Source: Myxococcota bacterium (GTDB lineage: Bacteria > Myxococcota_A > UBA796 > UBA9615 > JAKLKC01). From it: a stretch of DNA of 64,000 bases. The position numbers were made by a program, and so were the translations under genes. The stretch is taken from positions 1 to 64,000 of the forward strand of contig JAKLKC010000010.1 of the NCBI GenBank assembly GCA_023150875.1, in the 5' to 3' direction. Below are positions 1 to 64,000 of this stretch, piece after piece. The notes under the pieces are model-generated. The model worked only from the letters and a program-made list of their open reading frames with translations, was not told the origin of the DNA and ran no database searches. Each line of letters opens with the position of its first letter. The stretch's first letter is position 1.

Positions 1-73
1 GCCCCCGCCCTACGTTCCGGATCGGGTGGGCCTGGGAACGGAGGAACTGGGGAGGAACCTTCGGAACGTGGTA

Positions 74-511
74 CTAGTCCTCGTCCCCCAGCAGCGGCTG
101 CTCCTCGGCGGGCTCGGCGGGCTCACCCGGGGCGTGGGCGTCCGCCCTGCCTCGCTCCTCCTCCAGCCGGGCGACGTAGTACTTCTTGGGGTGGCGCGCG
201 CTGTCCACGCGCCGGCCGACGGCCCGGTCGTAGCTCCTCTCCAGGCGCCGCCCGACGTCGTCCACCGCCCCCATCACGTCGACGGCGATCCCGGACACCG
301 TCAGGCTGGGACCGTGGGGGACGTGGAGCACGGCGCGGCAGAGCTTGTCCTCGCCCCCCTTCGTGCCGTTGACGTCCTCGATGTAGACCACCAGGCGGGT
401 GCCCTCGGCGTCCAGCAGCTTCCGGCCGAGGGGCTCCACGATGCACTCGTAAACCCGGGCGCGGACGGCGTCGTCCGCCCCGGGTCCCGGGGCGTGGACC
501 TGGACCAGCAT
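74..511 (-). CDS. HPF/RaiA-family ribosome-associated protein
   Basis: A 145-residue protein resembling ribosome hibernation promoting factor (HPF/RaiA), which binds the 30S decoding region and stores ribosomes in slow growth. The visible signature is the central segment DVNGTKGGEDKLCR (about residues 50-63), followed by a beta strand and a helix rich in Arg (ERSYDRAVGRR), as in the short beta-alpha-beta-alpha HPF fold. The tail is acidic and disordered. An in-frame ATG lies 33 nt upstream, but ATG 511 is preceded by a good AAGGGAGAG ribosome site, so I chose it. It lacks the long C-terminal dimerisation domain of long HPF. Family assignment is by motif only and is reasonably firm. Confidence 0.75.
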   Translation of the reverse strand: MLVQVHAPGPGADDAVRARVYECIVEPLGRKLLDAEGTRLVVYIEDVNGTKGGEDKLCRAVLHVPHGPSLTVSGIAVDVMGAVDDVGRRLERSYDRAVGRRVDSARHPKKYYVARLEEERGRADAHAPGEPAEPAEEQPLLGDED

Positions 512-621
512 CGGCTCTCCCTTCGCGCCCCCTCCCCGGCCCACCGCCGGGCGGGATCCCCCTCACCCACGGGAGCAAGGCGCGTGCCGCGAGTGGAGAT
601 GGTCCGGCCAGGGACGGGGAG

Positions 622-1734
622 TCAGAAGAGGAGGCAGCCGAGGAGGTCGAGGAAGTCGGTGGCGGTGGCCAGGCACGTGAAGATGCTGAAGAAGTCGGCG
701 ACGGTGCACAGCCCCTCCCCGGTCCCGTCGCAGCATCCGCCCACGTCCACCAGCACCAGGGCCTCGCCGGGGGTGTCGTTGGTGATCTGGACGTAACTGC
801 CGCCGAGGAGGTCCAGGCACGAGCCGGGCCCGATCAGGCCGCCGGTGAGGTTGCCCGGGTTCCACTGGGCGGTCACCGTCGCGGCGCCCCCCGGGCTCAG
901 GGAGCTGGGCGCGCCGGTCAGGCTCACCGAACCCGCCGCAGTGACCGAGCCGACGAAGCTGACCCCGCTGACGTGCAGGGTGCCAGATCCCGTGTTGCGG
1001 ATGGTGAAGGAGCGAGACGCCGGACCGACGACGAGGTTGCCGAAGTCGATGGAAGTCGGCGTCACGTCGATGTTCCCGTAGGGCCCTGAAGTGTCGTCGT
1101 CGGCGACGTCGTCGTCGGCGACGTCGTCGTCGGCGGGGCCGCCGCTGGTGTCCCCGCTGAGGGCCGCACGGTACGTGGGCTCGTCGGGATCGTCCGAGGC
1201 GATGACCAGGTCCGCGTCGTGGGGGCCAGTGCTGGTGGGGTGGTAGGAGACCGACAGGTTGACGTAGGTGCCGGAGTAGAGGGTGAGGGGGAGCGACGGC
1301 CCCGAGAAGTTGAACTCCGCCCCCCCGTCCACCAGGATCGAGGAGATCGTCAGCGAGGCGCTCCCTTCGTTGCTGACCTTGAGTTGCTGGGACTCGGTGT
1401 CCCCGACGTCCACGCCGAAGAACTCCAGGGGATCGGGGCTGGCGGTGACGTCTCCGGCGTTCGACGAGCCGGTGTCGTCGTCCCCCCCGGTGTCGTCGTC
1501 CCCCCCGGTGTCGTCGTCCCCCCCGGTGTCGTCGTCGGTGCCGTCGTCGTCGGCGCCGTCGTCGTCCGCGGCATCGTCGTCCGCGGCGTCGTCGTCGGGG
1601 ACGGTGTCGTCGTCCGCTGGGGTGCCGTCGAACCCGATGTTCGAGCACGCGGGCGCGAACAGGAGCGCCGCCAGGAGGACGGCAGGGCCGAAGGTGAGGG
1701 CAGGAGACACGCGCCAGGGGATGCTCGGGACCAT
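622..1734 (-). CDS. Asp-rich-linker lipoprotein with two choice-of-anchor D (ASPM/Hydin-like) domains
   Basis: Predicted outer-surface or periplasmic lipoprotein of 370 residues. A hydrophobic signal ends in APAC with Cys30 as the likely lipidated residue. Residues about 36-88 are an Asp-rich linker of DDDAA, DDDG and DDDTGG repeats. Two immunoglobulin-like domains of the ASPM-SPD2-Hydin/choice-of-anchor D type follow (about 95-185 and 225-315, both with a SPxxLxFG-like start and a NxGS(A/G)xL strand), separated by a second DDDVA linker. The C-terminus is unusual: a hydrophobic tail with six Cys (CC, C, C, C plus one earlier). I preferred ATG 1734 because it sits just before the signal peptide; longer in-frame starts add an unlikely N-terminus. 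The specific function is unknown. Confidence 0.75.
   Translation of the reverse strand: MVPSIPWRVSPALTFGPAVLLAALLFAPACSNIGFDGTPADDDTVPDDDAADDDAADDDGADDDGTDDDTGGDDDTGGDDDTGGDDDTGSSNAGDVTASPDPLEFFGVDVGDTESQQLKVSNEGSASLTISSILVDGGAEFNFSGPSLPLTLYSGTYVNLSVSYHPTSTGPHDADLVIASDDPDEPTYRAALSGDTSGGPADDDVADDDVADDDTSGPYGNIDVTPTSIDFGNLVVGPASRSFTIRNTGSGTLHVSGVSFVGSVTAAGSVSLTGAPSSLSPGGAATVTAQWNPGNLTGGLIGPGSCLDLLGGSYVQITNDTPGEALVLVDVGGCCDGTGEGLCTVADFFSIFTCLATATDFLDLLGCLLF
1093..1136 (-). repeat. 15-bp tandem repeat encoding DDDVA
   Basis: Three tandem copies (the last one base short) of the 15-bp unit gtcgtcgtcggcgac, in frame, giving the DDDVA linker between the two Ig-like domains of the lipoprotein gene at 622-1734. 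Confidence 0.9.
1471..1618 (-). repeat. Asp-codon tandem repeats in lipoprotein linker
   Basis: Three perfect 18-bp units (ggtgtcgtcgtccccccc at 1471, 1489 and 1507) encode DDDTGG. They are followed by 15-bp units including gtcgtcgtccgcggc at 1558. The same 15-mer is tandemly repeated near 55282 in another lipoprotein gene. Both repeat types keep the reading frame. Confidence 0.9.
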
Positions 1735-1827
1735 GGAGAACGACGCCTCGCGGGGGGCGGTGACGAAGCAGGATAGCACGCGCGCAGCCCGGATCGCACC
1801 CCCGGAGATCCCCACCATGAGAGGCTC

Positions 1828-4800
1828 CTAGAACGTCCCGACGCTGAAGTGCAAGGATCCGAAGGTCTCTCCCTCGGGGAGGTCGCCGGCGAGCCAGTCC
1901 ACGAAGCGGGCCGGGGAGGCGCCCAGGTCGATGGCCAGGGGGCCGATGGGCGTGCGGTATCGAAGGCCGATCCCGAGGGACCACTGGGGAACGGCGCTGG
2001 CGGCGTCGAAGACCATCCCCTCGGCGAGGACGGGATCGGGGGTGGTCCACCAGGCGGTCCCCGCGTCCCCGAAGAACACGGCCTCGAGCTTCCGGCTCCG
2101 CTCCAGGGGGAAGTGGAGCTCGACCCCGAGGCTGTAGAAGAGGTTCCCCCCCACGGCGACCTTCACCCGGCCGTCGTCCACCCCCAGGGGGACCAGCAGG
2201 CGGTCCCGGGTCACCGTCGGCCCGACGGTGCCGCTGGCGAAGCCCCGGATCGTGGAGCTTCCCCCGAGGCGGAACCGGCGCTCCAGGAGCACCTGCTCCG
2301 ATCCGCCGTAGGGGGTCACCCAGCCGAACTGGGCCGCGAGCTGGACGTTGAACGGCACTCCCCTCGCGGGATCGTAGAGCGGCAGCCAGGCGGCGAGCTT
2401 CGCCTGCACGCCGAACCAGTGTTCCTGTGAGAGCGTCGAGGGGTCGGTGGCGTCGAGCTGGAGGGAGGCCAGCAGGCCGCGGGTGGGATTGAAGCGGTCG
2501 TCCCGGAGGTCGGCGATGGCCTGGAGGGTGAAGACCCCGAGGCGGACCTGGCTGCGGGGAGGGCCTTCGGCGCCGATGATCCCCAGGACCCCGGGCTCGA
2601 AGTCGGGATCGACGGCGTCGGGGGAGATCCGCTCCTCCCCGGGGGGATCCGGGGCCAGGACCGCGGCGGGATCGGAGTAGTCGGGATAGCGCCAGATCAG
2701 GTCGAACTGCCCGAGCAGGCTGAGCTTGGGGGTGAACTGCGCCGTGAGGCCCGCGCCCAGGCCCCAGCGCCGCAGCGCGAAGGTGGCCTGCTTGTCCCTC
2801 TCGTTCAGGAGGCCCTTGAGGCTGATCCGCAGGGGCACGCCGGGCACCCAGGGGAACTCGTAGGCGGTGGCCAGCTTCCACTCCGGGCGGGGCAGGCCGG
2901 TGTCGGTGTCCTGGACCAGCAGCGCCAGGTCCTCCCACGAGACGCCCCACTGCCCGAGGAGGGTCCAGCGCTGCCCGATCCCGCCGATGTTGGAGACCCT
3001 CTGCTCCCCGACGATGCGCAGGCCCTCCTCAGTGCTCGCGCCCCCGCCGATCTCCAGCCGGTAGACGGGCCGCTCCCGCACCTCCACCACCAGGTCCCGG
3101 ACCCGTTCCCGAGCGTCGAGGGTGCCGACCCTGGCCAGGCTGAACAGGCCCGTGGCCAGCAGGCGCCGCTGCCCTTCCTGGAGGCGCGCGGGGTCCAGCG
3201 GGTCCCCCGGTGCCAGGTCCAGGACGGACCGAATCAGCCCCAGGCGCGTGTGTCGGTTTCCCTGGACCACCACCTGCCCGATGAGAGCCGGCTCGCCGGG
3301 CCTCACCGCGACCTTGAGCCGGACCGTGCTCCCCCCCTCGTCCAGCGCGGGGAGGACGCTGGCGTCGGCGTCGGGGTAGCCCCGGGAGTGGTAGAGCCGG
3401 CGCAGGGCCGCGACCGCCTCCAGGATCCGCTGGGGCGCGTAGCTCTGGCGCTGGAGGGGCCGGAGCACGTCGCGGATGGCCTCCTCCCCCACGTCCGAGA
3501 GGGTGTCCTCCGGGGGTGGCTCCAGGTCCACCGCCACGACCTTCGCCCTGGGACCCTCCTCGACGCAGAAGCGGAGGGCGAGGCGATCCCGCGACGGCGC
3601 GCCGCGGTCCCGGCCGAGCCTCTGGACCACGCCGGGGTGGACCTCCGGCGACGGATCGGACCCCTCCCCGGTCCCCGACGGCTCCCCCTCGCCCGCAGGA
3701 TTGGGAGGGCAGGGCCTCACCCGCGCGGACAGGAACCCCCGGGCCTGGTAGTGCTCCGTGGCGACTTGCGCCGCCCCCACCGCCTCGCCGGCGGTGTATC
3801 GGCGGCGCCCCAGCACGTCCGGAGAGGCGCCGCGCACCACCTCCCGGAGCTCCCTCCGGGACAGGAAGCGGTTGCCGTCGAAGTGGATGTCTCGCCCCAG
3901 CAGGACCGCGGGTCTCCCCCTCTTGAGGGTGAAGACGAGGCGGACTCCCTTTCCGTCGGCCGCGGACTCGCGCTCGCCCCGGACGGTGGCGTCGACGTAG
4001 CCCCGCCGGCGCAGGTGGTCGACGAGCCGCCGCTCCGCGTCCTCGACGAACCCGGCGGTCAGGCTGGTCTCCGCCTCGTACCCGATAACCCTCTTCAGGC
4101 GGAGGGGATCGGGGCGGAAGTCCGTGCCGACGAAGGAGAGTTCCACGTGTTCCCGGGGGAGCACGTCGGCGGAGATCGCCATGCCCGCCCCGCCGGGAGC
4201 GGGGGTCGTGGCGAGGTTGATGACGGCCGCCTCCCGGAACCCCGCATCCCTGAGGGAGGCCAGCAGCTCCCGCGCCTCGGCCTCGACCCGGGTCTTGGAG
4301 TAACGCTTGCCCACGAGGGACCGCATCCCCCCGCGCCTCTCCAGGACCTTCGCCACCCGCGGATCGCCGCGGGCCGACTCCGGCAGGACGTTCAGGCGGA
4401 CCTCGCTCACCGCCCACGGCGGGCCCGGATCGACGTGGAAAAGGAGTCGGACCCTGTCGCCCCGGGGCGAGGGGACCACCTCGGGCCGCACCTTCGCCTC
4501 GTGGTAGCCGACGCGGTCCAAGGCGATCTCCAGGTCCCGCGCCATCATCGCCTCGTCCCCCCGGGCGTAGCGATCCCCCCGGCCCTTGGGGAGGCTGGAC
4601 GCCAGGGCGCCGCCCCCCGCTCCGGGGGCGCGGGGCTCGCCGAGGATGGAGATCCCGGAGATCACCGGCGCCGGGCTGAGGTGGAAGACCACGTCCACCC
4701 GCGCTCCGTCCAACGTGGCCTCGACGCTCACGGACTCGAAGATCCCCAGTCGGTAGAGCAGCTTGACGGATCGGCGGACCGCCTGGGGATCGTAGGTGCC

Positions 4801-5037
4801 CGCTGGGCCGGCGACGGAGACCAGGCTCCTCAGGTCCCGGGTCTCGACGCCCCGGGGGGCCCGGAGGGACACCTCGCCCACCGCGGCGCCCGTGAAGGCC
4901 GTCAGCCGATGGCCACGGTCTCCGGCCTCGGGGATCGCCGGGGCCTCGGCGGCGAAGGAGGCCGAGCCCCAGCACCACGCGAGGCCTGCCGCCACGAGCG
5001 CCGCGCGGTACCTCCCCCCCAGGAGCCGGAGCGCCAC
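1828..5037 (-). CDS. Omp85-superfamily outer membrane assembly protein with seven POTRA domains (TamA/BamA-like)
   Basis: Outer-membrane insertase of 1069 residues. A signal peptide (cleavage near SFAAEA, about residue 30) precedes about 600 periplasmic residues in which I can see seven POTRA-like beta-alpha-alpha-beta-beta units (beginning near 53, 127, 205, 300, 375, 500 and 585). From about residue 658 a 16-strand-type barrel begins (EIGGG). It carries the Omp85 L6 signature IRGF at 930-933 and ends in Phe, typical of outer-membrane barrels. The POTRA5 unit carries a disordered Pro/Gly/Ser insert (about 440-480). The start is GTG 5037, preceded by a perfect AAGGAGG lying in the end of the tamB-like gene just upstream, so the two are translationally linked. 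Pairing with TamB suggests a TAM-type role, but BamA is an alternative, as the count of seven exceeds both. Confidence 0.9.
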   Translation of the reverse strand: MALRLLGGRYRAALVAAGLAWCWGSASFAAEAPAIPEAGDRGHRLTAFTGAAVGEVSLRAPRGVETRDLRSLVSVAGPAGTYDPQAVRRSVKLLYRLGIFESVSVEATLDGARVDVVFHLSPAPVISGISILGEPRAPGAGGGALASSLPKGRGDRYARGDEAMMARDLEIALDRVGYHEAKVRPEVVPSPRGDRVRLLFHVDPGPPWAVSEVRLNVLPESARGDPRVAKVLERRGGMRSLVGKRYSKTRVEAEARELLASLRDAGFREAAVINLATTPAPGGAGMAISADVLPREHVELSFVGTDFRPDPLRLKRVIGYEAETSLTAGFVEDAERRLVDHLRRRGYVDATVRGERESAADGKGVRLVFTLKRGRPAVLLGRDIHFDGNRFLSRRELREVVRGASPDVLGRRRYTAGEAVGAAQVATEHYQARGFLSARVRPCPPNPAGEGEPSGTGEGSDPSPEVHPGVVQRLGRDRGAPSRDRLALRFCVEEGPRAKVVAVDLEPPPEDTLSDVGEEAIRDVLRPLQRQSYAPQRILEAVAALRRLYHSRGYPDADASVLPALDEGGSTVRLKVAVRPGEPALIGQVVVQGNRHTRLGLIRSVLDLAPGDPLDPARLQEGQRRLLATGLFSLARVGTLDARERVRDLVVEVRERPVYRLEIGGGASTEEGLRIVGEQRVSNIGGIGQRWTLLGQWGVSWEDLALLVQDTDTGLPRPEWKLATAYEFPWVPGVPLRISLKGLLNERDKQATFALRRWGLGAGLTAQFTPKLSLLGQFDLIWRYPDYSDPAAVLAPDPPGEERISPDAVDPDFEPGVLGIIGAEGPPRSQVRLGVFTLQAIADLRDDRFNPTRGLLASLQLDATDPSTLSQEHWFGVQAKLAAWLPLYDPARGVPFNVQLAAQFGWVTPYGGSEQVLLERRFRLGGSSTIRGFASGTVGPTVTRDRLLVPLGVDDGRVKVAVGGNLFYSLGVELHFPLERSRKLEAVFFGDAGTAWWTTPDPVLAEGMVFDAASAVPQWSLGIGLRYRTPIGPLAIDLGASPARFVDWLAGDLPEGETFGSLHFSVGTF

Positions 5038-5039
5038 CC

Positions 5040-8000
5040 CTACCCTCCTTCCACCCGGACCCGGAAGTCCAGGCTCCCGTTGCCCGGCTGGACCGGCAGG
5101 TCCTGGAAGAGCTGGGACTCCTCGCCGAAGGTCCAGGTCCCCACGAGGTAGAACCCCCGGAAGATCCGCAGGTCGGCCCGGAGGTTCACGGTGCTCAGGG
5201 CGTCCTGGCCGACGACGTTCACCCCGAGCTGCCCCTGCAGCCGGTCCCGCACGATCTCCTTGGAGAGGACGAGGCGGGTGGCCGCGGCCTGCCCGCTGGT
5301 GGAGTAGACCGGGACGACCTCGATCTGGTCGGGGAGGACGCTCTCCAGTCGCGGGTCCACCTGTCCCCGGTAGGTTCGGGTCAGCAGCTCGCCGAAGGCC
5401 CCGCCGATCAGCCCCACCGCCTGGTTGGCGAGGGTCCCCAGGGTGTCGCCGACGCCGGTGTCGCTCGCCAGGACCCCCGCGCCCGTCACCCCGAACAGGA
5501 GCAGGGAGTTGATGTCCGCCTCGCTGAGGGACGGCTCCGAGAGGGCCGTGAACTGGTAGTCGTCCAGGGTGCCCCGCATGAGGTAGGAGACGTCGTAGTC
5601 CTGGTCCGGCGTCTCCACCCGCGTCTCCAGGGTGAGGTCGAACGAGGGGTTGAGCTCGAAGGGGTCGTCGAAGCGATAGGTGCCCTCGTACAGCGAGAAG
5701 TCGTGGCCCTTGAAGCGGATCTGCCCCTCCACCGCGGCGCCGCCACCCTCGATCCCTACCCGCTGCGTGTCGCCGATCACCCTGAGATCGGCGCTGGCCC
5801 TCGCCGTCCCGAAGTTGTTGTTCAGGCGGAGCCCGTCCTGGGTCCGGAGCCGGAGGTCGAACCGGAACAGCGGCCGGCCCGAGCGCGGAGACAGGTAGTC
5901 CAGGCGCTGGCGCTGGAAGCGGAGGGCGGAGGACTGCCAGTCGATGGGGTCCCGCAGCGTCATGTCACGCACGTCCACGGTCCCCCCCAGGACCAGGTCC
6001 GGCACCGTGCCCGTGAGGGTCAGCCGCGCCGTCCCCGTGGCGGGGGGCAGGAACGAGGGGTACCGCACCGTGCACTCCCGGCACGCCACCTCGAGGTCGT
6101 AGCGATGGGGCCGGTACCCCCGGAGCTCGATCTCGGCGCGATGTACCGCGAGGTCGCCCCCGCCGAGCCTCCCGACGAAGTCCACGGGGGCCTCCGCTTT
6201 CGGCCCGGATCCGTCCGCGGCGTCGAACCGCACCCGGCCGTCCTCGAGGGTGACGGTCGCCCTCTCGACGTCGAGCACCGCCGGGAAGAACACCGTCCGG
6301 ATCGCGGCGTTCCGCAGGCGCGCCGAGCCGCTCGCGTCGGGGGAGTCCGTGGTGCCCCCGACGTGCAGATCGACGGCGACGGGGTCGGCGTCCAGGCGAT
6401 CGAAGACCGGCGCCGCGAGCCGGAGCAGACCGAGGTCCACCGTCCCCGTCGCCCCCAGGTCCAGAGTCCCCGCCGGACCCAGGGTCCCGGCCACCGCGAG
6501 ATCGGTTCGGGTCCCGACGAGGCGGGCCTGGAGCACCTCGAGGGCACCGCCGCGGTATCTCAAACGGATCAAGTCATCATTTGCGAATGCCGTCTCATCC
6601 CGGATCACCCGCATGTCGTCGATCTCGATGGAGAGGTCGTGGCTCCCCGCCACCGCCAGGCGGCCGCGGCCCGTCACGCCTCCCCCCACGAGCCACGCCA
6701 CCCTCTGCCCCTCCCGCACCGCAGCGGGCAGGAAGGTGTCCAGGGCGAAGCGGTCCCAGCGGGCGGCGAGGGTGTAGGGCAGGCCCTCCCCCGTCTCCAC
6801 GGCCAGCTCATCCAGGGTGATCCGGCCCCCCGCCAGGCTCCCCACGGCCCGGAGCGTGCCGCCCCGGAGCTCCAGGCGAGCGCGGCTGTCGCCCACATCC
6901 TGGCCGCGGAAGCGGGGATCCGGCAGCACGACCTCCACCGTCGCCCGGGGCTCCGACACCGTGCCAGCCAGCCGGGCGCGGGCGCTCACCGCCCCCGAGA
7001 GGGGGAGCCCCGAACGCGCCACCGCGTCGAGGTCCCCGAGGCCGAGGTCGTAGGTGAAGCCGTGGAAATCGACCTTCCCGCGGGTGTCGATCCGGCCCCG
7101 CACCAGCGCGCCCGCGCCCTCCTTCTTCAGCCAGCCCTCCTGGAGGGTGACGACTCCCCCCCTCGCCTCGGCCCGGAGCTCGATGGACGTCCACTTCTCG
7201 CCGGCGAACTCGGCGTCTCGCACGTCGATCCGCCCCGAGCCGTCGAAGGTGCGGACGGGCCCCACGAAGCTCAGCTCCCCCGACGTCCGCCCCCGGATCT
7301 CCAGGCCCGGGAACACGATCCCCGCGATGTCCTCGGCCCGGCCGTCGAAGCGGGCCCGGGCCACCAGCTCCGTCGGCGCCCCCTTCCGACCGAACCTCAC
7401 CTCCAGATCCCCATCGTATCGGCTCGCCCCCCGCCGCGCCTCGATGCCGGTGAGCCTGAGGCTGTCCCCCGTGCGCCAGGCCGCCCGCCCCGCGACCGCC
7501 CCGAGGTCGTAGTCCAGGAAGCCGAGGCGCTCGAACTCCACCTGGCCCTGGATGGCGAGGTTCGGCGTGGGGCCGACGATGCTGGCCCTGACCCCGCCGT
7601 CGCCGGCGAATCGGAGGCCCGCCACTCCCCCGAGGTCGGCCCAGGAGAACCGCTGTCCGTCCACCTGGATGTCGAGGCGCAGCGGCTTCCCGAACAGGAA
7701 GTCCACCTTCGCCCCCAAGTCCGAACGCGACGTGCGGATGCGCGCGTCGGGCAGCGTGACCCGGTCGGACAGCACCAGCACCGTCGAGCGTACGTTCGCG
7801 GTGGAGAGGGCGAGGACGGGCCTCTCCCCCCGCCGCCGCGGATCCCGCCACTCGCCGGAGAGCACCCGGAAGTCCCGGACGTCGAGGTCCGCCTTCAGGT
7901 CGAGGCGAGGGCCCCCCGAGAGGCGCCCCTTGCCGCGGACCGACCCGCCGACGCCCATCATCACCCACACCCTCTTCACCCCGTTGGCGTTCAGCACCCG

Positions 8001-9134
8001 CTCCAGCCGCACTCGGTCCAGGGCCAGGGCGACGTCGACGGGGACCTCCCCGGCGAGGCCGATCCGGGCACTGCCCGTCACCCGGCCACCGCCGTAGGCC
8101 GCGTCGAGCTCGGTGACCTCCACGGCGCCGTCGGCGAGGCGGGCGCGGAGGTCGGCATCCCCCACCTCGATCCCCCCGAAGCCCAGTCCGCGCAGGGCGA
8201 GGCGGGCCGAGATCTCCGGGAGGGTCCCCGCCCCCTCCGCCTCCACCGCCACCTCCACGGTCCCCCGGGCTCGGGGGTCCCTGGGCAGCACCTCGCGGAG
8301 CTTCGACAGGTCGAGGAGGGCCCGGGCAGAGGCCCGAACCGTCGGTCCCACCCGCCGCCCATCGGGGCCGGGCCTGCCCTTGAGCCCGATGTCGGCGTCC
8401 ACGGCGATCTCCCCGAGGGAGGTGCCGACCCGGTAGCCGTCCAGGCGGATCCCCTCGGGAGTGAACTCCACCCTCCCCGACGTCACCGAGAGGCGCTCGT
8501 GGAAGCCCTCCCCCTCCACTTCCACCTGGCGGACCAGGACCGCGCCCGTGCCACGGTCACGGGCTCCCAGGTCGAGGTCGACGTCCAGGCCCGAAGCGTC
8601 CACGACGAGACCGGCGGGGAAGATCCGGGCGCCGATGGCGCCGTCCATCACCCTCACCCTGCGGACCTCCACCTTCACCCACGAGGCCCCCCGGGGACGG
8701 GAGAGGTACTCCTGGAGCCCGGCGAGGTCGATCACCCGCCCGTCCTCGACCCTCAGGCGCACCCGGGGCTCCGCCACCACGATCTCCTCCACCACCAGAC
8801 GCGGGCGGAGCCCGGCGAGGCCGGGGCGGGAGAGGTCCAGGGTGACCCGCCCCGCGGCGACGATCCTCTGGCCGACCCGGGCGGCGTCCCGGGAGTGGAT
8901 CTCGAGCCCCCCCATCACCACGAGCCCCTCGCCGGGGTCGATGGAGAGGGACCCGATGTGGACGTCGTCCCCGATCAGGAGGCTGAGGCGCCGCATCGCC
9001 TCCTGCCGCGCGTAGTCCGCGAACCACGCGCTTTCCACAACGGCGTAGAGCACGCCCAGGCCGGCGACCCCCGCGAGGAGGGGGAGGACCAGCCAACGGG
9101 CTCGACGTCGCGGCCGGCGGGTCGCCTGGGGCAA
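5040..9134 (-). CDS. tamB: TamB-like translocation/assembly module protein (DUF490)
   Basis: Giant AsmA-like inner-membrane-anchored periplasmic protein of about 1364 residues, proposed to bridge the envelope with its Omp85 partner and move phospholipid or assemble outer-membrane proteins. One transmembrane helix lies near the N-terminus (WLVLPLLAGVAGLGVLYAVV), then long repetitive beta-rich sequence with strands such as LDLKADLDV. The conserved C-terminal DUF490 region includes SLYEGTYRFDDPFELNP and the ending WTFGEESQLF. The longest open frame runs back through tRNA-Gly, so it is certainly too long. I placed the start at TTG 9134, 10 codons before the hydrophobic helix; this is uncertain, and the next in-frame ATG would remove the anchor. 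Residues encoded at 6556-6600 use a run of rare A/T-rich codons. Confidence 0.85.
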   Translation of the reverse strand: MPQATRRPRRRARWLVLPLLAGVAGLGVLYAVVESAWFADYARQEAMRRLSLLIGDDVHIGSLSIDPGEGLVVMGGLEIHSRDAARVGQRIVAAGRVTLDLSRPGLAGLRPRLVVEEIVVAEPRVRLRVEDGRVIDLAGLQEYLSRPRGASWVKVEVRRVRVMDGAIGARIFPAGLVVDASGLDVDLDLGARDRGTGAVLVRQVEVEGEGFHERLSVTSGRVEFTPEGIRLDGYRVGTSLGEIAVDADIGLKGRPGPDGRRVGPTVRASARALLDLSKLREVLPRDPRARGTVEVAVEAEGAGTLPEISARLALRGLGFGGIEVGDADLRARLADGAVEVTELDAAYGGGRVTGSARIGLAGEVPVDVALALDRVRLERVLNANGVKRVWVMMGVGGSVRGKGRLSGGPRLDLKADLDVRDFRVLSGEWRDPRRRGERPVLALSTANVRSTVLVLSDRVTLPDARIRTSRSDLGAKVDFLFGKPLRLDIQVDGQRFSWADLGGVAGLRFAGDGGVRASIVGPTPNLAIQGQVEFERLGFLDYDLGAVAGRAAWRTGDSLRLTGIEARRGASRYDGDLEVRFGRKGAPTELVARARFDGRAEDIAGIVFPGLEIRGRTSGELSFVGPVRTFDGSGRIDVRDAEFAGEKWTSIELRAEARGGVVTLQEGWLKKEGAGALVRGRIDTRGKVDFHGFTYDLGLGDLDAVARSGLPLSGAVSARARLAGTVSEPRATVEVVLPDPRFRGQDVGDSRARLELRGGTLRAVGSLAGGRITLDELAVETGEGLPYTLAARWDRFALDTFLPAAVREGQRVAWLVGGGVTGRGRLAVAGSHDLSIEIDDMRVIRDETAFANDDLIRLRYRGGALEVLQARLVGTRTDLAVAGTLGPAGTLDLGATGTVDLGLLRLAAPVFDRLDADPVAVDLHVGGTTDSPDASGSARLRNAAIRTVFFPAVLDVERATVTLEDGRVRFDAADGSGPKAEAPVDFVGRLGGGDLAVHRAEIELRGYRPHRYDLEVACRECTVRYPSFLPPATGTARLTLTGTVPDLVLGGTVDVRDMTLRDPIDWQSSALRFQRQRLDYLSPRSGRPLFRFDLRLRTQDGLRLNNNFGTARASADLRVIGDTQRVGIEGGGAAVEGQIRFKGHDFSLYEGTYRFDDPFELNPSFDLTLETRVETPDQDYDVSYLMRGTLDDYQFTALSEPSLSEADINSLLLFGVTGAGVLASDTGVGDTLGTLANQAVGLIGGAFGELLTRTYRGQVDPRLESVLPDQIEVVPVYSTSGQAAATRLVLSKEIVRDRLQGQLGVNVVGQDALSTVNLRADLRIFRGFYLVGTWTFGEESQLFQDLPVQPGNGSLDFRVRVEGG

Positions 9135-9258
9135 GGGGCGCTCTCGGACCCGGCTCCCCCGGGACCGGCCACGTCGGGCCAGGGGCGCGAGAGCCGGGTC
9201 GAAGTCGGCGCCGGCCTTCCCCCGGGGCGGGGATGAGGGACCGGCGACCAGAAACGGC

Positions 9259-9295
9259 GACGCCCCGGGAGCCCATGGGGGCCCGCCGGGGCGTC
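9259..9295 (-). terminator. hairpin downstream of tRNA-Gly
   Basis: A perfect 9-bp stem (GACGCCCCG at one arm, CGGGGCGTC at the other) with a 19-nt loop lies just 3' of the tRNA on its strand, followed by only a short T run. It could be a weak terminator or attenuator between the tRNA and tamB. Confidence 0.4.
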
Positions 9296-9303
9296 GGTTC
9301 GTC

Positions 9304-9379
9304 TGGAGCGGGCGACGGGAATCGAACCCGCGACACCGAGCTTGGGAAGCTCGTACTCTACCAGCTGAGCTACGCCCGC
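9304..9379 (-). tRNA. tRNA-Gly (anticodon CCC)
   Basis: On the minus strand a complete cloverleaf can be read. The acceptor stem GCGGGCG pairs with CGCCCGC, there is a D-arm with AGCTCAGCTGGTAGAG, an anticodon stem CGAGC/GCTCG holding the loop TTCCCAA (anticodon CCC), and a T-arm with GGTTCGATTCC. The discriminator is T and the CCA end is encoded in the DNA (9304-9306). Confidence 0.97.
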
Positions 9380-9424
9380 CCGAAAAACTGACTCGAGGGC
9401 GCTCGACGCGCCGCACGACGCAGC

Positions 9425-9452
9425 ATCATACGGCTTCCCGCGGCGATTGCAA
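9425..9452 (-). promoter_or_regulatory. promoter of tRNA-Gly
   Basis: TTGCAA (9452-9447), a 16-bp spacer and TATGAT (9430-9425) on the minus strand, placing the transcript start about 40 nt before the mature tRNA. The tamB-like gene may also depend on this promoter, since no other is evident between the tRNA and tamB. Confidence 0.65.
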
Positions 9453-9646
9453 GGCCCATTGCGGCAGTACGCCGTCATTCTCGCCGCTCCGTGCGCGCCC
9501 GGTCCCCGTCCTCGCCCGGCCCCGCTGCCCCGCCCGGGATCGGCTTCGGTGACGACCTCCCCGCCCGCCCGCGGGCGCCGGGCCGGATCCGCTAGAATCC
9601 CCGGCCCGGGGCCGTGGACACGGCACCGGCACCCGAGAGGACCCCC

Positions 9647-10732
9647 ATGGATCCACGATTCACCGTCGGCATCGTCGGCGCCGGCAGGATGGGCACCGGG
9701 ATCGCCTGGACCCTCGCCGCCCACGGCTTCCCGGTGCTCCTCGCGGACCGCGAGGCCGCCCTTGCCCGGGCCGGACGCGAGCGGATCGAGGCCATGGCGG
9801 ACCGCATGCCCCGGGGGGCCCTGGCCGCCGGCGAGGCCGAGGCCGCCCTGGGTCGGATCGGAGTCGCCGAAGACCTCGGCGCCATGGCCGCCGTCCGCGT
9901 CGCCATCGAGGCGGTAGCCGAGGACCTCCTCGCCAAGAAGTCGTTGCTCCGCGCTCTGGACACGATACTCGCCCCCGACGCGGTGCTGGCCACCAACACC
10001 TCGTCGTTCTACGTCACCGAGCTGGCCTCGGTCACCGAGAGGCCCGGCCAGACCATCGGCCTGCACTACTTCCACCCCGTCCCCCGGAACCCCCTCGTGG
10101 AGGTGGTGCCCGGGGCCTTGACCCGGGACGACGTCGTCGCCTCGATGGTCCGGTTCGCCCGCGCCCACGGCCGCACGCCGGTGGTGGCCAGGGACGGCCC
10201 GGGCTTCGCCGTCAACCGCTTCGTCCTTCCCCTCGCCAACGAGGCGGTGCGGATCGTCGAGGAGGGCGTCGCCTCCGTCCCCACCGTGGACGAAGCGGCG
10301 AGGAGGGCCCTGGGCGCCCCCTTCGGGCCGTTCGCGGGGATGAACGCCAGCGGCGTCGACGTCGCCCTGGCGGCGGCATCGACCCTCGGGATCGAGCTGG
10401 GGCCCTTCTACGAGCCGGCGGACCTGCTGCGGAGGGTGGCCGCCTCCGGGGAGCCCTGGGACCTCGCGGGCGAGGTGGACGAGGGTCGCCTCGACGGGGT
10501 GGCCGCGCGCCTCCTGGGCGCGGTCTTCGCCGCCTGCGCGCAGATCGCCGCGGAGGGGATCGCCGCCCCCGGGGACGTGGACCTTGCCGCCCGCGTCGGC
10601 CTGCGGTGGGCGCTGGGGCCCTACGAGCGCATGGCCGACGTCGGCGCCGAGCGGGCCAGGGCCTGGATCGAGGCGACCCGGGGGCGGCACCCCGACCTGG
10701 ATCTGCCCGACCCGATCCCGTTGCCCGGCTGA
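9647..10732 (+). CDS. 3-hydroxyacyl-CoA dehydrogenase family protein
   Basis: NAD-dependent oxidation of 3-hydroxyacyl-CoA to 3-oxoacyl-CoA, as in beta-oxidation or butanoyl-CoA metabolism. The 361-residue protein starts with a Rossmann motif VGIVGAGRMGTGIAW (about 7-21). It has the catalytic-dyad region GLHYFHPVPRNPLVEVVPG (about 132-150) and a C-terminal helical dimerisation domain containing GPGFAVNRF. I chose ATG 9647 behind GAGAGGA rather than the GTG 33 nt upstream. A TAGAAT box at 9593-9598 may be its -10, with no clear -35. It stands alone with no hydratase or thiolase beside it, so the exact substrate is unknown. Confidence 0.9.
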   Translation: MDPRFTVGIVGAGRMGTGIAWTLAAHGFPVLLADREAALARAGRERIEAMADRMPRGALAAGEAEAALGRIGVAEDLGAMAAVRVAIEAVAEDLLAKKSLLRALDTILAPDAVLATNTSSFYVTELASVTERPGQTIGLHYFHPVPRNPLVEVVPGALTRDDVVASMVRFARAHGRTPVVARDGPGFAVNRFVLPLANEAVRIVEEGVASVPTVDEAARRALGAPFGPFAGMNASGVDVALAAASTLGIELGPFYEPADLLRRVAASGEPWDLAGEVDEGRLDGVAARLLGAVFAACAQIAAEGIAAPGDVDLAARVGLRWALGPYERMADVGAERARAWIEATRGRHPDLDLPDPIPLPG

Positions 10733-10766
10733 CGCGCCCGCGGCGGGGCGGCCCGGGGCCGCAGCT

Positions 10767-11891
10767 TCACTCCCCGTTCCCGGCCCAAGGGGCGCGCTCC
10801 CGGCAGCGCTCCCGCTCCCGGTCCTCCAGCCAGTCGCCGATCCGCGGGAAGACCTCGTCGGGGGCGGCGCGACCGATGACCATGTCGGCGTGGCCGTAGT
10901 CGGCGGAGAAGCCCCAGGCCCTCCCCAGGACCAGCCAGGTCCTGTCCGCGGCGGACAGGTCCTCGTAGGCGGACCGGACCTGCCAGGCGGGTACGACCGC
11001 GTCGGCCCTGCCGGCGACCAGGAGCGCGGGACAGGCGATCCGCTCCAGGCGCTCCCGGTACCCGCGGCCGTGCCGGTCGGTGATCTCCGCCGCCCCCACC
11101 CAACGGATGTACTGGCGAAGCAGGCCCGACGCCACCGGCTCCAGCCCGTCCCGGAGCACCGCCCGCACCACCTCCCCGTCGACGTTCTCGGGGTTGCTCA
11201 GGAGGTGGGCGAGGCGGACCCCCGGGTTCGTCAGGAACGGGAGCACGAACCGGACGAGGCCGGGGGCGTCGAGCCGTCCGCGCCGGGGCGCCATCCCCCG
11301 CCTCTTCTCGGCCCCGGCCTGTGCTCCCCCCAGGGGGTCGATGCGGGTGGGGGAACCGAGGGCCACGATCCCCGCGATCCCTTCCGGGTCCTCCTCCGCG
11401 GCGTAGACGTACCCGAGGATCCCCCCCAGGGAGTGGCCGACGTAGTAGACGCTCCGGGACCCGGTGCGCCGGCCCACCCGCGCGAGGAGGGCCGGCAGGT
11501 CGCGGCGCAGGTGGGTGTCGAAGTCCCAGTCGCCGGCGCGCAACCCACTCCGCTCCGGCGGGACCGAGGCGCGGCTCCCCCGGAGCTCGGGGACGTAGAC
11601 CTCGAAGCCCCGGCGCGACAGGTACGCGGCGAGGTCGTGCCGGGGCGTCGCCATCCAGTTCATCCGGTTGACGCCGGTGCCGTGCACCAGCACCACGGGG
11701 ATGGCGTGGTGCCGCGGCGCGCCCGGGGATGCGGGGTAGCGCAGCAGGGGGAGCTCCCAGCCGTCCGCCGTGCGGACCCTCTCCTCCTCGGGGGCCTGGG
11801 GCAGGCCCGCCGCCGCCGCCGCCCCCGCCAGCAGGCCCACCAGGGCGAGGGCGGCCAGCAGGACGCCGGGGACGCCCCCCACCCGACTCAC
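10767..11891 (-). CDS. secreted alpha/beta hydrolase with intact catalytic triad
   Basis: A 374-residue alpha/beta hydrolase with an N-terminal signal sequence (hydrophobic, Ala-rich to about residue 28). Visible elements are the oxyanion segment VVLVHGTGVN, the nucleophile elbow GHSLGG, a likely acid Asp in AGRADAVVP and the His in DYGHADMVIG. The last motif recalls PHA-synthase-like and lipase-like hydrolases. The GTG start at 11891 overlaps the stop of the upstream hydrolase gene as GTGA, so translation is coupled. The substrate is not predictable; an ester or lipid is plausible. Confidence 0.85.
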   Translation of the reverse strand: MSRVGGVPGVLLAALALVGLLAGAAAAAGLPQAPEEERVRTADGWELPLLRYPASPGAPRHHAIPVVLVHGTGVNRMNWMATPRHDLAAYLSRRGFEVYVPELRGSRASVPPERSGLRAGDWDFDTHLRRDLPALLARVGRRTGSRSVYYVGHSLGGILGYVYAAEEDPEGIAGIVALGSPTRIDPLGGAQAGAEKRRGMAPRRGRLDAPGLVRFVLPFLTNPGVRLAHLLSNPENVDGEVVRAVLRDGLEPVASGLLRQYIRWVGAAEITDRHGRGYRERLERIACPALLVAGRADAVVPAWQVRSAYEDLSAADRTWLVLGRAWGFSADYGHADMVIGRAAPDEVFPRIGDWLEDRERERCRERAPWAGNGE

Positions 11892-12793
11892 CGGCGGCCC
11901 CTCCCACCGCGGTCCCCGAGGCGCTCCCCCAGCCACGCGACCAGGTGCCGCCACACGTCCCGGTGGGCGCGGTCGCCCAGCAGAAGTCCCAGGTGGCCGT
12001 AGTCTCCGCGGGCATGGTCCGCCCAACCCACGACCCGGAAGGTCCGGTCCGTCGAGGGCGCGAGGCGGTGCCCCCGGAGGGCGTCCTCGGGGGGCGCGAT
12101 CCCGTCCACGGATCCCGCCACCACCAGCAGCGGCCGGTTCCACGCCCCGATGGCGTCGTCGAACGTCACGCCGGCCACCCGGGGGCCCCGGCCCGACTCC
12201 CAGCCCTCCCGCAGGTCCCTGAGGACCCAGGGCGCCGGAGGGACGTCCGGGAAGGGGATCCGCTCCCGGGCGCCGATCCCGTTCCGCCACAGCACGTCCC
12301 GGGCGCCGGTGTCGCCGGGGTCGGCGAGGAACCGGCGCAGGGCCGGGGAGGGGAGGGAGAAGTCGAAGGGAGTGCCCAGGGCCACCAGCAGGTCCGGAGC
12401 CGGGCTGCGGCGGGCGGCGGCGTAGGCCGGGAGCAGCCCGCACACCCCATGGCCGATCCACGCGACGGGCCGCCGGTGGGTGCGGGCCTCCTCCAAGGCC
12501 GTCGCCACCGGACCATCCAGGACGCCCTCGAGGTCCAGCGCGTCCCGGTGGCCCTCCGCCCAGGGGTCCACCTCGACCACCCGGTGGCCCGCCCTCTCCA
12601 GGGCCCCCGCGAGGCCCCCCGAGGGTCCTCCGCGGAAGACTCGCGCGGACAAGGGGAAGTCGGGGCAGACCACCACGGTGCCTGCCTCGGCCCGGTCCTC
12701 GGCGGCCCTCGCCCCGGGGACCCGGGGGTCCGCCAGCGCCGCGGCGACCGCCAGCAGGGCGGCGAGGGGGACGATCCTGGCGATCCTCGGCAC
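11888..12793 (-). CDS. alpha/beta hydrolase-fold protein lacking the nucleophile serine
   Basis: A 301-residue secreted protein (signal to about GARAAED, residue 31) with the same architecture as its downstream neighbour, including the C-terminal DYGHLGLLLG block and the acid-loop AGSVDG. Where the neighbour has GHSLGG, this one reads GHGVCG, so the nucleophile position is Gly. The nearby Cys is two residues on and not in the elbow position. It is therefore probably non-catalytic, or uses a different chemistry. The start GTG 12793 has a strong GGAAGGAG site. The 4-nt overlap with the next gene suggests the two products act together, perhaps as an active/inactive pair. Confidence 0.8.
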   Translation of the reverse strand: MPRIARIVPLAALLAVAAALADPRVPGARAAEDRAEAGTVVVCPDFPLSARVFRGGPSGGLAGALERAGHRVVEVDPWAEGHRDALDLEGVLDGPVATALEEARTHRRPVAWIGHGVCGLLPAYAAARRSPAPDLLVALGTPFDFSLPSPALRRFLADPGDTGARDVLWRNGIGARERIPFPDVPPAPWVLRDLREGWESGRGPRVAGVTFDDAIGAWNRPLLVVAGSVDGIAPPEDALRGHRLAPSTDRTFRVVGWADHARGDYGHLGLLLGDRAHRDVWRHLVAWLGERLGDRGGRGRR

Positions 12794-12999
12794 TCCGCGC
12801 TCCTTCCCGGGCGGGGATTCTACCCCGCCGCTCCCGGGGTGCCCATGGGCCCTCCGGCCACGCCTTCGGTTCGGGGCCGGGGCCACGGAGTCTGGCGCGC
12901 GCCGGCCTCGCGCCGTATCCTGTGGCGCCGCGCCCGGCCGGCGGTCCGTCCCTCCGCCCGCGGCCCGGCCCAGCGCCCCCTCTCCCCGCCCGAGGCCCC

Positions 13000-13419
<420 letters not shown>

Positions 13420-13435
13420 GGCTGGTCCCGGGCGC

Positions 13436-14314
13436 TCAGGCCCGGAAGTCGTCCCACGTCCGGGTGACCGCCCCCGCGTGGTGCGCCGGGGGCCAGGGCG
13501 CGTCGGAGACCCGCGCCGTCACCGCCACCAGGTCCCCCACGGCGAGGGAGGCCCAGATCGCCTCGATGTCCTCGTCGTAGTGCCGCACCGATCCGACGTG
13601 GGGGGTCCCGCCCACGCTCCGCCGGTCCGAGGTGCCGTGGAGCATCTCGCCCCCGGGCCAGCTCCGGCGCGACTCGGGGTCCCACCAGGCCAGGTCCACG
13701 ATCCGGCTGCCGAAGACACCGGGATCGTCCCACAAGCGCAGCCCCTCGGACTCGGCGACGGACTGGTCGTAGAGGCCCGTCACCACCTTCAGGCCGACGT
13801 GGACCGGCGTGGGACCGTTGGCCGCGGCGTGGGCGAAGATGCCCTGGAGGCGCCCGTCCGGATGGAAGAGCCAGGTCCGGCCCTCCTCCAGGGCGACCGC
13901 CACCCGAAGGACTTGGGTGTCCTTGCCGACGGTCAGGACCGGGGTGGGGCTCGGGAACCGGGGGCCCTCCGCCCAGGCGGTGTGCCCCGGGGAGGGGGAG
14001 GCGGCGTCGAGCTCGTTCAGGGTCGGGGCGTCCACGTCCCCGTCGGGGGGCAGGCCCCGGCTGAGCTGGAAGCGGCGGACCGCCCGAGAGGTCTGGGTGC
14101 CGAGGATCCCGTCCACGCCCCCCACCTCCCGGCCGTGGACCCCGGGCCAGCGCCGGAGACCGAAGCCCCCGTCCACCAGGGCCTGCTGGACGGCGGCCAC
14201 GGCCGGCCCCCGGTCTCCGTGCCTGAGCACCCTGTCGCCCCGCGCGACCGCCGCCAGGGTGGGATCGCCCGCGAACCGCTCGTTCCGCAGCAACTCGCTC
14301 CTCCCGGCCCCCAT
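13436..14314 (-). CDS. peptidoglycan-binding domain protein with degenerate L,D-transpeptidase (YkuD-like) C-terminus
   Basis: A 292-residue protein. An N-terminal peptidoglycan-binding-1 domain spans about residues 25-100 (LRHGDRGPAVAAVQQAL, then GVDGILGTQTSRAVRRFQ). The C-terminal half resembles YkuD cross-linking enzymes: MLHGTSDRRSVG is like the HGT motif, followed by TPHVGSVRHYDEDIEAIW where active enzymes have SHGCxR. The nucleophile Cys is replaced by Ser and the flanking His is displaced. No signal peptide is evident from ATG 14314, which has GGAAGG upstream; a GTG about 45 nt upstream is possible. If the alignment is right it binds peptidoglycan without ordinary transpeptidase chemistry. 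The YkuD assignment is moderate. Confidence 0.65.
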   Translation of the reverse strand: MGAGRSELLRNERFAGDPTLAAVARGDRVLRHGDRGPAVAAVQQALVDGGFGLRRWPGVHGREVGGVDGILGTQTSRAVRRFQLSRGLPPDGDVDAPTLNELDAASPSPGHTAWAEGPRFPSPTPVLTVGKDTQVLRVAVALEEGRTWLFHPDGRLQGIFAHAAANGPTPVHVGLKVVTGLYDQSVAESEGLRLWDDPGVFGSRIVDLAWWDPESRRSWPGGEMLHGTSDRRSVGGTPHVGSVRHYDEDIEAIWASLAVGDLVAVTARVSDAPWPPAHHAGAVTRTWDDFRA

Positions 14315-14425
14315 CGGCGCGGCCTTCCGGGCGTCGCGCCCCCAAGGGCAGTGTCGCACGGGGCCCGGGGCCGTGTCACCGGCGACCCCCCGCTCGGCCA
14401 CTTCCGCGGGCGAGGCGGTGCGGCC

Positions 14426-14454
14426 TTGCGGCCCCGCGGGGGATCGCGTAAGAA
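14426..14454 (+). promoter_or_regulatory. promoter of pyruvate dehydrogenase genes
   Basis: TTGCGG (14426-14431), 17-bp spacer, TAAGAA (14449-14454, followed by T). This sits 68 nt upstream of the E1alpha start. Confidence 0.65.
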
Positions 14455-14521
14455 TCCCCGCCCCGCGCCCGCCCCCGGCCCATCCGCCGGAGGGCGAGGC
14501 GGCCCGGGCGACGGAGCGCGG

Positions 14522-15493
14522 ATGAGCGACGCCGAGGCGACCGCCCCGACCCTGGACGAGATGCGGTCGTTCTACCGCGAGATGCTGCTCCAGCGCCGCT
14601 TCGAGGAGGCGGCGGCCCGGGTCTACACCCAGGGGAAGATCGGCGGGTTCTGCCACCTGTACATCGGCCAGGAGGCGGTGGGCACCGGCGCCATCCGCGC
14701 CCTTCGCCCGGACGACTACGTGGTGACGGCCTACCGGGACCACGGGCACGCCCTGTCCAAGGGCTCCAGCTCCCGGGCGGTGATGGCGGAGCTCTTCGGA
14801 CGCTCCACCGGGACCAGCCAGGGCCTCGGCGGATCGATGCACCTGTTCGACGTCGACAGGGGGCTGCTGGGGGGCTACGGCATCGTCGGCGGCCACGTGC
14901 CCCTCGCCGCAGGCGTCGCGTTCGCCAGCAAGTACCGGGGCGACGGACGGGTCACCCTCTGCTTCATGGGCGACGGCGCGGTGAACCAGGGGGTGTTCTT
15001 CGAGGCGATGCAGCTCGCCTCCCTGTGGAGCCTGCCGGTGGTGTTCATCGTCGAGAACAACCTCTATGCCATGGGCACCCCCCTCTCGATGCAGACCCCC
15101 GTGGAGGACATCTCCCTCAAGGCGGTGCCCTTCGGCATGGACCGGGACCGGTTCGAGGACCGGGACGTGTTCGAGGTCCGGCGCCGGGTGGGCCGGGCCG
15201 TGGACCGGGCGCGGGAGGAGGGGCGGCCGACCTTCCTGGAGGTCCTCACCTACCGTTACCGCGGCCACTCCATGAGCGATCCCGCCCGGTACCGCACCAA
15301 GGAGGAGGTGGAGGAGCGCCGGCTCCGGGATCCCCTCCTCTTCCTGGAGCAGCGGATCAAGGACGCCGGGGCGGGAGGGGATCTCGCCGCCATCGAGGAG
15401 TCAGTGGCCGCCGAGGTCGAGGACGCCCTGGAGTTCGCCGAGAACAGCCCTCCCCCCGATCCCGAGGTCGCGACCCGCTTCGTCTACGCCTGA
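14522..15493 (+). CDS. pdhA: pyruvate dehydrogenase E1 component, alpha subunit
   Basis: Thiamine-diphosphate enzyme subunit that decarboxylates pyruvate (or a related 2-oxo acid) and hands the acyl group to lipoyl-E2. The 323-residue length is normal for heteromeric E1alpha. The TPP motif is visible as GDG at 150-152 and NN at 179-180. The conserved loop RYRGHSMSDP (about 255-264) and GQEAVGTG near the N-terminus support PDH over branched-chain enzymes. It is first of three collinear genes (E1alpha, 66-nt gap, E1beta, 32-nt gap, E2) under the promoter at 14426-14454. No E3 gene is in the window. Confidence 0.93.
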   Translation: MSDAEATAPTLDEMRSFYREMLLQRRFEEAAARVYTQGKIGGFCHLYIGQEAVGTGAIRALRPDDYVVTAYRDHGHALSKGSSSRAVMAELFGRSTGTSQGLGGSMHLFDVDRGLLGGYGIVGGHVPLAAGVAFASKYRGDGRVTLCFMGDGAVNQGVFFEAMQLASLWSLPVVFIVENNLYAMGTPLSMQTPVEDISLKAVPFGMDRDRFEDRDVFEVRRRVGRAVDRAREEGRPTFLEVLTYRYRGHSMSDPARYRTKEEVEERRLRDPLLFLEQRIKDAGAGGDLAAIEESVAAEVEDALEFAENSPPPDPEVATRFVYA

Positions 15494-15559
15494 TCCGGCG
15501 CCGGCCCCATCCCGCCGCCCTTCCGGGCCCGCCCGCGGCGCGCCCCGACCGGAGTGCCC

Positions 15560-16543
15560 ATGCCCCGAACGCTGCAGGTCCGCGAGGCGCTGAACGAGGC
15601 GCTGGCCGAGGAGATGGAGCGCGACGAGCGCGTGTTCGTCATGGGGGAGGAGGTCGGCCACTACCAAGGGGCCTACAAGGTGACCCGGGGCCTCCTGGAG
15701 CGCTTCGGTCCCCGGCGGGTCTGGGACACCCCCATCAACGAGGGGGGGTTCGCCGGGATCGGGATCGGCGCGGCCATGGTGGGCCTCCGACCCGTCATCG
15801 AGTTCATGACGTTCAACTTCTCGCTGGTCGCCTTCGACCAGATCGTGAACAACGCCGCGAAGATCCGGCAGATGTCGGCGGGGCGCCTGTCGGTCCCCAT
15901 CGTGTTCCGCGGGGGAGGTGGGGCCGCCCGGATGCTCGCCGCCCAGCACTCCCAGGCCACCGAGCCCTACTACGCCCACGTCCCCGGCCTGAAGGTGGTC
16001 GTGCCGTCGACGCCCGCGGAGTACAAGGGCCTCCTCAAGGCCTCGATCCGGGACGACAACCCGGTGGTCTTCATCGAGAGCGAGTTGATGTACGGCGCGA
16101 AGGGGGAGGTGCCGGACGGCGAGTACGTCATCCCCCTGGGCGTCGCCGACGTCAAGAGGCCAGGGACCGACTGCACCGTCGTCTCCTGGGGACGGATCCT
16201 GCACACCGCCCTGGAGGCGGCCGAGGTGCTGGCCAAGGAGCACGGGATCGAGTGCGAGGTCGTGGACCCGCGCACCCTGAGACCCCTGGACGAGCAGGCG
16301 ATCTTCGCCTCGGTCCGGAAGACCAACCGCTGCGTCGTGGTCCACGAGGGCTGGCGGTACGGAGGCGTGGGCGCCGAGGTCGTCGACCGGGTCCAGTCCT
16401 CTTGCTTCGACTGGCTGGACGCGCCGGTGGAGCGGGTGTGCAACGTCGACGTCCCCCAGCCCTACGCCCGGGAACTCGAGGAGCTGGTCCTGCCCTCCGT
16501 CGAGCGCGTCGTCGACGCGGTGCGCCGGGCAAGCTATCGCTAG
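15560..16543 (+). CDS. pdhB: pyruvate dehydrogenase E1 component, beta subunit
   Basis: Partner of the preceding E1alpha; together they form the alpha2beta2 E1. The 327-residue protein shows GEEVGHYQGAYKVTRGL, DTPINEGGFAGIGIGAAM and EFMTFNF, all hallmarks of PDH E1beta, and a transketolase C-terminal domain with VDPRTLRPLD. A GTG two codons earlier is in frame, but ATG 15560 sits five bases after GGAG and gives the usual N-terminus MPRTLQVREALNEAL. Confidence 0.93.
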   Translation: MPRTLQVREALNEALAEEMERDERVFVMGEEVGHYQGAYKVTRGLLERFGPRRVWDTPINEGGFAGIGIGAAMVGLRPVIEFMTFNFSLVAFDQIVNNAAKIRQMSAGRLSVPIVFRGGGGAARMLAAQHSQATEPYYAHVPGLKVVVPSTPAEYKGLLKASIRDDNPVVFIESELMYGAKGEVPDGEYVIPLGVADVKRPGTDCTVVSWGRILHTALEAAEVLAKEHGIECEVVDPRTLRPLDEQAIFASVRKTNRCVVVHEGWRYGGVGAEVVDRVQSSCFDWLDAPVERVCNVDVPQPYARELEELVLPSVERVVDAVRRASYR

Positions 16544-16575
16544 GCCCGGCCGGGTCGATCCCCAAGGAGGTACGA

Positions 16576-17826
16576 ATGGCCCACGTCCAGGAGATGCCCA
16601 AGCTCTCCGACACCATGGAGAAGGGACACCTCGTCAAGTGGCTCGTCTCCGAGGGGGACGCGGTCAAGCCCGGGGACCCCGTCGCCGAGGTGGAGACCGA
16701 CAAGGCGACCATGGAAGCGGAGGCGTTCTACGCGGGGGTGGTGCTGAAGCGCATGGCCGGCGAGGGCACCGACGTCGTCCCCGGCCACCCGCTGCTGGTG
16801 ATCGGCCAGGAGGGGGAGGACATCTCGGACCTGCTGTCGAGGCTCGGGGCCGCTGGCCAGGCGGCCCCACGCCCTCCCGCGGAGGCGACCCCGCCCTCTC
16901 CCCCGGAGAAGGCAGCTCCCCCACCCCCCGCCGCGGAGCCTTCCCCACCCCCCGCTCCCGCCGAGCCCCGGCGAGTCGTCGCCTCCCCCCTGGCGCGGTC
17001 CCTCGCCCGGGAGGCGGGCTTGGATCTCAGTCGGATCAAGGGGTCTGGCCCGGGGGGGCGCGTCGTCCGCGCCGACATCGCCCGGGCGACGGCCGGGGGA
17101 GCAGAGGCCGCCGCGCCGCAGGTGTCCCCAGCCGCGGCCCTCGAGGGGGAGCGGATCGAGCTGAGCGGGATGCGCCGGGTCATCGCCCAGCGGCTCTCGG
17201 AGTCCAAGTTCTCGGCGCCCCACTACTACCTCCAGGCCGTGGTCGACATGGACCCCGCCGCGGCCTTCCGCTCGCAGCTCGGAGATCAGCTCGGCGAGGG
17301 GATCCGCCCCTCCTACAACGACCTCGTGCTCAAGGCCGCCGCCCTGGCGCTCCGGGAGGTGCCCGAGGTGAACGCCGCGTGGCGGGGGGACCACATCGTC
17401 CGCTACGCCGGGGTCCACGTGGGGCTGGCGGTGGCCCTGGCCGACGGCCTGATCACCCCCGTGATCCGTGACGCCGACCGCCTGCGCCTGACCGAGATCG
17501 CGGCGCGGTCCCGGGACCTCTCCCAGCGCGCCCGGGACAAGAAGCTGAAGCCCGAGGAGTACCAGGGGAGCACCTTCTCGGTGAGCAACCTGGGCATGAT
17601 GGGGATCGAGCGGTTCACCGCCGTGATCCAGCCCGGCGAGGCGGCGATCCTCGCGGTGGGCGCCATCGCCGAGCAGCCGGTCGTCCGGGGGGGCGCCTTG
17701 GGGGTGGGCCTGCGGATGGTGGTCTCCCTCTCCTGCGACCACCGCGTCGTCGACGGCGCAGTGGGTGCCCGCTGGCTCCAGGCCTTCCGCGGCTACCTGG
17801 AGCGCCCCCTGCGGATGGTGGTCTGA
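16576..17826 (+). CDS. pdhC: dihydrolipoamide acetyltransferase (pyruvate dehydrogenase E2)
   Basis: Core acyltransferase of 416 residues. One lipoyl domain (1-80) carries the lipoylated Lys43 in VETDKATME. A Pro/Ala-rich hinge (about 95-135), a peripheral subunit-binding domain (ASPLARSLAREAGLDLS) and the catalytic domain follow, with the active-site motif HRVVDG (His389, Asp393) and the usual DPAAAFRSQL region. A perfect AAGGAGG lies six bases from ATG 16576. A single lipoyl domain matches alphaproteobacterial and deltaproteobacterial-type PDH rather than the E. coli three-domain form. Confidence 0.95.
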   Translation: MAHVQEMPKLSDTMEKGHLVKWLVSEGDAVKPGDPVAEVETDKATMEAEAFYAGVVLKRMAGEGTDVVPGHPLLVIGQEGEDISDLLSRLGAAGQAAPRPPAEATPPSPPEKAAPPPPAAEPSPPPAPAEPRRVVASPLARSLAREAGLDLSRIKGSGPGGRVVRADIARATAGGAEAAAPQVSPAAALEGERIELSGMRRVIAQRLSESKFSAPHYYLQAVVDMDPAAAFRSQLGDQLGEGIRPSYNDLVLKAAALALREVPEVNAAWRGDHIVRYAGVHVGLAVALADGLITPVIRDADRLRLTEIAARSRDLSQRARDKKLKPEEYQGSTFSVSNLGMMGIERFTAVIQPGEAAILAVGAIAEQPVVRGGALGVGLRMVVSLSCDHRVVDGAVGARWLQAFRGYLERPLRMVV

Positions 17827-17829
17827 TCC

Positions 17830-17849
17830 GGGCCTTCCGCCGCAGGCCC
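17830..17849. terminator. hairpin between convergent genes
   Basis: GGGCCT, 8-nt loop, AGGCCC just after the E2 stop and before the stop of the convergent thioredoxin-fold gene. A bidirectional terminator is plausible, though no T tract follows. Confidence 0.35.
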
Positions 17850-17850
17850 C

Positions 17851-18444
17851 TCAGCGGCGCGCCTCTCGCCCGACCGCCCGCCCCACCGCCTCCAACAGCC
17901 GCTCCAGCCCCGACTCCCCGCCGTACACGCCGATGGCGCGGCCGTCCCGACCGACGAGGGCCATGTCCACCTGCCGGTCCGCGTGGTCGACGCCCAGGGC
18001 CTCCTGGACGGCCCCGTCCCAGTCCGGGACGAGGAGGATCCGCCGGTCCAGGTCCGGATCGGGGGGGTGCCCCTCCTCGGCCCTGAGCTTCCCCACCTTC
18101 TTCACCGTGTCCCGGTGCACCGCCCGCAGGATCCCGAGGACCAGGGGGCGGAACACCCCCGGCACCGACCGAAGGTCGATCACCGTGAGGTAGCTCACGT
18201 CGGGGTCCTCGCCCCACGCCTGGCCGAACCTCCGGGAGAGCCCGTCCATCTGCTTGCTGCTGCGCCGCCCGCAGACGAAGAAGACCACCACCTTCCCCCG
18301 GAAGAACGACTCCGGGACCGGTTGCCCCCGGAAGTCCTCCACCGGGGTGGAGGGGAGACCACCGGCGAGGGTAGGCGGGGTCACGAGGACCACCCCCAAC
18401 AGGGCGAACAGGGGGAGCAGCGCCAGGCGGAGGGTCCTTCCCAT
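17851..18444 (-). CDS. secreted thioredoxin-fold protein (YtfJ-like) without CxxC
   Basis: A 197-residue exported protein (signal peptide ending near TLAGG, about residue 29). The body looks like a thioredoxin/peroxiredoxin fold: FFRGKVVVFFVCGRRSSKQMD is where TlpA or YtfJ proteins have the active loop, and VDMALVGRDGRAIGVYGG is the cis-Pro-side strand region. Only one Cys is present in the loop (CGRRSS), so it cannot form the classical disulfide. A TATAGT sequence ends six bases before the ATG with no Shine-Dalgarno, suggesting a leaderless message. Family assignment is tentative. Confidence 0.65.
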   Translation of the reverse strand: MGRTLRLALLPLFALLGVVLVTPPTLAGGLPSTPVEDFRGQPVPESFFRGKVVVFFVCGRRSSKQMDGLSRRFGQAWGEDPDVSYLTVIDLRSVPGVFRPLVLGILRAVHRDTVKKVGKLRAEEGHPPDPDLDRRILLVPDWDGAVQEALGVDHADRQVDMALVGRDGRAIGVYGGESGLERLLEAVGRAVGREARR

Positions 18445-18489
18445 GACGCCACTATAGGGCCCTCGTCCCGGACGATGGAAGGGTATGGG

Positions 18490-18927
18490 TCAGCACGGGG
18501 GCGGCGTGCGTCGCGCGTGGCGGGCGAGCGCCCGGGCGAGGGCCCGGAGGTCGGCGGTTCCCCGGGCGAGCCCGGAGTGCACGCGCCGGTCGTCGAGGTC
18601 CAGGTAATCGTGGACGATGACGTTCCGCAGGCCCGCCGCCCGGGAGAGACGGGAGGCGAGGTCGCGGTCCAGCACCCCCCGGTCGGCGAGGGTGCGGAAC
18701 ACGTCGCCGTAAGTCCCGCCGACGGGCCACCCCTCGGCCACGACCACCTGGGCCGCGGCGTCGATGGCGGACTGGATGGCGACCTGGACGAAGTGCTCCA
18801 TGGCGGCGGTGAGGACCGCGTCGGCCGCGATCGCGTCCCACGGCCGGGCCGCGAGCTCGTCGAGGCGGCCGCAGAGGTCCTCGATCCGCTCCAGGCGCTG
18901 GTCGAAGCGGGAGAGGTCGAGCCTCAC
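18490..18927 (-). CDS. hepT: HepT-family HEPN ribonuclease toxin
   Basis: All-helical HEPN toxin of 145 residues, of the type II-like (now often type VII) HepT/MntA module that cuts tRNA or mRNA when free. The catalytic/modification motif RNVIVHDY gives R101, H106 and Y108 (RX4HXY); in characterised pairs the antitoxin AMPylates this Tyr. GTG 18927 overlaps the stop of mntA as GTGA, so the antitoxin is translated first, the usual order in this family. Confidence 0.9.
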   Translation of the reverse strand: MRLDLSRFDQRLERIEDLCGRLDELAARPWDAIAADAVLTAAMEHFVQVAIQSAIDAAAQVVVAEGWPVGGTYGDVFRTLADRGVLDRDLASRLSRAAGLRNVIVHDYLDLDDRRVHSGLARGTADLRALARALARHARRTPPPC

Positions 18928-19367
18928 GGCGGTCCACCCCCCAGGCGCCGGGCCCTCGCCTCCCAGGAGAGGCGTCGGAGGCGTTCGGAGTCGAGGCCCC
19001 TGTGGAGGGCGCGGAGCTGCCACTCCGTGCGGAGCCTCCAGTCCCGGTCGAAGACCAGGATCCCCTCCCTCACCACCGCCAGGGCGGCCAGGGGCTTCAG
19101 GTCCTGGGCGACGACCACGTCGACCCCGTCCGGGGGAAGGCCGAGGACCTCGGGGATCTCCCGAGACCAGTCCAGGGCCCTCTCGAGGCTGTCCGGGCGG
19201 GCTTCCCAGCCCCTCCCGCCGAGCAAGGCGAGGTCCACGTCCGACCCGGAGCGGTGGTCGCCGCGGGCCCGGCTCCCGAACACCCACGCCGCCGCGACGT
19301 CCGGCTGGGCGTCGAGGTAGCGCACCAGGGCATCGAGGTTCGGCACGTCGACGTCGGGGAGGGCCAT
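18924..19367 (-). CDS. mntA: MntA-family minimal nucleotidyltransferase antitoxin
   Basis: A 147-residue nucleotidyltransferase-fold antitoxin. The motif GSRARGD (31-37) with SDVDL (42-46) supplies the two metal-binding Asp (43 and 45), and a third acidic residue lies in DVVVAQDL (about 82-89). The C-terminal helices are longer than in the shortest family members. The start ATG 19367 lacks a good ribosome site but has TAGTAT ending six bases upstream, fitting a leaderless promoter. Confidence 0.9.
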   Translation of the reverse strand: MALPDVDVPNLDALVRYLDAQPDVAAAWVFGSRARGDHRSGSDVDLALLGGRGWEARPDSLERALDWSREIPEVLGLPPDGVDVVVAQDLKPLAALAVVREGILVFDRDWRLRTEWQLRALHRGLDSERLRRLSWEARARRLGGGPP

Positions 19368-19379
19368 GTCCCGATACTA

Positions 19380-19696
19380 CGCGCGGCCGATGGGGGGCGG
19401 AAGGAGCCCGAGGATCGAGCCGAGATGGGCGGTGGCCGACGCTGGGAGGGAGGTGGCGCCGGTCCGGTGTGAACGGAGGTGTCGCCTGGCCGACACCGTC
19501 GGGAACGCGATCCGCTCCCGCTCCTGCCCGCCGTTTCGGGATTCGGGCACCGGTGCACGGCAGGATCCCGGGGCGTCCAGGACGGGGTGGCGGGCGGATC
19601 GCGCGGCGGCCGTCCCTCCCCCGGGGAGACGGTGGCACGCCCGGTGAAGTCGGCCACCCGGGCGCCCCGGCTCCAAGGGGCCGCTCGGGAGAAGGC
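19380..19696. other. intergenic region between divergent mntA and metzincin genes
   Basis: Just over 300 bases between divergently transcribed genes. A 93-codon open frame starts inside mntA and crosses it, but its composition looks like non-coding GC-rich sequence and it has no ribosome site. I see no RNA gene, repeat or clear operator, apart from the -10-like box next to mntA. Confidence 0.5.
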
Positions 19697-21238
19697 ATGG
19701 CCCACCGCGACGCTCCCCTCCCCCGTCCTCTCCTGGCCCCCGCGGCGCTCCTCGCCGGGCTCCTCTCCTGCGGCGATCCGCCGCCCCCGGGAGGCGCGCC
19801 CGGGGATGAAGCCGACGCGAGCCAGGACCCACCGGCTTCGGGGGACGGGGCCGGGGACGACGACGCCCCTCCCGCGGACGACGACACCTCGCCCACCGCC
19901 GGTGGCGGGGACGGCGGCGAGGTCGGATTCGGCGCGCCCGCCGACGGGGACACCGTCACCGGGCGGGTGGACGTGCGGGTGGCGGTGCCCGAGGGGATCG
20001 ACTCCGTGCGCCTGTCGGTCTCCGGCTTCGACCTGGGGGAGGTTGCGGTGGAGGCGGGGGAGGCGTACCTCGCCTGGGACTCGGGGATGGTGCCGGACGG
20101 GGAGGCGAGCCTGAAGGCCGAGTCGCCGGGCGCCGCGCCGGACGAGGTCGCCGTCCTCGTGGAGAACGGGGACCTGGTCTCCTACGACGTCGGCACGGTG
20201 GAGAACGGCCCGACGGGCACTCCCGCGCTGGTCGCCCCCTTCCAGGGCGGACTGCTCTCCCTGACCTTCAGCGTGATCGGGTCCAGCGACACCGCCTACT
20301 ACCTCCCGGTGGTCCGGGACCCCGAGGGCGTGGACCTGGTGACCGCGGACGGCAACCCCTGGGACGACCCCAACCCCGCCCTCCCGGCCCACTCCCCCTC
20401 CACCGCCATGCTCCCCAACACCCCGAGGATCTCCCTCGCCGAGGGTCGGTGGACGGTCTGGCCCGCCAACGACGGCGCCGAGGGCGAGGCCACCCTTCGG
20501 GCGGTCGTGAAGAGGGCGTGGGAGGAGCCCGAGGCCGGCGAGCTGGACCTGGCCCTGTACTTCGTCGAGGGGGGGAGGATCGGCGTCGCTTCCGCGGCCA
20601 CCGACTCCGACTTCCTGGGCTACCTGGAAGCGATGGGAGAGATCCTGGGGCAGGCGGGGATCGCGCTCGGGGAGCGGACGGCGCTCTCCATGGAGGATCC
20701 CGAGGGCCTGGTGGTGTCCGACTATGGCGAGGTGGACCGGCTGCTGGCCCGGACCACCGACCGGGGGCGGGTGCTGAACCTGGTCTTCGTCGACCGCTTC
20801 GACGGGGACCTGGAGGGCGTGGCGGGGGTGACGGGGGGCCTGCCGGGACCGCCGCTCCTCCACGGGACCCGCTACAGCGGTGTGGTGGTGGCCCTGGACC
20901 CCTCCTGGTCCTGGGACGACCTCGCCATCGCCGGCGCCCACGAGATCGGCCACTTCCTGGGGCTCTTCCACACCAGCGACGCCGACGGCGAGCGCCCCGA
21001 TCCCCTGGACGACACCCCGGAGTGCGGGTCCGACGGTTGCTCCGCATCCGAGTCCGACAACCTGATGTACCCGACCCTGACCGGCTCCTCGAAGCTCAGC
21101 CCCGACCAGGCGTGGGTGATGCTCCGCCATCCCCTGGTGCGCCTGGTGCCCTCACCGGCTCCGCCCCCGGCGGCCGGGCGGAACGCCGCCCCGACGGGAT
21201 CGGGCCGGCCTCCCCGCTGCTCGCTCCGCCCCCGCTGA
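19697..21238 (+). CDS. metzincin-type zinc metalloprotease lipoprotein with Asp-rich linker
   Basis: A 513-residue lipoprotein. The signal ends LLAGLLSC with Cys25 lipidated, followed by an Asp/Gly/Pro-rich linker (GDDDAPPADDD) like those of two other lipoproteins in the window. A beta-rich, Ig-like N-terminal half (about 75-330) precedes the catalytic part. The zinc site is complete: HEIGHFLGLFH puts His415, His419 and His425 as ligands and Glu416 as the base. NLMYP some 40 residues later is the Met-turn. Four Cys in DDTPECGSDGC and elsewhere may be structural. The start ATG has GGGAGAAGG. It is probably a secreted or surface protease; the substrate is unknown. Confidence 0.85.
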   Translation: MAHRDAPLPRPLLAPAALLAGLLSCGDPPPPGGAPGDEADASQDPPASGDGAGDDDAPPADDDTSPTAGGGDGGEVGFGAPADGDTVTGRVDVRVAVPEGIDSVRLSVSGFDLGEVAVEAGEAYLAWDSGMVPDGEASLKAESPGAAPDEVAVLVENGDLVSYDVGTVENGPTGTPALVAPFQGGLLSLTFSVIGSSDTAYYLPVVRDPEGVDLVTADGNPWDDPNPALPAHSPSTAMLPNTPRISLAEGRWTVWPANDGAEGEATLRAVVKRAWEEPEAGELDLALYFVEGGRIGVASAATDSDFLGYLEAMGEILGQAGIALGERTALSMEDPEGLVVSDYGEVDRLLARTTDRGRVLNLVFVDRFDGDLEGVAGVTGGLPGPPLLHGTRYSGVVVALDPSWSWDDLAIAGAHEIGHFLGLFHTSDADGERPDPLDDTPECGSDGCSASESDNLMYPTLTGSSKLSPDQAWVMLRHPLVRLVPSPAPPPAAGRNAAPTGSGRPPRCSLRPR

Positions 21239-21337
21239 CGCCCGCGCTCCCGTGGCCTTTGCGCTCCGGGCGCGCCGGGCCGTACCATCCGCGCGGCCCG
21301 CGTCCGCCCGCGACGGGCGGCGCCGCCCCCCGCAGCG

Positions 21338-22204
21338 ATGTCCTCCGCCCTCCCCGATGAGTCCTTCGAGGTCGTCCACGGCGTGCGCCACCACGTTCTC
21401 GCGTGGGACGGCCCCGCGGAGCGCACCATCGTGCTCCTGCACGGGTGGCTCGACCTGGCCTGGAGCTGGCAGCCCCTCGCCGAGCGCCTGGCGGGGCGGT
21501 TCCGGCTGGTGGCCTTCGACTTCCGCGGCCACGGCGACACCGACCGCGTCGCCGAAGGAGGCTACTACCACTTCCCCGACTACCTCAGGGACCTCCACGC
21601 CCTCCTCCCCCGCCTCTCCCCCTTGCCGGCCACCCTCCTGGGACACTCCATGGGGGGGACCGTCGCCTCGATGTACGCCGGGAGCTTCCCCGACCGGATC
21701 TCCCGCCTGGTGGTCGTGGACGGCTTCGGGGTCCCCCCCGCCGCCTTCGAGGACGCTCCTGCGCGGATCTCCCGCTGGCTCGCCGGTGTCGAGCAGGTGT
21801 TGCGGCGGGCGCCCCGGACCTTCGGGGACCTGGACGAGGCCGCCCAGCGCCTCCGGACGGTCAACCCCAGGATCCCTCAGGATCTCGCGCTGCTCCTGGC
21901 CGAGAAGGGCACCCGAGTCCGCCCCGACGGCCGCCGGGAGTGGAAGCACGACCCGCTGCACGCCACCCGCTCCCCCATCCCCGCCTACCGGGACCACTAC
22001 CTCGCCTTCATGCGGGCCATCGCCTGCCCCACCCTGCTGGTCCGCGCCACCGAGTCGTCGATGGCGGGCTTCCCCGACATCGAGAGCCGGATCGAGGCCG
22101 TCGCCGACCGCGTCGAGACCCGTCTTCCCTGCGGCCACATGGTCCACCACGAGATGCCCGCCGAGCTGGCCCGGGCGGTGGAGGACTTCCTGACGTCGAG
22201 GTGA
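21338..22204 (+). CDS. alpha/beta hydrolase
   Basis: A cytoplasmic 288-residue alpha/beta hydrolase. IVLLHGWLDLAWSW (about 31-44) supplies the oxyanion region and FDFRGHGDTD is the usual strand-4 loop. The nucleophile elbow is GHSMGG (Ser about 104), and CGHMVHHEMP carries the catalytic His near the C-terminus. It resembles epoxide hydrolase or esterase relatives such as MhpC, but nothing fixes the substrate. It is transcribed on its own between the metzincin and START-like genes. Confidence 0.85.
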   Translation: MSSALPDESFEVVHGVRHHVLAWDGPAERTIVLLHGWLDLAWSWQPLAERLAGRFRLVAFDFRGHGDTDRVAEGGYYHFPDYLRDLHALLPRLSPLPATLLGHSMGGTVASMYAGSFPDRISRLVVVDGFGVPPAAFEDAPARISRWLAGVEQVLRRAPRTFGDLDEAAQRLRTVNPRIPQDLALLLAEKGTRVRPDGRREWKHDPLHATRSPIPAYRDHYLAFMRAIACPTLLVRATESSMAGFPDIESRIEAVADRVETRLPCGHMVHHEMPAELARAVEDFLTSR

Positions 22205-22270
22205 TCCGCCCCGCCTCCCCGTGGCCGGCGCGCCCCTGGCCGTCCCGGACGGTCGGAGCACGTTGTCTCC

Positions 22271-23146
22271 ATGGGGAGTCCCGTCCGCGTCATCGTCGGT
22301 TGCGCGCTGCTGGTCGCCCTCGGCGCGGCCTCGTCGGCGGCGCGGGAGCCCGGGGGCGACGAGGAGGCCCGGGAGGCGCCGGCCACGCCCTGGATGGGCC
22401 TGATCCCCGACGACCTGGCGGCCGCCCTCATCCGGGGGGGCGCGATCGCGCCCCCTCCCCTCTCGGCCCACCTCCGCCGGGAGGTCGAGGAAGGCGGGGT
22501 GGCCAGCGTCTCGAGGTTCCGGGGCGGCGTGTTCACCATCACCGCCGTCGCGGCGCTGCGGGTGGCGCCGGAGCTGGCCTGGGGAGTCGCCGTGGACTGG
22601 GAGCACATCGACGAGGCGGTCTCCCAGGTCGCCGCCTCGGAGCGCCTGTCGGGATCCGGGGGGATGCAGCGGTTCCTCCAGGTGCTTCGGGTCCCCCTGG
22701 CGTCGGACTTCGCGGCGGTGGTGGACGTGCGGGTGAGGGCGCGCCTCGCCCGGTCCGTCGGCTGCCGCGCCTGGGAGATGCGCTGGGAGCTCGCCCCCGA
22801 CCAGGGTGCCACCCTGCGGGACCTGGCCCGGAGCGGCGCCGCCCGGGAGGTGGACGCCGACGCCCTCGCCCGCGCCGAACCGATGCCCCACTACCGGGGC
22901 GGATGGATGGTGGTGCCCTCCTCCGGCCGGACCGTCGTCGTCTACCGCATGGAGACCCCCGCCGCCCCCGGCCCCTTCCGTTGGTTCCAGAGGCAGAAGG
23001 CCGTCCACCAGGTGGAGGGGCGCCTCCGGGCCCTCGTGGACTCCGGCGGCCAGATCGAGGCGCACCTGCGGCGGCCGGGGCATCCCCCCCTCCCGGGGCC
23101 CGACGGCGTGGCGGCGGCGCCCCTCAGCCCCCATCCGCCGCATTGA
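22271..23146 (+). CDS. exported START/SRPBCC-like protein
   Basis: A 291-residue protein with a signal peptide (to about SSAAREP, residue 25). It has a helix-beta-beta pattern compatible with the START/SRPBCC lipid-binding fold: ITAVAALRVAPELAWGVAVDWEHIDE, a VRVRARLARSV strand pair, MRWELAP and GGWMVVPSSGRTVVVYRME. No close family is recognised. The stop codon lies inside the -35 box of the ileS promoter. Confidence 0.55.
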   Translation: MGSPVRVIVGCALLVALGAASSAAREPGGDEEAREAPATPWMGLIPDDLAAALIRGGAIAPPPLSAHLRREVEEGGVASVSRFRGGVFTITAVAALRVAPELAWGVAVDWEHIDEAVSQVAASERLSGSGGMQRFLQVLRVPLASDFAAVVDVRVRARLARSVGCRAWEMRWELAPDQGATLRDLARSGAAREVDADALARAEPMPHYRGGWMVVPSSGRTVVVYRMETPAAPGPFRWFQRQKAVHQVEGRLRALVDSGGQIEAHLRRPGHPPLPGPDGVAAAPLSPHPPH

Positions 23147-23171
23147 CACGGACCCCCGGCGCCCCTAGATT
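23143..23171 (+). promoter_or_regulatory. promoter of ileS-rpoH
   Basis: Perfect TTGACA (23143-23148), 17-bp spacer, TAGATT (23166-23171). The -35 overlaps the stop codon of the preceding gene. The predicted leader before the ileS ATG is about 150 nt and very GC-rich. Confidence 0.8.
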
Positions 23172-23326
23172 GCCCGCTTCGCCCACGCCCCGAGGAGCCG
23201 GGCCGACGGGAGTCCGGACGGGCACGGCGGCCGACGTCCCAAGGTGCGGCGGCCGCGGGTGGACGCCCCCGCCCGCCGACCCTCGGGTCCGCGGGGTGCG
23301 CTCCTCACCGGCGGCCGGATCCCCCG

Positions 23327-26300
23327 ATGCACAGACAGCCCAACTTCCCGCGCCTCGACCCCTCGGAGCCCTTCGCCCCCGCCGAGGAGGCGATCCTCGA
23401 TCTCTGGGCACGGGAGCGGGTCTTCGAGGCCTCCCTGGAGCGCCCCGCGCCCCGGGGGCCCTTCGTCTTCTACGAGGGCCCGCCCACCGCCAACAACGTG
23501 CCCCACGTCGGCCACGTGTTGACCCGGGTGGTGAAGGACCTGTTCCCCCGCTACCGCACCATGCGGGGGCACCGGGTCCTGCGGCAGGCGGGCTGGGACA
23601 CCCACGGCCTGCCCGTCGAGCTCGCCATCGAGAAGGAGCTGGGCTTCACCGGCAAGGCGGACATCGAAGAGTACGGCGTCGAGCGCTTCAACGCCCGCTG
23701 CTTCGAGTCCGTGCGCCGGTACGAGCAGGAGTGGGTCAAGGTCAGCAACCGCATCGGCTTCTGGCTGGACTACCCCGGCGCCTACTTCACCTTCACCAAC
23801 CGCTACGTCGAGTCGGTGTGGTGGCTGCTGAAGCAGATGTGGGACCGGGACCTGATGTACCGCGGGTACAAGGTCCTGCCGTACTGCCCGCTGTGCGCCA
23901 CCACACACTCGTCCCACGAGGTGGCCCAGAACTACCGGGACGTGCAGGACCCGTCGGTGTGGGTGAAGTTCCGCCTTCGCCCCGGCCAGCGCCTCCCCGT
24001 CCGGGGGGGGGGCACCTTCGAGACGACGGCCGCCACCTTCGCCGTCGCCTGGACCACCACCCCCTGGACCCTGCCTTCCAACGTCGCTCTGGCCGTCCAC
24101 CCCGGCGCCGCCTACCGCCTCGTGCGCTCCGCCGACGGCGGAGACGACCTGCTCCTCGTCGCGGACGGGCTCAGCCAGCCCGTGCTCCAGCCGGTGGAGC
24201 GGGGCGGGAAGCGCGTCGACGTGGACCTCCGCGGCGAGCCCGAGGTCGCCCGCTTCGCCGGCGCCGACCTGGAGGGCGTGCGCTACGAGCCCCTCTACGA
24301 CTTCTTCGCCGGCGTCGAGTCCCCCTCGCCGGGGTGGGTCATCGCCGCGGACGGGTACGTCAGCCTGGACGACGGCACCGGCATCGTCCACAACGCCCCC
24401 GCCTTCGGCGAGGACGACTACCGCGTCTGCACCTCCCGGGGCCTGCCCTTCTTCGCGGCCCTCGGCGCCGACGGGCGCTTCCGCCCGGAGGTGGAGCCCT
24501 GGGCGGGCAGGTGGTTCAAGGACGCGGATCCCGACATCGTCACCGACCTCAAGCGCCGGGGCCTGCTGCTGCGCAGCCAGAAGCTCGATCACCCCTACCC
24601 CCACTGCTGGCGCCACGACACCCCCCTGTACTACTCCGCGTCCGACTCCTGGTTCGTCCGCACCACGGCGGTGAAGGACGATCTGATCGCCGGGAACCGG
24701 ACCATCCGCTGGCGCCCCGAGCACATCGGGGAGGGCAGGTTCGGGAAGTGGCTCGACGGGGTGGTCGACTGGGCCCTGTCCCGCAAGCGGTACTGGGGGA
24801 CGCCGCTCCCCGCCTGGATCTGCGGCTCCTGCGAGCGGATCGAGGTGGTGGGCAGCTACGCCCAGCTCTTCGCCCGGGCCGGCCGGCCGATGCCCGAGGA
24901 CCCCTACGACCCCGAGGTCTTCAACCCCCACCGGCCGTGGATCGACGAGTTCACATTCGCATGTACCGAGTGCTCCGGGACCATGCGCCGCGCCGTCGAG
25001 GTCATCGACTGCTGGTTCGACGCCGGGGCCATGCCCTTCGCCCAGGTCCACTACCCCTTCGAGAACCGCGAGGCCATCGACGAGGGCACCCGCTTCCCCG
25101 CGGACTTCATCAGCGAGGCGGTGGACCAGACCCGAGGCTGGTTCTACACCCTCCATGTGATCTCGACGATCGTCACCGGCCGGCCCGCCTACCGCGCCTG
25201 CATCGTCCTGGGGCACGTCCTGGACGAGCAGGGGCGCAAGATGTCCAAGCGCCTCGGCAACGTCATCGATCCCCGGGAGATCGTCCCCGAGTACGGCGCC
25301 GACGCCGTCCGCTGGTACTTCTACACCACGAACCCCACCCAGCCCTCGCGGTTCGGCAGGAACCTGCTGCGGGAGAGCGTGAAGGAGTTCCTGCTCCCCC
25401 TCTGGAACGCCGCGAGCTTCTTCACGATCTACGCGAACGTCGACGGCTGGCGCCCCGACTCCGACGCCTCCTCCCCGTTCCCGGAGGTCCTGGACCCGCG
25501 CCGCCGGCCGGCCCTGGACCGCTGGATCCTCGGGCGCCTGTCGGAGACCGTCCAGGAGGTCACCGCCGCCCTGGAGGACTTCCGGGTCGGCGAGGCGGCG
25601 CGGCCGATCCAGGCCTTCGTGGACCAGCTCACCCAGTGGTACATCCGGCGCTCCCGCGCCCGCTTCTGGGCGGCCGAGGACTCGGCGGAGAAGAGGGCCG
25701 CCTTCCGCACCCTCTGGGAGGTGCTGGGCACGCTGTCTCGCCTGCTGGCCCCCTTCATCCCCTTCGCCTCCGAGCGCCTGCACCAGGGCCTGGTGCGCCC
25801 CTTCGGTGGGGCGGACGGGCCGGTCTCGGTCCACCTGTGCGACTGGCCCGAGCCCGATCCCCGGGTGGCCGATCCCGCTCTCGCCCGGGCGATGGCGGAC
25901 GTCCTGCGCGTGGTGTCCCTCGGCCACGCCGCCCGCGCCCGCACGCCCTTCCCCACCCGGAGGCCCCTGGACCGTGCGGTGGTGGTGAGCCTGGACGAGG
26001 GGCTGGAGAGCCGCCTCGCCCCCTACATCCACCTGGTGCTGGACGAGCTCAACGTGGAGGGGCTGGAGTTCGCGCGGGACCGGAACCTGTGGGTGGACCT
26101 GCGGGTCAAGCCCAACTTCCGGGTGCTGGGCAAGAGGCTCGGCCGGCGCATGCCCGAGGTCGCGGAAGCCATCTCCCGGCTCGCCCCCGGGGAGATCGTG
26201 GCGGAGGTGGAGGCGGGGCGACCGGTGGTCCTGCGCCTGCCCGGGGGGGACGTGGAGATCGCGGCGACCGAGATCGAGGTGCAGATCGCCGATAGGGAGG

Positions 26301-26680
26301 GAGCGGTCACGGCATCGGAGGGGGGCGTGCTGGTGGCCCTCCCCCTCGGCGAATCCGAGGAGGTGCGGCGCCGGCTGGACCTCAAGTGGTTCGCCCGGGA
26401 GGCGGTCAACCGGATCGCGGGGCTTCGGAAGGACCTGGAGCTGGAGTACACGCGGCGGGTACGGGTCGGGTACTCTGGGGGCGGCGGGATGGTCGCCGCC
26501 CTCGCGGAGCACCGCGCCTGGATCGCCGGCGAGGTCCTTGCAGCTTCCTTCGGGGAGATCGGCACGCCCGAGGGGGATCGCGCGGTGGACGCGGGGAGGG
26601 GGAGGCGGCTGGACGCGGTCGTCCAGGACGAGGCCCTCACCCTGTGGGTCACCCCCGTGGACGACCGGGGCGAGGGATGA
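23327..26680 (+). CDS. ileS: isoleucyl-tRNA synthetase
   Basis: Class I synthetase charging tRNA-Ile, 1117 residues. The HIGH-type motif is HVGH (60-63), GWDTHGLPVE follows, and KMSKR lies at 638-642. The editing CP1 domain with the TTTPWTLPSN segment lies between them. The length, the N-terminus (FPRLDPSEPFAPAEEAIL) and the long C-terminal region resemble the IleS2 (eukaryote/archaeal-like) type rather than the roughly 940-residue E. coli type; IleS2 enzymes are typically mupirocin-resistant. The rpoH gene overlaps its stop. Sequences CPLC and CGSC/CTEC could be zinc sites. Confidence 0.95.
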   Translation: MHRQPNFPRLDPSEPFAPAEEAILDLWARERVFEASLERPAPRGPFVFYEGPPTANNVPHVGHVLTRVVKDLFPRYRTMRGHRVLRQAGWDTHGLPVELAIEKELGFTGKADIEEYGVERFNARCFESVRRYEQEWVKVSNRIGFWLDYPGAYFTFTNRYVESVWWLLKQMWDRDLMYRGYKVLPYCPLCATTHSSHEVAQNYRDVQDPSVWVKFRLRPGQRLPVRGGGTFETTAATFAVAWTTTPWTLPSNVALAVHPGAAYRLVRSADGGDDLLLVADGLSQPVLQPVERGGKRVDVDLRGEPEVARFAGADLEGVRYEPLYDFFAGVESPSPGWVIAADGYVSLDDGTGIVHNAPAFGEDDYRVCTSRGLPFFAALGADGRFRPEVEPWAGRWFKDADPDIVTDLKRRGLLLRSQKLDHPYPHCWRHDTPLYYSASDSWFVRTTAVKDDLIAGNRTIRWRPEHIGEGRFGKWLDGVVDWALSRKRYWGTPLPAWICGSCERIEVVGSYAQLFARAGRPMPEDPYDPEVFNPHRPWIDEFTFACTECSGTMRRAVEVIDCWFDAGAMPFAQVHYPFENREAIDEGTRFPADFISEAVDQTRGWFYTLHVISTIVTGRPAYRACIVLGHVLDEQGRKMSKRLGNVIDPREIVPEYGADAVRWYFYTTNPTQPSRFGRNLLRESVKEFLLPLWNAASFFTIYANVDGWRPDSDASSPFPEVLDPRRRPALDRWILGRLSETVQEVTAALEDFRVGEAARPIQAFVDQLTQWYIRRSRARFWAAEDSAEKRAAFRTLWEVLGTLSRLLAPFIPFASERLHQGLVRPFGGADGPVSVHLCDWPEPDPRVADPALARAMADVLRVVSLGHAARARTPFPTRRPLDRAVVVSLDEGLESRLAPYIHLVLDELNVEGLEFARDRNLWVDLRVKPNFRVLGKRLGRRMPEVAEAISRLAPGEIVAEVEAGRPVVLRLPGGDVEIAATEIEVQIADREGAVTASEGGVLVALPLGESEEVRRRLDLKWFAREAVNRIAGLRKDLELEYTRRVRVGYSGGGGMVAALAEHRAWIAGEVLAASFGEIGTPEGDRAVDAGRGRRLDAVVQDEALTLWVTPVDDRGEG

Positions 26681-27648
26681 TGTCGACCCAGGAGCCGGAA
26701 GACTACGGCGAGGAGAGGGAGGGCGACACGGGCGACGCCCCCGTCCGCTCCTTCCTACCGGCGCGGATGCCCGGGACCGCCCCGGCGAGGTGGGACCCCC
26801 TGCGGGCCTACATGGCCGACGTGCAGCGCTACCCCCTGCTCACCCCGGAAGAGGAGAAGGACCTGGCGGTCCTCCACAAGGAGACCGGGGACCCCGCCGC
26901 CGCCTACCGGCTGATCACCAGCAACCTCCGCCTGGTGGCGAAGATCGCCTTCAAGTACCAGCGGTTCTACCAGAACGTCCTCGACCTGATCCAAGAGGGC
27001 AACATCGGCCTCATGCAGGCCGTCAAGAAGTACGATCCCTACCGGGGGGTCCGCCTCAGCTCTTACGCCCGCTACTGGATCCAGGCGTACATCATGTACT
27101 TCCTGCTGGCCAACCACCGCATGGTCAAGGTCGGCACCACCCAGGCCCAGCGGAAGCTCTTCTACAACCTCGCCAAGGAGTCGAAGCGCCTGCGGGACCT
27201 CGGCTTCGACCCCACCCCCAAGCTGCTCGCCGAGCGGCTGAACGTGGGGGAGGACGAGGTCATGCGGATGACCGAGCGCCTCGGACGGTCCGAGACGAGC
27301 TTCGATCAGCCCATCGGGGGCGAGGACGAGTCCCGGACGGTCGGACAGACCCTCGCCGCCCGCGCCCCCAGCCCCGAGGACGTCGTCGGCGAAGCCGAGA
27401 TGCGCGACCGCATCGACGCCGCGCTCAAGAGCTTCGGCGCCGCCCTCACCGACGAGCGAGAGATCGCTCTGTGGAACGAGAGGGTCATGAGCGAGTCCCC
27501 GCTCACCCTCGCCCAGGTCGGCGAGCGCTTCGGTTTCAGCCGCGAGCGCGCCCGCCAGCTCGAAGAACGCATGCGCCACCGCCTGCGGGACTTCCTGCGC
27601 GACCGCCTCGGGGACGAGGTGGTGATGAGCCTGGAGATCCTCCCCTAG
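26677..27648 (+). CDS. rpoH: heat-shock sigma factor RpoH (sigma-32 type)
   Basis: A 323-residue group 3 sigma factor. Region 2 contains NLRLVAKIAFKYQ and LIQEGNIGLMQAVKKYDP. The RpoH-specific box appears as QRKLFYNL, and region 4 ends with a helix-turn-helix LAQVGERFGFSRERARQLEERM. Two successive ATG codons are in frame; the first overlaps the ileS stop (ATGA), giving translational coupling of a housekeeping synthetase with a stress sigma factor. No separate promoter is evident, so its transcription probably follows ileS. Confidence 0.93.
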   Translation: MMSTQEPEDYGEEREGDTGDAPVRSFLPARMPGTAPARWDPLRAYMADVQRYPLLTPEEEKDLAVLHKETGDPAAAYRLITSNLRLVAKIAFKYQRFYQNVLDLIQEGNIGLMQAVKKYDPYRGVRLSSYARYWIQAYIMYFLLANHRMVKVGTTQAQRKLFYNLAKESKRLRDLGFDPTPKLLAERLNVGEDEVMRMTERLGRSETSFDQPIGGEDESRTVGQTLAARAPSPEDVVGEAEMRDRIDAALKSFGAALTDEREIALWNERVMSESPLTLAQVGERFGFSRERARQLEERMRHRLRDFLRDRLGDEVVMSLEILP

Positions 27649-27671
27649 CCCGATTGCCGAACCGTGACGAC

Positions 27672-29912
27672 GTGACGACCCATCCAGATCCTACCGCCCT
27701 CTCCTTCGATCCTCCGACCCCGCCCTCCGCCGAGTCCGGCGGCGAGGTCTACTACCGCGACCTCCTGCTGGACCCGTTCCAGGCCGAGGCGATCCGCCAC
27801 ATCAAGAACGGGCAGTCCGTGCTGGTCAGCGCCCCCACCGGGACGGGCAAGACCATCATCGCCGACTACATCGTCGAGCAGGCCCTGGCCGCCGGGACGG
27901 ACGTGATCTACACGGCCCCCATCAAGGCGCTGAGCAACCAGAAGTACCGGGACTACACCCGGCTCTTCGGGAAGGAGCGGGTCGGGCTGCTGACCGGCGA
28001 CCTGGTGATCAACCGGGACGCCAACCTGCGGATCATGACCACCGAGATCCTCAGGAACATGCTCCTGATGGACGAGCAGCTCCCGAACCTCTCCCACGTG
28101 ATCATCGACGAGATCCACTTCCTCGACGACGCGGAGAGGGGGACCGTGTGGGAGGAGGTCCTGATCTACCTGCCCAGCCGGGTGAAGGTGCTGGGCCTGT
28201 CGGCGACGCTGCGGAACCTCAGGCAGTTCGCCCACTGGCTCTCGTTCGTCCGGGACGAGGACGTGCGGGTGGTGCAGGAGACCCACCGGCACGTCCCCCT
28301 GCGGATGTTCATCACCAACAAGGACATCCAGGGCATGCTCCCCCGCGCCGACTACGAGAAAGCGTTCGCGCGGTGGAGCCGGGACGTGGCGCCCGCCCTG
28401 AAGAAGGCCGAGGAGCAAGCGGCCGCGGCCCGGCGGGCCGGCGGGCGGGGGCGCGGCGGGCGCGGCGGACGCGGGGCCGGGTGGGGAGGCGGTGACGAGA
28501 CCCGCCACACCGACATCGTTCGGAAGCTGGAGTCCGGCGAGTACCTGCCCTGCCTCTACTTCGCCTTCTCCCGGAAGATGTGCGAGCAGTTCGCCCACGA
28601 CCTGGCCAAGCGGAAGGAGGCGTCGTACCTGGGTCCCGCGGAGCAGGACGTGGTGCGGGAGCGGATCGCGCGCTTCGACGAGGACTTCCCGAAGGTGCTG
28701 ACCTCGGACCAGGAGGACATGTACCTGAAGGGCATCGCCTTCCACCACGCCGGCCTCCACGTCGGCCTCAAGGCGCTGGTGGAGGAGCTCTACGAGCAGC
28801 GCCTGGTGCACGTGCTGTACTGCACCTCCACCTTCGCCCTGGGCATCAACATGCCCGCGAAGACCGTCGTGTTCCACGCCCTCAAGAAGTTCAACGGCCA
28901 CACGGTGGCGCCGCTGACGGTGCGCCAGTACATGCAGAAGGCCGGGCGCGCGGGTCGGCGCGGCCTCGACGCCGTGGGCTTCGTGGTGGTGCGGGAGGAC
29001 TTTGCCGACTGGAGCGAGGACCGGGCGGCGGTCCAGCTCTACGAGGAGGGCGAGTACGAGCCGGTGGAGTCCAGCTTCAACCTCGCCTTCAACTCGGTGG
29101 TGAACCTGCTCCATCGCCACCCGCTGGAGAAGATCCGGCTGATCATCGACAAGAGCTTCCTCTCCTTCCACCACATGGAGGAGGGCCAGCGGGACCTGCG
29201 ACGCGCCGAGAAGCTGGAGGAGAAGCTCCGGGAGGAGGGCTGGGACCCGGACTCCCACGCCAGCCAGAAGCCCTTCCGCGGGCGCCTCAAGAAGGTCCGT
29301 CACCTGGTCAACCGCAGCGAGAAGGCGCAGTCGAAGGTCTACGACTCCTTCATGGAGAAGGTCGACGCCCTCAAGAAGATGGGCTACCTCGGCGCGGACC
29401 TGGAGTTCAACGCCGGCGCCCGGGTGCTGATGCACGTCCAGATCGAGGAGATCTTCGTCACGGAGGTGGTGCTGTCGGGCCTGCTCGACGGGATCGAGGA
29501 CGACCTGCTCTTCGGCGCCCTGTGCTGCCTGTGCAACGAGTTCTCGCCCACGGTTCGGATCGCCGATCGTGTGAGGGGAGAGGCGGCGAAGCTGGTGCGT
29601 GGCCTGCGCTCCATCCGCTTCGGAGACTCGGTGCGCCTCGCGGAGCGGGTGTCCGGGCTCCGGCCCACGTTCGGCGCGGAGATGATGCCCTTCGGGATCG
29701 GCTGGTACAACGGAGAGAGCCTGATGGCGTTGATGCTGATGGTGGAGTCCCGGACCGACGTGTCGGGGGACCTGGTGAGCGCCTTCCGCCGGGCCAAGGA
29801 CCTGTGCAGCCAGCTCCGGAAGGTGTACGAGCACAACGACCCCTTCATGGCGGAGCGGCTGACGGCCATCATGCGGAAGGTGAGCCGGGACGAGGTCGAG
29901 GTCATCGACTAG
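27672..29912 (+). CDS. Ski2-like DEAD/DEIH-box RNA helicase with an RGG-type insert
   Basis: A 746-residue superfamily 2 helicase. RecA domain 1 has APTGTGKT (about 54-61), DEIHFLDD (about 145) and LSATL. RecA domain 2 carries the motif VI region QKAGRAGRRGLD. The C-terminal part resembles Ski2/Mtr4 and mycobacterial HelY arch-less forms. Between the RecA domains (about 250-277) is an insert of RGG repeats (RGGRGRGGRGGRGAGWGGG), as in RNA-binding proteins. The GTG start at 27672 is the only reasonable one; the ribosome site is poor. It follows rpoH by 23 nt and may be co-transcribed. Its 3' end overlaps the convergent plsC by 11 nt. Confidence 0.9.
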   Translation: MTTHPDPTALSFDPPTPPSAESGGEVYYRDLLLDPFQAEAIRHIKNGQSVLVSAPTGTGKTIIADYIVEQALAAGTDVIYTAPIKALSNQKYRDYTRLFGKERVGLLTGDLVINRDANLRIMTTEILRNMLLMDEQLPNLSHVIIDEIHFLDDAERGTVWEEVLIYLPSRVKVLGLSATLRNLRQFAHWLSFVRDEDVRVVQETHRHVPLRMFITNKDIQGMLPRADYEKAFARWSRDVAPALKKAEEQAAAARRAGGRGRGGRGGRGAGWGGGDETRHTDIVRKLESGEYLPCLYFAFSRKMCEQFAHDLAKRKEASYLGPAEQDVVRERIARFDEDFPKVLTSDQEDMYLKGIAFHHAGLHVGLKALVEELYEQRLVHVLYCTSTFALGINMPAKTVVFHALKKFNGHTVAPLTVRQYMQKAGRAGRRGLDAVGFVVVREDFADWSEDRAAVQLYEEGEYEPVESSFNLAFNSVVNLLHRHPLEKIRLIIDKSFLSFHHMEEGQRDLRRAEKLEEKLREEGWDPDSHASQKPFRGRLKKVRHLVNRSEKAQSKVYDSFMEKVDALKKMGYLGADLEFNAGARVLMHVQIEEIFVTEVVLSGLLDGIEDDLLFGALCCLCNEFSPTVRIADRVRGEAAKLVRGLRSIRFGDSVRLAERVSGLRPTFGAEMMPFGIGWYNGESLMALMLMVESRTDVSGDLVSAFRRAKDLCSQLRKVYEHNDPFMAERLTAIMRKVSRDEVEVID

Positions 29913-30690
29913 CCTGGCGCAACTCCTCTTCCCGCAGGTCGGCGATGGCGGCCATCACGCGGTCGGTGCAGGCCTGCCAGGTCTCCCGGTCCCCGGGGCG
30001 GGACAGCAGGTCGTCCAGGGGCACGGGGGGACCGAAGCGGATGGACAGGGCCCGACCCGTCCGGGGCCAGGGCCGGTGCCGGGGCCACAGGTCCCAGAAG
30101 CCGTGGAGGTAGGCGGGCACGACCACCGGGCGGGTCTCGTGGATGATGCGGCCCACCCCCACCTTGCCGGGACCCAGGCGCCCGTCGGCGCTGCGGGTCC
30201 CCTCGGGGAAGAGCAGGACGCTCTCGCCGCTCCTGAGGAGGGTGTCCATGAAGCCGATGGCCTCGGCGTCCCGTTCCCCCCTTCGCACGGGGAAGGACTT
30301 GCCCGCGGTGACCAGCGAGTACAGCAGTGCCTTCCACCGGGACCCGTAGAACTCCGCCTTGGACGGGTACCAGAAGGGCCGGGGGTAGAGGACCACCTGG
30401 AGGGCCTGTCCGTCGATGAAGGAAGCGTGGTTGCTCAGCAGGAACCAGCCCTGGCGCCCCCGGGGCAGGTGCTCGCGGCCGTGGACGGCGAGGCGGTTGG
30501 CGAGGGACAGGAAGAGGGCGTGCACCAGCCACAGCGGGGGGCTGAGCAGGTAGAACACCACGTTGTGGAGCCGCCTGCGGTGGAGCCAGCGGATGGCGCG
30601 CCACGCCGCCGAGACGGCCTCGGGATCGTAGCGGTCACGGACCGGGGCCCGCGCGGTGGGGGGACCAGGAGGGGGGCTCGTGGGGGACAT
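29902..30690 (-). CDS. plsC: 1-acyl-sn-glycerol-3-phosphate acyltransferase family protein
   Basis: Acyl-CoA/ACP-dependent acyltransferase of 262 residues, probably making phosphatidic acid at the inner membrane. A hydrophobic helix (VVFYLLSPPLWLVHALFLSL, about 43-62) precedes the catalytic NHASFIDG (the HX4D motif, about 87) and the substrate-binding FPEGTRS (about 159). The C-terminal RFGPPVPLDD is also typical. The start ATG 30690 is preceded by a purine-poor leader. The stop lies inside the 3' end of the helicase gene on the other strand. Confidence 0.9.
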   Translation of the reverse strand: MSPTSPPPGPPTARAPVRDRYDPEAVSAAWRAIRWLHRRRLHNVVFYLLSPPLWLVHALFLSLANRLAVHGREHLPRGRQGWFLLSNHASFIDGQALQVVLYPRPFWYPSKAEFYGSRWKALLYSLVTAGKSFPVRRGERDAEAIGFMDTLLRSGESVLLFPEGTRSADGRLGPGKVGVGRIIHETRPVVVPAYLHGFWDLWPRHRPWPRTGRALSIRFGPPVPLDDLLSRPGDRETWQACTDRVMAAIADLREEELRQASR

Positions 30691-30729
30691 CGGACGCCAG
30701 TCTAGACCATGGGCGGAGGAGGACCGAGC

Positions 30730-32532
30730 GTGAGCGCGGAACACCCGGGACCTCCCCTCCATTTCGTCGCCGAGCTGCACGTCGACGACCTGCGCCTCGC
30801 CCGGCGGCCGTGGCCCCGCCGCTACCGCGCCACCGAGGACCTGGTGCGGGAGATCGCCGAGCGGGCCCGGGCCCGTGGGGTTCCCCTGAGCGTGCGGTTC
30901 CGCGAGCACTTCGCCCGGGCGACGGCCCTCTACCGGGGAGCCGGCGCGAACCTGCTCCGGGACCTGGAGGCCGGGGGGCACGAGGTCGGCACCCACGCCC
31001 ACGGGCGCCGCCTGCTCGCGGCCCGCTTCTGGATCGACCGCTGCGGGGTAGAACGCAACGACGTCGCGGTCCCGGGCTTGATCCGGAAGGGATCCCTTGG
31101 CACGGCGCTTGGCTTGTGGAAGGCTCGGGGTCTCGGGTTCCGCTACGTGACCGACCGCCTGGAGCGACCCGACTACACCCACCGGGGCTTCGTCCCCTTC
31201 CGCCCGAGCCCGCTGGGCTTGCGGCCCACCCCGGGCGGGCCGGTGGCCTGCGCCGATCCCTCCCTGGAGCCGTGGGAGTGGGGGGTGCTGTCGGTGGAGG
31301 GAGAGGCCGAGGGCACGCCGCCGTGGGGAGCCGGGCACCGGGGCCGGGTGCTCCACGCCTCCCCCCTCACCGACGGGGAGTGGGACCGGCTACTGGCCGC
31401 CCTCCACGCCCAGCTCCACCGGCCAAGGCCCGGTCCGGTGGCCTACTTCTCCTTCGCGTTCCACGAGCACAACCTGTGCGGGGACCAGGATCCGCTGGCA
31501 CCGGCGCCCGGGGCCCTGGACGCCTGGGAGCGGTTCCTGGCCCGGGCCCAGGACCTGGCGCGGGCGGGCCGGATCCGGCCCGTGACCAGCGCGGGCCTGT
31601 TCGAGGCGTGGGAGCGGAGCGCGCCGGCGGAACCACCACCGGCCGAGGGGGGGAGCGCCGCGCCGCGGCCCCACCCTCCCCGCCGCCGTCCCGGCGGGCC
31701 CTCCCGCCCCCGGGCCCTCACCCTGGACTCTGGCTTCCGGAAGATGCCCGCGCGCCTGCACGCGCCCCGCACCTCGCCTCGGGCCGTGCTGGTGGTCTCC
31801 GTCGCGGGGCGGAGGGGGGGCACCGAGGTCGGGCTGGCCCCCTTCGGGCTGGGGGGACCCTCGCCCCTCGTGGACGCGGGGATCGCCGTCCTGCTCTATG
31901 ACAGGGCGGGCACGGCCCTGCACCCGTTGCCGGGGCCGCTGCGCCCCGGGCGGCCCGAGCACGAGGACGACATCCGGGCCGCCCTGCGGGCCGGCTTCCG
32001 CGTCGCCGGGGGGGCGCCTGTGGGCCTCCTGACCTTCTCGGGGGCCGCGGTGGCGGCATCGGCGGTGCTCGCCGAGGACGATACCCCTCCCGTCTCCTTC
32101 TGGGCCGACGCCGAGGGACCCGCCGACCGGTTCGACCTCTGCCTGGCCATCCCCGGGACGGGTGCCTGGCTCGGACGGGGCCACCCCACCGGCGAGGCCT
32201 GCGCCCTCCAGGAGTTCGGCCGGAGCCTCCTGGATGCGGGTGCCTGGGAGGAGCTGGAGCCCCTTCCCCGGATGGCGCGGGTGCGGACCCCCTACCTGCG
32301 GATCCAGGCGGAGGAGGACCACGTCCACCGCCGGTACCACGGGGCGGCGCTCCGCATGCTGCAGGCGGCCGCCCGGGGCCCCTCCCCCACCTGGCGCTGC
32401 AACGACGGCCCGCCCGACCGACCCTCACCCCGGGAAGCGGACCTGGACCTGCTGCCCGGCCGCCTGGTGGACCGCGGCGACCGCGTGCTGGCGTCGCTCC
32501 TCGCCGCCCTCGCCCGGGCCGGCGCCCTCTGA
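30730..32532 (+). CDS. polysaccharide deacetylase-like/alpha-beta hydrolase-like fusion protein
   Basis: A 600-residue two-domain protein. The N-terminal part (about 1-300) looks like a NodB-type deacetylase barrel: FVAELHVDD near the start, GGHEVGTHAHGRR (the HxxH-like metal motif), RGFVPFRPSP and YFSFAFHEHN. After a Pro-rich spacer (about 310-335), residues about 345-600 look like an alpha/beta hydrolase, with GIAVLLYDRAG, a nucleophile-type elbow LLTFSGAAVAAS (the expected GxSxG is degenerate as TFSGA) and IQAEEDHVHRRYHG near the end. I chose GTG 30730 because it is preceded by GGAGGAGG; an ATG 21 nt upstream is in frame. Function unknown; a surface glycan is a plausible substrate. Confidence 0.65.
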   Translation: MSAEHPGPPLHFVAELHVDDLRLARRPWPRRYRATEDLVREIAERARARGVPLSVRFREHFARATALYRGAGANLLRDLEAGGHEVGTHAHGRRLLAARFWIDRCGVERNDVAVPGLIRKGSLGTALGLWKARGLGFRYVTDRLERPDYTHRGFVPFRPSPLGLRPTPGGPVACADPSLEPWEWGVLSVEGEAEGTPPWGAGHRGRVLHASPLTDGEWDRLLAALHAQLHRPRPGPVAYFSFAFHEHNLCGDQDPLAPAPGALDAWERFLARAQDLARAGRIRPVTSAGLFEAWERSAPAEPPPAEGGSAAPRPHPPRRRPGGPSRPRALTLDSGFRKMPARLHAPRTSPRAVLVVSVAGRRGGTEVGLAPFGLGGPSPLVDAGIAVLLYDRAGTALHPLPGPLRPGRPEHEDDIRAALRAGFRVAGGAPVGLLTFSGAAVAASAVLAEDDTPPVSFWADAEGPADRFDLCLAIPGTGAWLGRGHPTGEACALQEFGRSLLDAGAWEELEPLPRMARVRTPYLRIQAEEDHVHRRYHGAALRMLQAAARGPSPTWRCNDGPPDRPSPREADLDLLPGRLVDRGDRVLASLLAALARAGAL

Positions 32533-32579
32533 CTCGGGTTTCGGTGCCCAGGCTCGCCTGGCGCACCGAGACCCGAGTC
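32531..32579. terminator. long hairpin between convergent genes
   Basis: An inverted repeat of 49 nt begins in the stop codon of the fusion gene. There are 9 paired bases (GACTCGGGT), a T-G wobble, 7 paired (TCGGTGC) and 5 paired (CCAGG, with one bulge on the right arm), closed by the loop ctcg. It is symmetric, so it could terminate transcription from both sides. There is no T tract. Confidence 0.75.
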
Positions 32580-32594
32580 TGAGGAACGGCGCCC

Positions 32595-32951
32595 TCACCC
32601 CTCGAACCGGGCGACCTGGCGGGTGCGGTGGAGCACCTCCTCCTCGAGGGCGGCGAGCACGGCTTCCGAGGTGCGCCGGAGCCGCTCTTCGCCCCTCCCG
32701 GGCCGTCGGGACGCCGAGTGGATGTCCACCCGCACGCGGCCGCCCCGGGCGGCGACCCGGACCACCAGGTCGTCGACGATCCAGGGCAGCAGCCCGCGTC
32801 GGACGGCGGCGACGTCGCCGGTCCGGGGATCCTGCCCGATCACCGTCACCCTCGAGATCCGAGCGAGGGCCGCCCGGGCCGCCTCGTGGACGAGGTCATA
32901 GGGGGCGGAGAACGACGAAGACGCCGATGGGGGGGGAAGCGGAGTCGGCAC
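32595..32951 (-). CDS. DUF1499-like small protein
   Basis: About 118 residues. The core YDLVHEAARAALARISRVTVIGQD followed by a strand-rich middle, VRVAARGGRVRVDIHSASR and a last helix is similar to DUF1499 proteins, whose role is unknown. The 5' end is uncertain: GTG 32951 is chosen as the shortest plausible start before the conserved region; GTG 32987 is also in frame, and neither has a good ribosome site. It is transcribed downstream of the SGNH hydrolase. Confidence 0.55.
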   Translation of the reverse strand: MPTPLPPPSASSSFSAPYDLVHEAARAALARISRVTVIGQDPRTGDVAAVRRGLLPWIVDDLVVRVAARGGRVRVDIHSASRRPGRGEERLRRTSEAVLAALEEEVLHRTRQVARFEG

Positions 32952-33037
32952 GGGGCGCGGGACCCAGCATGGCGCCCCCGTCCCCACGGCGCAAGGGGCG
33001 GGCGCGGCGGCCGTCCCGGCTCGGTCCCGACCATCCC

Positions 33038-33952
33038 TTACGGTCGGGCTTCCTCCGGCAGGACCCCCTCGTCCACCAGGCGCGACAGGATCACCTCGGC
33101 CACGCGGCGGTTGGCCGGCGCGGTCAGGTGGATGCCGTCCTGGAACCAGTCCCGCGTCCAGGTGGACGGCGTCCCCAGGTCGCGCTCCAGGTCGATGAGG
33201 CCCGCGCCCAGCTCCCGGGCCGTCTGGCGTATGACCTCGTTTCCCTGGACCTGGAGGTCCCTCTCGACCTGGATGATCCCGGCGAGGGTCGCGTCCATCC
33301 CAGGAGGGGGATCCCCCGGCACGGCGTAGGTCGCCAGGAAGACGTTGCCCGCTCCGAAGGTGGCGAGGAGCCGCCGGGTGGTGTCGCGGTACCGGTCGGC
33401 GACCCCCGGGGGGACGCGGTCCAGGGGCGGGTCTCGCCGGAGGGCCAGCCCCATCCACCGGGCGGCGCGGACGATCCGGGGCTCCCATCGGGGCTCCTGG
33501 ATCGCCCCGCCCCACCCGGGGCCCAGGGCTACGAACGGGTTCCGCACGCCCGCGGGCCACTTCACCACGTTGTTGTGGCCCATGAGGAGGATGACCACCC
33601 TCCGCTCCCCGGGCGTCACGGTGGGGGGTACGCCCCGGACCCAGCCCTCGACGTCCTCCAGGCGCGCCCCCAGCTCGGCCCGGGCGACCACCCCGACGCC
33701 GCTCTGCCCGCGCCGCATCAGCAGTTGGAGCATCTGGTCGGGGTAGGACTCCCCGGGCCGGAGCCCGAAGCCGGCGGTGACCGAGTCCCCGATGGACAGC
33801 AGCGTCACCGAGGCGCGGACGTCAGGCCCCCGGTGCGCCCGGGCCCACCCGTAGGCCCAGACCGCGAGGGCCCCCTCCACGAGCAACCCCACCAGGAGGA
33901 GCGTCACCGAGGTGAAGGCGAGGTTCTTGAGGACCTGGCGGGACCGGGCCAT
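33038..33952 (-). CDS. membrane-anchored SGNH/GDSL hydrolase
   Basis: A 304-residue protein with an N-terminal transmembrane anchor (TSVTLLLVGLLVEGALAVWA, about 12-31). The SGNH blocks are visible: LLSIGDSVTAGFG (catalytic Ser), GHNNVVKW (the Asn block) and DGIHLT (Asp and His near the C-terminus). Such enzymes often act on O-acyl groups of glycans or lipids in the periplasm. The longer in-frame ATG at 34138 would run across the lgt upstream region, so ATG 33952 is preferred. Confidence 0.85.
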   Translation of the reverse strand: MARSRQVLKNLAFTSVTLLLVGLLVEGALAVWAYGWARAHRGPDVRASVTLLSIGDSVTAGFGLRPGESYPDQMLQLLMRRGQSGVGVVARAELGARLEDVEGWVRGVPPTVTPGERRVVILLMGHNNVVKWPAGVRNPFVALGPGWGGAIQEPRWEPRIVRAARWMGLALRRDPPLDRVPPGVADRYRDTTRRLLATFGAGNVFLATYAVPGDPPPGMDATLAGIIQVERDLQVQGNEVIRQTARELGAGLIDLERDLGTPSTWTRDWFQDGIHLTAPANRRVAEVILSRLVDEGVLPEEARP

Positions 33953-34155
33953 CGGGGCGGGCGGCTCCCGCGGTGCGGGTGGCGGGTCGGAGGGGAAGCC
34001 CCAGGGCGCGAGGATACCCGCCGCCTCGTGGCCCGGGCAAGCTCCGGGAGGCGCGGCGGCGTGCCGACGTCTCGAGGCGGTGTTATCCTCTCGCGCCCCA
34101 TCCGCGGAGCGCGGGCTCCGAGCCCCTCCCCCCGTCACCCGCAGGAGCCGATGGC

Positions 34156-34983
34156 GTGGAAGCGCTGATCCCCTACTTCAAGGCCCCTCCCCTCCACATC
34201 GGCCCCATCCCCTTGCAGCCCTGGGGGCTCCTGGTGGCCACGGGCTTCCTGGTGGGGGCCCACATCGCCAGCCGGCGGGCCCGGGACGCCGGGCTGGACG
34301 GGGACGCGATCTCTCCCATCGTCACGTGGCTGGTGGTGGCGGCCGCGGTGGGAGGGCACCTGGGCCACGCCCTGTTCTACGACCCCGCCCACTACTTCGC
34401 CCGGCCCATCGAGTTCCTCTACGTCTGGAACGGTCTCTCCTCCTTCGGCGGATTCCTGGCCGCGGTGCCGGTGACGTGGTGGTACTTCAGGCGCCGTGGC
34501 CTGCCGTTCTGGCCCTACGCCGACTGCCTCGCGTATGGCCTCGCCACGGGCTGGGCCATCGGCCGCCTCGGCTGCTTCGTCGTCCACGACCACCCCGGGA
34601 CGCCGACCGAGTTCTGGCTGGGCGTACACGGGATCTGCCCGGGTGGCTCCCCCACCCAGGCGTGTCACGACCTCGGCCTCTACGACGCGCTCATCTCGGC
34701 AGGGATCGCCGCCGTCTTTGCGGTGCTCGGTCGTCGTCCCCGCTTCGTGGGCTTCTTCCTCGGCTGGCTGGCGGTCGCCTACGGCCTCATCCGCTTCGGG
34801 CTCGACTTCCTGCGGGCGGTGGACGCGCGGTACCTGGGTCTCACCCCGGCCCAGTACCTGTCGGCGCTGCTGGTCCTGGTGGGCTTGGCCGTGCTGTGGA
34901 CCCGGCGCGGCGCCCCCGCCCAGGGCAGGGGCGCCGCGCCGGTCCAGCCGGAGGTCTCCGCGAACGCCCCCACCCGGCGCTGA
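34156..34983 (+). CDS. lgt: prolipoprotein diacylglyceryl transferase
   Basis: Inner-membrane enzyme that attaches diacylglycerol to the lipobox Cys; the many lipoproteins in this window depend on it. The 275-residue, seven-helix protein has WGLLVATGFLVGAHIASRRA near the start, SSFGGFLAAVP, and the Lgt signature in the variant GRLGCF (about 136-141, where E. coli has GRIGNF). YGLIRFGLDFLR supplies the conserved Arg. The invariant His region of E. coli (SFHGG) is here SSFGG. GTG 34156 is the start, as the nearby ATG is out of frame. A TATCCT-like box lies about 70 nt upstream. Confidence 0.88.
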   Translation: MEALIPYFKAPPLHIGPIPLQPWGLLVATGFLVGAHIASRRARDAGLDGDAISPIVTWLVVAAAVGGHLGHALFYDPAHYFARPIEFLYVWNGLSSFGGFLAAVPVTWWYFRRRGLPFWPYADCLAYGLATGWAIGRLGCFVVHDHPGTPTEFWLGVHGICPGGSPTQACHDLGLYDALISAGIAAVFAVLGRRPRFVGFFLGWLAVAYGLIRFGLDFLRAVDARYLGLTPAQYLSALLVLVGLAVLWTRRGAPAQGRGAAPVQPEVSANAPTRR

Positions 34984-35013
34984 TCCCCGGCGCGGACGCG
35001 GGCGACCCTGCCG

Positions 35014-35814
35014 TCACTCGCCCTCCTCCGGGATGCCGCCTCCGGGCTCCTGGTCCCCCGGCACGCCGTCAGGGATCCGAGGCCCCGCCTCGGCGTGGGT
35101 CGCGGGCCCGAGCACGATCTGGCCCCGGATGGTGTCCAGGCGGGCGGGATCCATGCCCAGGACCTGCAACAGCTCGTCAGCACTGGAGAAGCGGCCGGCG
35201 CGGTCCCGATACTGGACGATGTTCGACGCGAGGTCGGCATCGATGCCGCGGATCTCCCGGAGCTGTTCCGCGCTCGCGGCATTGACGTTCAGGCGACCGA
35301 GGAAGCCCACGTCGTCGACCTTCCTGACCAAGTCCCGGTTGAAGCCCTGGACCTTCTCCACCTCGCCCCAGTTCTCGAAGCGACCGTACTTCTGTCGGTG
35401 CGCCAGGAGGTTGTCGGCGAGGCGGGGGGTCACCTGGGGGAGCATCACGAGCTGGTCGGCGGTGGCCTGGTTGATGTCCACCTTGCCGAGGACCACCTGG
35501 TCCTTGATGGCGCGCCGGACCTCGGGCGTCATCCCCCGGACCCTTCCCAGCTCGTCCTCGTCCTCGATGAGGCCCTGCCTCTCGCGGTAGGAGATGATGT
35601 TCGCGGCCATCTGGGGCGTGACCCCCGGAAGCTGGGCCAGTTCCTCGGCGGTCGCCGTGTTGACGTCGACCTTCCAGTCCTGGAGGTTGTCCCGGCCGAA
35701 GCCGAGCCAGCCCAGCGGCCCGGAGCCCTGGGTGCCCGCGCAGCCGGCCCCCCCGGACGCACCCAGCACGAGAGCGGTCAGCGCGACCGCGAAGCTGCGA
35801 TTGATGAGGCCCAT
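35014..35814 (-). CDS. exported protein with three tandem ComEA-type helix-hairpin-helix modules
   Basis: A 266-residue protein with an N-terminal signal whose Cys (GGAGCAG, about residue 25) may be lipidated although the lipobox is imperfect. Three copies of the ComEA-like HhH unit follow: VDVNTATAEELAQLPGVTP (about 50), VDINQATADQLVMLPQVTP (about 112) and LNVNAASAEQLREIRGID (about 173). ComEA binds DNA in the periplasm during transformation. Here the gene lies next to pilT and pilB on the same strand, which makes a DNA-uptake role attractive but unproven. The start ATG follows GGGAAGGA. A Pro/Gly-rich tail ends the protein. Confidence 0.85.
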   Translation of the reverse strand: MGLINRSFAVALTALVLGASGGAGCAGTQGSGPLGWLGFGRDNLQDWKVDVNTATAEELAQLPGVTPQMAANIISYRERQGLIEDEDELGRVRGMTPEVRRAIKDQVVLGKVDINQATADQLVMLPQVTPRLADNLLAHRQKYGRFENWGEVEKVQGFNRDLVRKVDDVGFLGRLNVNAASAEQLREIRGIDADLASNIVQYRDRAGRFSSADELLQVLGMDPARLDTIRGQIVLGPATHAEAGPRIPDGVPGDQEPGGGIPEEGE

Positions 35815-35912
35815 GGAGTCCTTCCCGACGGCCCCCGTCCCCCCGGACGCCATGGCCCGGGTGCGATTCCCGTGCCGGGCCAGCGCCAGCGGTCCGCGGG
35901 AGCGGGGTTCCT

Positions 35913-36977
35913 TCAGGACTTCCGCGCCAGGGACCGCAGCTCCTCGGGATCCGAGGAGCAGGCCAGGGCGCTCTCCAGGGTAACCTCCCCCTTCTGGATG
36001 AGCTGGGCGAGGCTCTGGTTCATGGTCATCATCCCAGACCTCGCTTGGCCCATCTGCATCTGGGAGTAGACCTGGTGGAGCTTGTCGTCCCGGATCTGGG
36101 CCCGGATGGCGGGGCTCAGGATCAACACCTCGCAGGCGAGCACCCGACCCGCTCCCCCCGCCCGGGGAAGGAGCTGCTGGCACACCACCCCCTCCAGGAC
36201 GAACGAGAGCTGCACCCGCACCCGGGGCTGGTGGTAGGCGGGGAAGACGTCGACGATGCGGTTGATGGTCTGGATGGCGCTGTTGGTGTGGAGGGAGGCC
36301 AGGACGAGGTGTCCGGTCTCGCTGACCCTGAGCGCCGCCTCGATGGTCTCCAGGTCCCGCAGCTCGCCGATGAGGACCACGTCGGGGTCCTGGCGCAGCA
36401 CGAACTTGAGGGCTCCGGCGAAGCTCTCGGTGTCGGCGCCGATCTCCCGCTGGTTCACCAGCGACTTCTTGTGGACGTGCACGTACTCGATGGGGTCCTC
36501 GACCGTGATGATGTGGGCATTCCGGCCCTGGTTCACGAGGTCCACCATGGAGGCGAGGGTCGTGGACTTCCCCGACCCCGTGGGACCCGTGACCAGCACC
36601 AGCCCCCTGGGCCGGCCCGCCAGGTCCCGCACCACCGGGGGCAGCCCCAGGGAGTCGATGGAGGGGATCTCGTAGGGGATCCGCCGGAAGACTCCCGCCA
36701 CGGCGCGCTTCTGGACGAAGACGTTGGCGCGGAAGCGCGCCATGCCCCGGATGTCGAAGGAGAGGTCCAGCTCCTTCTGCTCGTCGAACCGCTGCTTCTG
36801 GGCGTCGGTCAGGATGGAGTAGCAGAGATCCTTGGTCTCGGAGGGCGACAGGGGCTCGCCCCGGACGGGGACCAGCCGCCCGTCGATCCGCAGGCGGGGG
36901 GGCGCGTCGACGGTGATGTGGAGGTCCGAGGCGGACCGGTCGATCATCGCCCTGAGCAGGAGGGGCAGGCTCAGCAT
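35913..36977 (-). CDS. pilT: type IV pilus retraction ATPase
   Basis: Hexameric secretion-type ATPase of 354 residues that powers pilus retraction. The N-terminal PAS-like domain starts DRSASDLHI. The Walker A box is GPTGSGKST, the Asp box VEDPIEYVH and the Walker B-like element VLIGELRDLET. The His box includes GHLVLASLHTNSA. The C-terminal AIRAQIRDDK corresponds to the AIRNLIRE motif specific to PilT. It begins seven nt after the pilB stop, so the pair is an operon. Confidence 0.95.
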   Translation of the reverse strand: MLSLPLLLRAMIDRSASDLHITVDAPPRLRIDGRLVPVRGEPLSPSETKDLCYSILTDAQKQRFDEQKELDLSFDIRGMARFRANVFVQKRAVAGVFRRIPYEIPSIDSLGLPPVVRDLAGRPRGLVLVTGPTGSGKSTTLASMVDLVNQGRNAHIITVEDPIEYVHVHKKSLVNQREIGADTESFAGALKFVLRQDPDVVLIGELRDLETIEAALRVSETGHLVLASLHTNSAIQTINRIVDVFPAYHQPRVRVQLSFVLEGVVCQQLLPRAGGAGRVLACEVLILSPAIRAQIRDDKLHQVYSQMQMGQARSGMMTMNQSLAQLIQKGEVTLESALACSSDPEELRSLARKS

Positions 36978-36984
36978 GGGGCGG

Positions 36985-38688
36985 TCAGTCCCCCGCGGTG
37001 CAGCGGACCACCTCCTCGATGGTGGTCATGCCCTCCTTGAGCTTGGTGAGCGCCGACATGCGGAGGGTCTTCATGCCCTGGCGGGCCGCCTCCCTCTTGA
37101 GCTCCAGGGTGGACGCCCCGTTCAGGACGTACTCCCGGAGCTCCTCGCTCATCACCATGATCTCGTACACCGCGACGCGGCCCTTGTACCCGGTGTTGTT
37201 GCAGGTCCGGCACCCGGACCCCTGCTGCACGACGTAGGTGTCGACCTCGTCGGGGTGGACGCCGAGGTCGATGAGGGCCTGGGGCGGGACCTCGATGGGC
37301 GCCTTGCAGTCGGCGCAGACCCGGCGCATCAGGCGCTGGGCGCCGATGAGGAGCACCGAGCTGGCCACCAGGAAGGGCTCGATGCCCATGTTCAGCAGGC
37401 GGCTGACGGAGCTGGGCGCGTCGTTGGTGTGCAGGGTGGAGAGCACCAGGTGGCCCGTGAGGGCCGCCTTGATGCCGATCTCCGCGGTCTCGAAGTCCCG
37501 GATCTCGCCCACGAGGATGATGTCGGGGTCCTGGCGGAGGAAGGCGCGGAGGGCGGAGGCGAAGTTCAGCCCGATGTCGTCGTGCATCTGCACCTGGTTG
37601 ATCCCGAAGAGGTTGTACTCGACGGGGTCCTCGGCGGTGGAGATGTTGTGGGTCGACTTGTTCAGCTCCGAGAGCACGGAGTAGAGGGTGGTGGTCTTTC
37701 CTGAGCCCGTCGGACCGGTGATGAGGATCATCCCGTAGGGCTGGTGGACGGCCTTCTTGAAGGTCTCGAGGGTCTTCTCCTCGAAGCCGAGCTTGGTCAT
37801 GTCGAGCTGCAGGTTCGACTTGTCCAGCAGCCGCAGGCAGACCTTCTCGCCCCAGATGGTCGGCAGCACGTTGACCCGGAAGTCCATCTCCTTGTTCTTG
37901 CCGAGCTTGAGCTTGATGCGGCCGTCCTGGGGCAGGCGGCGCTCGGCGATGTCGAGGCTGGACATGATCTTCAGGCGGGAGGTGATGGCGTGCTTCAGCT
38001 TGACTGGGGGCTTCATCACCTCGTAGAGCATGCCGTCGATGCGGTAGCGGATCCGGAGCTGCTTCTCGTAGGGCTCGACGTGGATGTCCGACGCCCCCTT
38101 CCGGATGGCGTCCATCAGGATCAGGTTCACCAGCTTGACCACGGGGGCGTCCCCCGCGGACTTCTCGAGGTCGAGGATGTCGATGTCCTCGTCGGCGTCG
38201 TTGACCTCGATGTCCTCGTCGTCGAAGCCGCCCATCACGTCGTCGAAGGTGACGTTGGCGGTGTAGTACTTCTCGACCGCCTCCTGGACGGCCTGCTCCG
38301 AGGCGACGACGACCTCGACGTTGTAGCCGGTGAGGAACTTGATGTCGTCGATGGCGAAGATGTTCGAGGGGTCGGTCATCGCCACGATCAGCGTCGACCC
38401 CGTGCGATTCACCGGGATGACCTGGTGCTTCTGGACGACCTCCTTGGGCAGCAGCTTGATGATGTCCGGCTCGATGTCGAACTCGGAGAGGTTGATCGAC
38501 GGGACCCCGTACTGCTTGCTCAGGAAGGCGGTGAGCTCGTTCTCTTCGAGGAAGCCGAGGCGGGTGAGCTGGTAGCCGAGCCGCCCCCCGTGGGTCTTCT
38601 GCTCCTCGATGGCCTTCTGGAGCTGAAGGGGGGTGATCAGCTTCTCGCGGACGAGCAGTTCGCCCAGACGGCTGCTGTCGCTCGACAT
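36985..38688 (-). CDS. pilB: type IV pilus assembly ATPase (PilB/GspE type)
   Basis: Assembly ATPase of 567 residues. N-terminal MshEN/GSPII_E domains (LGELLVREKLITPLQLQKA) are followed by an acidic linker (residues about 150-175) and the ATPase core: GPTGSGKTTT (about 322-331), AEDPVEYN and GEIRDFETAEI. A zinc tetracysteine CADC and CRTC (about 457-495) marks PilB/GspE. The acidic linker is somewhat long. AGGAGAT precedes the ATG. It heads the pilB-pilT operon. Confidence 0.95.
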   Translation of the reverse strand: MSSDSSRLGELLVREKLITPLQLQKAIEEQKTHGGRLGYQLTRLGFLEENELTAFLSKQYGVPSINLSEFDIEPDIIKLLPKEVVQKHQVIPVNRTGSTLIVAMTDPSNIFAIDDIKFLTGYNVEVVVASEQAVQEAVEKYYTANVTFDDVMGGFDDEDIEVNDADEDIDILDLEKSAGDAPVVKLVNLILMDAIRKGASDIHVEPYEKQLRIRYRIDGMLYEVMKPPVKLKHAITSRLKIMSSLDIAERRLPQDGRIKLKLGKNKEMDFRVNVLPTIWGEKVCLRLLDKSNLQLDMTKLGFEEKTLETFKKAVHQPYGMILITGPTGSGKTTTLYSVLSELNKSTHNISTAEDPVEYNLFGINQVQMHDDIGLNFASALRAFLRQDPDIILVGEIRDFETAEIGIKAALTGHLVLSTLHTNDAPSSVSRLLNMGIEPFLVASSVLLIGAQRLMRRVCADCKAPIEVPPQALIDLGVHPDEVDTYVVQQGSGCRTCNNTGYKGRVAVYEIMVMSEELREYVLNGASTLELKREAARQGMKTLRMSALTKLKEGMTTIEEVVRCTAGD

Positions 38689-38777
38689 GGATCTCCTCGG
38701 CGTTTCCGGCGCGTCGGTGGGTTCGGCCCCGCGCGGCCCTCTCCGGACGGGCGAGGCCGTTCGGAAGGACCGCGGAC

Positions 38778-38806
38778 ATTATCGGCGGCCGGGGCCTCCC
38801 GGTCTA
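38778..38806 (-). promoter_or_regulatory. probable promoter of pilB-pilT
   Basis: TAGACC (38806-38801), 17-bp spacer, GATAAT (38783-38778) on the minus strand. The transcript would have a leader of about 85 nt to pilB. The -35 matches only four of six consensus positions. Confidence 0.45.
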
Positions 38807-38852
38807 CCAGCGGGGGCGAGGGCGGGCCCGGATCACCGGGCGGGGCGGTGGG

Positions 38853-39953
38853 TCACAGGGCCCCGTAGAGGTCCAGGTAGGCGCGGCCCCGGGCGGCGGA
38901 GCCGAAGGACGCCTCCACCCGCCGCCGGGCGGCCGCTCCCATCTCCCGCGCCCGAGCGGGATCGGACAGGAGCTCGGCGGCGCGCAGCGCCATGAGCTGG
39001 AAGTTCCCCTCCTTCACGAGGACCCCGCTGACCCCGTCCTCGATGGCCTGGACCATGGCGGGCACGCGGGGGCCGACCACCGGGACACCGGCCGCCATCG
39101 CCTCCAGGACGACCCGGGGCGTTGCCCGGGGGGACCAGGTGACGAGCAGCGCCGCCATCTCGGGATAGACCTGCTCCATGTCGTCCCGGTGGCCGGCGAA
39201 GCGGATCTTCGGGCCCAGGGCTCGGGCGGGCTCCATGGCGTCCAGGTAGGCCCTGAGCCGCCCGTCGCCCACGAGGCAGTAGAACGCGTCGGGGTGCTTC
39301 GCCTGGACGCGCACCGCCGCCCTCAAGAAGTCGCCGGGCTGGCGATCGCCGTTGAGGCGGGCGACGAAGCCCACCACCGGGACACCCTGGGGGATCCGCA
39401 TGTCCTTCCGCAGCGCGCCCGTGGGGGCATCGGGGCGGAACCGGGTGGCGTCCACGCCGGGGGCGATGACCTCGACACCCACCCGCCCTCCGAGGAAGGA
39501 GGACAGGGCGTCGGCCTCGGCCCCCGATCCCACCACGACGCGGCGGAGGCCGGACAGGAACCGGCGGTTCAACTCCGACGCCTTGGGGTCGGCGGCGGGA
39601 TCCCACCCGTAGGCGGTCATCAGGGCGGGACGCCGCTGGAGCGCCGCGGTGGTCCCCCGGAGGAGCAGGCTGCGGGGGTCGTGCAGGTGGACCACGTCCG
39701 CCTTCGCCGCCACGGAGATCCGGGTCCACGCCGCGTAGGCCAGGGGATTCCACACCGACGTCATGTCGAAGGCGTGGGTCTCGAAGCCCAGGCCCCGGGC
39801 GTGGTCGGGGATGGCGCAGGGGACCGCGCCGCGCCGGGCCAGGGCGAAGACCGGCTGGTGGGACGCGCCCGCTTCGCTGGCGGCGAGGGCGAAGAGGTCG
39901 TTCTCGATGCCGCCGACGCGCCCCTGCACCCCGCGGCCGTGGAGGATCTTCAT
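38853..39953 (-). CDS. glycosyltransferase family 4 protein
   Basis: A 366-residue GT-B enzyme. The N-terminal domain starts MKILHGRGVQGRVGGIE, with the Gly-rich acceptor loop; VVHLHDPRS follows. The C-terminal donor domain has VVGFVARLNGDRQ, GDGRLRAYLD and the GT4 EX7E motif within SPRATPRVVLEAMAAGVPVV. It probably adds a sugar to a lipid or surface glycan. A palindromic stem (CCCGCCCG/CGGGCGGG, 39961-39981) sits in the short leader. GGGAGA precedes the ATG. It is separate from the pil operon, which runs from its own promoter. Confidence 0.88.
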   Translation of the reverse strand: MKILHGRGVQGRVGGIENDLFALAASEAGASHQPVFALARRGAVPCAIPDHARGLGFETHAFDMTSVWNPLAYAAWTRISVAAKADVVHLHDPRSLLLRGTTAALQRRPALMTAYGWDPAADPKASELNRRFLSGLRRVVVGSGAEADALSSFLGGRVGVEVIAPGVDATRFRPDAPTGALRKDMRIPQGVPVVGFVARLNGDRQPGDFLRAAVRVQAKHPDAFYCLVGDGRLRAYLDAMEPARALGPKIRFAGHRDDMEQVYPEMAALLVTWSPRATPRVVLEAMAAGVPVVGPRVPAMVQAIEDGVSGVLVKEGNFQLMALRAAELLSDPARAREMGAAARRRVEASFGSAARGRAYLDLYGAL

Positions 39954-39984
39954 GCGTTCTCCCGCCCGACGTCCGGGCGGGCGC

Positions 39985-40013
39985 AGTATAGGAGCCGGGG
40001 ATCGGGCCAGCAA
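39985..40013 (-). promoter_or_regulatory. promoter of the glycosyltransferase gene
   Basis: TTGCTG (40013-40008), 17-bp spacer, TATACT (39990-39985) on the minus strand, about 32 nt before the ATG and separated from it by the small hairpin at 39961-39981. Confidence 0.7.
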
Positions 40014-40154
40014 GCGCCGTGTCGCCCGGGCGTTGCGGCGGCCGGGGGCCGCCGCTATCCTGCGGTGCACTCCCTTCCCCATGAGCAGCCCCGGGGGGAG
40101 CGGCCTTCCCCGTGGGGCGGCCGCTCCGGTGTCCGCGGGCTCGAGTCGGTGCGG

Positions 40155-40550
40155 ATGCAGGTGGACCACGACGGGAACTACCAGGCGCGGGTCGCCCGCG
40201 TTCGGGTGCGCGTCCTCTCCAACGAGTTCGAGTACGAGGGCTTCATCCACCTCCTGGCGGAGACGCGCCGCATCCAGGAGGTCCTGAACGATCCCAAGCC
40301 CTTCCTGAACCTCACGGAGGCGTGGGTGGTCGACCGCGCTTCGGGCGCGGAGAGCGGGCCCCACGCCCATGTCGCCCTCAACAAGGGGTGCATCAACCAC
40401 CTCTTCGAGTGCGCGCCCACCCGGACGCCGCCTTCCCGGGCCACGCCGGAGGCGGCGGCCGCCGACGAGGGCGAGCTGACGCTGGACTCCGACACCGGCT
40501 CCCTCTCGGCGGACTTCCTCGTGCCCGAGCCCGACGACCTCACCGGCTGA
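40155..40550 (+). CDS. conserved hypothetical protein (DUF6812-like)
   Basis: A soluble 131-residue protein. The first 80 residues are beta-alpha-beta with RVRVRVLSNEFEYEGFIHLL and RRIQEVLNDPKPFLNLTEAWV, a segment I associate with small deltaproteobacterial DUF6812 proteins. A basic patch (NKGCINHLFE) and a disordered acidic tail follow. TATCCT at about 40056 could be a -10 box. It ends only nine nt before the metallophosphoesterase gene, so the two probably share a transcript. No function is assigned. Confidence 0.65.
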   Translation: MQVDHDGNYQARVARVRVRVLSNEFEYEGFIHLLAETRRIQEVLNDPKPFLNLTEAWVVDRASGAESGPHAHVALNKGCINHLFECAPTRTPPSRATPEAAAADEGELTLDSDTGSLSADFLVPEPDDLTG

Positions 40551-40559
40551 GCGGGGGGC

Positions 40560-41897
40560 GTGGACCCCGTGGTCGAGCTCTCGGGAAGGCGCGGGAAGGG
40601 CGGCGGGAGATCGCGGCGCGGGCCCGGGGCGGCGCGGCGGGGTTGGGCGCTGCTGGCGGCGGCCTGGACCGCCGTCGGCTGCGCCGGGGAGCCGGCCCCT
40701 CCGCCCCGGGCGTTCCGGCGGGGCCCCTTCCTGCTCGCCGATCCCCGGGGGACGGCGGTGGCGTGGGAGGCCGCCGCCCCGACGCCGGGCCTCGTTCGGT
40801 GGGGCGTGGACGGAGCCCTGGACCGGGAGGCGGCGTCGGCCGGCGTGGGCACCCGCCACCGGGTCCTGCTGGAGGGGCTGCCTCCGGGGCGGATCTCCTA
40901 CGTCGTCGAGGCGGGGGAGGACCGGTCTCCGGCGTCGTCCTTCCACGTCCCCGACGCGGGCGGACCCGTGCGGATCGCCGTGCTGGGAGACACCCGGGAC
41001 GGGGATCGGGCCCACCGGCGCCTGGTGGAGGGGATCCTGAGCCTGGACCCGCCACCGAGCCTCGTGGTGAACACCGGGGACCTGGTGGACGACGGGGCCT
41101 CGGCAGAGCAGTGGGACCGCTTCTTCGCCCTGGAGGGGGACCTCCTCGCCCGGGTGCCCCTGGCGGTCGCCCCTGGGAACCACGACGATCCGGGCCGCCC
41201 CGGACAGTTCCGGGACTGGCTCGTCCCCCCGGGAGCGCCCCCCGGAGGCACCTGGTGGGCCCTGGACCATGGGGGGGCGAGGCTCGCCCTGGTGGACACC
41301 ACGGCCCCCTACGGCCCCGGGTCCCCCCAGAGGGCCTGGCTCGAGGAGGCGCTGGCCGCCCGGCCGGCCGGGGCACGCCACCTCTTGGCGGTCGGCCACC
41401 ACTCCCCCTTCACCAGCGGGTGGCACGGCGTCGCCCACCGCCGGGACTGGGAGCCACCGAGGCGCCTCCTGGTGCCGCTGTTCGAGTCCGCGGGGGTCTC
41501 CGAGGTCTTCACCGGCCACGACCACCACTACGAGAGGGGGGAGGTCGCCGGGGTCACCTACGTGGTGAGCGGCGGCGGCGGCGCACCCTCGGGGCCGGGT
41601 GACTGGCTGCCCCGGCGCCTGCGGCGGCGCGCACCGGGGCCGCCCTCCCACCTCCTCTCCGGCGACCTCCTGGAGGCCTATCCCGGGTGGCCGGCCCTGG
41701 CATGGATGATGGGGTGGGAGTGGGAGGGGGCGTGGTGGCGCCGCGCGGGCAGCCTCTCGCGCCACTTCGTGGTGGCGGACTACGGGGAGGACGGCGCGGC
41801 CTTCGTGGCGGTGGACCTGGACGGGGGCGTCATCGACCGGTGGGCGAGGCCGCCGTCCCCCCTCGGCGATGGCGAGGCTCGGGATCCGCCACGATGA
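40560..41897 (+). CDS. metallophosphoesterase lipoprotein (purple acid phosphatase-like)
   Basis: A 445-residue protein with a basic N-terminus and a signal ending AVGC (Cys41). A fibronectin-like N-terminal domain (about 50-135) precedes the calcineurin-type phosphoesterase. Metal motifs in order are LGDTRDGDRAH, NTGDLVDDG, GNHDD, VGHHSPF and GHDHHYER. The architecture is that of purple acid phosphatase relatives. The start is GTG 40560, directly behind the small upstream gene. The last 68 nt overlap the convergent methylase gene, an unusually long coding overlap. Confidence 0.88.
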   Translation: MDPVVELSGRRGKGGGRSRRGPGAARRGWALLAAAWTAVGCAGEPAPPPRAFRRGPFLLADPRGTAVAWEAAAPTPGLVRWGVDGALDREAASAGVGTRHRVLLEGLPPGRISYVVEAGEDRSPASSFHVPDAGGPVRIAVLGDTRDGDRAHRRLVEGILSLDPPPSLVVNTGDLVDDGASAEQWDRFFALEGDLLARVPLAVAPGNHDDPGRPGQFRDWLVPPGAPPGGTWWALDHGGARLALVDTTAPYGPGSPQRAWLEEALAARPAGARHLLAVGHHSPFTSGWHGVAHRRDWEPPRRLLVPLFESAGVSEVFTGHDHHYERGEVAGVTYVVSGGGGAPSGPGDWLPRRLRRRAPGPPSHLLSGDLLEAYPGWPALAWMMGWEWEGAWWRRAGSLSRHFVVADYGEDGAAFVAVDLDGGVIDRWARPPSPLGDGEARDPPR

Positions 41898-42747
41898 GGA
41901 GCTCCGTGATGGGCCCCCGGCTCGCCGTGTCGCGGTTCACGCTGCGCCGGGCGAGGACCTCGTGGATCCGGAAGGGCGCCTCGCCGTAGAGAGCGCGGAC
42001 CAGGGGCGCCGAGGAGTTGCTCACCCGCACCCGCGCCCCCAGGCGGTGGAGCCCCACGGCCATGTCCCGGAGGCGGCGCTGGTCCGCCTCGTCGAAACCC
42101 TCGGAGGCGTAGTCCACGAACTTCGACGACGTGGAGAGGGGCGCGTAGGGCGGATCGAGGTACACGATGTCCCCCGGCCGGGCCCGCTCCAGCACCCGCT
42201 CGAAGGGCCGGACCTCGACCTTCACCCCCTCCCTCCGCAGGACCCGCGAGCACTCGGCCAGGCGGTCCTGCCGCACCACGTCGGGGTTCGCGTAGCGCCC
42301 GAACGGGACGTTGAACTCCCCCTTCCGGTTCATCCGCCACAGGCCGTTGAACCCGGTGCGGTTGAAGTACAGCATCAGCGCCGCCCTCTCCAAGGCGGGC
42401 AGGGAGTCCTTCTCGGCGTTGAAGCGGTCCCGAAGCCGGTAGTACTGCTCGGCGCCGTGGGTCGCCTGGAACTCCCGGAGCCTCAGGACCAGGGGCCGGA
42501 CCTGGTCCCTGACGGCGAGCCAGGTGTCGATGAGCAGGGGGTTCGCGTCGGAGAGGCGGGCCCGGGGGGGCTGCCACAGGAAGAAGAGGGCGCCGCCACC
42601 GACGAAGGGTTCGTGCCAGGTCCCTCCCCCCTCCCGGAGCTCCTCCAGGGGGAAGAACCGGCGGTAGGCGTCGGCCAGGCTGGCCTTGCCGCCGGCCCAC
42701 TTGAGGAACGGCTTGACGCCGCCGGGGGCGGTGGAGAGCGGGGGCAT
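41830..42747 (-). CDS. D12-class N6-adenine DNA methyltransferase (Dam-like)
   Basis: A 305-residue DNA adenine methylase of the Dam/DpnIIA class. The AdoMet motif is at the N-terminus (FLKWAGGK, 14-21), FVGGGALFF is next, and the catalytic DPPY is at 198-201. FNRTGFNGLWRMNRKGEFN is typical of Dam. No restriction enzyme is adjacent, so it is probably a solitary epigenetic methylase; GATC is a guess by family. ATG 42747 has no Shine-Dalgarno but TACACT ends eight bases upstream, suggesting a leaderless transcript. Confidence 0.9.
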   Translation of the reverse strand: MPPLSTAPGGVKPFLKWAGGKASLADAYRRFFPLEELREGGGTWHEPFVGGGALFFLWQPPRARLSDANPLLIDTWLAVRDQVRPLVLRLREFQATHGAEQYYRLRDRFNAEKDSLPALERAALMLYFNRTGFNGLWRMNRKGEFNVPFGRYANPDVVRQDRLAECSRVLRREGVKVEVRPFERVLERARPGDIVYLDPPYAPLSTSSKFVDYASEGFDEADQRRLRDMAVGLHRLGARVRVSNSSAPLVRALYGEAPFRIHEVLARRSVNRDTASRGPITELLIVADPEPRHRRGGTAASPTGR

Positions 42748-42781
42748 GGCGCGGGAGTGTACCGGTGGACGGGCCCGAGCG

Positions 42782-43837
42782 CTACGCACCCTCCGCCTCG
42801 CCGACGTCGTGGTGCAGGAAGCACGCGACCCGGACGTCGGCGGCGCTCCCTCCCCCGGGGGGCTCCAGGGAGGGGGTGCGGACGCGGCAGCGGTCCATCA
42901 CCTCGGGGCAACGGCCCGCGAACCCGCACCCCGCGGGGCGTTCCAACGAGCCCCGGGGGACGACGGCCACCGGGGTGGGAGGATCGCCGTGGAGGGGTGC
43001 CGGCCGCCCCCGCCGCGCGGGGTCGGGTACGGGGACCGCCTCGATCAGGGCCCGGGAGTAAGGATGGAGGGGAGCCGCCACCAGCCGCTCCGACGGAGCG
43101 ACCTCCACGAGGCGCCCGAGGTACATCACCGCCACCCGGTCGCTCATGTGGGCGACGGCGGCGATGTCGTGGGCCACGAAGAGCATCGCCAGCCCCGACT
43201 CCCCCTGGAGGTCCCGGAGGAGGTTCAGCACCTGCGCCCGCACCGAGACGTCCAGGGCGCTCACGGGCTCGTCGCAGACCAGCAGCTCCGGCCCCAGGAC
43301 GAGGGCGCGGGCGATCCCGATCCGCTGGCGTTGGCCGCCGCTGAACTCGTGGGGGAACCGCCCCGCCGCCTCCGGTCCCAGCCCCACCGCCCCGAGGATC
43401 CTGCACACCGCCTCGGAGCGCTCGGCGGCGCTCCCCACGCGGTGGACGTCCAGGGGCTCCCGGACGATGGCGCCCACCCTCATCCTCGGGTTCAGGCTCG
43501 ACCAGGGGTCCTGGAAGACGAGCTGCATCCGCCGCCGGAGGGGCCGGAGGTCCGCCTCGCAAGCCCCCGCGATGTCCCGGCCGTCGAAGCGGATCTCCCC
43601 GGCGTCGGGGCGCTCCAGGCGGAGCACGGTCCGCCCCAGGGTCGACTTGCCGCAGCCGCTCTCCCCCACCAGCCCGAGGGTCTCCCGGGGTCGCAGGGCG
43701 AAGGAGACGCCGTCCACCGCCCGCACCACCCGCTCCCGGCGGCCGGTCACCCCCAGCGGCGCCCGGTACCATCGGCGCAGCCCCCGCACCTCCAGGATGG
43801 GGTGGCCCTGGGCGACGGGTACGGGCGCGCTCGTCAT
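42782..43837 (-). CDS. oligopeptide/dipeptide ABC transporter ATPase (OppF/DppF-type)
   Basis: A 351-residue ABC ATPase with Walker [11 protein letters not shown]-loop [10 protein letters not shown], signature FSGGQRQR and Walker B VCDEP followed by [10 protein letters not shown]. The C-terminal oligo_HPY region has the Cys-rich [15 protein letters not shown]. OppF proteins work with OppD and two permeases, none of which are in the window; the upstream neighbour is a lipoprotein gene overlapping by 4 nt (ATGA). It may be a remote partner of a transporter or an orphan ATPase. Confidence 0.88.
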
Positions 43838-44604
43838 GGCAGCCACTCGCTCAGGGGGATCCGGCGCAGGGTGTCCGGGGGGTGGACCTCGAACCAGGCG
43901 GGGGGTGCCGAGGGCGGGCAGCTCGGCGACGGCGCCCGGACCTCCAGCCGTCCCCACCGCTCCCCGAGGTCCAGGCCGATGGCGGTGGGGAGGAGGCAAC
44001 CTTCCCGGGACACCCACCCGCTCCAGGTCACCCCGACGCCCTCCACCCGGAGCCGGCCGGGCAGCCCCGAGCCGGGGGCGACCTCCAGCTCCACGGCGGC
44101 GCCCCCCGGGGCGGTCCAGGAGTACCGCGCCGCCCCTCCCTTCCCCCCGGGCGCGGCCGGGGGGAGGGCCGCGGGATCCGGGCGCAGGGGCTCCGGGATC
44201 CGGCCCGAGAAGAGGGAGGCGACGCCGGCGAGGTCCAGCCAGCCTCCGGACCGTTCCCGCAGGACGGCTTGGGGGTCCTCTTCCCAGGCCACCACTCCCG
44301 AGCCGGCGTCCACGGCGGTCAGCCCCTCGGCGGTGGCGACGGCCACGAAGGCGGCGGACCCGAAGGGGGTGCGGATCTCCAGGCGCCCCGCCCCGTCCGC
44401 GGCGAGGCGGAGGGCGGCGTCTGCGGTCCCCCGGAGGCCCAGCCACGGGACATCCCCCGACGCGGTGCCGTCCAGGGCCACCGCCACCGGCACAGGGCGG
44501 TCCAGGGCCTGGAGCAGGGGACGGGGACCGACGTCGGGCCCGGGCACCCGGCGGGCCGCGCAACCCGCCAGGGCCAGGGTCGCCAGGAGGATCGCGGGGG
44601 TCAT
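43834..44604 (-). CDS. LolB-like/DUF4292-type outer membrane lipoprotein
   Basis: A 256-residue lipoprotein with a textbook signal ([11 protein letters not shown], Cys15). The body is beta-rich: [23 protein letters not shown], then [17 protein letters not shown], as in the open barrel of LolB or DUF4292 proteins that bind lipoprotein acyl chains. It sits between the TPR lipoprotein and the OppF-like gene, all on the minus strand, suggesting an envelope operon with the TPR protein. LolB function is inferred from fold-like pattern only. Confidence 0.7.
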
Positions 44605-44681
44605 CGCCGATCCCCCCCGGCGGGTCCGCCGGGCGTCCCTCGGCCCCGGCGCGGTCTCCCGCACGGCCCCCTCCACCCCGG

Positions 44682-46763
44682 TCACGGATCCCCACCGGCG
44701 GCGCGGATCTTCCCGGGCACCCGCGCCGCGACGTCCCGCGCCTCGGGGCCCCCCGTGTCCGCCGCCCGGAGGGCCCGCCTCCAGGCGTCGATGGCGTCGC
44801 CGGCGCGCCCCGCCCCGAGGTAGGCGTCCCCCAGGTGCTCCAGGATCACCGCCTCCCGCGGTTCCCTCAGGGCCGCTTGCTCCAGCGGCCCCACGGCGTC
44901 GGCGAAGCGGCCCTGGCGGTAGCGGGCCCACCCGAGGCTGTCCAGGTAGGAGGCGTTCAGCGGCTCGACCTCCAGGGCCTTCAGGATCATCCGCTCGGCC
45001 TCCTCCAGGTCCCGGCCCGCCTCCACCAGGGTGTACCCGATGTTGTTCAGCGCGGTGGGGTCCGCGGGGTCGATCTCCAGCACCTTCCGGGTCCACGCGA
45101 TGCTCTCGTCCACCCGGCCCTCCACGCCGTGCAGGAAGCCGATCTGGACCAGGAGGGTGACGCGGTCGGCGTCGATGGAGCCGCGGACCTCTTCCGGGGA
45201 GATCCCCGCCTCGATGCGGCGCTTCTCCTCGTCGGGGCCCTCGACGCGCCGGAGGGCGCGCAGCAGCGCCTCGATGGCCTCGCCGATCCGCCCTCCGTCC
45301 CGCAGCAGCTCCGCCAGGGCCAGGGAGTCGGACAGCGTCGCCCCGTCGGCGGCGATCCGCCTCTCCAGGATCTCCACGCCCCCCGCGACGTCGCCCCGGG
45401 CCCCCCGCAGCCACGCCTCCTCCACCTCGGCGGCGTCGGGATCGAGGGCCCGCAGCTCCTCCACCAGGGCCCCGGCCTCGGCGTGGCGTCCCGCCTCCCG
45501 GAGCAGGGAGATCCTCCACCGCAGCAGCCCCGAGTCGGCGGGGTCCGCCCGCCACGCCTCCGCCAGCAGCCGTTCCGCCTCCTCCACCTCGCCCCGGGCT
45601 CGCCGCAGCAGCACCGCGCGGTAGAGGGCCTCCTGGGCCGCTCGGCTCGACGCGGGCACGGCGCTCCACTCCGCCAGGGCCGCCTCCTCCTCACCCCGCA
45701 GCCGCAGCAGCTCCCCCCGGAGGACGGTCAGCTCTCCCTCCCCCGGCGCCGCCTCGAGCCCTCCCCGCAGGACCTCCGCGGCCTCGTCCAGCCGGAGGAG
45801 CTGGATGAGCAGCCGCGCCAGGGGGATGGCGTACTCGGCCCGGCCGGAGGGATCCTCCTCGTAGACCCCCCGCAGGAGCCGCACCGCGTCTTCGTGCCGC
45901 CCGAGGCCGTTGTACAGGCCCACCAGCTCCAGCCGGACGGAGGGGTTGTCGGGCACGGCGGCGGCGAGCCGCTCCAGGTCGACGATGGCGTCGGCGGGCC
46001 TTCCCAGCTTCCGGTAGAGCTCCACGATCCCCGCCAGGCCGGCGCGACTGTAGGGATCGACCTCGAAGATCCCCCGGAAGGCGGCGAGGGCGTCGTCGGG
46101 GCGGCCGATCTCGTCCAGGAACTCCGCCCGCAGCAGGAGGGCCCTGTCCTCGCGCCCGGCGCTGCGACGGTAGTCGTCCAGGGCGGCGAGGGCGTCGTCC
46201 GGCCGCCCCGCCTTGGCGAGGGTGCGGAACAGGTAGAAGTGGGCGGTCTCCTCCAGGGGTTCGAGGTCCGTCGCCCTCCGGAGCGCCACCTCCGCCTCCG
46301 GCAAGCGCCCCTCGCCGAGCTCCAGCTCCCCCAGCAGCCGCCACCCGCCCGCAAACTCCGGGTCCAGAGCGGTGGCCCGCCGGGCCATGCCGTGGGCCGC
46401 CTGGGGGTCCCCGAGGGCATCGTAGACCCTGCCGAGGTCCATGGCTAGGAAGGCCGAGTCGGGATCGTGGAGCAGGGCCTTGCGGAGGTGGTCCTCGGCC
46501 ACCTTCCGCTGCCCCGCGTTCCAGGCCATGTGGGCGTAGGCGAAGTGGTAGGCCGCCCGGGGAGGGACCTCGGGCGCCACTCCGCCGGGGCGCTCCGGAT
46601 CCGCCCATGAGGCCACCGAGGGGGCGCCCCGCAGCGTCCCGCCGCACCCCCCACCCACCACGACGAGCCCCACGAGCGCGAGGGCCACCACGGCGCAGCG
46701 AGACGCCACCCGCGGGGGGAGTGGCGGCCGGGGGCGGGCCTGCGGGAGGGCGTTCTCGGTCAC
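44682..46763 (-). CDS. large TPR-repeat lipoprotein
   Basis: A 693-residue protein whose signal ends VVGGGC (about Cys40) followed by more than a dozen tetratricopeptide units, for example [33 protein letters not shown] and [21 protein letters not shown] proteins scaffold complexes, and here the neighbouring LolB-like lipoprotein is a plausible partner. The GTG start 46763 has TACACT ending nine bases upstream and no ribosome site, the pattern of a leaderless promoter. Confidence 0.85.
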
Positions 46764-46904
46764 GGAACCCCTAGTGTAGTGCCTCGCGGCGCCGTTTGGC
46801 AGGCGGGGGGCGGATCCGCCGGCCGTCCGAAGGGCCGGGCGGGGCGCTGGGGGGCTTGCGGCCGAGGGGTCCGAGGCGCAGGGCAGTCGCACTGGGGGAT
46901 CCGC

Positions 46905-47894
46905 ATGGGACGACGTCGCGGGCGGAGGGCGGCGGCGCTGCTCTTCGCGGCCCTGGGGGTGGGGCCCCATGCTTGCGCTGCGGTCCACGCGTGGGCCCTG
47001 ACCCACCCGGCCGCGGTGGCCATGGAGGACGCCGCGCCACGGGGCGCCCGGGAGTGGGCGCGCACCGTCATCGCCGGCCGCAGGCCCCCGCGTCTCACCC
47101 CCGACACCCGGCCCTCGGAACTCGGACTCCCCTACGTGGAGCGGATCCTGCGCCCCCCGGGCGGCCCGATCCTGGCCGCGTGGTGGGTGCCGCCGCCCGG
47201 GGCTCGGTCTCCCGTGGTCGTCCTGGCCCACGGCTACGGCGAGCGCCGCGACCGCCCCCTCCTCTCCCGGGCCAGGGCGCTGCACCGCGCGGGCTACGGG
47301 GTCCTGCTCTTCGACTTCCGGGGCTTCGGCGCCAGCGGCGGCGCCACCACGTCCCTGGGCTTCACCGAGCGCGAGGACGTCTCCGCCGCCCTCGCCGCCG
47401 CCCGTGCTCTTGGGGACGGCCGCGCCGCCGTCTTCGGGCGGTCCATGGGCGCCGCCGCCGCGGTCGCGGCCCTGGCGGACGGAGCCCGCGCCGAGGCCCT
47501 GGTGGTGGAGGCGATCTACGCTTCGCCCCGCCAGGCGGCGGCGGCGCGCCTGGCCGGCGCAGGGTTCCCTCCCGTGCCCCTGGCCGCCCTGGTGGACCTC
47601 CACCGGGCGCTCCAGACCGGGACTCCTCTGAACCGTCCGGTCCCCGCGGAGGACATCGCCAGGACCCGCGTCCCCGTGCTGGTCATCGCGGGGGAGGAGG
47701 ACCGCCTCGCCCCCCCGGGCGCGGGACGACGCCTCCTGGCGGCCGCGCCGGGGGGCGGCGAGATCCTGGTGGTGCCCGGAGCGGGGCACGGCGAGGTCTA
47801 TGCCCGCGGGGGGGCCCGATACGATGCCACCTTGGTGGACTTCCTGGACCGGGTCCTGGCCGGAGACACCGTCCGGAGGCGTGGGAGGCGGTAA
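46905..47894 (+). CDS. exported or membrane-associated alpha/beta hydrolase
   Basis: A 329-residue alpha/beta hydrolase with an Arg-rich N-terminus and hydrophobic stretch (AAALLFAALGVGPHACAAV, about 8-26) like a signal or anchor. Motifs: VVVLAHGYGERRD, DFRGFGASGG, FGRSMGAAAA (nucleophile Ser) and GAGHGEVYARGG with the catalytic His. It resembles bacterial hydrolases related to BEM46/YqkD families. It lies divergent from the TPR gene. Confidence 0.85.
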   Translation: MGRRRGRRAAALLFAALGVGPHACAAVHAWALTHPAAVAMEDAAPRGAREWARTVIAGRRPPRLTPDTRPSELGLPYVERILRPPGGPILAAWWVPPPGARSPVVVLAHGYGERRDRPLLSRARALHRAGYGVLLFDFRGFGASGGATTSLGFTEREDVSAALAAARALGDGRAAVFGRSMGAAAAVAALADGARAEALVVEAIYASPRQAAAARLAGAGFPPVPLAALVDLHRALQTGTPLNRPVPAEDIARTRVPVLVIAGEEDRLAPPGAGRRLLAAAPGGGEILVVPGAGHGEVYARGGARYDATLVDFLDRVLAGDTVRRRGRR

Positions 47895-47907
47895 GGGAAT
47901 GCCGTGA

Positions 47908-48444
47908 TCAGCCCTGCGCGACGGGGGCCTCCGCCAGGATGGGCACCTGCACCTCGATGACCAGGTCGGCGGCGCTGCAGAGGTGGGGGGGGTGCGCGCA
48001 CCCCAGCCAGATCTCCCGGGACGGGGTGCCGGGCGTTCGGGAGACGGCGGAGAACCACCGCTGGATGCGAGCGTATGCCGGCCCGATCCTCTCCACGGGC
48101 CCCCGATGGAGGGTGAACGCCACCAGGGCCCCGGGGAGGACCTCCACCGTGAAGTCCGGATCTCCCTTCACGGCGTCGAGGATGGGTTGGCAGACGGCCC
48201 GGAACGGGAGGGGCGCCGGCCGCCACGGACCGACGGCGGGTGGGGGCTCGAACCGCAGGACCGTCGGCGCCCCACCGAGTCGCACGTCCCGCCCGGCGAG
48301 CCAGCGGTAGAGCCGCTCCCACCGGTCCTGGAGGTCCGGTCGGCCGCCGCGGTACACGACGCACGCCACCGGCTCCACGCCCTTCACCCTCACCGCGGAG
48401 CCGGCGGCTTCCGTCGGCTCCCGTCCCCGCCCCTCCTCGATCAT
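47908..48444 (-). CDS. GyrI-like/effector-binding-domain protein
   Basis: A 178-residue soluble protein of two weak repeats: VACVVYRGGRPDLQDRWERL followed by a strand, and VAFTLHRGPVERIGPAYARI followed by SREIWLGC and DLVIEVQVPI. This is the pattern of the GyrI-like small-molecule-binding domain found in AraC-type regulators and SOUL-like proteins. It has no DNA-binding part. GGAGG lies nine bases from ATG 48444. The ligand is unknown. Confidence 0.6.
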   Translation of the reverse strand: MIEEGRGREPTEAAGSAVRVKGVEPVACVVYRGGRPDLQDRWERLYRWLAGRDVRLGGAPTVLRFEPPPAVGPWRPAPLPFRAVCQPILDAVKGDPDFTVEVLPGALVAFTLHRGPVERIGPAYARIQRWFSAVSRTPGTPSREIWLGCAHPPHLCSAADLVIEVQVPILAEAPVAQG

Positions 48445-48517
48445 CCCCGTTCCCCTCCGCCCGCGCCCCACGGCCTGGGGGGCGCGCCCATGGGTTCTGG
48501 AGCCGAGGGCCGCCGCG

Positions 48518-49486
48518 TCAAGGGGGCGGACCCTCCTGCCCGCCGTCGCGGGCGTCTCCGGGCCATCCCGCCAGCGGCGGCACCAGGACCACCGGGCAGG
48601 GAGCGGCCTCCAGCACGGTCTCGGCGACGGCCCCGAGCCCCCTGCCCTCCCGCCTCCTCCCCGTTCCCAGCACCAGCAGATCCCAGTCGCCGTCGACGGC
48701 GGCCTCCAGGAGCGCCTCGTCGGGCTCCCCGGCCGAGAGCCGGGTGCGGGAGTCGATTCCCAGCAGCAGTGGAGACGCGGCGATCTCCTGGAGCTCCGCC
48801 CGGGCCCGGGCCCGGGATCGAGCCACCTCGGTCACCACCCAGGTCGCCGTCACCCCCGGCGTCCCCTCCCCCGCCCTCTCGGGGAGTTCGTCGCACAGCA
48901 GCAACTCCAGGCTCCCCCCCAGGCGGCGGGCCATCCGGACCGCGCAATCCAGCACTCCCCCCCGCTCCACCTGTGCCATTCCCCCCACGCCGACGCCGAT
49001 CCGCGGGCTTTGCCCGAGACCCCGCGGCCGAGCCAGGGCGTTGCTGGACCACGCCACCAGGGGGAAGGGGACGCGGCGGGCGGCCTCCCGGGTCTCCCGG
49101 CCCAGGGGCACGGCGGGGGCCCGCGCGGCGCGGTGGGTCCCCATGGCCAGCAGCGGGGCACCCGCCCCTTCGGAGGCTTCGATGAGGCGCTGCCAGGGCA
49201 CGCCGAGGTCCACCCGAAGGTCGAGGCGGGACGGGTCCTCCCCCGCCTCGCGGAGGACCCGGGCCATCGCCTCGACGTTGGCCTCCAGCACGGCGCGGCG
49301 GACCCCCTGCATCTCCTCCATGCCCCGCCCCTCCTCCATGTCCAGGCGCTGGAGCAGCCGCGTGAACGCCGTGTCGACGTGCACCAGCACGACGTCCAGC
49401 TTCAGGGCGCGGGCGAGGGCGAGGGCGCGGCCGAGGAACTCCGCGGATCCCGGCCGAAGGTCCAACCCGATGAGCATGCGCTGCAT
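48518..49486 (-). CDS. tandem universal stress protein
   Basis: A 322-residue protein of two UspA domains. The first starts RMLIGLDLRPGSAEFLGRALALARAL and includes PLLAMGTHRAAR. The second (from about residue 175) ends LLVLGTGRRREGRGLGAVAETVLEAAPCPVVLV, where the GxGRRxxGxx loop is the ATP-binding site; the first domain's loop is partly degenerate. Fusion of two Usp units is common in this lineage. It begins only ten nt after the rsmB stop on the same strand, so it may belong to that transcript. Confidence 0.88.
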   Translation of the reverse strand: MQRMLIGLDLRPGSAEFLGRALALARALKLDVVLVHVDTAFTRLLQRLDMEEGRGMEEMQGVRRAVLEANVEAMARVLREAGEDPSRLDLRVDLGVPWQRLIEASEGAGAPLLAMGTHRAARAPAVPLGRETREAARRVPFPLVAWSSNALARPRGLGQSPRIGVGVGGMAQVERGGVLDCAVRMARRLGGSLELLLCDELPERAGEGTPGVTATWVVTEVARSRARARAELQEIAASPLLLGIDSRTRLSAGEPDEALLEAAVDGDWDLLVLGTGRRREGRGLGAVAETVLEAAPCPVVLVPPLAGWPGDARDGGQEGPPP

Positions 49487-49496
49487 GCGCCCACGC

Positions 49497-50837
49497 TCAG
49501 CAGGATGCGTGCCAGGGGGATCGGTCCTCGCCGCGGCGCTCCAGGACCGAGGCGAAGAAGGCGTCGGTGTCGTGGCGGTGGGGCCAGGTACGGAGGTCCC
49601 CCGCCGCGGTCCGCATCTCCGGGGGGCCCGCCGCCACCCGGACCCAACCCGCGTGGGCGGCGAGGAACCGCTGGACCACCGCCTCCCCCTCCGCAGGCAT
49701 GGGGGAGCAGACGGCGTATACCAGGCGGCCGCCGGGGGCCACCGCGCCCGCCGCAGCCTCCAGCATCTTCGCCTGTTCGGCCGAGTGCCGCGCCAGGTCC
49801 CCGGGGGTCCTCTGCCACCTCGCCTCCGGGTGGCGCCGCAGCACCCCCAGGCCGGTGCAGGGGGCGTCCAGGAGCACCCGGGGGAAGGGGGGCTCGGGGA
49901 AGACCCGCAGGGCGTCGTGGACCACCGTCCGCACCTGCGCCACCCCCAGGCGACGGGCGGCCTCGGCGATCCTCTCGAGTCGGCCTCCGTCCACGTCGGC
50001 GGCCACGACCTCCCCTCCGGGGCCGACGGCGGCCGCCGCCTGGAGCGCCTTGCCCCCCGGGGCGGCGCACAGGTCCAGCACCCGCTCCCCCCTCCCCGCC
50101 TCCAGCAGGGCACCGACCACCTGGGCCCCCTCGTCCTGGACGGTGAACCAGCCGTCCTCCCACCCGGGGAGCCGGACGGGATCACCCGCTCCCGCCCGGA
50201 CCGCCTCCGGCGACCACCGGCCCGGCAGGGAGGGGATCCCCGCCTCCTCCAGGCGCGAGAGCACCCGCTCCCGGGACGCCCTCGCGACCTGCACCCGGAG
50301 CGTGAGCGGAGGCGCCTGGTTGAAGGCACGGGCCGCCTCCAGGGCCTCGTCCACCCCCAGCAGGTCGATCCAGGCGTCCGCCAGCCATGGGGGGAAGGAC
50401 TCGGTGACGACGATGGCCTCCCGGCCCACCTCGGGCAGGGGAGCCCGCCCCGGCTCCCGCAGCCAGGAGCGCAGGGCGCCGGTGACGAAGCCCACCGCCC
50501 GAGTCGCGGAGGCGGCCCGGCAGAGCTCCCCCGCCTGGTGGAGCACTGCCCGCTCCGGGATCCGGGACAGCTCCACGATCTGGTGCACCGAGACCCACAG
50601 CACCACCCGCACCGCGGGGTCCAGGGCCTCGGGGGCACGGCGGGAGTGGGGCGAGAGGACGTGGTCGTACCGGGCCCTCCGCCGTTCGACCCCCTGGACG
50701 AGGGCGACCGCCAGGGCCCTCTCCCGATGGGGCATGCCCCCGCACTCCGCGTCCAGGAGGGCGTCGGCGTGCCCGCCCCGGGTGAGCAGCTCCAGCAGGA
50801 CGCGGACCGCCGCCAGGCGCCCGGGGGTCGCCGCCAC
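49497..50837 (-). CDS. rsmB: 16S rRNA m5C967 methyltransferase RsmB-like
   Basis: A 446-residue protein with an N-terminal NusB-like helical domain (RERALAVALVQGVERRRARYDHVL) and a C-terminal Rossmann methyltransferase. The AdoMet site is VLDLCAAPGGKALQ. The two cysteines are in DAPCTGLGVLRRHPEARW (about 323) and VYAVCSPMPAEGE (about 378), where one is the nucleophile and the other releases the product. The start is GTG 50837, beside the stop of the dsbA-like gene. Confidence 0.92.
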   Translation of the reverse strand: MAATPGRLAAVRVLLELLTRGGHADALLDAECGGMPHRERALAVALVQGVERRRARYDHVLSPHSRRAPEALDPAVRVVLWVSVHQIVELSRIPERAVLHQAGELCRAASATRAVGFVTGALRSWLREPGRAPLPEVGREAIVVTESFPPWLADAWIDLLGVDEALEAARAFNQAPPLTLRVQVARASRERVLSRLEEAGIPSLPGRWSPEAVRAGAGDPVRLPGWEDGWFTVQDEGAQVVGALLEAGRGERVLDLCAAPGGKALQAAAAVGPGGEVVAADVDGGRLERIAEAARRLGVAQVRTVVHDALRVFPEPPFPRVLLDAPCTGLGVLRRHPEARWQRTPGDLARHSAEQAKMLEAAAGAVAPGGRLVYAVCSPMPAEGEAVVQRFLAAHAGWVRVAAGPPEMRTAAGDLRTWPHRHDTDAFFASVLERRGEDRSPWHASC

Positions 50838-50841
50838 GGCC

Positions 50842-51912
50842 TCAGCCCCCCGGGGAGGGCGGGAGGGCCTCCGCGGACGGCGAGGGGGCCGGCGCCGCCG
50901 CGGGGGGAGGTTCGCGGGGTCCCACCTTCCGGGGCACCCCCGTGCCTTCCGCCTTGGCGGTCTCGATGCCCTGGGCGAGGGCCTCGACGGTCCGGGGGCC
51001 CCGCCAGCGGAGGTTGCCCAGGTAGAACGTCGGGGTCCCGGAGACCGCGAGCGCCTGGGCCTGGGCCGTCGCCGCTCTTACTGCCGCCTCGGTGGCGGGA
51101 TCGGCGAGGTCCCGCCGGTAGCGGTCCAGGTCCAAGCCCGCCTCCCGCGCGAGGGACTGGAAGGGGACCTCCTCCCCCGCGAGGTCCCGCAGCTCCTTCT
51201 GGCGGGCGAAGAGCAGGTCATGGAAGGGCCAGAAGCGCCCCTGGAGGGACGCCGCCCGCGCCGCCTCCGCCGCCGGATCCGCCTGGGGATGGATCCGGGT
51301 GAGGGGGCGGTCCATCCACACGACCTGCAGGTCGTCCGGGAAACGGCGGCGCAGCTCCTTCAGCACCTCCGAGGCCTCGCGACAGTACGGACACTGGAAG
51401 TCCGACCACTCCGTCAGGACCACCGGCGCGTCATCGGGCCCGTCGGCAGGGGCCCCCGCGAGGTCCAACTCCTGCCAGACCTCCTGGGAGAGGCGCTTCT
51501 TGACCTCGACGAGGCTCAGGCCCCGTCCGGCGAGGCGCGCCGCCGCCTCCGCCTGGAGGACGCAGGACCCGCAGGTCCCCCCGGCCACCAGGCACTCCCC
51601 CAGCGAGATCCCCGCCGACCTCTCGTCGGGACACGGGCTCTCGGCCGTGTTCACCGCCGCCACCCACACCGCCTCGTGCTCGGGGGAGAGGTCGGGACCC
51701 CCCCCGGCCCGCTCCTTGAGGAGGGCCGCGTCCCACGCGCTGGGGGTGACGCAGACCTTCTCGCCCCGGGCGCGTCTCTCGGCGCGCCGGCCCTCGGCCA
51801 CTCCCTGGGCCAGCCCCCGCTCCTGGCCGAGCCACCAGCCACCGCCGAACGCGGCGCCGGCAACGACGACGGCACCGAGCAGGAGGGCGGCGATCCTGCC
51901 GCGCGGGCTCAT
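50842..51912 (-). CDS. DsbA-like thioredoxin-fold protein with an extra Cys-rich N-terminal region
   Basis: A 356-residue membrane-anchored periplasmic protein. The N-terminal helix IAALLLGAVVVAGAAFGGGWWL is a signal anchor. Residues about 50-125 hold several Cys, including a GTCGSC pair, and look like a separate small domain. The DsbA/thioredoxin domain has the active site CPYC (Cys174, Cys177), an inserted helical region and the cis-Pro loop SGTPTFY. A Pro-rich tail follows. It oxidises or isomerises periplasmic disulfides. ATG overlaps the lapA stop (ATGA), placing it in the rpsA-ihfB-lapA group. Confidence 0.88.
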   Translation of the reverse strand: MSPRGRIAALLLGAVVVAGAAFGGGWWLGQERGLAQGVAEGRRAERRARGEKVCVTPSAWDAALLKERAGGGPDLSPEHEAVWVAAVNTAESPCPDERSAGISLGECLVAGGTCGSCVLQAEAAARLAGRGLSLVEVKKRLSQEVWQELDLAGAPADGPDDAPVVLTEWSDFQCPYCREASEVLKELRRRFPDDLQVVWMDRPLTRIHPQADPAAEAARAASLQGRFWPFHDLLFARQKELRDLAGEEVPFQSLAREAGLDLDRYRRDLADPATEAAVRAATAQAQALAVSGTPTFYLGNLRWRGPRTVEALAQGIETAKAEGTGVPRKVGPREPPPAAAPAPSPSAEALPPSPGG

Positions 51913-52283
51913 TCCTCGTCTCCCAGGCCCAGGGCGCGCCCACCGGAGTGGAGATCGCTCCCGCCCCGCACCGCGCCGCCTCGGCCCCTCGCCGCGTCGA
52001 GCTCGGCCTGGGCCCGCCGGAGCAGGCGGTGGGTCCTCCGGTGCCGGACCTCCAGGACCACCACCTCGTACACCGTGAACGCCCCCACCAGCAGCGCCCC
52101 CGCCCCCGCGGAGCCGAGGACCAGGAGGGGCACGGGCACGGGCGCCGCCGTGCGGCCCGCCCACGCCCCCACGTTCAGGAAGAGGGTCACCCGCGTCTGC
52201 TCGTTCTGTACGTAGAAGAGGGCCAGGACCGCGACCGCAGCGACCACCAGCGACGCGGTCAGCAAGGCGCGAAGGATCCTCAT
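51909..52283 (-). CDS. lapA: LapA-domain (DUF1049) inner membrane protein
   Basis: A 124-residue two-helix inner-membrane protein (LRALLTASLVVAAVAVLALFYVQNEQ and LLVLGSAGAGALLVGAFTVYEVV) with a cytoplasmic Arg-rich end. The first helix followed by VQNEQTRVTLFL is the LapA signature. In E. coli it works with LapB to control LpxC and lipopolysaccharide synthesis. Its position after rpsA and ihfB matches the proteobacterial order; no lapB is seen. ATG 52283 is better placed behind GGAGAA than a GTG two codons earlier. Confidence 0.85.
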   Translation of the reverse strand: MRILRALLTASLVVAAVAVLALFYVQNEQTRVTLFLNVGAWAGRTAAPVPVPLLVLGSAGAGALLVGAFTVYEVVVLEVRHRRTHRLLRRAQAELDAARGRGGAVRGGSDLHSGGRALGLGDEE

Positions 52284-52350
52284 CGCCACTTCTCCGGCCC
52301 GGCACCCGCCGCCGGACCTGGCCCCGCGACCCCGGACGTCGAGGCGAAGA

Positions 52351-52638
52351 TCAGGCGTCCTCGCCGTTCACCCGCTCCCGCAGGTCCTTCCCGACCTTGA
52401 AGTAGGGGACCCGCTTCCCCTCCACGGTCACGGACGCCCCCGTCTTGGGGTTCCGCCCCGCCCGCGGCCCCCTCGACTTCACATAGAAGGAGCCGAAGCC
52501 ACGGATCTCGATCCGCTCGCCCCGCGCCAGGGTGTCCCGCATGCGCTCGAAGATCAGGCGCACGATGCCCTCGGCCGTCTTCTTGGTGATCTCGGGGTTC
52601 TTGATGGCGATGGACGCCACGAGGTCGCTCTTGGTCAC
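52351..52638 (-). CDS. ihfB: integration host factor beta-type DNA-binding protein
   Basis: A 95-residue HU/IHF family protein that sharply bends DNA. Conserved residues are RGFGSFYVKSRGPRAGRNP in the DNA-binding arm, with KTGASVTVEGKRVPYFK after it. The GTG start gives the usual MTKSDLV N-terminus; a longer in-frame ATG at 52707 would add a 23-residue tail and lacks a proper ribosome site. It lies in the rpsA-ihfB-lapA arrangement, as in many Proteobacteria. Confidence 0.93.
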   Translation of the reverse strand: MTKSDLVASIAIKNPEITKKTAEGIVRLIFERMRDTLARGERIEIRGFGSFYVKSRGPRAGRNPKTGASVTVEGKRVPYFKVGKDLRERVNGEDA

Positions 52639-52838
52639 TGCCGGATCCCCTGCGCGCTGCCGCGTCTGCCTCTGCTGGGTTCGGAGATCGAATGGGCGCC
52701 GCGCCATCTCCGCCCTGGACGGCCCGGCATGGGGGGAGCGTCGGAGGAGACGGACCGAAGGTCACGGTGCCCCCGCAGCCCTTCCCCCGGCGTGTGGCCT
52801 CGGCGCACCGCCGGAGGAGGACGGGCGGGGCGGGGGGC

Positions 52839-54590
<1,752 letters not shown>

Positions 54591-54644
54591 GAAGGGATCG
54601 CTCGAATCTCGTGCTGGCCCTGGCGCGGGACACCCAGGGGCTGG

Positions 54645-54689
54645 GGCGTCCCGGTCGGCCGCGGTCCAGGCCGCTTCCGTCGGGACGCC
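54645..54689 (-). other. stem-loop in the rpsA leader
   Basis: GGCGTCCC and GGGACGCC form an 8-bp stem enclosing 29 nt, about 55 nt upstream of the rpsA start. In E. coli the S1 leader folds into hairpins used for autoregulation; similarity in position is suggestive only. Confidence 0.45.
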
Positions 54690-54704
54690 TGTGAAAGATG
54701 CGCC

Positions 54705-54733
54705 GTTCTAGCCACCCCCCCCCAGGCTGTCAA
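54705..54733 (-). promoter_or_regulatory. promoter of rpsA
   Basis: Perfect TTGACA (54733-54728), 17-bp spacer, TAGAAC (54710-54705) on the minus strand. Predicted leader to the rpsA ATG is about 108 nt. Confidence 0.8.
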
Positions 54734-54819
54734 GGGATTGTGGGACGACTGCCGAACGAGGGTCCACCTCGGCGGGACGGTGGCCGGCGCAGGGGACCGG
54801 AGGGGGATGGGGCGCGGGA

Positions 54820-55470
54820 TCAGGTCGCGTCGAGGTCCGTGTCGAAGCGCGCCGAGACCGCGGCGTAGTGGAGGCCGTCCACGCTGCGGATCACCCCCTC
54901 GACGGTGCCCTGGGTGTGGCCCGAGGCCTCGGGGGGATCGGTCCAGTCGACGGTGCCGCCGGTGTCCGCGGATCCGGTGGGGTGGATGTACGTCGTGACG
55001 TACCCCTCCCCCATGCCCGACGACGCGCCGACGACCAGGGTGACCTGGGTGCCGTCGTTCTGGTTGGACGACCACGACACCTCGCCGGACATGGTGGCCG
55101 CGGCCCCCTTCACGTGGAGCTCCACGTCGGACGCCACCCCCAGCCGCAGGTCGAGCTGCCCGTAGCCGTTGACCCAGTTCACCAGGTTCCCGTCCTTCTC
55201 CAGGAGGGTGCCGTCGTCGAACAGGACCGCGAACCCGTTGGTGCCGCCGTAGCCCGGGGGGGTCACGTCGACGGGGCCGGTGTCGTCGTCCGCGGCGTCG
55301 TCGTCCGCGGCGTCGTCGTCCGCGGCGTCGTCGTCGCCCCCCGCCGAGTCGTCGTCCCCCGCCGGATCGTCCCCCGAGAAGCCGCCGGCGCACCCCGGTG
55401 CGGAGCCGCCCAGGGCGGCGATCAGGGCGGCGACGGGGATCGAGGAGAGGAAGAGGGCGTCGGTCTTCAT
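54820..55470 (-). CDS. Asp-rich-linker lipoprotein of unknown function
   Basis: A 216-residue lipoprotein with a hydrophobic signal ending SAPGC (about Cys27). Residues about 33-66 are DDD repeats (GDDDSAGGDDDAADDDAADDDAADDDT is the run, split here for brevity). The rest is a single beta-rich domain (about 80-216) with GGTNGFAVLFDDGTLLEK and VWVNGYGQLDLR-like strands, no known family. The tandem 15-bp DNA repeat in the linker is the same as one in the lipoprotein gene at 622-1734. Confidence 0.75.
   Translation of the reverse strand: MKTDALFLSSIPVAALIAALGGSAPGCAGGFSGDDPAGDDDSAGGDDDAADDDAADDDAADDDTGPVDVTPPGYGGTNGFAVLFDDGTLLEKDGNLVNWVNGYGQLDLRLGVASDVELHVKGAAATMSGEVSWSSNQNDGTQVTLVVGASSGMGEGYVTTYIHPTGSADTGGTVDWTDPPEASGHTQGTVEGVIRSVDGLHYAAVSARFDTDLDAT
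55282..55338 (-). repeat. 15-bp tandem repeat encoding ADDDA
   Basis: Three perfect units of gtcgtcgtccgcggc at 55282, 55297 and 55312 and a partial fourth, in frame within the lipoprotein gene. The same 15-mer occurs at 1558. Confidence 0.9.
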
Positions 55471-55544
55471 CGGGGCTTCCGGCGGGGTGGGTGGCGAGGA
55501 AGATAGCGCGAAGGCCCCTACCCCCTCAAGGGCATCGCCCGGTC

Positions 55545-57695
55545 TCAGGCCGCGGCGGGGAATCGCACGACGAAGCGGGCCCCCCGCCCCGGGCGCGTCC
55601 GGACCTCGATCTCCCCGCCGTGGGAGCGGACCACGCGCTCGCACAGGGGGAGGCCCAGGCCGGTCCCCCGCACCTTGGTGGTGAAGAACGGGATGAACAG
55701 CCGGTCCAGGTCCTCCGCCGAGATCCCCGGTCCGTCGTCGCCCACCACCATCTCCTGGGCGGACCGATCCCCCGTGATCGCTCCGGTGCGCCGCCTCATC
55801 CACGGACCCCCGCCGTCCTCGGCGTCGACGGGGCCCCCGGCGCGGCGGACGGCGATCCGGACCGTCCCTCCGGACGGCATCGCCTCCACGGCGTTCTGCA
55901 CCAGGTTGAGTGCCACCTGCTTGACCTTCTCGACGTCCACGGGGATGGGCGGCAGGTCCTGTTCCACCGCCAGGCCGATCTCGACCCCTTGGGGGAGGCC
56001 GTGGGTCTGGACGAGCTGGATCACGCCCCGCACCACGTCGGCCAGGGCCGCGGGCGTGACCTCCACCGCCAGGGGGCGGGCGTAGTCGAGGAACTGGGTG
56101 ACGACGCGGTTCAGCCGGTCGGCCTCCTCGACGATGATCCCGAGGAACTCCCGCTCGTCCTCGGGCACCGGGCCGGCCTGGAGATACTGGGCGGCTCCCT
56201 TGATGGCGCCGAGGGGGTTGCGGATCTCGTGGGCCAGGCCCGCGCTCATCTCGCCGAGGGCGGCGAGGCGCTCCCTCTCCTTCATCCGCTCGAACTGGCG
56301 GGTGTTGTCGACCAGCACGCCCGCCTGGGCCACCACCCCCCGGAGGGCTTCGACCTCGTCCCGGGAGTAGCCGCTTCCGGGAGGGGCCCGGGAGTCCCGC
56401 ACGTTGAGCCACCCCAGCACGTTGTGGCCCACCACGAAGGGCAGCGTGAGGTCGGACTGCATCCCCTCCATGGTGCGCGCCACCACCTCCCAGCGGCCCC
56501 GCTGGTCGGCGGGTCCCAGGGCGGAGAGGCGCCGGGCGGCGTCGAGGGAGCAGCCCTCCCTGCCCTCCACCAGCACCTCGGAGAACGGGAGCTGGGGGAC
56601 GGCCGCCAGGGGGGGTACGTCCAGGCGGGGCGAGGCGACCGTCGGCACATACCCCCTCTGGGCGTCGTCCCATAGATAGATGGAGGCGAGGTCGGTGCGC
56701 CGGCAGTCCCCCAGCGCCCCGAGGATCGCCCGCACCAGGGGACCGAGCTCGATCAGGCCCGTCATCCGCCGCTGGAGCCGCTCCACCGCCCGTCGGACCT
56801 CGAAGCGGTCGACGAAGAACCGGTCGCGGAGCTGCCTCTCGAAGAGGGTGCGGACGGGGTCGTAGAGGATGAGCAGAACGACCGAGGCGAGGAAGGTGTT
56901 GACCAGCGTCGCCGACGTGTGCCCACCTCCCACCGCTCCGACGCCCACCAGGAGCACCCCGTAGATCCCCGCGAGGGAGCCCGCGGCCAGCAGGAACACC
57001 CCGAGCTCCACGATGATCTCGTGGAGGTCCAGGAGGCGATAGGCGAGGATCACCTGGCCCAGGAAGTACACGTAGACCGACGCGGTCAGGCTGCCGACCG
57101 GCGGGAAGGCGAGGTCCGGCACGTCGGAGTTGAAGGAGTTGTAGACGTGCCCGAACATCTCCGCGGCGTTGGCGGCGACGGCGATCCCGCTGGACCAGGT
57201 GAGGTAGCGCAGCCTCGCCCTCTCCTCGGGCTCGGGGATCGCGCGGCTGATCCGGACCAGGAGGACCACGCCCACCACCAGCCCGAGGAAGATGACGGCC
57301 CCCGTGAGGACCGCCGCCCAGGCGAACATGACCGAGGACGGCGGGGTCAGGACACACAGCAGGGCCTGCACGGCCGCGACGAAGTAGAGTCCGGGGACCA
57401 CCCCGCCGGTCCGGGGGTTGTAGCGCTTCAGGACCCGGTGGTAGACCTGCGCCGAGGCCGGAGCGACCAGCAGCCCGGCGAACATCACCCCGTACTGCCA
57501 GATCCAGGTCCTCTCGGCGCCCAGGACGGCGTTCTCGGCCAGCCCGAGGAAGAAGAGGCACAGGAAGGCAATGGCGATCACCGAGGCGAGGTAGGCGTAC
57601 TCCTGGTGGACCCTGTCGCGCCGGTTGCGCGCCAGGACCGCGATGGCCATCGCGAGGCTGAGCAGGGCGGTCAGCAGGGGGGCCAGGGTGTGCAC
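55545..57695 (-). CDS. membrane-bound sensor histidine kinase with GAF domain
   Basis: A 716-residue kinase. About eight hydrophobic segments form the N-terminal sensor (residues about 5-290), a GAF-like domain lies around 320-465, and HisKA holds the phosphoacceptor His489 in LAHEIRNP. The ATPase domain shows the N box NLVQNAVEA, the G1 box DDGPGIS and the G2 box GTGLGLPL. An insert of about 25 residues with basic content sits before the G1 box. No response regulator is adjacent, so its output is unknown. The start GTG 57695 is about 70 nt from the divergent selA start. Confidence 0.9.
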   Translation of the reverse strand: MHTLAPLLTALLSLAMAIAVLARNRRDRVHQEYAYLASVIAIAFLCLFFLGLAENAVLGAERTWIWQYGVMFAGLLVAPASAQVYHRVLKRYNPRTGGVVPGLYFVAAVQALLCVLTPPSSVMFAWAAVLTGAVIFLGLVVGVVLLVRISRAIPEPEERARLRYLTWSSGIAVAANAAEMFGHVYNSFNSDVPDLAFPPVGSLTASVYVYFLGQVILAYRLLDLHEIIVELGVFLLAAGSLAGIYGVLLVGVGAVGGGHTSATLVNTFLASVVLLILYDPVRTLFERQLRDRFFVDRFEVRRAVERLQRRMTGLIELGPLVRAILGALGDCRRTDLASIYLWDDAQRGYVPTVASPRLDVPPLAAVPQLPFSEVLVEGREGCSLDAARRLSALGPADQRGRWEVVARTMEGMQSDLTLPFVVGHNVLGWLNVRDSRAPPGSGYSRDEVEALRGVVAQAGVLVDNTRQFERMKERERLAALGEMSAGLAHEIRNPLGAIKGAAQYLQAGPVPEDEREFLGIIVEEADRLNRVVTQFLDYARPLAVEVTPAALADVVRGVIQLVQTHGLPQGVEIGLAVEQDLPPIPVDVEKVKQVALNLVQNAVEAMPSGGTVRIAVRRAGGPVDAEDGGGPWMRRRTGAITGDRSAQEMVVGDDGPGISAEDLDRLFIPFFTTKVRGTGLGLPLCERVVRSHGGEIEVRTRPGRGARFVVRFPAAA

Positions 57696-57763
57696 GGGTG
57701 AACGTTACGCCGCCGGTGTGCCCGCGGACAACCGCCGCGGAGCCTGGCGCCGAGGAGAGACGC

Positions 57764-59218
57764 ATGACCACCGACCGCCCCGGGCAATCCCCCGCCGACA
57801 CCGGGCGCGCCGCCGCCCTCAGGGCGCTGCCCGCCGTCGGGCGGCTGGTCCAGGCGATGGCCGAGGTCGACCCCGATCTTCCCGCGGCCGTCGCCACGCG
57901 GGCGGCGCGGGAGGAGGTGGCGGCCATGAGGGAGCGCCTGCTCCGGGGCGAGGGGTTGCCCGAAGGCGTCGCCGCGGCCGTCGCGCGCTGCGTGGAGAGG
58001 GCCCGGGCCCGCCGGCGATCCGGCCTGACGCCGGTGATCAACGCCACGGGGGTGGTGGTGCACACGAACCTCGGGCGGGCGCCCCTGCACTCGGAGGCGG
58101 TCGAGGCGGTGCTGGGGGTTGCCGGGGGCTATTGCGACCTGGAGCTGGACCTCCGGACCGGGAGGAGGGGGAGGCGCGGCGCGGCCCTCCACGAACGCCT
58201 CGCCACCCTCGTGGGCGCCGAAGCCGGCCTCGCCGTGAACAACAACGCCGCGGCGGTCTGGCTCGCACTGGGGTCCCTGGCCAGGGGGCGGGAGGTGCTG
58301 GTCTCGCGGGGGGAGCTGGTGGAGATCGGCGGGTCGTTCCGCCTGCCCGAGATCTTCGCCGCCAGCGGCGCGCGCATGCGGGAGGTGGGGACCACCAACC
58401 GCACCCGGGCCGAGGACTACGCGGCCGCCCTGGGTTCGGGGGACGTCGCGCTGCTCCTGAAGGTGCACCGGGGGAACTTCCGGCAGGTGGGATACACCGC
58501 CGAGGCTGGGATCCCCGAACTGGCCCGCCTCGCTCGGGGAGCGGGGGTGTCCCTGGTCTACGACCTCGGGGGCGGCCTGCTCCGGCCCCTGCCCTCCCCT
58601 CCTCCGGGCTGGGACGAGCCGGACGTGGCGTCGGCGCTGGCGGGCGGGGCGGACCTCGTGTGCTTCTCGGGCGACAAGCTGTTCGGGGGGCCCCAGGCGG
58701 GGATCACCGTGGGGAAGGCCGCCCTGATCGAGGCGCTGGCCCGGGACCCGGTCTACCGGATGCTCCGGCTGGACAAGCTGACGGCGGCCGCCCTCCTCGC
58801 CACCGTCGCTCTCCACGAGGCCGGTCGCGGGAACGAGCTCCCGGTGAACGCCGCGGTCCTGGCCCCCCCCGGGGAGCTCCGCCGCCGCGCCTCGCGGATC
58901 GCCCGGGCCTTGAAGAGGAGGCTGGGGGTGGGGGTGGACGTCCGCCTCGACGTCGTCCCCGCGGCCGGGAGGGTCGGCGGAGGCGCCGCCCCGGAGATCG
59001 ACCTGCCGGGCCACGCCATCCGGATCGCCGGGGACGGCTTCGGGCCCCACGACCTGCTGGAACACCTGAGGGGCGGGGACCCGCCCGTGGTAGCGCGCGC
59101 CGATGACGGCGCGGTGTGGGTGGATCCGCGTGGGGTGCGCGTCGCCGAGGAGGAGTCCCTCGTCCGGGCCCTCTCCCGGGCGATCTCCGTCCTGGGAGCC
59201 AAGCACAACGTACGGTAA
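57764..59218 (+). CDS. selA: L-seryl-tRNA(Sec) selenium transferase
   Basis: PLP enzyme of 484 residues converting Ser-tRNA(Sec) to Sec-tRNA(Sec). The N-terminal region LRALPAVGRLVQAM is typical, INATGVVVHTNLGRAPL follows, and the PLP lysine is Lys305 in SGDKLFGGPQAG, the canonical SelA motif. GAGGAGAG precedes ATG 57764. This implies that the organism makes selenoproteins, yet neither selB nor a tRNA-Sec gene is found downstream, where selB often lies. I found no in-frame TGA that needs a selenocysteine explanation in this window. Confidence 0.95.
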   Translation: MTTDRPGQSPADTGRAAALRALPAVGRLVQAMAEVDPDLPAAVATRAAREEVAAMRERLLRGEGLPEGVAAAVARCVERARARRRSGLTPVINATGVVVHTNLGRAPLHSEAVEAVLGVAGGYCDLELDLRTGRRGRRGAALHERLATLVGAEAGLAVNNNAAAVWLALGSLARGREVLVSRGELVEIGGSFRLPEIFAASGARMREVGTTNRTRAEDYAAALGSGDVALLLKVHRGNFRQVGYTAEAGIPELARLARGAGVSLVYDLGGGLLRPLPSPPPGWDEPDVASALAGGADLVCFSGDKLFGGPQAGITVGKAALIEALARDPVYRMLRLDKLTAAALLATVALHEAGRGNELPVNAAVLAPPGELRRRASRIARALKRRLGVGVDVRLDVVPAAGRVGGGAAPEIDLPGHAIRIAGDGFGPHDLLEHLRGGDPPVVARADDGAVWVDPRGVRVAEEESLVRALSRAISVLGAKHNVR

Positions 59219-59275
59219 TCACTGGTGTTCTTCCCATGTCGTTCCCGCGGCGCCGCGTGACGGCGCGAACTACCA

Positions 59276-59299
59276 CCGCCGGGGCCCGCGGTCCGGCGG
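59276..59299. terminator. hairpin downstream of selA
   Basis: CCGCCGG, 10-nt loop, CCGGCGG about 60 nt after the selA stop. It lacks a T tract but could terminate selA before the promoter at 59329. Confidence 0.4.
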
Positions 59300-59328
59300 G
59301 AAATCGTCTGTGCAGGACCTCTTCGGGG

Positions 59329-59358
59329 TTGACATTCTCGGGATGCGTGTCGTTGAAT
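59329..59358 (+). promoter_or_regulatory. strong promoter for the MinD-like/J-domain cluster
   Basis: Perfect TTGACA (59329-59334), 18-bp spacer, TTGAAT (59353-59358). It lies in the less GC-rich gap between selA and the MinD-like gene and gives a leader of roughly 110 nt. Confidence 0.75.
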
Positions 59359-59482
59359 AGCGCCGGCTCCCGAGCGGCCCTCTCCCGCGCATTCCCCACA
59401 CGGTGCGCGATGCCTGCGGCCGCGCTCGGATCGTCGGGGGGGGGTGCGTCCCCACGGCGTTCGGGGAGCGGGTGGAAGTGAG

Positions 59483-60439
59483 TTGGCCAAGATCCGCGGC
59501 GGGATCCCCATCTGGACCATCGCCTCCGGCAAGGGAGGGGTGGGCGTGTCCGTCCTGGTGGCGTCCCTCGCCGCCGAGATGGCCCGCCGGGGACTCGAGG
59601 TACGGGTCGCCGACCACGACGCCCGGCGCGGCGGCGACCTGGGCACCTACCTCGGGAAGGGCGGCCTGCGTCCCGCCGCGGCTCCCCCGCTGCCGGGGGT
59701 GAGCCTGGCGGCGGGCGTCCCCGTGGGGACCGGAGCGCTGCGGCGGGGGGCGGCGGCGCTCGTCCCGGTCCCCGGCCTCGTCCTCGTCGACCCGGGGACA
59801 CGGCACCCGGGTCGGACCGCGGCGGAGCTCGAGGCGGCGGACCGGCCCATCCTCGTGCTCACGCCCGAGCCCGCGGCGGTCGAGGGCGCGAGCCGGGTGC
59901 TGGCCGAAGTGGCGCTCCTGCGCACCGCCCGGTGGCTGGACGCCCGTCGGCGCCGGGACCGCGACGGCGATCTCCTGGGCCGCGCCCGGCTCGACGCCCT
60001 GAGGGGCGCGGACGGCTGGCTTCCCCCGCCTGGACGGCTGGCGGCGGCGCTGGGAGTCCCGGCACACGATCTGCTGCTGGAGCTGGGGCGGCGCCCCATC
60101 GACCTCGTGGTGAACCAGGTCCGGCGGGCCGACGACGTGGGTGCTGCCGGTCAGTTCGCGCAGGTCGCCATGGAGAGGTTCGGACTGGCGCCCAGGCTCC
60201 GGGGGGCCGTGGGCCACGACGAACGCATGTGGATCGCCGTCCGCAAGCGGCTGCCGGTGACGGCCTCCGGCTGGGGCACCACCTGGGACGACGACATCCG
60301 GGACCTCGCCGACCGCCTGCTGACCGGGCGGGACGTGGGCCCGGCCGGGACCGACGGAACGGTGGGAACGGCGGGATCTCCCGCGCCGGCGGTCCAGGAC
60401 GCCCGGGGCTCCGCTCCGGGCGGGAAGGAGGGGCCGTGA
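59483..60439 (+). CDS. MinD/ParA-like P-loop protein with degenerate Walker A
   Basis: A 318-residue protein of the deviant-Walker-A ATPase fold (MinD/FlhG-like). Beta1 and the P-loop read IPIWTIASGKGGVGVSVL: the signature Lys (Lys17) is kept, but the second, nucleotide-binding Lys that normally follows GVG is Val22. The Walker B strand reads LVLVDPGTRH instead of the usual DxPxG. Later strands such as LVLTPEPAAVEG and DLVVNQVRRA match the FlhG pattern. The TTG start at 59483 follows GGTGGAAG; a GTG at 59444 would add 13 residues. It probably binds nucleotide weakly or not at all. It is followed by the J-domain/HTH gene and likely shares its transcript. Confidence 0.75.
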   Translation: MAKIRGGIPIWTIASGKGGVGVSVLVASLAAEMARRGLEVRVADHDARRGGDLGTYLGKGGLRPAAAPPLPGVSLAAGVPVGTGALRRGAAALVPVPGLVLVDPGTRHPGRTAAELEAADRPILVLTPEPAAVEGASRVLAEVALLRTARWLDARRRRDRDGDLLGRARLDALRGADGWLPPPGRLAAALGVPAHDLLLELGRRPIDLVVNQVRRADDVGAAGQFAQVAMERFGLAPRLRGAVGHDERMWIAVRKRLPVTASGWGTTWDDDIRDLADRLLTGRDVGPAGTDGTVGTAGSPAPAVQDARGSAPGGKEGP

Positions 60440-60518
60440 CGGCGGGGGCGGGGCGCGGCCTTCACGGCGGGGGCGGGGCGGCAACGCGGCTCCGCCGTGA
60501 GTCGAAGGAGCGGGCGGG

Positions 60519-61454
60519 ATGAAGTTCGTCACCCAGAGCTACTACGAGATCCTGGACGTCCCCCCCGACGCGGGCGACGACCAGATCCGGCGGGCCTACC
60601 GCCAGTCGAGGCGGACCTTCCAGCCCGACTCCATGGCGATCTACAGCCTCTATGCCCCCGAGGAGAGCGAGGCCATCGCCGCGAAGATCGACGAGGCGTT
60701 CCAGATCCTCACGGACCGGGAGCGGCGCCGTCGGTACGACCGCTACCTCGGCCACCGCGGCCGCGAGGCCGAGGTCCCCCGGGACCCCATCGCCTTCCAC
60801 GAGGCGGCGGGGGAGCCCCTCGCCCCGCCGGAGCGGGGGATCGCCGGGGCCTTCGCCGGCTTCGCCGCCCGGGGCGCCTCCGCCTTCACCTGGCCCGAGT
60901 CCGTCATCCCCGACGCCGGTGACTCCCGGCGAGGGGGTGCTCGCGAAGTCGTGCCCGATCCGCCCCGCTCCCACGACCTCCCCGACTCCTGGTCCCTCCC
61001 CGGGGAGCCGTCGGACGACGAGCCCCGGGGCGTCGCGCCGGGAGCCGAGGAGGAGGGCAGCGGCGACCCGCGGCGCACCACCTCGGGGGGCCTCGCGGGG
61101 TGGACCCGGGAGTCCGTGAAGAGGCTGAGGGGACTCGCCGGGGCCCCGACCGAGCCCCTGGTCCTGCGACCGATCTCTCCGGACACGCTGCGTGCCCTGG
61201 AGGCCGACCTCGGACTCGGGGGGGGATTCCTGCGACGGGTCAGGGAGTTGCGGGGGGTGGACCTGCAGGTCATCGCCGAGCGCACCAAGATCAGCCTGCT
61301 CTACCTGAAGTTCATCGAGGACGAGAACTTCTCCGACCTGCCGGCGCCCATCTACCTCCGGGGCTTCCTGCAACAGCTCGCCCGCCTCCTCGACCTCCCG
61401 GAGCAGCGCACCGTGGACGGGTTCATGGCGCGTTACCGAGATGCGAGGGGGTGA
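60519..61454 (+). CDS. J-domain protein with RodZ-type helix-turn-helix, HPD motif altered
   Basis: A 311-residue fusion. Residues 1-75 form a DnaJ J-domain (SYYEILDVPPDAGDDQIRRAYRQ then DEAFQILTDRERRRRYDRYL), but the HPD tripeptide is QPD (35-37), so the His needed to stimulate DnaK is missing. A long disordered acidic middle (about 90-200) leads to a RodZ-like HTH (FLRRVRELRGVDLQVIAERTK, then SLLYLKFIEDENFSDLPAPIYL), without the transmembrane helix of RodZ. Such HTH_25 domains bind MreB in RodZ. It follows the MinD-like gene and overlaps the rluD-like gene by 14 nt. Confidence 0.82.
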   Translation: MKFVTQSYYEILDVPPDAGDDQIRRAYRQSRRTFQPDSMAIYSLYAPEESEAIAAKIDEAFQILTDRERRRRYDRYLGHRGREAEVPRDPIAFHEAAGEPLAPPERGIAGAFAGFAARGASAFTWPESVIPDAGDSRRGGAREVVPDPPRSHDLPDSWSLPGEPSDDEPRGVAPGAEEEGSGDPRRTTSGGLAGWTRESVKRLRGLAGAPTEPLVLRPISPDTLRALEADLGLGGGFLRRVRELRGVDLQVIAERTKISLLYLKFIEDENFSDLPAPIYLRGFLQQLARLLDLPEQRTVDGFMARYRDARG

Positions 61455-62598
61455 CGACGGGTTGCCCGAGGAGCGCCACCTCACCGTGCCCCGCCGGGAC
61501 GCCGGCGCTCGCCTCGATCAGTTCCTGGCGGGGGCGCTGCCGGACATCTCCCGAGCGAGGCTCCAGAAGCTGATCGACTCGGGGCGGGTCCGGGTCGACG
61601 GCGGGGCGGTGCGCCGTTCCCACAAGCTCCGGGGGGAGGAGGAGATCTCGGTGGTGGTGCCGGATCCCGTCCCCCTCGGGCTCGTCCCCGAGGACATCCC
61701 CCTCGAGATCGTGTACCAGGACCACGACATCCTCGTGGTGAACAAGCCCCCGGGCCTGGTGGTGCATCCCACCGCCAACGACACCGAGGGCACCCTGGTC
61801 AACGCCCTCCTCTACCACGTGGACGACCTCTCGGGGATCTCCGGGGTGGAGAGGCCCGGCATCGTCCACCGGCTGGACAAGGACACCTCGGGGCTCCTGG
61901 TGGTGGCGAAGAACGACTTCGCCCACTCCGCCCTCCAGGAGCAGTTCAGGGAGCACACCCTCACCCGCCGTTACCAGGCGCTGATCTGGGGATCCCTCGT
62001 GCCGTCGGAGGGCACCATCGACCGCCCCGTCGGGCGCCACCCGGTGGATCGTCGGAAGATGTCCTCGCGGGTCGTTCAGGGCAAGGACGCCGTGACCCAC
62101 CACCGCACCCTCGAGGTGCTGGGTCCGATCTCCCACGTCGAGCTGACGCTGGAGACCGGGAGGACCCACCAGATCAGGGTCCATCTGTCCGACGCGGGGC
62201 ATCCCGTGGTGGGCGATCCCGTCTACGGCGGCCGCCTCTCGAAGCGCCCGGTGGCCGATCCCCGCCTCGAGGCGCTCCTGAAGCCCATCCACCGGCAGAT
62301 GCTCCACGCCTTCCACCTGGGCATCGACCACCCCCGCGCCGGCGAGTACATGGTGTGGGAGGCGGACCCTCCCGAAGACATGAGGGACCTTCTCCTGGCC
62401 CTCCGCAGCCTCTACCGGGGGGGCGCCGAGTCCCGCGGCTTGCGCCCGGAGTCGATCCTCGACCCCGAAGGACGTCCCCCCTCCTCCCCCAGCTATCGCC
62501 CCGGTCCCCGCCCCAGCGGCCCCCTCCGGCCGCCCTCCCGCGGGGAGGAGGACCGCGAGCTCCCCGACGTCGCCAGCGACGACCTGGACGAGGAATGA
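61441..62598 (+). CDS. RluD-family 23S rRNA pseudouridine synthase
   Basis: A 385-residue enzyme with an S4 domain (RLDQFLAGALPDISRARLQKLI, about 24-46) and a catalytic domain in which HRLDKDTSG provides the catalytic Asp146. GRTHQIRVHLS and DPVYGG further on are typical of RluC/RluD. Its Pro/Gly-rich C-terminal tail (about 335-385) is disordered. ATG 61441 overlaps the preceding stop by 14 nt, so translation is linked to the J-domain gene. Confidence 0.9.
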   Translation: MRGGDDGLPEERHLTVPRRDAGARLDQFLAGALPDISRARLQKLIDSGRVRVDGGAVRRSHKLRGEEEISVVVPDPVPLGLVPEDIPLEIVYQDHDILVVNKPPGLVVHPTANDTEGTLVNALLYHVDDLSGISGVERPGIVHRLDKDTSGLLVVAKNDFAHSALQEQFREHTLTRRYQALIWGSLVPSEGTIDRPVGRHPVDRRKMSSRVVQGKDAVTHHRTLEVLGPISHVELTLETGRTHQIRVHLSDAGHPVVGDPVYGGRLSKRPVADPRLEALLKPIHRQMLHAFHLGIDHPRAGEYMVWEADPPEDMRDLLLALRSLYRGGAESRGLRPESILDPEGRPPSSPSYRPGPRPSGPLRPPSRGEEDRELPDVASDDLDEE

Positions 62599-62631
62599 TG
62601 CCCGGAGGGAGGGCGCCCCGCCTGACCGCCC

Positions 62632-62660
62632 TTGACCCCGCGCCCGCTCGCGGATAGTCT
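62632..62660 (+). promoter_or_regulatory. promoter of fabG
   Basis: TTGACC (62632-62637), 17-bp spacer, TAGTCT (62655-62660). It lies in the gap after the rluD-like gene and about 74 nt from the fabG start. Confidence 0.7.
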
Positions 62661-62734
62661 CTCGGCCCTTCTGGGCCCGGGGGGCGCTCCGGAAGGCGTC
62701 CGTCTCCCCCGCCGTCCCCATCCGGAGTCCGCTG

Positions 62735-63484
62735 ATGTCCCTTCCCCTCCAGGGCCTCAAGGCCATCGTCACAGGCGGATCCCGCGGGATCGGTCGCGCC
62801 ATCGCCGTGGAGCTGGCCCGGCAGGGCTCCGACGTCGCCATCGCCTACAAGGGCAGCGCCGAGGCCGCGGCCGAGGTCGTCGCCGAGATCGAGGGACTTG
62901 GCCGCAGGGCCCTCGCCGTGCAGACCGACGTGGGAGACTTCGTGCAGGCGGGGAACCTGGTCTCCGAGGCCACGCGGCAACTGGGCGGCCTCGACATCCT
63001 GGTCAACAACGCCGGGATCACCCGGGACAAGCTCCTCCTCGGCATGCGCCCCGAGGACTGGGACGACGTCATCCGCACCAACCTGACCGGGTGCTTCAAC
63101 GTGACCCAGCAGGCGATGCGGAGCCTCGTCCGCAACCGCAAGGGAGCGATCGTCAACATCACCTCGGTCTCGGGCCGGGTGGGCATGAAGGGCCAGGCGA
63201 ACTACTCCGCGGCCAAGGCCGGGATCATCGGCTTCACCAAGGCCATGGCCAAGGAGCTCGCGTCCCGGAACATCACCGTCAACGCGGTGGCCCCCGGCTT
63301 CATCGACACCGACATGACCAAAACCCTGGCTCCCGAGTACCTGAAGGGGGTGACCGACTTCATCCCCATGGGCCGGATCGGCCAGTCCTGGGAGGTGGCC
63401 AAGGCCGTCGCCTTCCTCGCGTCGCCGGACGCCCGGTACATCACCGGGCAGATGATCGTCGTGGACGGCGGCCTCACGATGTAG
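62735..63484 (+). CDS. fabG: 3-oxoacyl-[acyl-carrier-protein] reductase
   Basis: NADPH-dependent SDR enzyme of fatty acid elongation, 249 residues. The cofactor motif is [18 protein letters not shown] is the NNAG block, Ser in NITSVSG is catalytic, and Tyr157 with Lys161 lies in NYSAAKAG. The C-terminus VDGGLTM is usual for FabG. The following gene is fabF-like, without an acpP gene between them. Confidence 0.93.
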
Positions 63485-63533
63485 GGGGCCACGCCCTCCG
63501 AGGACCGCCCCCCTCCCGTCCCGTTCCACCAGG

Positions 63534-64000
63534 ATGCCCCGATCCCCTCGCCGCGTCGTCGTCACAGGTCTCGGGCCCGTGTCCTCCATCGGGTCCGGGC
63601 GCGAGCCGTTCTGGCGGGCCCTCCTCCAGGGACGCTCGGGGATCTCCGAGGTCGCGGCGTTCGACACCTCGGCCTTCCGGACCCACCGCGGCGGCGAGAT
63701 CCGGGGGTTCTCCCCCCTCCCGTGGCTGTCGGAGGCCGAGGCGGCCTCCATGGGCCGGGGAGGTCAGCTCGCCGTCGCCGCGGCGGGCCTCGCCCTGGCC
63801 GACGCGGGACTCCCCAGCGGCCCGGGCGCGGAGGACTCGGACACCGGCGTCTGCATCGGGACGACGATGGGGGAGATCCAGGTGATGGAGGAGGCCGCGA
63901 GGCGTTGGAACGAGGGGGGGCTCGCCGCGGTCCGGCCCGAGGACTTCCGCCGCTACCCCTCCGGCACCATCGGCCGCGGGATCGCCGCTCGGTTCGGGTG
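63534..64000 (+). CDS. beta-ketoacyl-ACP synthase (FabF-like), 3' truncated by window end
   Basis: The first 155 residues of a thiolase-fold condensing enzyme. RRVVVTGLGPVSSIGSGREPFWRALLQGRSG is the typical KAS II N-terminus, and GVCIGTTMGEIQ and the Tyr-Pro-Ser region follow; the active-site Cys lies beyond the window. It begins 50 nt after fabG, at ATG 63534 just behind AGG. Whether it is the housekeeping FabF or a KAS-like paralog cannot be told from this fragment. Confidence 0.85.
   Translation, partial: MPRSPRRVVVTGLGPVSSIGSGREPFWRALLQGRSGISEVAAFDTSAFRTHRGGEIRGFSPLPWLSEAEAASMGRGGQLAVAAAGLALADAGLPSGPGAEDSDTGVCIGTTMGEIQVMEEAARRWNEGGLAAVRPEDFRRYPSGTIGRGIAARFG

Follow-up and report, generated by a model that had tools for sequence, protein, structure and literature searches.

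One structural relative of the protein described here is ArnD, the deformylase of lipid-linked Ara4FN. According to the accessible portion of PMC10967932, the nearest relatives of ArnD are 3RXZ, 3QBU, 1Z7A and 3S6O, with 3RXZ and 3QBU placed in a low-conservation class termed NodB1.2; no NodB-hydrolase fusion of the kind considered below appears in that portion of the source. The fused carbohydrate esterases of the Bacteroidota, which the accessible parts of PMC7110780 and PMC8040265 describe as xylan-directed, resemble our family in carrying more than one esterase-type domain per protein, but members of the present family lack a hydrophobic N-terminus (hydropathy reveals no such stretch in any of the 15 full-length fusion proteins) and are found beside lipid genes.

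The fusion gene occupies positions 30730..32532 of the forward strand of the window, i.e. the whole 64,000-nucleotide stretch of Myxococcota DNA that was analysed, and encodes 600 amino acids from a GTG codon. The open reading frame runs from 30709 to a stop at 32532 (+) and would give 607 amino acids if counted from ATG 30709, which is the origin of all residue numbers used here. GTG 30730 is probably the true start, since the SD-like element GGAGGAGG (30715-30722, judged by eye) lies 7 nt upstream. A scan for promoters and terminators found none. The G+C content at codon positions 1, 2 and 3 is 0.81, 0.59 and 0.92, a coding pattern, full-length homologues share 31-40% identity (alignment A1, 15 rows), and rough dN/dS values are 0.13-0.25 for both halves in two close pairs from one genus and one pair from another. 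The N-terminal half gave a rough value of 0.35 in a third genus, whose C-terminal row was left out because the reference is out of frame. Codon-position composition, homologues and dN/dS together rule out a spurious ORF in high-GC DNA, and the frame is not a product of chance.

The initial annotation had proposed a deacetylase-type domain fused to an alpha/beta hydrolase, and separate structure predictions and searches bear this out, giving two separately folded domains. These are joined by a Pro/Arg-rich linker (31645..31710, +; about residues 313-334) with low pLDDT over residues 308-329 (model m6913d7446640). The protein is a real, conserved join of two known folds, present across one class and not found described in the literature searched (titles and abstract openings of open-licence PMC articles). 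On the predicted models, both folds and family membership are close to certain. The explanation as a whole, built on a class-restricted two-domain family with an atypical NodB/GH57-superfamily barrel, a flexible linker and an alpha/beta hydrolase, we regard as evenly balanced.

The N-terminal barrel and its relation to NodB

The barrel domain (30748..31644, +; residues 14-312, of which about 14-305 make up the fold) was folded separately because the fold search with the whole-protein model listed matches to the hydrolase half only. Folded alone with 25 rows (model me107cbd94436), it reached a pLDDT of 89.4 and a pTM of 0.90. Foldseek ranks 3rxz, a putative polysaccharide deacetylase, first (E 2.5e-5); GH57 enzymes and 1z7a come next. 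VIA-align gave Z 20.4 to HP0310 (3qbu; 242 aligned, rmsd 3.4), 20.1 to 3rxz, 19.2 to 1z7a, 18.7 to PuuE (3cl6), 18.5 to 3s6o and 16.1 to ArnD (8t0j; 212 aligned, rmsd 3.3). GH57 enzymes scored 19.6 (1k1x, a 4-alpha-glucanotransferase) and 19.0 (7e1y). For HP0310, 3rxz, 1k1x, 1z7a, PuuE and ArnD the aligned span is 212-242 residues each. The model thus agrees with the CE4/NodB barrel fold, and the barrel, as modelled, falls in the ArnD/NodB1.2 neighbourhood set out in the accessible portion of PMC10967932.

In sequence searches PF01522 is unmatched in the 25 barrel rows (E up to 1) and in the 15 full-length rows, Pfam offers no plausible family for any of the 25 barrel rows, and neither half of the window protein is recognised by Pfam and NCBIfam; the NCBIfam scan of the window protein returned no match, and PDB sequence searches with it returned no convincing one. 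Matches of the window protein to ApbA_C (12.3 bits) and DUF7302 (8 bits) are both under the Pfam cut-off and were rejected. Compared directly by hhalign, the barrel profile and canonical NodB proteins match weakly (prob 76%, 69 columns), so that a bridge through secreted-looking relatives was needed: the barrel profile A4 matches these H-x-E-P relatives at prob 97%, and they match canonical NodB at prob 96%, where the E-values are per single comparison and not per database and the canonical set consists of 16 proteins from the same class. The bridging proteins include two from the window genome (L002 559-2109, -, and L113 874-2412, +) as well as L112, L005 and L006. This secreted-looking, NodB-like family carries H-x-E-P-like and G-x-H-x-H motifs and lies mostly below the Pfam cut-off.

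Residues H24, D26, R63, R65, H91, H98, P122, D149 and W191 are invariant in the 25 barrel rows, and D27, E92, H96, H252, E253 and H254 are each present in 24; the single exception at D27 is a Glu. The initial annotation spoke of NodB-type motifs, and this holds in part. A tandem Asp (D26-D27), which sequence order after beta1 would place at MT1 of CE4 enzymes, and GHEVG at residues 90-94 are present. The H-x3-H of MT2, a spacing taken from the canonical NodB rows of the profile comparison, is replaced by H96-x-H98. The RPPYG of MT3 is absent, only P122-G123 being invariant; R63 and R65 on beta2 could take over from the MT3 Arg. Candidates for MT4 and MT5 are D149 and W191 (25/25) and H252 and H254 (24/25). 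The fold of the barrel resembles the NodB1.2 structures (HP0310 3QBU, 3RXZ, 1Z7A) and ArnD 8T0J along almost its entire length (Z 16-20), and the tandem Asp and GHEVG are retained. It differs from them in its 12-18% identity, the lack of a Pfam match, the substitution of H-x-H for H-x3-H, the missing RPPYG and the fusion to a hydrolase; its likeness to ArnD is a fold match only. It is a member of the NodB/GH57 superfamily, and is not filed as CE4 because H-x-H replaces H-x3-H and RPPYG is absent.

Because the scores of GH57 glycosidases equal those of the deacetylases (1k1x at Z 19.6), the barrel could have an activity other than that of a deacylase. The GH57 enzymes 1K1X and 7E1Y share the barrel fold at Z about 19, within longer chains (538-636 residues). 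H-x-D is a GH38 motif, so that H24/D26 could be read as the signature of a glycoside hydrolase or transferase from the GH57/GH38 side, and distant relatives carry H-x-E-P at the same place. Such an assignment appears improbable, however, as the best structure rows are deacetylase-like and GHEVG with the tandem Asp fits NodB. Less probable still is that the barrel belongs with small-molecule amidohydrolases of the PuuE kind, the hydrolase then catalysing the subsequent reaction in a soluble pathway and the lipid neighbours being incidental. PuuE and related proteins score near the top (1z7a 19.2, 3cl6 18.7, 3s6o 18.5), but PuuE allantoinase, in the accessible portion of PMC10967932, lacks both MT1 Asp residues and metal, whereas the barrel keeps both Asp, and lipid genes recur beside the fusion.

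Our preferred reading, that the barrel is a metal-dependent deacylase, is tentative and falls a little short of even. The departure from MT2 weighs against it, as does a fusion protein in genome G012 (L009 1429-3075, -) that lacks H96, H252 and H254. In this relative the three residues are replaced by Arg, Ala and Gln, respectively, while H589 is kept in the hydrolase half. It mirrors the window protein, which retains the barrel set and lacks the beta8 His.

The C-terminal hydrolase half

The C-terminal domain (31711..32529, +; residues about 335-607, the fold beginning at about 330) has the alpha/beta-hydrolase fold by the strand order of model m6913d7446640 and by a VIA Z of 21.8 to 7qjn (236 aligned, rmsd 3.7). 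The PDB structures listed for it are filled with alpha/beta hydrolases at Z up to 21.8 and 10-21% identity. It shares its fold, a Ser after beta5 and an Asp after beta7 with S9 acylaminoacyl peptidases, monoacylglycerol lipases and feruloyl esterases; unlike these enzymes it has no first elbow Gly and, in the window protein, no beta8 His.

Among the 23 fused or split rows S444, D467, E469, D473, Q533, D537 and H538 are invariant; H540 is found in 22, as is H546, which is Ala in the window protein alone. When fused and stand-alone domains are taken together (29 rows), D467, E469, P471, Q533, D537 and H538 are present throughout and S444 in 28, and among the stand-alone relatives D467, D537 and H538 occur in 15/15 and S444 in 14/15. 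The elbow is degenerate, as the initial annotation had noted: the window protein reads T442-F-S444-G-A446 in place of G-x-S-x-G. Across the 23 rows the Ser is always present, the first Gly in one and the last Gly in 22, Ala446 being confined to the window protein. From the predicted strand order we judge D537, at the end of beta7 (529-537) and present in 23/23, to occupy the canonical acid place and position 589 the canonical His place after beta8. Position 589 is His in 13 of the 23 family rows and Arg in the window protein, which has no His past residue 548.

In the window genome, the conserved polar set of the barrel is intact, while the hydrolase half lacks features that most or nearly all of its relatives keep. 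That the window protein has two working active sites is doubtful on its sequence, because it lacks the beta8 His kept in 13 of 23 family rows as well as the last elbow Gly. There are two readings of this pattern: either the hydrolase half is decaying in the window genome, or the family uses H538 and D467 as a moved triad. We lean towards a hydrolase half that is weakly active or inactive in the window genome.

It is rather unlikely that every member, the window protein included, has two active halves that take two substituents off one molecule, as the initial annotation had suggested; H538 would then be the most likely hydrolase His. The presence of S444, D467, D537 and H538 in all fused or split rows, their near-complete retention in the stand-alone relatives (14 of 15 for S444, 15 of 15 for the others) and purifying selection on both halves in the pairs tested speak for such activity. 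Against it stand the lack of any His beyond residue 548 in the window protein, its unique A446, and the non-canonical place that a beta7-loop His would have. A more specific proposal would build the triad from Ser444 (after beta5), Asp467 (after beta6) and the His538 of the D-H motif (beta7 loop), so that the beta8 His would be free to be lost; together with the H-x-H NodB barrel this would make the protein a two-step deacylase on the lipid of the neighbouring DAG-type kinase. We consider this proposal, taken whole, a long shot.

The stand-alone hydrolases form a family in which the D-x-E-G-P and D-H motifs never vary and the beta8 His is inconsistently present. They have only Peptidase_S15 or weak lactonase matches (C22, C104, C180 and C116 of G000; L024-L035, L061-L064). 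When ten relatives were searched against Pfam, the fused L011 passed Abhydrolase_6 and four of six stand-alone proteins passed Peptidase_S15. The window genome has four stand-alone hydrolase places.

Distribution, split forms and gene neighbourhood

Searched at the protein level, 58 related genomes gave matches in 29, with both halves covered in 15, including the window genome. A profile search of 71 genomes of the class, mostly fragmented drafts, matched 48 at E up to 1e-15. The barrel is present in 25 of the 71, as 21 full-length fusions, one cut by contig ends and three as two overlapping genes, the remaining class matches being stand-alone hydrolases. In G027 the two halves lie at two contig ends; G058, whose fused-type C-terminal half runs into a contig end, was left out of the count. 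The barrel profile alone matched 26 of 377 phylum genomes (E up to 1e-6), 25 of them strongly (E up to 8.5e-70), and these are the same 25 genomes, all of one class. Weak matches (E 9.7e-9 to 7e-7) came from G050, the 26th genome, and from second places in G000 and G024. A barrel of the fusion kind was consequently never seen without the hydrolase, which in 25/25 genomes is joined to it, lies next to it or is interrupted by the end of a contig. The hydrolase without the barrel is common, with 82 of 282 phylum genomes matching a mixed profile.

The initial annotation had asked whether homologs are split; they are mostly fused, and split in three genomes. Here the halves are two overlapping adjacent frames at the linker, with a DAG-kinase-like gene preceding (L084 5882-7914 in G067, L085 3462-5863 in G066 and L086 6464-8856 in G049). 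The first frame ends just past the barrel (..RSAECG*), and the overlapping second frame has a GTG next to or across this stop; in G067 the second frame is cut by a contig end, and this genome was left out of the hydrolase tree. In that tree of 37 domains, 20 fused and two split rows are separated from 15 stand-alone domains by a branch with support 100/99, and the two split rows nest inside the fused set. The tree is unrooted and does not give which side is older; given the 100/99 branch, one joining followed by a later fission fits best.

The divergent neighbour of the fusion gene in the window, about 30 nt away, encodes a PlsC-like acyltransferase (29905..30699, -; PF01553, 68 bits, cut-off 23), included here as context. 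A gene of the DAG-kinase type (Pfam DAGK_cat, 76 bits) immediately precedes the fusion gene, in the same orientation, in 13 of the 25 genomes; the copy in G052 is truncated where the contig ends. This neighbour is limited to one family, being found in 13 of its 17 fusion-bearing genomes. The other four have three upstream genes, encoding an ATPase that we take to be MoxR-like and DUF58-like and DUF4129-like proteins, the latter two both below the Pfam cut-off. Neither the DAG kinase nor the MoxR/DUF58-like set adjoins the fusion gene of the window. In nine loci a sulfatase-superfamily gene adjoins the DAG-kinase-like gene divergently, on the opposite strand (L068 735-3218, -; L076 3632-6004, +; and relatives); Pfam Sulfatase was found in all three members scanned, one of which, from G070, lies at a greater distance from the fusion gene. 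The NCBIfam match of this neighbour to LtaS (63.7 bits, cut-off 970) is too weak to name it. The sulfatase and DAG-kinase-like genes might conceivably act as a unit for phosphoglycerol transfer and DAG recycling. In G038 (L069) the 3' end of the fusion gene is overlapped by a fatty-acid desaturase gene. For the other fusion-bearing genomes the analysis revealed no common neighbour whose lipid function is clear. The lipid theme among the neighbours is suggestive and does not amount to proof.

Elsewhere in the window (35014-38688, -), two ATPase genes of the type IV pilus type lie side by side; judged by eye, they are PilT- and PilB-like. A gene encoding a protein with repeated helix-hairpin-helix-like stretches adjoins this pair.

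A possible role in lipid or glycolipid editing

The fusion protein would be located in the cytoplasm, possibly at the inner membrane face; it may edit a lipid or glycolipid. A glycan or lipid substrate, as the initial annotation had envisaged, is only suggested by the gene neighbours, and for a lipid-linked substrate in particular our confidence stays somewhat below the midpoint. In the window protein the barrel would be the working half, with a candidate metal site formed by H24/D26/D27, H96 and H98. The metal, together with the side chains of D26 and H252/H254, could cleave an amide or ester, as a deacylase, deacetylase or deformylase, in a reaction that might be likened to that of ArnD on its lipid-linked sugar. 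In relatives that possess S444-D537-H589 the hydrolase half may hydrolyse a second ester. The R589 and A446 of the window protein make a binding or degenerate domain more likely there.

A family that combines two known catalytic folds, with a barrel half invisible to Pfam, offers a way into uncharacterised lipid or glycolipid chemistry, and, since three genomes carry it in split form, its two putative activities are open to testing one by one. If the triad has indeed moved and the protein is a two-step deacylase, the fusion would represent a lipid- or glycolipid-editing enzyme of a new kind. A hydrolase half in decay in the window genome would provide an example of a two-enzyme fusion becoming an enzyme with a silent partner.

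Follow-up and report, generated by a model that had tools for sequence, protein, structure and literature searches.

A MinD/FlhG-like protein encoded in the window (the whole stretch of 64,000 nucleotides of a Myxococcota bacterium contig analysed here) lacks the P-loop lysine, and, judged from its sequence and those of its relatives, there is about an even chance that it is a pseudo-ATPase or very slow ATPase that binds or regulates the protein encoded beside it, in which a J-like domain precedes an HTH_25 domain (J-HTH_25). The genes and sites concerned are the following:

55545..57695, minus strand: sensor histidine kinase, conserved divergent neighbour (named by inspection, compared by tblastn)
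57698..59218, plus strand: SelA, conserved upstream neighbour
59483..60439, plus strand: MinD/FlhG-like protein of 318 amino acids, without the P-loop Lys
59531..59551, plus strand: Walker A, KGGVGVS, with the signature Lys (K17) kept, the P-loop Lys replaced by V22 and the Mg Ser (S23) kept
59612..59620, plus strand: switch I, D44-x-D46, with both Asp kept and the next switch-I Asn replaced by Asp
59789..59791, plus strand: Walker B Asp (D103), kept; switch II after it reads PGTRH versus LAAG/TPAG
60113..60115, plus strand: adenine-site Asn N211 (in VNQVR), kept
60519..61454, plus strand: partner gene, J-like domain (amino acids 7-74) and RodZ-type HTH_25 (61230-61406)
61441..62598, plus strand: RluD-type pseudouridine synthase, conserved downstream neighbour (named by inspection, compared by tblastn)

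The reading frame of the MinD-like gene is open from a TTG start at 59483 to the stop at 60439 and is preceded by a putative ribosome-binding stretch, GGTGGAAGTGAG-TTG; its codon-position GC (0.83/0.59/0.91) is of the coding type and resembles that of the adjoining genes. The codons at 59531-59551 (AAG GGA GGG GTG GGC GTG TCC) read K G G V G V S within a fuller Walker A of SGKGGVGVS, with V22 encoded by GTG at 59546-59548, which confirms at the codon level the replacement of the P-loop Lys by Val that an earlier note on this DNA had reported. The motif KGGxGK[ST] of the MinD/FlhG deviant Walker A is therefore not what is found here, while the other hallmarks of that group (the signature Lys K17, D44 and D46 of switch I, D103 and N211) are all present. 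The earlier note had also described Walker B as altered; DPGTRH does differ from DLAAG/DTPAG, but the difference lies in switch II and the Walker B Asp itself is kept. No more than three of the sites examined are changed in the window protein: the P-loop Lys, the Asn of switch I and the Gly of switch II.

The assignment to the MinD/FlhG group rests on structure more than on family profiles. Pfam and NCBIfam gave weak ParA/MinD matches, nearly all confined to the N-terminal part of the protein, and its scores fall short of the cut-offs of both the MinD equivalog TIGR01968 (30.1 bits versus 212.9) and NF047398, the KGGVGR-motif variant AAA ATPase (22.6 bits versus 90). An AlphaFold2 model made with six sequences is of moderate quality only (pLDDT 64.8, pTM 0.70). 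With it, Foldseek returned FleN/FlhG first and then MinD (E around 1e-6, probability 1.00, with modest TM-scores of about 0.45 on a model of pLDDT about 65), the top structures being FleN 8p53 and 7ejw and FlhG 4rz3, and the MinD/FlhG-like identity proposed earlier agrees with these best structural matches. With FlhG/FleN, the MinD-like ATPase that controls flagellar number, the window protein shares a probable MinD-type core, the DxD of switch I and the Walker B Asp; it differs in having no P-loop Lys and in the position of its gene beside those for SelA, J-HTH_25 and RluD. No second strong copy was found in the window's own genome, where the other matches are P-loop family proteins with E-values of 0.005 or worse.

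The end branch of the window protein, known from a single genome, is 1.83 changes per site long, versus a median end branch of 0.24. Because of this long branch and of weak support, its placement in the tree is unreliable, and orthology therefore rests on gene order. The order histidine kinase, SelA, MinD-like, J-HTH_25, RluD is found in the window and in a genome of family f4 (G008), which belongs to another family of the same class; family f2 (six genomes of the same order) has all five genes as well, SelA and the kinase forming an inverted pair. Outside the class, a genome of family f31 (G142) has SelA, MinD-like, J-HTH_25 and RluD in the same order, with no match to the histidine kinase within the stretch taken. 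On the far side of the kinase gene, at about 54820-55393 on the minus strand, lies a possible lipoprotein with an Asp/Ala-rich low-complexity stretch. Despite the adjoining SelA gene there is no case for a selenoprotein: in-frame TGA codons marked in some homolog matches, inspected at eight loci, look like ordinary stops, with no evident conserved sequence beyond them.

All the f2 and f4 orthologs are without the P-loop Lys. Their Walker A motifs read GSGGVGRS in G001 and G003, ATGGAGRS in G002, GCGGLGRS in G004 (from the partial locus L018), GSGGVGRT in G006 and at locus L066 (whose match position agrees with G005:C1072), and GKGGVGRS in G008 of f4. The absence of Lys from relatives that the earlier note had proposed to check thus extends to every same-order and f4 ortholog; the replacement there is Arg, unlike the Val of the window. 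An intact KGGVGK in close relatives, which that note had taken as evidence against its reading, was not found; intact homologs occur only in other classes, as in G142, where the motif is GGGKGGIGKS (L045).

Elsewhere in the class, the MinD-like gene itself is missing between SelA and J-HTH_25, in the sampled genomes of families f3 (G009, G011), f7 (G028), f8 (G021) and f9 (G055). J-HTH_25 is kept at these loci (L244 and L246 in f3, L252 in f7, L247 in f8, L248 in f9) and is followed by RluD. In f5 (G036) the contig stops short of SelA and shows J-HTH_25 and RluD only, which fits absence of the gene. The class-level search gave no genome outside f1, f2 and f4 with a match above paralog scores. 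Scanning the genome contigs with the window protein alone gave no relative, and a first mixed alignment contained no stretch conserved enough to serve as a scan query; a second contig scan with four f2 sequences gave five loci, all of the f2 type.

Across the phylum, matches at E <= 1e-22 occur in 224 of 379 sampled genomes. A first census of the P-loop position took in 163 loci, among which certain genes were represented more than once; it counted 122 K, 27 R, 7 T, 3 A, 2 H and 1 V, with one unread. After de-duplication and removal of short pieces, 152 members remained: 117 with K, one unread and 34 without K (21 R, 7 T, 3 A, 2 H, 1 V), or about one quarter of a family sample whose members were selected on profile score and do not cover the phylum evenly. 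On trees built without the P-loop columns, at least 14 changes between K and non-K are needed for 152 rows and at least 13 for 95 rows, counts in which losses and regains are not distinguished; K may have been regained in two f16 rows that carry it within an R group. The MinD/Mrp-type paralogs of the class have K at all 23 loci where the P-loop could be read by motif search, two further loci giving no motif match.

Other catalytic residues tend to disappear together with the Lys. The switch-I Asp is lost in 14 of 34 members without K versus 11 of 117 with it, the switch-I Asn in 24 of 34 versus 12 of 117, and the switch-II Gly in 14 of 34 versus 8 of 117, these counts being descriptive and not a test, since the rows are related by descent. 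All 34 members without K keep the first Asp of the DxD motif (D38), as well as the Mg Ser/Thr and the Walker B Asp, and 32 of them keep the adenine-site Asn. As far as sequence can tell, this pattern fits a loss of hydrolysis with the nucleotide-site residues retained. In family f15, the converse substitution was also seen, in members that have the P-loop Lys and in which the Walker B Asp is replaced by Asn (L090, L109, L139) or His (L108, L166).

Copies without the Lys outside the window's order are under purifying selection. Nei-Gojobori omega values, which are rough because several pairs approach saturation of dS and the codons are strongly biased towards GC, are about 0.04 (L082/L093) and about 0.11 (L095/L096) for closer Lys-less pairs elsewhere in the phylum, and about 0.17-0.43 for the Lys-less MinD-like copies of f2, which have many invariant residues. 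In the same f2 genomes, the histidine kinase gives 0.13-0.53 and RluD 0.14-0.55; the J-HTH_25 stretch compared is held more tightly than the MinD-like copy (0.07-0.16).

The partner gene has Pfam matches to DnaJ and to HTH_25, the latter at 71 bits. In RodZ, an MreB-binding protein, HTH_25 forms the cytoplasmic domain. The partner has HTH_25 in common with RodZ, and it lacks a transmembrane segment: after HTH_25, no transmembrane helix was found, the best 19-residue hydrophobicity mean in the protein being 0.89. With J-domain co-chaperones it shares the DnaJ match and not the His of the HPD motif, which reads QPD here (60621-60629) and NPD, RPD or no such motif in relatives. In the window genome (G000) and in f2 genomes G001, G002, G003 and G006, the J-HTH_25 gene gives the only HTH_25 match; most other genomes searched have two, and the second protein, where read (f15, f43, f16, f19), is short, with a hydrophobic and probably transmembrane segment. 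MreB has one strong match in the window's genome, and a soluble RodZ-like role for the J-HTH_25 protein is conceivable. In other families of the phylum, MinD-like, J and HTH_25 domains are joined in one protein (L082, L100, L145), and in L192 the MinD-like domain is fused to HTH_25 with no DnaJ match called. The idea of the earlier note that the protein might be a membrane scaffold finds no support here; fusion and gene order suggest a soluble J-like/HTH_25 partner.

These results suggest a module that spans the phylum and combines a MinD-like domain with a J-like domain devoid of the HPD His and with a RodZ-type HTH_25; in the window, two adjacent genes encode it. The MinD-like protein of the window's order and of family f4 has lost the P-loop Lys and, most likely, the normal ATP hydrolysis cycle; it would persist as a binding partner, presumably through physical contact, or regulatory subunit of J-HTH_25, possibly with nucleotide still bound as a ligand that is static or turned over slowly, and a connection with MreB might run through HTH_25. 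The recurrent loss of the Lys, together with the dropping of the gene elsewhere in the class while the partner is kept, makes the ATPase engine look dispensable.

Loss of the Lys need not, however, mean loss of activity. E. rectale TadZ, from which both conserved Lys are gone, reportedly keeps its ATPase activity according to the account in PMC10482377 (citing Xu 2012), and a mycobacterial MinD homolog reportedly stays active after K-to-A mutation (PMC10482377). The expectation of the earlier note that hydrolysis is abolished is thus favoured by the residue-loss pattern and weakened by TadZ. These precedents, TadZ and MSMEG_3743, also underlie a rather unlikely alternative, namely that the window protein is still an ATPase in which another basic residue replaces the P-loop Lys, as reported for TadZ. 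In its favour, few of the examined sites are changed in the window protein, and Arg, the commonest replacement in the family and the one found in f2 and f4, may still contact phosphate. Against this, V, T, A and H replacements occur too, the switch-I and switch-II residues decay along with the Lys, and just five lysines are present in the window protein (K3, K17, K59, K255 and K315), with no compensating residue found. McdA can be set beside it: this ParA family member has its signature Walker A Lys replaced by Ser and an unusually high reported ATPase activity (PMC6328274), so that McdA lacks the signature Lys, the window protein the P-loop Lys and the f2 members both. NF047398 is named for the Arg at the P-loop position, a residue also found there in f2 and f4, where the window protein has Val. 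TadZ/CpaE proteins function in Tad pilus systems; as described, they resemble the window protein in being MinD/ParA-family members with conserved Lys loss, and differ from it in having no J/HTH_25 partner.

It is quite unlikely that the MinD-like gene is a relic now decaying towards loss, a loss that other families of the class would already have undergone. The genomes of f3 (two), f7, f8 and f9 that have dropped it, with f5 fitting, would agree with this, and the very long branch of the window protein, a single genome in which selection may be relaxed, tells for decay and against the partner reading, to which the moderate structure model is a further objection. The intact frame with its coding signature, the constraint on the f2 copy, about like that on the neighbouring genes, and the purifying selection on Lys-less copies elsewhere argue the other way. 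An error of sequencing or assembly at the Val codon is very improbable: the assembly is a draft of 180 contigs, but to turn Lys AAG into Val GTG takes two substitutions within a single codon, Arg stands at this position in the closest orthologs, and the Lys is missing from all order and f4 orthologs.

If the partner reading is extended to the phylum, it is possible, though only tentatively proposed, that catalysis is lost time and again from the MinD-like domain of the module while the nucleotide-site residues stay. What was a positioning-type ATPase would thereby come to serve a soluble RodZ-like adaptor as a static subunit for nucleotide sensing or scaffolding, and in part of one class the domain would in the end have disappeared altogether. 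No description of a MinD-J-HTH_25 module was found in the literature searched. ParA/MinD proteins are understood through their ATP cycle. The family, with its dozen or so changes of the P-loop Lys, offers a natural experiment on what a ParA/MinD-type protein may do without normal hydrolysis, in a conserved operon or fusion, and points to an apparently unstudied MinD-J-HTH_25 module across the phylum.
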